NCBI GenBank assembly: GCA_030592625.1
Contig: JAUVIY010000066.1
Span: 1-10,546, forward strand
Direction: 5' to 3'
Length of the DNA: 10,546 nt
From: Spirochaeta sp.
GTDB taxonomy: Bacteria; Spirochaetota; Spirochaetia; DSM-2461
The notes beneath the pieces are model-generated. The model searched no databases, was not told the origin of the DNA, and saw nothing but the letters and a program-made list of their open reading frames with translations. Below are positions 1 through 10,546 of this stretch, one piece after another (position 1 is the stretch's first letter; each line of letters begins with the position of its first letter). Made by a program: the position numbers and the translations under genes.

Positions 1-1094
1 ACTAAATTGCCCAGGGGAGCTTCTCCCTTCCTGATATTCTCGTTATCGAAGAAATCGCCGGCGTCGCCGATAACTTCGGAGAGTTTAGCTTCCACCTGAT
101 CGTAGTAGGGGGTGAGGGCTGCCAGCAGATAGGGATCTTCAGGAATTTCTTTGTCGACGTAGGTGTAGAAGGTGTTGCCGTCGGCGTCTTTCTCACGGTT
201 CTTCAGATTGACCGGGATGGCTTCCCAATCGAAATCGGTGACGTCGCCGCCGGTGACGGTGATGACGGCTTTGCCCACCCACATGCCCCATTGCCAGGCC
301 TGGACGATGGGTGTGCCGTTTTCCCAGACCGGTTCATCAAGTTTCGAATGACTGTGGCCGTCGATGATGAGGTCGATACCATCGACATTCGCGGCCACTC
401 TGCGGGATCCCAGGGTATTGTTGTCGTAGAGCCCCATGTGGACCAGGGCGATGATGATGTCCACCTGAGGTTTGAGTTCGGCAACCATGCGTCGTGCCAC
501 GGTGACTTCATCATCAAAAAACAGATTACCGGTGATGGTGGGCGTAGTGACCATGGGGGTTTCGGCGGTGGTGAGGCCGAAGATTCCCACCCGGAAGCCG
601 TTATAAGTCTTGATTATGTATGGTGCTTCAGCCACCAGAGAGCCGTCGGGATATCGGACGTTGGCCGACAGGAAAGGGAAACTGGCCATCTGTATCTGGT
701 CTTCCAGAGTGGCCAGGGGTTTGTCGAACTCATGGTTGCCCAGTGTCATGGCGTCATAACCGATGTAGTTGTAACCGATGATGTCCGGTGCCGTTTCGAA
801 GAAATTCGACTCCGGCCGACCGGTATTGATATCTCCGGCATCCAGGATGAGCACATTGTCGTACTCGTCCCTGATGTCCTGAGCGAAAGTGGCGATGGCC
901 GGCAGCCCCCCGACATCCGGTGCCGGATAGTTGTAGAACTTCAGCGGATGACCGTGAAGGTCGTTGGTGTGTAATACTACCAGTTCACCGGATCCATTCA
1001 GCGGACCCTCGACAACCCCGTTCGCCATGAGGGCGAAGGGGAGGGCGGCCAGGAGCAGTACGGCCGCGACGAAACGAATAATACGTTTGTTCAT
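1..1094 (-). CDS. 5'-nucleotidase / UshA-family metallophosphoesterase, exported (C-terminus outside window)
   Basis: The frame read leftward from the ATG at 1094-1092 is open for 364 codons to the window edge, so the gene is partial. Seen: a basic start MNKR, a hydrophobic stretch to about residue 23 and a likely signal peptidase site after ALMA. Then come the dinuclear-metal motifs of the calcineurin-like fold in order: HTNDLHGH (42-49), DAGD (85-88), GNHEF (119-123), H219 in LVHMG and GHSHS (246-250). This is the UshA/5'-nucleotidase catalytic domain. Family knowledge: such enzymes are exported and remove phosphate from nucleotides or UDP-sugars to salvage nucleosides and phosphate. The C-terminal substrate-binding domain would start near residue 330 and is mostly missing. 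GGAGG lies just upstream of the ATG (CCTCC on the plus strand near 1101), supporting this start. The exact substrate cannot be told. Long open frames on the opposite strand here are shadows. Confidence 0.93.
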   Translation of the reverse strand, partial: MNKRIIRFVAAVLLLAALPFALMANGVVEGPLNGSGELVVLHTNDLHGHPLKFYNYPAPDVGGLPAIATFAQDIRDEYDNVLILDAGDINTGRPESNFFETAPDIIGYNYIGYDAMTLGNHEFDKPLATLEDQIQMASFPFLSANVRYPDGSLVAEAPYIIKTYNGFRVGIFGLTTAETPMVTTPTITGNLFFDDEVTVARRMVAELKPQVDIIIALVHMGLYDNNTLGSRRVAANVDGIDLIIDGHSHSKLDEPVWENGTPIVQAWQWGMWVGKAVITVTGGDVTDFDWEAIPVNLKNREKDADGNTFYTYVDKEIPEDPYLLAALTPYYDQVEAKLSEVIGDAGDFFDNENIRKGEAPLGNL

Positions 1095-1345
1095 AGATTT
1101 CCTCCAGGAAAATAAGGAACTAATTCTAATGCTTCCGGGAGCGGAAAAGAACGATTGTATCGCAATATATCCGAGGATTTGTAAAAGTTTGCTTAATGAA
1201 GCCTCTGAGGGATATGGCACTGACATGAAGGTAACGGGAGTTACCCGGCCCGGCTCCTGAATGCCGTGAATGCACTCCGGGGTTGAATAAGTAAACGGGC
1301 ACGACTCTTGCATCAGTAAGAAGTACACTGACCATGGAGGACCAC
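1095..1345. other. Divergent intergenic region with a short inverted repeat
   Basis: This 251-base gap separates the divergent nucleotidase and PrsW genes and must hold both promoters. I found no convincing -35/-10 pair for either. The one clear structure is GGTAAC-GGGA-GTTACC at 1230-1245, a perfect 6-bp inverted repeat with a 4-base spacer, which could be an operator half-site pair or a small hairpin. TGAATGC occurs twice at 1258-1264 and 1267-1273. Open frames crossing this gap look non-coding: no ribosome site and no recognisable protein. Confidence 0.4.
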
Positions 1346-2458
1346 ATGTCCGCCGGATTTTACCGGATTTTCTGGATCATTTCTCTGCTCATTTCCATCT
1401 CCGGGGCCTGGCTCTGGCTGAAAATCGTCACCCGGGCGGATCCGAGATGGCGGGATAAGGGGCACCGCTGGTATCTCTATGTATTAGCAGGAGTAGTGTC
1501 CCTGTATCTGTCAAGGATATTCTATCTTTTTGGTTTTCTGATCACCGGTGGCGGATTCTATTCGGCCTATGCCGCTGCCGATGATTTCTGGTTCTACCTG
1601 CTTATCAACGGACCGGCGGAGGAATGGGGAAAGTTCCTTGTTTTCTGGATACTGGCAAAAGGGTTCGGCCGGGTGAAGGAACCCCGGGACGGTATCATCG
1701 TTGCGATGATGGTGGCCCTGGGATTCAGTCTTTGGGAGAATGTCAATTACCTCCTTATCTACGGTATCGATGTGATTCCCACCCGGCTCATCTGGGCATC
1801 CTCCGGACATATGGCCTATGCGGCGGTGTGGGGGTACTTCGCAGGACAGGCCATCCTCGAACCTCCCGAAGGAAGCGTGCTGATGCGATACCGTTATGTC
1901 CTGATGGCGGTGTTCGTAGTTTCAATTGTTCACGGTCTGTTCAATTTCCTTTCCGGCTGGGTCGGTACAGGCGCTGCCCTGGCGCTGGATCTGCTGATGT
2001 ATGGTACAACCCTGTTGATGTTGGTTCAGGTATGTAAAGTGCCCAGCGCATACCAGGCTTTTCCCTATGAAAAATCGGCGGCAGCGGTGAAAGCCATCCG
2101 TTCGGCTTTAATCAGGGATCCGGAAAACATCCTGCTCCATAAGCGGCTTGGATTCTCCGAGTTGTTCATAGGCAGGGAAGAAGCTGCACTGGCCAGTTGG
2201 GACAAAATCGCCTTTACCGACAGAGGACCCTACCTGAACGCCTGGGTGGGAATCCTGGAAGCTCGACGAGGCCGGGGGAGGGTAGGCCGACGTTCTGAAG
2301 GCGGGCTTGAGAAACTTCTCGCATCCATGCCGTCGGACAGCCGAACCACGTTGAAGCGCCGACTCCGGTTTTTTCTGAAAGACCAGGGTTCGGAATGGAT
2401 CCGTCGGATCGAAGATTGGGAGCGCCAGGCTGAGACCCGCCGGGGGTATACATGTTAG
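1346..2458 (+). CDS. PrsW-family intramembrane protease with C-terminal helical-repeat tail
   Basis: A 370-residue membrane protein with about seven hydrophobic segments in its first 230 residues. The PrsW signature is visible: GPAEEWGK with E92, E93 and K96; GFSLWEN with E131 and N132; H155 in SSGHMAY; and HGLFNF with H196 and N200, all within predicted membrane helices. Family knowledge: PrsW of Bacillus cuts the anti-sigma factor RsiW in the membrane; relatives occur widely with unknown substrates. Residues ~245-370 are soluble and helical. The part around LIRDPENILLHKRLGFSEL...EEAALASWDKI resembles a TPR-like repeat and could bind a partner. I chose the ATG at 1346 over 1334 because GGAGG (1336-1340) sits 5 bases before it and lies inside the longer version. 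No sigma or anti-sigma gene is adjacent, so the substrate is unknown. Repeat copy A begins 3 bases after the stop. Confidence 0.87.
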   Translation: MSAGFYRIFWIISLLISISGAWLWLKIVTRADPRWRDKGHRWYLYVLAGVVSLYLSRIFYLFGFLITGGGFYSAYAAADDFWFYLLINGPAEEWGKFLVFWILAKGFGRVKEPRDGIIVAMMVALGFSLWENVNYLLIYGIDVIPTRLIWASSGHMAYAAVWGYFAGQAILEPPEGSVLMRYRYVLMAVFVVSIVHGLFNFLSGWVGTGAALALDLLMYGTTLLMLVQVCKVPSAYQAFPYEKSAAAVKAIRSALIRDPENILLHKRLGFSELFIGREEAALASWDKIAFTDRGPYLNAWVGILEARRGRGRVGRRSEGGLEKLLASMPSDSRTTLKRRLRFFLKDQGSEWIRRIEDWERQAETRRGYTC

Positions 2459-2460
2459 TG

Positions 2461-2637
2461 TGGTGTCCCGTAAATACGTTTACGAACTTACAATTGAATA
2501 CCATGAGCGTAGCTACCCTGAATCGTTGCGACAAGCACCCCCCGTTCCGACGAACTTCGGGGCACTGGTCTCCACGACTCCGGGTAACTCCACCTTATTA
2601 CCTCTTTATATCTTGTTGTCAAATTTCCGGGACACTA
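2461..2637 (-). repeat. Fold-back repeat, copy A (177 bp, TIR-bounded)
   Basis: The outer 18 bases, GTGTGGTGTCCCGTAAAT (2458-2475), match the reverse complement of 2623-2640, GTGTAGTGTCCCGGAAAT, at 16 of 18 positions. An inner arm, CTACCCTGAATCG (2513-2525), pairs with 2575-2587. The centre is CCCC-GTTC-CGAC-GAAC-TTC-GGGG (2540-2562). Most of the element can thus fold as one long imperfect hairpin. Read on the minus strand it aligns along its length with copy B (6670-6847), sharing TCGTGGAGAC, GGAACG and GCAACGA. It has no coding capacity and fills most of the 188 bases between two convergent genes, so it could also serve as a two-way transcription barrier, though no T-tract follows the hairpin. 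No clear target-site duplication is visible. Confidence 0.8.
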
Positions 2638-2646
2638 CACGAGTTT

Positions 2647-4083
2647 TCAGGCCACCGAACTCCGATCTTTTACTTCTGATGTATCAGCTGTCGTTGTTGC
2701 CTTTTTCAGTACTCCCCGGTAAGGCATGAGCATGAAATCCTTCATGTTGACCACCATCTTACGATTGATCGGCGGGAAAGACGTTATCAATCCGATAAGC
2801 CTGAACATCATCAGACGCAGCGGTTTCTTGTGGGGCAGGGTTTTATAGATGCCGTTTTTCCGATAGTACTTGTGGTCCCCTCGGAACACGATGCTCAGGC
2901 GGGTGTAGATGTCGTCCCTGAATATTTTGATACCTCCGACGCCGAGGAAGGTGGCCGGGCGGAGGTAGTCTTTCTTCAGGGCCAGGGCGATCCGGCGGGT
3001 CAGGGAATCGGTAGCCGCATCGACTTCTGATGCGTTCCCGCTCATCGTGGTGACGATACCGTTCAGACTGCCCCCCTGCCATTCGACGAAACCGGTAAGT
3101 CCATCCCTGAGGGCGGGATTGGAGGTGATATCCCCATCCAGGAGTACCGCGACCTGTTTGCCGTTCAAGAACGGCTGGTGGGTGTGGAAAAATCCCCGAT
3201 CGATGAAAGATTTCATCAGCGACGAATACCACCGTCTCTTTATCGTGGCCGCTATGACGAAAACATCCGCTGGATGAATTTTCTCGATATAGGTATTTAT
3301 CACATCGTCGGTATTCCCATAGCGGCAGACATTCTTCGGGCCGCAATGCAGGCAGCCCATACAACCCCCTGCAATCCTGAGTTTCCGGAGGTCAACAATC
3401 TCCACATCATCCTCGAAGGTGGAACTGAAGCGATTAATCAAGGTGGCCAGGCGGCCGTCGGTGGAATCGGTGACAATGGTGATCCGCTTTCCCGTCCTGA
3501 GGGGCTCAGGGTTCATGGTTGCTGACCCGGGATTCGGTGCCGGTTCATCAGTTGCGGTTCCCCGGGGGGGAAATATACGGACCACCGGAGCGCCGTTCCC
3601 GATGGCGTCCATAAATGTGTCAAAGAATCCCTCGAGAGCCCTTCGTCCCGCCGGCTTCATCAGATCGTTCATATTGGCCGAGTGGCTGTCGACGAAAGCC
3701 ATCCCCAGATCCTCACTGACGGCCCTGATGAAATCGTGGGCTGTGTTGTCGAAAAAATGTATGGAAGTGGACAGGGCCGCGGCAGGTTTTCCGGCAAAGG
3801 CCCCTCCGGCCTCTCTCTCATCGATCAGTTCGATGAACCTGTGGTATTGGCTGCAGACCGAATGAACGTAGAGCGGGAATGCCCAGAGCACCCCGTCGGC
3901 CTGACTGACGGCTTTGATGATGTCATCGAATACTTCAGGACTTTGCTCAAGACGCCGTATCCTGAAAGCCGGTTGTTTCACATCGAAGCTGACCTCGGGA
4001 AACTTGAGTTTCAGATACTCCACATACTGCATGGTGACGCTCTTTTCACCCTTGGGGCTTCCCCCCAATACGATCATTTTCAT
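2647..4083 (-). CDS. Tandem flavodoxin-fold NAD(P)H/FMN reductase-like protein with a Cys cluster
   Basis: 478 residues with two flavodoxin-like domains. The first (about 1-165) begins MKMIVLGGSPKGEKS, a beta strand plus phosphate-binding loop typical of FMN reductases, and has ADGVLWAFPLYV (62-73). A proline-rich linker (about 172-195) leads to the second domain (about 198-375), ITIVTDSTDGR onward, which carries CMGCLHCGPKNVC (C241, C244, C247, C253) followed by DD. This resembles the cysteine motif of iron-sulfur flavoproteins and related NADPH-dependent FMN reductases. A basic tail of about 100 residues follows, unassigned. Expected role: cytoplasmic FMN-dependent electron transfer to a quinone, nitro compound or metal; substrate unknown. 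The ATG at 4083 overlaps the stop of the PadR gene (ATGA) and has GGAGGAGAAGGA before it, so the pair is translationally coupled. Only the second domain keeps the Cys motif, so the first may have another role. Confidence 0.82.
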   Translation of the reverse strand: MKMIVLGGSPKGEKSVTMQYVEYLKLKFPEVSFDVKQPAFRIRRLEQSPEVFDDIIKAVSQADGVLWAFPLYVHSVCSQYHRFIELIDEREAGGAFAGKPAAALSTSIHFFDNTAHDFIRAVSEDLGMAFVDSHSANMNDLMKPAGRRALEGFFDTFMDAIGNGAPVVRIFPPRGTATDEPAPNPGSATMNPEPLRTGKRITIVTDSTDGRLATLINRFSSTFEDDVEIVDLRKLRIAGGCMGCLHCGPKNVCRYGNTDDVINTYIEKIHPADVFVIAATIKRRWYSSLMKSFIDRGFFHTHQPFLNGKQVAVLLDGDITSNPALRDGLTGFVEWQGGSLNGIVTTMSGNASEVDAATDSLTRRIALALKKDYLRPATFLGVGGIKIFRDDIYTRLSIVFRGDHKYYRKNGIYKTLPHKKPLRLMMFRLIGLITSFPPINRKMVVNMKDFMLMPYRGVLKKATTTADTSEVKDRSSVA

Positions 4084-4664
4084 CTTTCCTTCTCCTCCAA
4101 AGCTTTTATTGTCTCGGCGCACCAGTCTCTGATTCCTGAGTAATGGTGCAGACCGAAATCTACTGTGTGTCGCCAGTACGGCGTGCCCTCTTCCAGAACA
4201 GGTCGGGCTTCCTCGGGTACCTCGTTGATTTCATCGCAGGAATCCAGATGATCCCGGATACCTTCCAGTTCATCGATAATGGTTCTGCAGCGCTCATCTT
4301 CAGCCCGAATTTTGGCACTGATGAGTTCCGGATTCGCCCATTGGCCGAAGAACACCTGCAGAAGGAGTTCTTCCCGGAGAATGGCGGGTTCCGGCGGGCG
4401 GGTCAGCCATCGGGAGAATGCCGATCGGCCTTCTTCGGTGATGGTGTAGACCTTGCGAGTCGGGGTGCCGTCCTGTTCTTCCCGGGTCATGGTTACCAGG
4501 CTCTCGGCTTCCATTTTCTTCAGCACGGGGTAGATATTCCCGTAATTCTCGTTCCAGAAATGACCGATGCTGTGGTCGCTCATCTTCTTCATGTCGTAGC
4601 CGCTCATGGGTTTGTAGGTGAGCATCCCCAGCAGGGCGTAACGGGTTTTATTTTCCCGGGGCAT
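4080..4664 (-). CDS. PadR-family transcriptional repressor
   Basis: 194 residues. The N-terminal winged helix reads YALLGMLTYKPMSGYDMKK, then the signature NIYPVLKKMEAESLV (43-57) and the wing RKVYTITEEGR (70-80), all typical of PadR. The second half (about 95-190) is helical, as in PadR proteins with the longer Vir-type dimerisation domain. Family knowledge: these are ligand-responsive dimeric repressors that often control an adjacent efflux or detoxification gene as well as themselves. Start at 4664 is preferred over the ATG at 4676, because GGAGG lies 5 bases upstream of 4664 and inside the longer version. The stop overlaps the flavoprotein start. A perfect palindrome and a strong promoter lie just upstream, so autoregulation of the whole operon is likely. 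The ligand is unknown; a phenolic, quinone or drug would fit the reductase partner. Confidence 0.93.
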   Translation of the reverse strand: MPRENKTRYALLGMLTYKPMSGYDMKKMSDHSIGHFWNENYGNIYPVLKKMEAESLVTMTREEQDGTPTRKVYTITEEGRSAFSRWLTRPPEPAILREELLLQVFFGQWANPELISAKIRAEDERCRTIIDELEGIRDHLDSCDEINEVPEEARPVLEEGTPYWRHTVDFGLHHYSGIRDWCAETIKALEEKER

Positions 4665-4675
4665 GGTGTCCTCCA

Positions 4676-4689
4676 TTGATATATATCAA
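4676..4689. promoter_or_regulatory. Candidate PadR operator, perfect 14-bp palindrome
   Basis: TTGATATATATCAA is a perfect palindrome placed 12-25 bases upstream of the PadR start, just behind its ribosome site and downstream of the predicted transcription start. A second, overlapping symmetry, TATATC-AAACA-GATATA, spans 4682-4698. PadR dimers usually bind AT-rich palindromes near their own promoter. The symmetry is seen; binding is inferred. Confidence 0.6.
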
Positions 4690-4705
4690 ACAGATATATA
4701 AATAG

Positions 4706-4734
4706 AATATATAACCAAGGGATCAATTTGTCAA
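4706..4734 (-). promoter_or_regulatory. Sigma70-type promoter of the padR-flavoprotein operon
   Basis: On the minus strand the -35 is TTGACA (4734-4729, perfect consensus), then a 17-base spacer and -10 TATATT (4711-4706, 5 of 6). The predicted transcript start is near 4698, giving a leader of about 35 bases with the palindrome inside it. This is the best promoter in the window, and such a strong promoter usually needs a repressor. Confidence 0.72.
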
Positions 4735-4769
4735 CCTTCAATTTCGATTACAGCAAAATCCCATCACGA

Positions 4770-4798
4770 TTGACTTTATACTCACATTGCCGTATGTT
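4770..4798 (+). promoter_or_regulatory. Possible sigma70 promoter of the DEAD-box helicase gene
   Basis: TTGACT (4770-4775), a 17-base spacer and TATGTT (4793-4798) point toward the helicase, with a predicted start near 4805 and a leader of about 67 bases. The -10 has only 4 of 6 consensus bases, so this is tentative. Confidence 0.4.
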
Positions 4799-4871
4799 CG
4801 CCCCATCAATCGGGATTCCCACATAACCAAACCAACCGCCGATCAGGAATCCCAAGGTGAGGACAATTTTA

Positions 4872-6629
4872 ATGACTTTTGACGAACTGGGCCTTATCCC
4901 GGCCCTGCTTGAATCTATTCATGCGCGCGGATTTGAAACTCCTACGCCGATCCAGGCAGAAATGATCCCATTCCTCCTGAACGAGGATAAGGATGTTACC
5001 GGCCTGGCCCAGACTGGAACCGGTAAAACGGCAGCTTTCGGGCTGCCCATACTTCAGAGAATAGATACGTCCGTATCGAGAACCCAGGCCCTCATTCTGG
5101 CTCCCACAAGGGAGCTCTGCCAGCAGGTGTCCCGGGATATTACCGATTACGGCCGGACTCTGAAGGGTCTTCGGACCACAACGGTGTACGGCGGTGCGGC
5201 TTTCGGCCCCCAGATCCGCGACCTACGGGCCGGCGCCCATGTGATTACAGCTACTCCCGGGCGACTCAAGGACCTCCTGGACAAAGGCATCGCCGATCTG
5301 AGCAGCCTGCGCTTCCTGGTTCTCGATGAGGCCGATCAGATGCTTGATATGGGCTTCAAGGACGAACTGGACGCCATACTGGAATCCGCTTCCGCCGACA
5401 GGCAGACCCTGCTGTTCTCCGCCACCATGCCACCGGATGTGGCCCGCATCGCCAGGAACTACATGACGAATCCCCATGAAATCGTCGCCGGTGAGAAAAA
5501 CAAGGGCATATCCACCGTCGATCACCGTTTCTACAGGGTGCATGCCAGTGACAAGTATGCCGCTCTGCGCCGTCTCATCGATTTCCAGCCGACTATCTAC
5601 GGTATTGTTTTCTGCCGAACCCGGGACAGCGTCAAGGACATCGCCTCCAGGCTGGGCCGTGACGGTTATGCCGCCGATGCCCTCCATGGAGAACTCTCCC
5701 AGGTGCAGCGGGACTCGGTGATGAGTCGATTCCGCCAGGGCAACCCTTCCCTTCTCATAGCAACCGACGTTGCCGCTCGCGGTCTGGATGTGGATAACCT
5801 CACTCATGTCATCCATTTCGACCTTCCTGACGAGGCTGACGTATATAACCATCGCAGCGGACGAACCGGGCGAGCGGGGAAATCCGGCTCATCCCTGGCC
5901 CTTGTGCATATGAGAGAAGGCCACCGCATCCGGCGGATCGAGAAAGTCCTGGGCCGCCGTATCGAAGAGTCCAAAATCCCCGGCGGCGGGCAAATCTGCG
6001 AAACGCGTCTGATGAACCTTATCGATCGGGTCACCGAAGTCGAAGTGAATGATGAAGCCATCGCCCCATATCTGGATGACGTCAGAGAGAAACTCGATGG
6101 CATGGACCGTGAAACCCTGCTTCGCAGGTTCGTTTCGGTGGAGTTCAACCGATTCCTGAAAGAGTACGGCAGCGCCCCGGATTTGAATCCCCCTCCGGCA
6201 CCCAAACGTACCCGTCGGGACTCCGAATATTTCGGCGGCCGGGATGGCGGTGGGAGCTTCCAACGCGGCGGCCGGTCTTCAGGCGGCATGGTCCGCCTTC
6301 GCATTAATCTTGGACGTCGTCAGGCCGTGCTCCCGCCTCAGATTATAGGGCTTATAAATCAGGCGACCCGTACGAGGAATATTCGCCTGGGCCGCATTGA
6401 CATCAATACCGATTGGTCCGATATCCAGGTGGAAGACTCCATGGCCGATCGTGTGGAGCAATCACTCAGGAGATATGACTATAAGGGAATGAAAATCCGT
6501 GTAGAGCGTGGAGCCGATGGCCGGGGCGGCTACTCCCACAAAGGCCGCCGCAGTTCCGGTCGGAACGACAAGTATAACAAGTTCGGCAAACCCGGGCAGA
6601 CCCGCCAGGGCAAGAAGCGGAAGGGATAG
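4872..6629 (+). CDS. DEAD-box ATP-dependent RNA helicase (DeaD/CsdA-DbpA type)
   Basis: 585 residues with all core motifs: Q motif GFETPTPIQ (20-28), I AQTGTGKT (46-53), Ia PTREL (78-82), Ib TPGR (128-131), II DEAD (152-155), III SAT (183-185), IV IVFCRTR (245-251), V ATDVAARGLDV (297-307) and VI HRSGRTGRAG (327-336). Residues 474-547, VRLRINLGRR onward to GMKIRVERG, match the DbpA-type RNA-binding domain, and a basic Gly/Arg/Lys tail follows. Role by family: ATP-driven unwinding of RNA in ribosome assembly and RNA decay, often cold-induced. The start at 4872 is chosen because the Q-motif phenylalanine follows at once (MTFDELGL) and GAGG lies 9 bases upstream; a GTG at 4857 is in frame but lies within that ribosome site. 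The last codons overlap a degenerate tandem repeat, so the basic tail may vary between strains. It may be deaD, but the choice among paralogues is uncertain, so no symbol is given. Confidence 0.95.
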   Translation: MTFDELGLIPALLESIHARGFETPTPIQAEMIPFLLNEDKDVTGLAQTGTGKTAAFGLPILQRIDTSVSRTQALILAPTRELCQQVSRDITDYGRTLKGLRTTTVYGGAAFGPQIRDLRAGAHVITATPGRLKDLLDKGIADLSSLRFLVLDEADQMLDMGFKDELDAILESASADRQTLLFSATMPPDVARIARNYMTNPHEIVAGEKNKGISTVDHRFYRVHASDKYAALRRLIDFQPTIYGIVFCRTRDSVKDIASRLGRDGYAADALHGELSQVQRDSVMSRFRQGNPSLLIATDVAARGLDVDNLTHVIHFDLPDEADVYNHRSGRTGRAGKSGSSLALVHMREGHRIRRIEKVLGRRIEESKIPGGGQICETRLMNLIDRVTEVEVNDEAIAPYLDDVREKLDGMDRETLLRRFVSVEFNRFLKEYGSAPDLNPPPAPKRTRRDSEYFGGRDGGGSFQRGGRSSGGMVRLRINLGRRQAVLPPQIIGLINQATRTRNIRLGRIDINTDWSDIQVEDSMADRVEQSLRRYDYKGMKIRVERGADGRGGYSHKGRRSSGRNDKYNKFGKPGQTRQGKKRKG

Positions 6630-6665
6630 ACCCACAGGGATAGATCCGCCGGGAGCAGGTCCGCC
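6594..6665 (+). repeat. Degenerate 14-15-bp tandem repeats over the helicase stop codon
   Basis: Successive units are GGGCAGACCCGCC (6594), AGGGCAAGAAGCGGA (6607), AGGGATAGACCCAC (6622), AGGGATAGATCCGCC (6636) and GGGAGCAGGTCCGCC (6651). The helicase stop TAG (6627-6629) lies inside the third unit. The second unit is poorly conserved. Further units lie beyond repeat copy B at 6853-6882. Confidence 0.55.
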
Positions 6666-6669
6666 AGTA

Positions 6670-6847
6670 TGGTGTCCCGGAAATTTAGCGATAAGAAAAA
6701 AAGTTATATATAATGGAGCTGCCCAAAATCGTGGAGACAAGCCTCAAAGGCGAGTCCCGCTGGAACGAGGGGTACTTGCAGCAACGAGTCCGGACAGCTC
6801 CACTCACGGAATCCATTGTAATTCGTGAACTGATTTCCGGGATACCA
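6670..6847 (+). repeat. Fold-back repeat, copy B (178 bp, TIR-bounded)
   Basis: TIR TGGTGTCCCGGAAAT (6670-6684) matches the reverse complement of 6833-6847 at 14 of 15 positions. TGGAGCTGCCC (6714-6724) pairs with GGACAGCTCCA (6792-6802) with one mismatch. Inside, TCGT/ACGA, CAAG/CTTG, CCTC/GGGG and GTCCC/GGAAC continue the stem to a GCT loop near 6760. It has the same plan and nearly the same length as copy A (177 bp) but opposite orientation, with different bases in the stems and an identical TCGTGGAGAC (6729-6738). It starts 41 bases after the helicase stop, inside the tandem repeats. No coding capacity and no transposase nearby. Confidence 0.8.
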
Positions 6848-6852
6848 CTCGC

Positions 6853-6882
6853 AGGGGTAGACCCGCAGGGGTAATTCCCGGC
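6853..6882 (+). repeat. Continuation of the 14-15-bp tandem repeats after copy B
   Basis: Two more units, AGGGGTAGACCCGC (6853-6866) and AGGGGTAATTCCCGGC (6867-6882), match the units at 6622-6650 with mostly A/G changes. Copy B therefore appears to sit inside one array. The remaining bases up to 6943 show no further structure that I can support. Confidence 0.5.
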
Positions 6883-6943
6883 ATGCCTTCCTTTCTGTAA
6901 AAAGTTTTTCTTGACTCTCCTCCAGGGGCAGGGTTGAACCTTG

Positions 6944-6964
6944 CTTCATTGAAAATGAAGGAGG
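6944..6964 (+). promoter_or_regulatory. Small hairpin abutting a strong ribosome-binding site
   Basis: CTTCATT-GAA-AATGAAG (6944-6960) is a perfect 7-bp stem with a 3-base loop. Its last bases are the start of AAGGAGG (6958-6964), 6 bases before the ATG at 6971. In RNA the stem would partly cover the ribosome site. CTCCTCC at 6917-6923 could also pair with GGAGG. The gene served is broken, so any control is probably a relic. Confidence 0.4.
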
Positions 6965-6970
6965 TTTGAA

Positions 6971-7577
6971 ATGAATCGAAAATTCCGATGTTTTCCGGTA
7001 TTCCTCGCCCTGGCATTGGCTGGATGTTCCGCCGCTTATGTTCCCGGAGAAATATCCCGGGAACCGCCGCCGATTCAGACGGCAGGAGATGCGGCATTCC
7101 TGATGTCCGACGGAGTGCGTCTTCATCGAATTAGCATTCGGTCTGAGAATCCCGCCGCTCTCCCTCCCGTCCTTGTCATCCATGGTGGCCCCGGGATGCC
7201 TGCTCCCGGTACCTGGCCGGCCCTGGATGCGTTGGGCGAGATTGGTTCTCATTGCACCTGCATCGGTGGTCCGCATGCCTGTCGGGGATTCAGGACTGTA
7301 TTCCATCGTTGAAGGATATCTGTCGCGGGAAAATGTCGAAGCATATTCGGTCTGGCGGAAAGATTACTTCGACTACAAGTCCATTTGGGAACGGGATGAG
7401 AAAGAAAACATCGCATTGAATAACGGCCTGGGACCCTTCTGGGAAGAAGCGATGAAGAATTTCGCCATCGAAGCCGCAGAATCTGCTCCCGGAATCGAAC
7501 CATGGGGACAATCTGCTCCTTTTGACGATAATCTCACAGGCGGATGGATTCAACCGGCGGTTTTTCTGTCCATGGGC
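6971..7577 (+). pseudogene. Broken alpha/beta-hydrolase (prolyl aminopeptidase-like) lipoprotein gene
   Basis: The start is intact: a strong AAGGAGG, then MNRKFRCF, a hydrophobic stretch and lipobox LAGC (C19), so the parent was a membrane-anchored exported lipoprotein. Residues 67-75, VLVIHGGPG, and TWPALDAL are the oxyanion-hole region of proline iminopeptidase-like hydrolases. At about 7240 the frame goes wrong and stops at 7312. From 7239, two bases ahead in the next frame, homologous sequence resumes with RLVLIAPASVVRMPV...YLSRENVEAYSVWRKDYFDYKSIW and ends around GGWIQPAVFLSMG (7577). The roughly 100 residues that normally lie between, including the nucleophile elbow GxSxG, are missing, as is the end with the catalytic histidine. 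The product cannot be an active hydrolase. A lipoprotein fragment of 113 residues could still be made. Identification is from motifs only. Confidence 0.72.
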
Positions 7578-7919
7578 CGCCGGTGCTGTGTCGACGATAT
7601 ATCACGATCTTGAATTCAAAGAGGAAGACGCGGATGTGGAAGTCTGCCTGGCCATCAAGTCCGGCGCGGAAGATACCGTTGCCAAAGTGGTCACCAAGCG
7701 AAAAAAGGCGTTATCGACGGTGATATTCTGTCAGTCCGTACTTTCGATCCTCAGGAGGTTATCTCCCTGATCCACCAGGGGGAATACGATACCCTCACTG
7801 CCGCTTATGAAAAACTGATGGACGCGGTCGTTGAGCGAGGGCTTGAGATAGACGGCAATTGGAGTGATACGTATCTCAAGGGACCGGGAATACTGTTTCG
7901 GGGGAATCCCGGGAGATAA
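7573..7919 (+). pseudogene. Remnant of a GyrI-like effector-binding domain (MerR/AraC regulator C-terminus)
   Basis: From 7573 one frame reads WAAGAVSTIYHDLEFKEED, then ADVEVCLAIKSGAEDTVAKVV to about 7707. The next part, GVIDGDILSVRTFDPQEV then LIHQGEYDTLTAAYEKLMD and YLKGPGILF, is in the -1 frame up to TAA at 7917-7919. Together these look like a nearly complete GyrI-like/AraC_E_bind domain, the small-molecule sensor that follows the DNA-binding part of many MerR regulators. No HTH part is present; upstream is the hydrolase fragment in yet another frame. The frame change falls at A AAA AAG (7701-7707), where one missing A, or a -1 ribosomal slip, would join the halves. I read it as gene debris joined to the hydrolase by deletion, but the domain sequence is otherwise well kept. 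Confidence 0.68.
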
Positions 7920-7946
7920 CTGACCGAAGTGATCGTACTGGTGAAA

Positions 7947-7975
7947 GTGAAATGCTCTTGAGAATACGCTAGAAT
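7947..7975 (+). promoter_or_regulatory. Weak candidate promoter for the barrel-like protein gene
   Basis: GTGAAA (7947-7952), a 17-base spacer and TAGAAT (7970-7975) precede the gene. The predicted start near 7982 would leave only a short leader containing GGGGG. Four or five of six bases match at each hexamer; tentative. Confidence 0.25.
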
Positions 7976-7994
7976 AGTGATTGGGGGCGACTTC

Positions 7995-8609
7995 ATGTCC
8001 AGGTGGATTATTCTATCGATTATTCTCAACATACTCTCTACCGGCGCCTTGCATGCCGGAATTCCATGGACATATTCCCTTGGAGTATCCGGCCTGGATT
8101 ACACTTGGCTCGATGAGGATACCGGGAACTACATGCAGGAGCAGATGGTTGGTCTGGATATCCGTGGATCGGCAATCCTGAAACCGATGGGATTCTATTA
8201 CGGTACTTTCCTCAGTTTCGCCCGGCCTCTGCTCAATAGGGAATATGATCTGGTGGACGAAACTTCGACGGAGAATTCTTCCGGATATGATTTGTATATG
8301 TCTTTCGGCATTCCATTCGGTTATCGCTGGCAGTTGCCCCGGAGCTATACCGCCGTTTATCTCGGTTTAGGTCCGTCCATGCAGGGTCTGTTTGATTTCG
8401 ATAGCCATTTCTGGGGAAGCGGTGGACTCTTCTGGGAGTTCGGTGTTGAAACCCTCAGCTCCGAAGGAGTGGAAATAAGTATGGGTGCGCGGATGATTAT
8501 GGGATGGGAGTCCTTTGTTACCGACGGCTCCCGGGTTGCGGAACGTCCATCGGCAACGACATCAATTTTCTTTATCGGACTGAGCTGGACCGGTACTCGA
8601 GGATACTGA
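7995..8609 (+). CDS. Small exported protein, probably an outer-membrane beta-barrel
   Basis: 204 residues. MSRWIILSIILNILSTGALHA is a typical signal peptide with cleavage expected after ALHA. The mature part alternates polar and aromatic residues in short strands separated by Gly/Asp/Asn turns (for example YSLGVSGLDYTW, GFYYGTFLSF, YTAVYLGLGPSMQGLF, GGLFWEFGVETL, SIFFIGLSW) and ends close to an aromatic residue. This fits a small 8- to 10-stranded outer-membrane barrel. I do not recognise the family, and no function is claimed. The ATG at 7995 is preferred to a GTG at 7977: GGGGG lies 7 bases upstream and the signal peptide begins there. It is transcribed toward the phosphoesterase gene, with 13 bases between the two stop codons. 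Confidence 0.78.
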   Translation: MSRWIILSIILNILSTGALHAGIPWTYSLGVSGLDYTWLDEDTGNYMQEQMVGLDIRGSAILKPMGFYYGTFLSFARPLLNREYDLVDETSTENSSGYDLYMSFGIPFGYRWQLPRSYTAVYLGLGPSMQGLFDFDSHFWGSGGLFWEFGVETLSSEGVEISMGARMIMGWESFVTDGSRVAERPSATTSIFFIGLSWTGTRGY

Positions 8610-8622
8610 TTCCCAATCGAGC

Positions 8623-9357
8623 TCAGTCTTTCGGGGCCATGCGGTCTGTCAGAGATTCCGGGTATCCTCTCGATTTCATCTTTCTTCTTGTCGGATTGCG
8701 TTTCCAGGAACATCGTCTGAAGGTCATCAACTTACGTTCCGGATTGAGAATCATGTATCTGGCGGATAAATCTCCATCTCTTGATTGACCGACACTGCCC
8801 GGATTCGCCAGATGCGGGGTTCCTGAATAATTGACCTCTATTCCGTAATTAATATTTATGGACCGTGCTCCCCTACGGCCGTCATAAGCCCATAAGGCGG
8901 GCAGATGTGTATGCCCAACAAGTGTGAGGGATGTTACGGTTCCCTTGAGTACCCGGGCTGCTGCACCATCATTCAGTACATACCCCCATATCGGAGATTC
9001 GGGGTTACCATGAGCCAGGGTAACCGAACGTCGCTTAAGCGTTTCCGGGAGTGCCTCAAGATAGGATTTCTGACTTGCGGACAGGTATGCTTTGTGCAGT
9101 TCGACTGCCGCTTTCGCCTCCTCGTTGAAATTGTCGGTATCGATTTTTCCACATACGGCCCAGTCATGATTGCCGGCCACCATGACGGCCTGCCTCTTGC
9201 GGAGCAGCTCCAGACATGGCCCCGGATCGGGTCCGTATCCGGCAACATCACCGAGCATCCATATTTCGCCGAATAGTCCGGACGCATCCTTCATAACAGC
9301 CTTGAGTGCTTCAAAATTTCCATGAATATCGGCTATTACAAGTACGGGAAGGGACAT
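8623..9357 (-). CDS. YfcE/MJ0936-type metallophosphoesterase
   Basis: 244 residues with the complete metal-site series of small calcineurin-like phosphoesterases: DIHGN (10-14), GDVAGYGPDP (37-46), GNHD (62-65), HGNP (116-119), GHTH (148-151) and NPGSVGQSRDG (185-195). These are cytoplasmic, metal-dependent phosphodiesterases or phosphatases; in vivo substrates are mostly unknown. About 28 residues beyond the domain, rich in Arg and Lys, extend the C-terminus toward the convergent gene and may be a later extension by stop-codon loss. Start: ATG at 9357 with GGAGG 4 bases upstream. Divergent from the gene at 9390 with only 32 bases between start codons, so their promoters must overlap each other or the coding ends. 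Confidence 0.93.
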   Translation of the reverse strand: MSLPVLVIADIHGNFEALKAVMKDASGLFGEIWMLGDVAGYGPDPGPCLELLRKRQAVMVAGNHDWAVCGKIDTDNFNEEAKAAVELHKAYLSASQKSYLEALPETLKRRSVTLAHGNPESPIWGYVLNDGAAARVLKGTVTSLTLVGHTHLPALWAYDGRRGARSININYGIEVNYSGTPHLANPGSVGQSRDGDLSARYMILNPERKLMTFRRCSWKRNPTRRKMKSRGYPESLTDRMAPKD

Positions 9358-9389
9358 TCTGCCTCCAATCTCATTATAGTGGATGAAAC

Positions 9390-9965
9390 ATGTTTGAACG
9401 TTTGCGATCCCGAATGGGAGAAAAATTCGCCGATGTCTGGGTTCTCTTATCGGATACCGACCGTTTCGTTTCTCGCGCCCGTCTCATGATAAGGTATGAG
9501 AAGCAGCTCAGGGAATGGCGCTCCGGTTTGCAGCAAGCCGGGGGTGATATAGAAGGGACCAGGAAGATTCGTGAAGAAATCATCGCATTCCGCCGCGCCA
9601 GACGGGTCGAGGGCTGGGAGCTGCGTTTGGGATCTCTTGATATTCAGCTGAAGGGCTTTCGAAAGGATGATGCCATGTCAGTGGGATTTCGACGTATGGT
9701 GCTGATGGTGGGAGAACGTGGTGAAATCCGTTACGTCACCGGCAGCGTCAATCATATTGAGCTGGATCAGGAGATCAATATGCTGCTTCGGCAGTCACCT
9801 TCGGTGAATCCTCTCGATCCCCACTACCTCTGGTACCGGCGGATCGAAGGAGTTATCGAGCTGGCCGGTTCCGATTCACAGTCGGAGGATGCACAGGAGC
9901 GGCTCAAAATTTATATCGAGGAACATAAATCGGACCTTGTCGGAGCGATGTACAAACTCATTTGA
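9390..9965 (+). CDS. Hypothetical protein, 191 aa, unrecognised
   Basis: The frame is open with sensible codon use and is the only plausible gene here. The protein is charged, with no signal peptide or membrane segment. Residues 1-75 are basic and helix-prone (RLRSRMGEKF, RLMIRYEKQLREW, RKIREEIIAFRRARR). The middle, WELRLGSLDIQLKGF and RRMVLMVGERGEIRYVTGSV, looks like beta strands. The end, AQERLKIYIEEHKSDLVGAMYKLI, is helical. I do not recognise a family and propose no function. TATAGT (9375-9380) lies only about 10 bases before the ATG and the ribosome site is weak (GGA at 9381), so the mRNA may be almost leaderless. It may be co-transcribed with the AraC-type gene 85 bases downstream. Confidence 0.7.
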   Translation: MFERLRSRMGEKFADVWVLLSDTDRFVSRARLMIRYEKQLREWRSGLQQAGGDIEGTRKIREEIIAFRRARRVEGWELRLGSLDIQLKGFRKDDAMSVGFRRMVLMVGERGEIRYVTGSVNHIELDQEINMLLRQSPSVNPLDPHYLWYRRIEGVIELAGSDSQSEDAQERLKIYIEEHKSDLVGAMYKLI

Positions 9966-10050
9966 AAGCTTCGAATTCCGGCGGCGGTGAACGGCAGGGC
10001 GCGAGAGGTCAGTTTCCTGTTTTTCCACAGTAGACAGAAAATCGCTTTGA

Positions 10051-10434
10051 ATGTCTCAGGAACCGTCCGATAGGGAGGGGATGGAGGATCCTCTCGGACA
10101 GGCACGAAGGGCATTGTACGCCCGATTGGCAAGTCATTCCGATTATACCGGTCTGTTCACCCGTCCGGCGGTACTGGCAATTTCCGACGAAACCTCCGGC
10201 ACACTGCCGATACGAGCCTTGAATCGGGCCTGCAGGATACTCCTGATTGCGAATCCGGAAACTGTAAACGAAGATACAAATCTGGTGAGCCGGGTTGCCG
10301 ATGAATGCGGTTTCGGCGATGTGAATCATTTCATCCTTTTGTTCCAGAAGGCGACCGGATGGCATCCGGAAGAGTGGCACAGGAAGTTCGGCCGTGATAG
10401 TATGCCGAAATCGACAATGGAGGTATCAACATGA
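10051..10434 (+). CDS. Stand-alone AraC/XylS-type helix-turn-helix protein
   Basis: 127 residues. Residues 79-113 fit the second HTH of AraC regulators: VSRVADECGFGDVNHFILLFQ and KATGWHPEEWHRKF, keeping the diagnostic A83, C86-G87-F88, D90, H93-F94, F98, G103 and P106. LNRACRILLI (57-66) matches the linker helix (RxxxAxxLL) between the two HTHs. The first HTH should lie before this (about 20-56) but is much diverged or lost. There is no sensor domain. Start is uncertain: the ATG at 10051 has no ribosome site, while the ATG at 10081 has GGGAGGGG directly in front, a little too close. The protein could be a minimal regulator, a partner of a longer one, or a decaying fragment. Its stop overlaps the next ATG at 10431. 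The 85 bases before it show nothing notable. Confidence 0.72.
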   Translation: MSQEPSDREGMEDPLGQARRALYARLASHSDYTGLFTRPAVLAISDETSGTLPIRALNRACRILLIANPETVNEDTNLVSRVADECGFGDVNHFILLFQKATGWHPEEWHRKFGRDSMPKSTMEVST

Positions 10435-10487
10435 AACACCAGTTACGATGCTCCGAGGGAAAATATCTCCGGAGTTTCCGGCCTTAG
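10431..10487 (+). CDS. Very short reading frame overlapping the AraC-type gene (18 codons)
   Basis: ATG at 10431 overlaps the preceding TGA as ATGA and has GGAGG (10419-10423) 7 bases upstream, the arrangement of a coupled downstream gene. Yet the frame, MKHQLRCSEGKYLRSFRP, stops at 10485-10487. Either it is a tiny peptide, or a frameshift cuts a longer gene: a neighbouring frame from about 10480 to the window end is open (GLSDTAPRRRGGILTI). The window ends too soon to decide. Confidence 0.3.
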   Translation: MKHQLRCSEGKYLRSFRP

Positions 10488-10546
10488 CGATACGGCTCCC
10501 CGCAGACGCGGCGGCATCTTAACCATAATTGCCGAATCGCGACGTC

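Follow-up and report, generated by a model that had tools for sequence, protein, structure and literature searches.

Two fold-back repeats in a Spirochaeta draft genome are very probably IS630-type MITEs with a covarying hairpin core

Two fold-back repeats, copy A and copy B, in a 10,546-nucleotide stretch of Spirochaeta sp. DNA (contig JAUVIY010000066.1; hereafter the window) are, with little doubt, non-autonomous DNA transposons (MITEs) of the IS630/Tc1-mariner superfamily. The elements are short, contain no transposase gene, have terminal inverted repeats (TIRs) and are present in several dispersed copies; their TIR is common to IS630-family elements (an exact 17-mer at loci L172 and L193, a variant in genus member G007); and one clean pair of filled and empty sites (C318/C33) points to a TA target-site duplication. 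The family is of a known kind; its new features are a TIR found across phyla, a stop-codon register, and a covarying core that is not confined to transposon ends. A single IS630-type inverted repeat connects short elements of distant phyla, the rule of TA plus element purine explains how the elements sit flush against genes without shortening them, and, as the covarying core occurs both with and without transposon ends, the question of whether MITEs spread functional folded RNAs is open to a direct test.

Copies A and B in the window

Both fold-back copies lie where the original prediction had placed them, and comparison with relatives extends each by about 3 bp outward:

2456–2458, plus strand: TAG stop of gene 1334–2458, formed by target TA and the first base (G) of copy A, with a presumed TA duplication
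2458–2640, minus strand (the copy B orientation): copy A, very probable MITE, 183 bp, ends from comparison with relatives
2458–2475, plus strand: copy A TIR, GTGTGGTGTCCCGTAAAT
2501–2592, minus strand: copy A hairpin core, apical part deleted relative to the full core (model R1, 76 bits)
2623–2640, minus strand: copy A TIR, GTGTAGTGTCCCGGAAAT
6667–6850, plus strand: copy B, very probable MITE, 184 bp, 37 bp past the helicase stop, ends from comparison with relatives
6667–6684, plus strand: copy B TIR, GTATGGTGTCCCGGAAAT
6714–6809, plus strand: copy B hairpin core, about 25 nt short of the full core (model R1, 111 bits)
6833–6850, minus strand: copy B TIR, GAGTGGTATCCCGGAAAT

The end-to-end similarity of the two copies far exceeds that of shuffled sequence. 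Specifically, global alignment of the reverse complement of copy A with copy B scores 198 (1000 dinucleotide shuffles: mean 70, s.d. 7, maximum 97), and alignment of the cores without TIRs scores 139 (shuffles: mean 54, s.d. 6, maximum 76). The predicted TIRs are present, the copy B arms (6670–6684 and 6833–6847) being 93% complementary; both copies fold into a long hairpin; and the proposed lack of coding capacity holds, with just short mechanical ORFs crossing copy A or copy B. Both copies also follow stop codons, as had been noticed: copy A begins on the last letter of the TAG that ends the gene upstream (a gene end that differs by a few codons from that in G008), and copy B follows the helicase gene (4857–6629). 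The left flank of copy B has CA in place of the expected TA, probably a decayed target. The two copies do bracket the padR/flavoprotein genes and the helicase, but the pair is not unique, and with a dispersed family the arrangement is coincidental.

Strong hairpins at gene ends would also suit immobile bidirectional terminators between convergent genes, and a terminator was one of the readings first offered. We consider this very improbable: none of the seven terminator-like sites (G+C-rich stem followed by a T run) listed for 2400–7000 falls within copy A or copy B, the sister genome has empty sites, and the TIRs adjoin transposases elsewhere. Rfam gives no match for the window, copy A or copy B, and none for the core, with one weak sub-threshold match elsewhere, off the core. 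An integron attC site would follow a gene and fold, with an R box and an L box at its two ends; inspection by eye revealed no such boxes.

A dispersed family in two sister genomes

The search of the genome and its relatives called for by the original prediction returns further copies. With copy B as blastn query, these are found in the window's own draft genome (G000; 2.84 Mb, 438 contigs, 73% complete) and, among 60 relatives (E ≤ 0.001), in one sister Spirochaeta MAG of the same genus only (G004; draft 77% complete). A covariance model built from 19 cores (R1) has 22 matches in G000 and 31 in G004; once matches to the two strands of one place are counted together, these and further matches correspond to 17 places in G000, 24 in G004, one in G006, and one in G008 (4 of 61 genomes), part of them without TIRs. 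The family comprises two subfamilies, and measured copies span 93 to 261 bp from TGG to CCA; two copies (C71 and C376) have lost the core.

Comparison of the two sister genomes reveals shared, remnant and unshared sites. The copy B site is orthologous in G004, behind the helicase gene (a single 3.1-kb match, 87% identical), so that the suggestion that the copies are old stands at least for copy B. At C28/C282, the left 31 bp of the element remains in G004; at C174/C261, C436/C388, and C573/C208, element matches lie next to flank matches (shared sites or remnants); and at C71/C244, a 93-bp subfamily-2 copy in G000 faces, by eye, a subfamily-1 copy in G004. At six further sites, the sister genome has no element or almost none (C318/C33, C442/C339, C493/C215, C411/C303, C288/C523, and C13/C454). 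Only C318/C33 is clean at both junctions, with CGT-TA-G...C-TA-ACG in the filled site and CGT-TA-GCG in the empty site; the other five have further indels, and C13 has lost its right end. The C318/C33 pair fits a TA duplication by an element that starts with a purine and ends with a pyrimidine. A four-base target duplication was also considered and rejected: the outer 4-mers are often inverted rather than direct, which follows from TA duplication and R...Y ends. The MITE-like reading of the original prediction is borne out by the many additional copies, by TIRs like those next to IS630 transposases, and by the filled and empty sites; neither of the outcomes named as refuting it, a lack of additional copies or an alignment on a par with shuffles, occurred.

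The TIR is found across phyla and next to IS630 transposases

Searching the genome_contigs collection for exact occurrences of TGTGGTGTCCCGGAAAT returned 55 stretches, 2 from G004 and 53 foreign. A second, inverted TIR (at most 5 mismatches) is present within 300 bp in 24 of the 53 foreign stretches and, in a backwards-pattern control, in 0 of 53. The foreign sources include Acidobacteria (also Terriglobia), Proteobacteria, Auribacterota, Verrucomicrobia, Kiritimatiellae, Omnitrophota, and a Thermotoga MAG, among others. Most counts below use 21 foreign elements (L164 and L195, with 5 mismatches, left out; L197, also with 5, kept), and later addition of L218 makes 22. Short elements from several phyla thus share the TIR GTGTGGTGTCCCGGAAAT but not the core: none of 54 comparisons (3 genus × 18 foreign cores) is clear of its shuffles (best z 4.0, with a score of 17.0 against a shuffle maximum of 17.5), and neither R1 nor a second model (R2) gives a convincing match on the foreign elements (best E 0.19 and 0.6).

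As to the full-length transposon with the same TIRs that the original prediction had asked for, the TIR lies beside IS630 transposases in two foreign MAGs, but not in the two host drafts. In particular, tblastn with a piece of L172 over the loci shows an IS630 transposase adjoining the TIR in 2 of 53 (L172 and L193); at L185 an IS630 transposase is also present, distant from the TIR. At L172 (Nitrospira MAG), an IS630 pseudogene with a broken reading frame has GTGTGGTGTCCCGGAAAT at one end and GTGTGGCGTCCCATTCAT about 1150 bp away. At L193 (Acidobacteria MAG), the TIR begins 57 bp ahead of the ATG of an IS630 ORF that scores 276.6 bits against NF033545 (cut-off 100), and a single end is seen. 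The exact TIR 17-mer is present at L172 and on the 5′ side of the L193 ORF. Within the genus, two contig ends of G007 carry IS630 pieces that we read as parts of a single split element; their TIRs, GTGTCATGTCCTGGAAAT and GTGTCGTGTCCCGGTAAT, are variants and adjoin CTAG.

The host drafts G000 and G004 yielded no transposase whose ends match. The IS630 of G000 itself, with ends GTTTCCTGACTCTCAAAT and ATGTCCTGACCCGCAAAT, is an unlikely partner, since its ends differ from the TIR, the second at 5 of 18 positions; G004 has just a partial match, at 33% identity. An open-access literature search with TGTCCCGGAAAT returned unrelated papers only.

Palindromic, extragenic repeats at gene 3′ ends also recall REP/RAYT-type or other repeats mobilised by Y1 transposases. 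Such an origin is hardly credible here, and we rejected it: across nine genus genomes there is a single Y1 transposase, IS200-like and encoded in G000, whose surroundings hold no close match to the TIR and which is not associated with the repeat; G004, the genome richest in copies, has no Y1 transposase; and the TA/CTAG flanks and IS630-type TIRs indicate otherwise.

Target site and stop-codon register

At positions −5/−4 before TGGTGTCC, genus ends have TA in 14, CA in 10, and TG in 8 of 42 cases; foreign ends have TA in 29 of 42, and 26 of 42 have a CTAG flank. TA is present on both sides of only three genus copies (C28, C174, and C318) and of many foreign elements.

For stops that close an open stretch of at least 80 codons, the distance to the following TGGTGTCC is exactly 2 bases in 15 of the 42 genus ends and in 14 of the 42 foreign ones; within the range 0 to 30, no other distance is seen more than twice among genus or foreign ends. 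The end of C442, which has an extra G in its TIR, was moved one base outward by hand. Counted by element, 14 of 24 genus and 12 of 22 foreign elements are in register (14 of 23 and 12 of 21 before inclusion of C288 and L218, both without the register), as are 6 of 12 later-found copies (16 further core-search places were fetched, of which 12 have at least one readable TIR). In each case the remade stop consists of target TA and the element's first purine, giving TAG or TAA.

The background rate of stops, as stop/(stop + intergenic), is 0.198 or 0.257 at YTAR in the genus and 0.296 or 0.406 at CTAG in the foreign stretches, depending on the way of counting. Binomial tests, which predate the inclusion of C288 and L218, give p = 2e-5 at a background of 0.2 and 0.002 at 0.3 for the genus (14/23), 0.019 at 0.2 and 0.12 at 0.3 for the later-found copies (6/12), and 0.009 at 0.3 and 0.085 at 0.4 for the foreign elements (12/21). 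The stop-codon excess is therefore moderate in the genus and weak elsewhere. Not every foreign element counts as independent, because L182 and L211, which agree in flank letters and in ORF length, are apparently one site present in two MAGs. Special targeting of stop codons is largely dispensable as an explanation: a YTAR/CTAG target combined with selection accounts for most of the register.

Shortening of genes by a stop that the element supplies was rejected. At C318/C33, C442/C339, C493/C215, and C13 (compared with G004 and G006), the stop falls at the same codon in the element-free relative, and these genes have therefore not been shortened. Among open-access titles and abstracts listed for IS630 in connection with stop (termination) codons, CTAG or convergent gene pairs, none reports the register, and a 2024 MITE review mentions neither IS630 nor stop codons.

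A proposed mechanism and its precedents

We propose that a transposase of IS630 type, supplied from elsewhere at present or in the past, or by another genome, would bind the GTGTGGTGTCCCGGAAAT inverted repeats, excise the element, and join it into TA, preferably within CTAG/YTAR, with duplication of the TA. Non-coding target sites of this kind often fall within stop codons, where insertion would be harmless because TA and the element's first purine remake TAG or TAA. The interior of the family's elements, between the TIRs, is a long, imperfectly paired hairpin that includes a conserved module of internal loops. Mobilisation in trans and its chemistry are modelled on ISY100 and IS630, for which the source describes a TA target and TA duplication (PMC2170065) and, for IS630, a preference for TA within CTAG (PMC2170065; Tenzen and Ohtsubo 1991 as cited there). 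The family resembles ISY100 and IS630, as described there, in TA target and duplication; unlike the family, those elements are autonomous, with a transposase gene.

Among the small repeats described in the sources consulted, RUP of Streptococcus pneumoniae is a numerous, AT-rich element of 107 bp for which mobilisation in trans by the IS630-Spn1 transposase, with similar ends and a TA target, has been proposed (PMC2229807, PMC3049150). The Spirochaeta elements are, like RUP in that description, small and gene-less, with TIRs, a TA target and a proposed IS630 transposase in trans; they differ in having another TIR, a G+C-rich hairpin core with covarying stems, and a partner IS that is not in the host drafts. 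Correia/NEMIS elements are described as TIR elements of 107–155 bp with terminal TA, hairpin transcripts, and RNase III and IHF features (PMC2229807); they share with our family the TIRs and the TA at the termini, but have different TIRs and a different core. In the account consulted, the nearest precedent for the stop-codon register is BOX of S. pneumoniae, from which 36 of 58 BOX-overlapping genes get their stop codon, with no clear truncation (PMC3049150). BOX differs in being a modular repeat tied to ISSpn2, not IS630, and the passages on it state no TA-plus-purine rule.

A covarying hairpin core with and without TIRs

Stems that covary and internal loops that hardly vary mark the core as a structured module, which is found also outside recognisable transposon ends. 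In an alignment of 21 copies, two-sided changes occur at 13 of 32 predicted pairs (shuffles 6.2, reached by 0 of 500; one slid control reaches 10). A further alignment (A4) comprises 18 sequences, including L230, one L244 hairpin, and L245, with the structure taken from one member's fold; it omits five of 23 cores (C360, C38, C299, C378, and the G008 core). Here two-sided changes occur at 22 of 36 pairs (shuffles 11.4 ± 1.6, 0 of 500; slid controls at most 8), with a covariation score of 0.369 (shuffles 0.156; slid at most 0.082). In particular, all 11 pairs of the outer stem covary, and the unpaired GG, GTCGG, CGCT, and GCA are invariant or nearly so.

These features suggest, tentatively and in line with the structured RNA of the original prediction, that the core could represent a new class of structured nucleic acid. 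It would act at gene 3′ ends, either as an RNA or as a hairpin bound by protein, and be spread by IS630 ends that dock exactly on stops. The putative class would combine the internal loops GGAG/UCGCA and GUCGG/CCGCUA with stems almost free to vary in sequence, and would be common to the IS630 MITE and to same-genus hairpins without its TIRs. This possibility, which is compatible with the MITE reading and would have copies kept for the benefit of a folded 3′ region (in stabilising mRNA, for example, or in offering a binding site), draws on the covariation, the near-invariant loops, and the TIR-less cores. Several observations weigh against it. In subfamily 1, unpaired core columns are conserved no better than paired ones (0.912 each; right TIR 0.882, spacers 0.81–0.87); in the seven divergent rows, unpaired columns appear somewhat better conserved than paired ones (0.841 against 0.780). 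The core has no Rfam match, and C71 and C376 have dispensed with it. Template switching during palindrome repair can yield two-sided changes, and the covariation could have arisen in this way; a DNA structure, or neutral maintenance of the palindrome, would be alternatives to a functional RNA.

A phylum scan for the core with R2 (392 genomes, at most 10 candidates scored from each) matched G000 only, at 9 of its own places; G004, presumably not drawn, is absent from the matches, so that the scan is too coarse to lend much weight to absence outside the genus. In viral_contigs, the module pattern matched four stretches, one phage sequence that has neither the fold nor an R2 match and was rejected; three further viral scans gave no match.

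Within the genus, four places found by the core model have no convincing TIR (L230 in G006, L231 in G008, L244 in G004, and L245 in G000), and R2 reveals additional hairpins, a second one in L244 and one in L009. The G008 hairpin (L231) lies between the same two genes as L230, on the opposite strand and with a diverged right arm.

Surroundings of copy B

Copy B, the plus-strand MITE copy at window 6667-6850, is bordered on either side by short direct repeats, as would be expected of an insertion into a short tandem array. Downstream lies a lipoprotein-like, alpha/beta-hydrolase-like gene, apparently split into several short frames; the sister Spirochaeta MAG (G004) lacks this stretch, and copy B is there followed directly by the gene matching window 7977.

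Features flanking copy B in the window
6622-6649 and 6853-6866: 14-nt direct repeats, AGGGATAGACCCAC-like
6971-7919: apparently broken lipoprotein-like, alpha/beta-hydrolase-like gene

Elements and hairpins at other loci

On G004 contigs C54 and C442 (L059 and L064), two different element copies at contig ends have a common outer flank, a hint that copies have recombined with each other or that the MAG mixes strains. The hairpin core lies in one orientation in L230 (G006) and in the opposite orientation in L231 (G008), at one common intergenic site, between two convergent genes, of these two related genomes. In one Omnitrophota MAG, the same terminal inverted repeats (TIRs) as those of the MITE stand nearly back to back, spanning 42-54 bp, as elements that are hardly more than two inverted repeats.

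Back-to-back TIRs in the Omnitrophota MAG
L168, 3143-3184
L174, 2740-2793
L191, 673-714
L218, 1441-1482

An IS200-like Y1 transposase locus in the window's own draft genome (L057, G000:C400) has CACCGGCAAAGCCGGTG hairpins in its surroundings, which are unrelated to the MITE.
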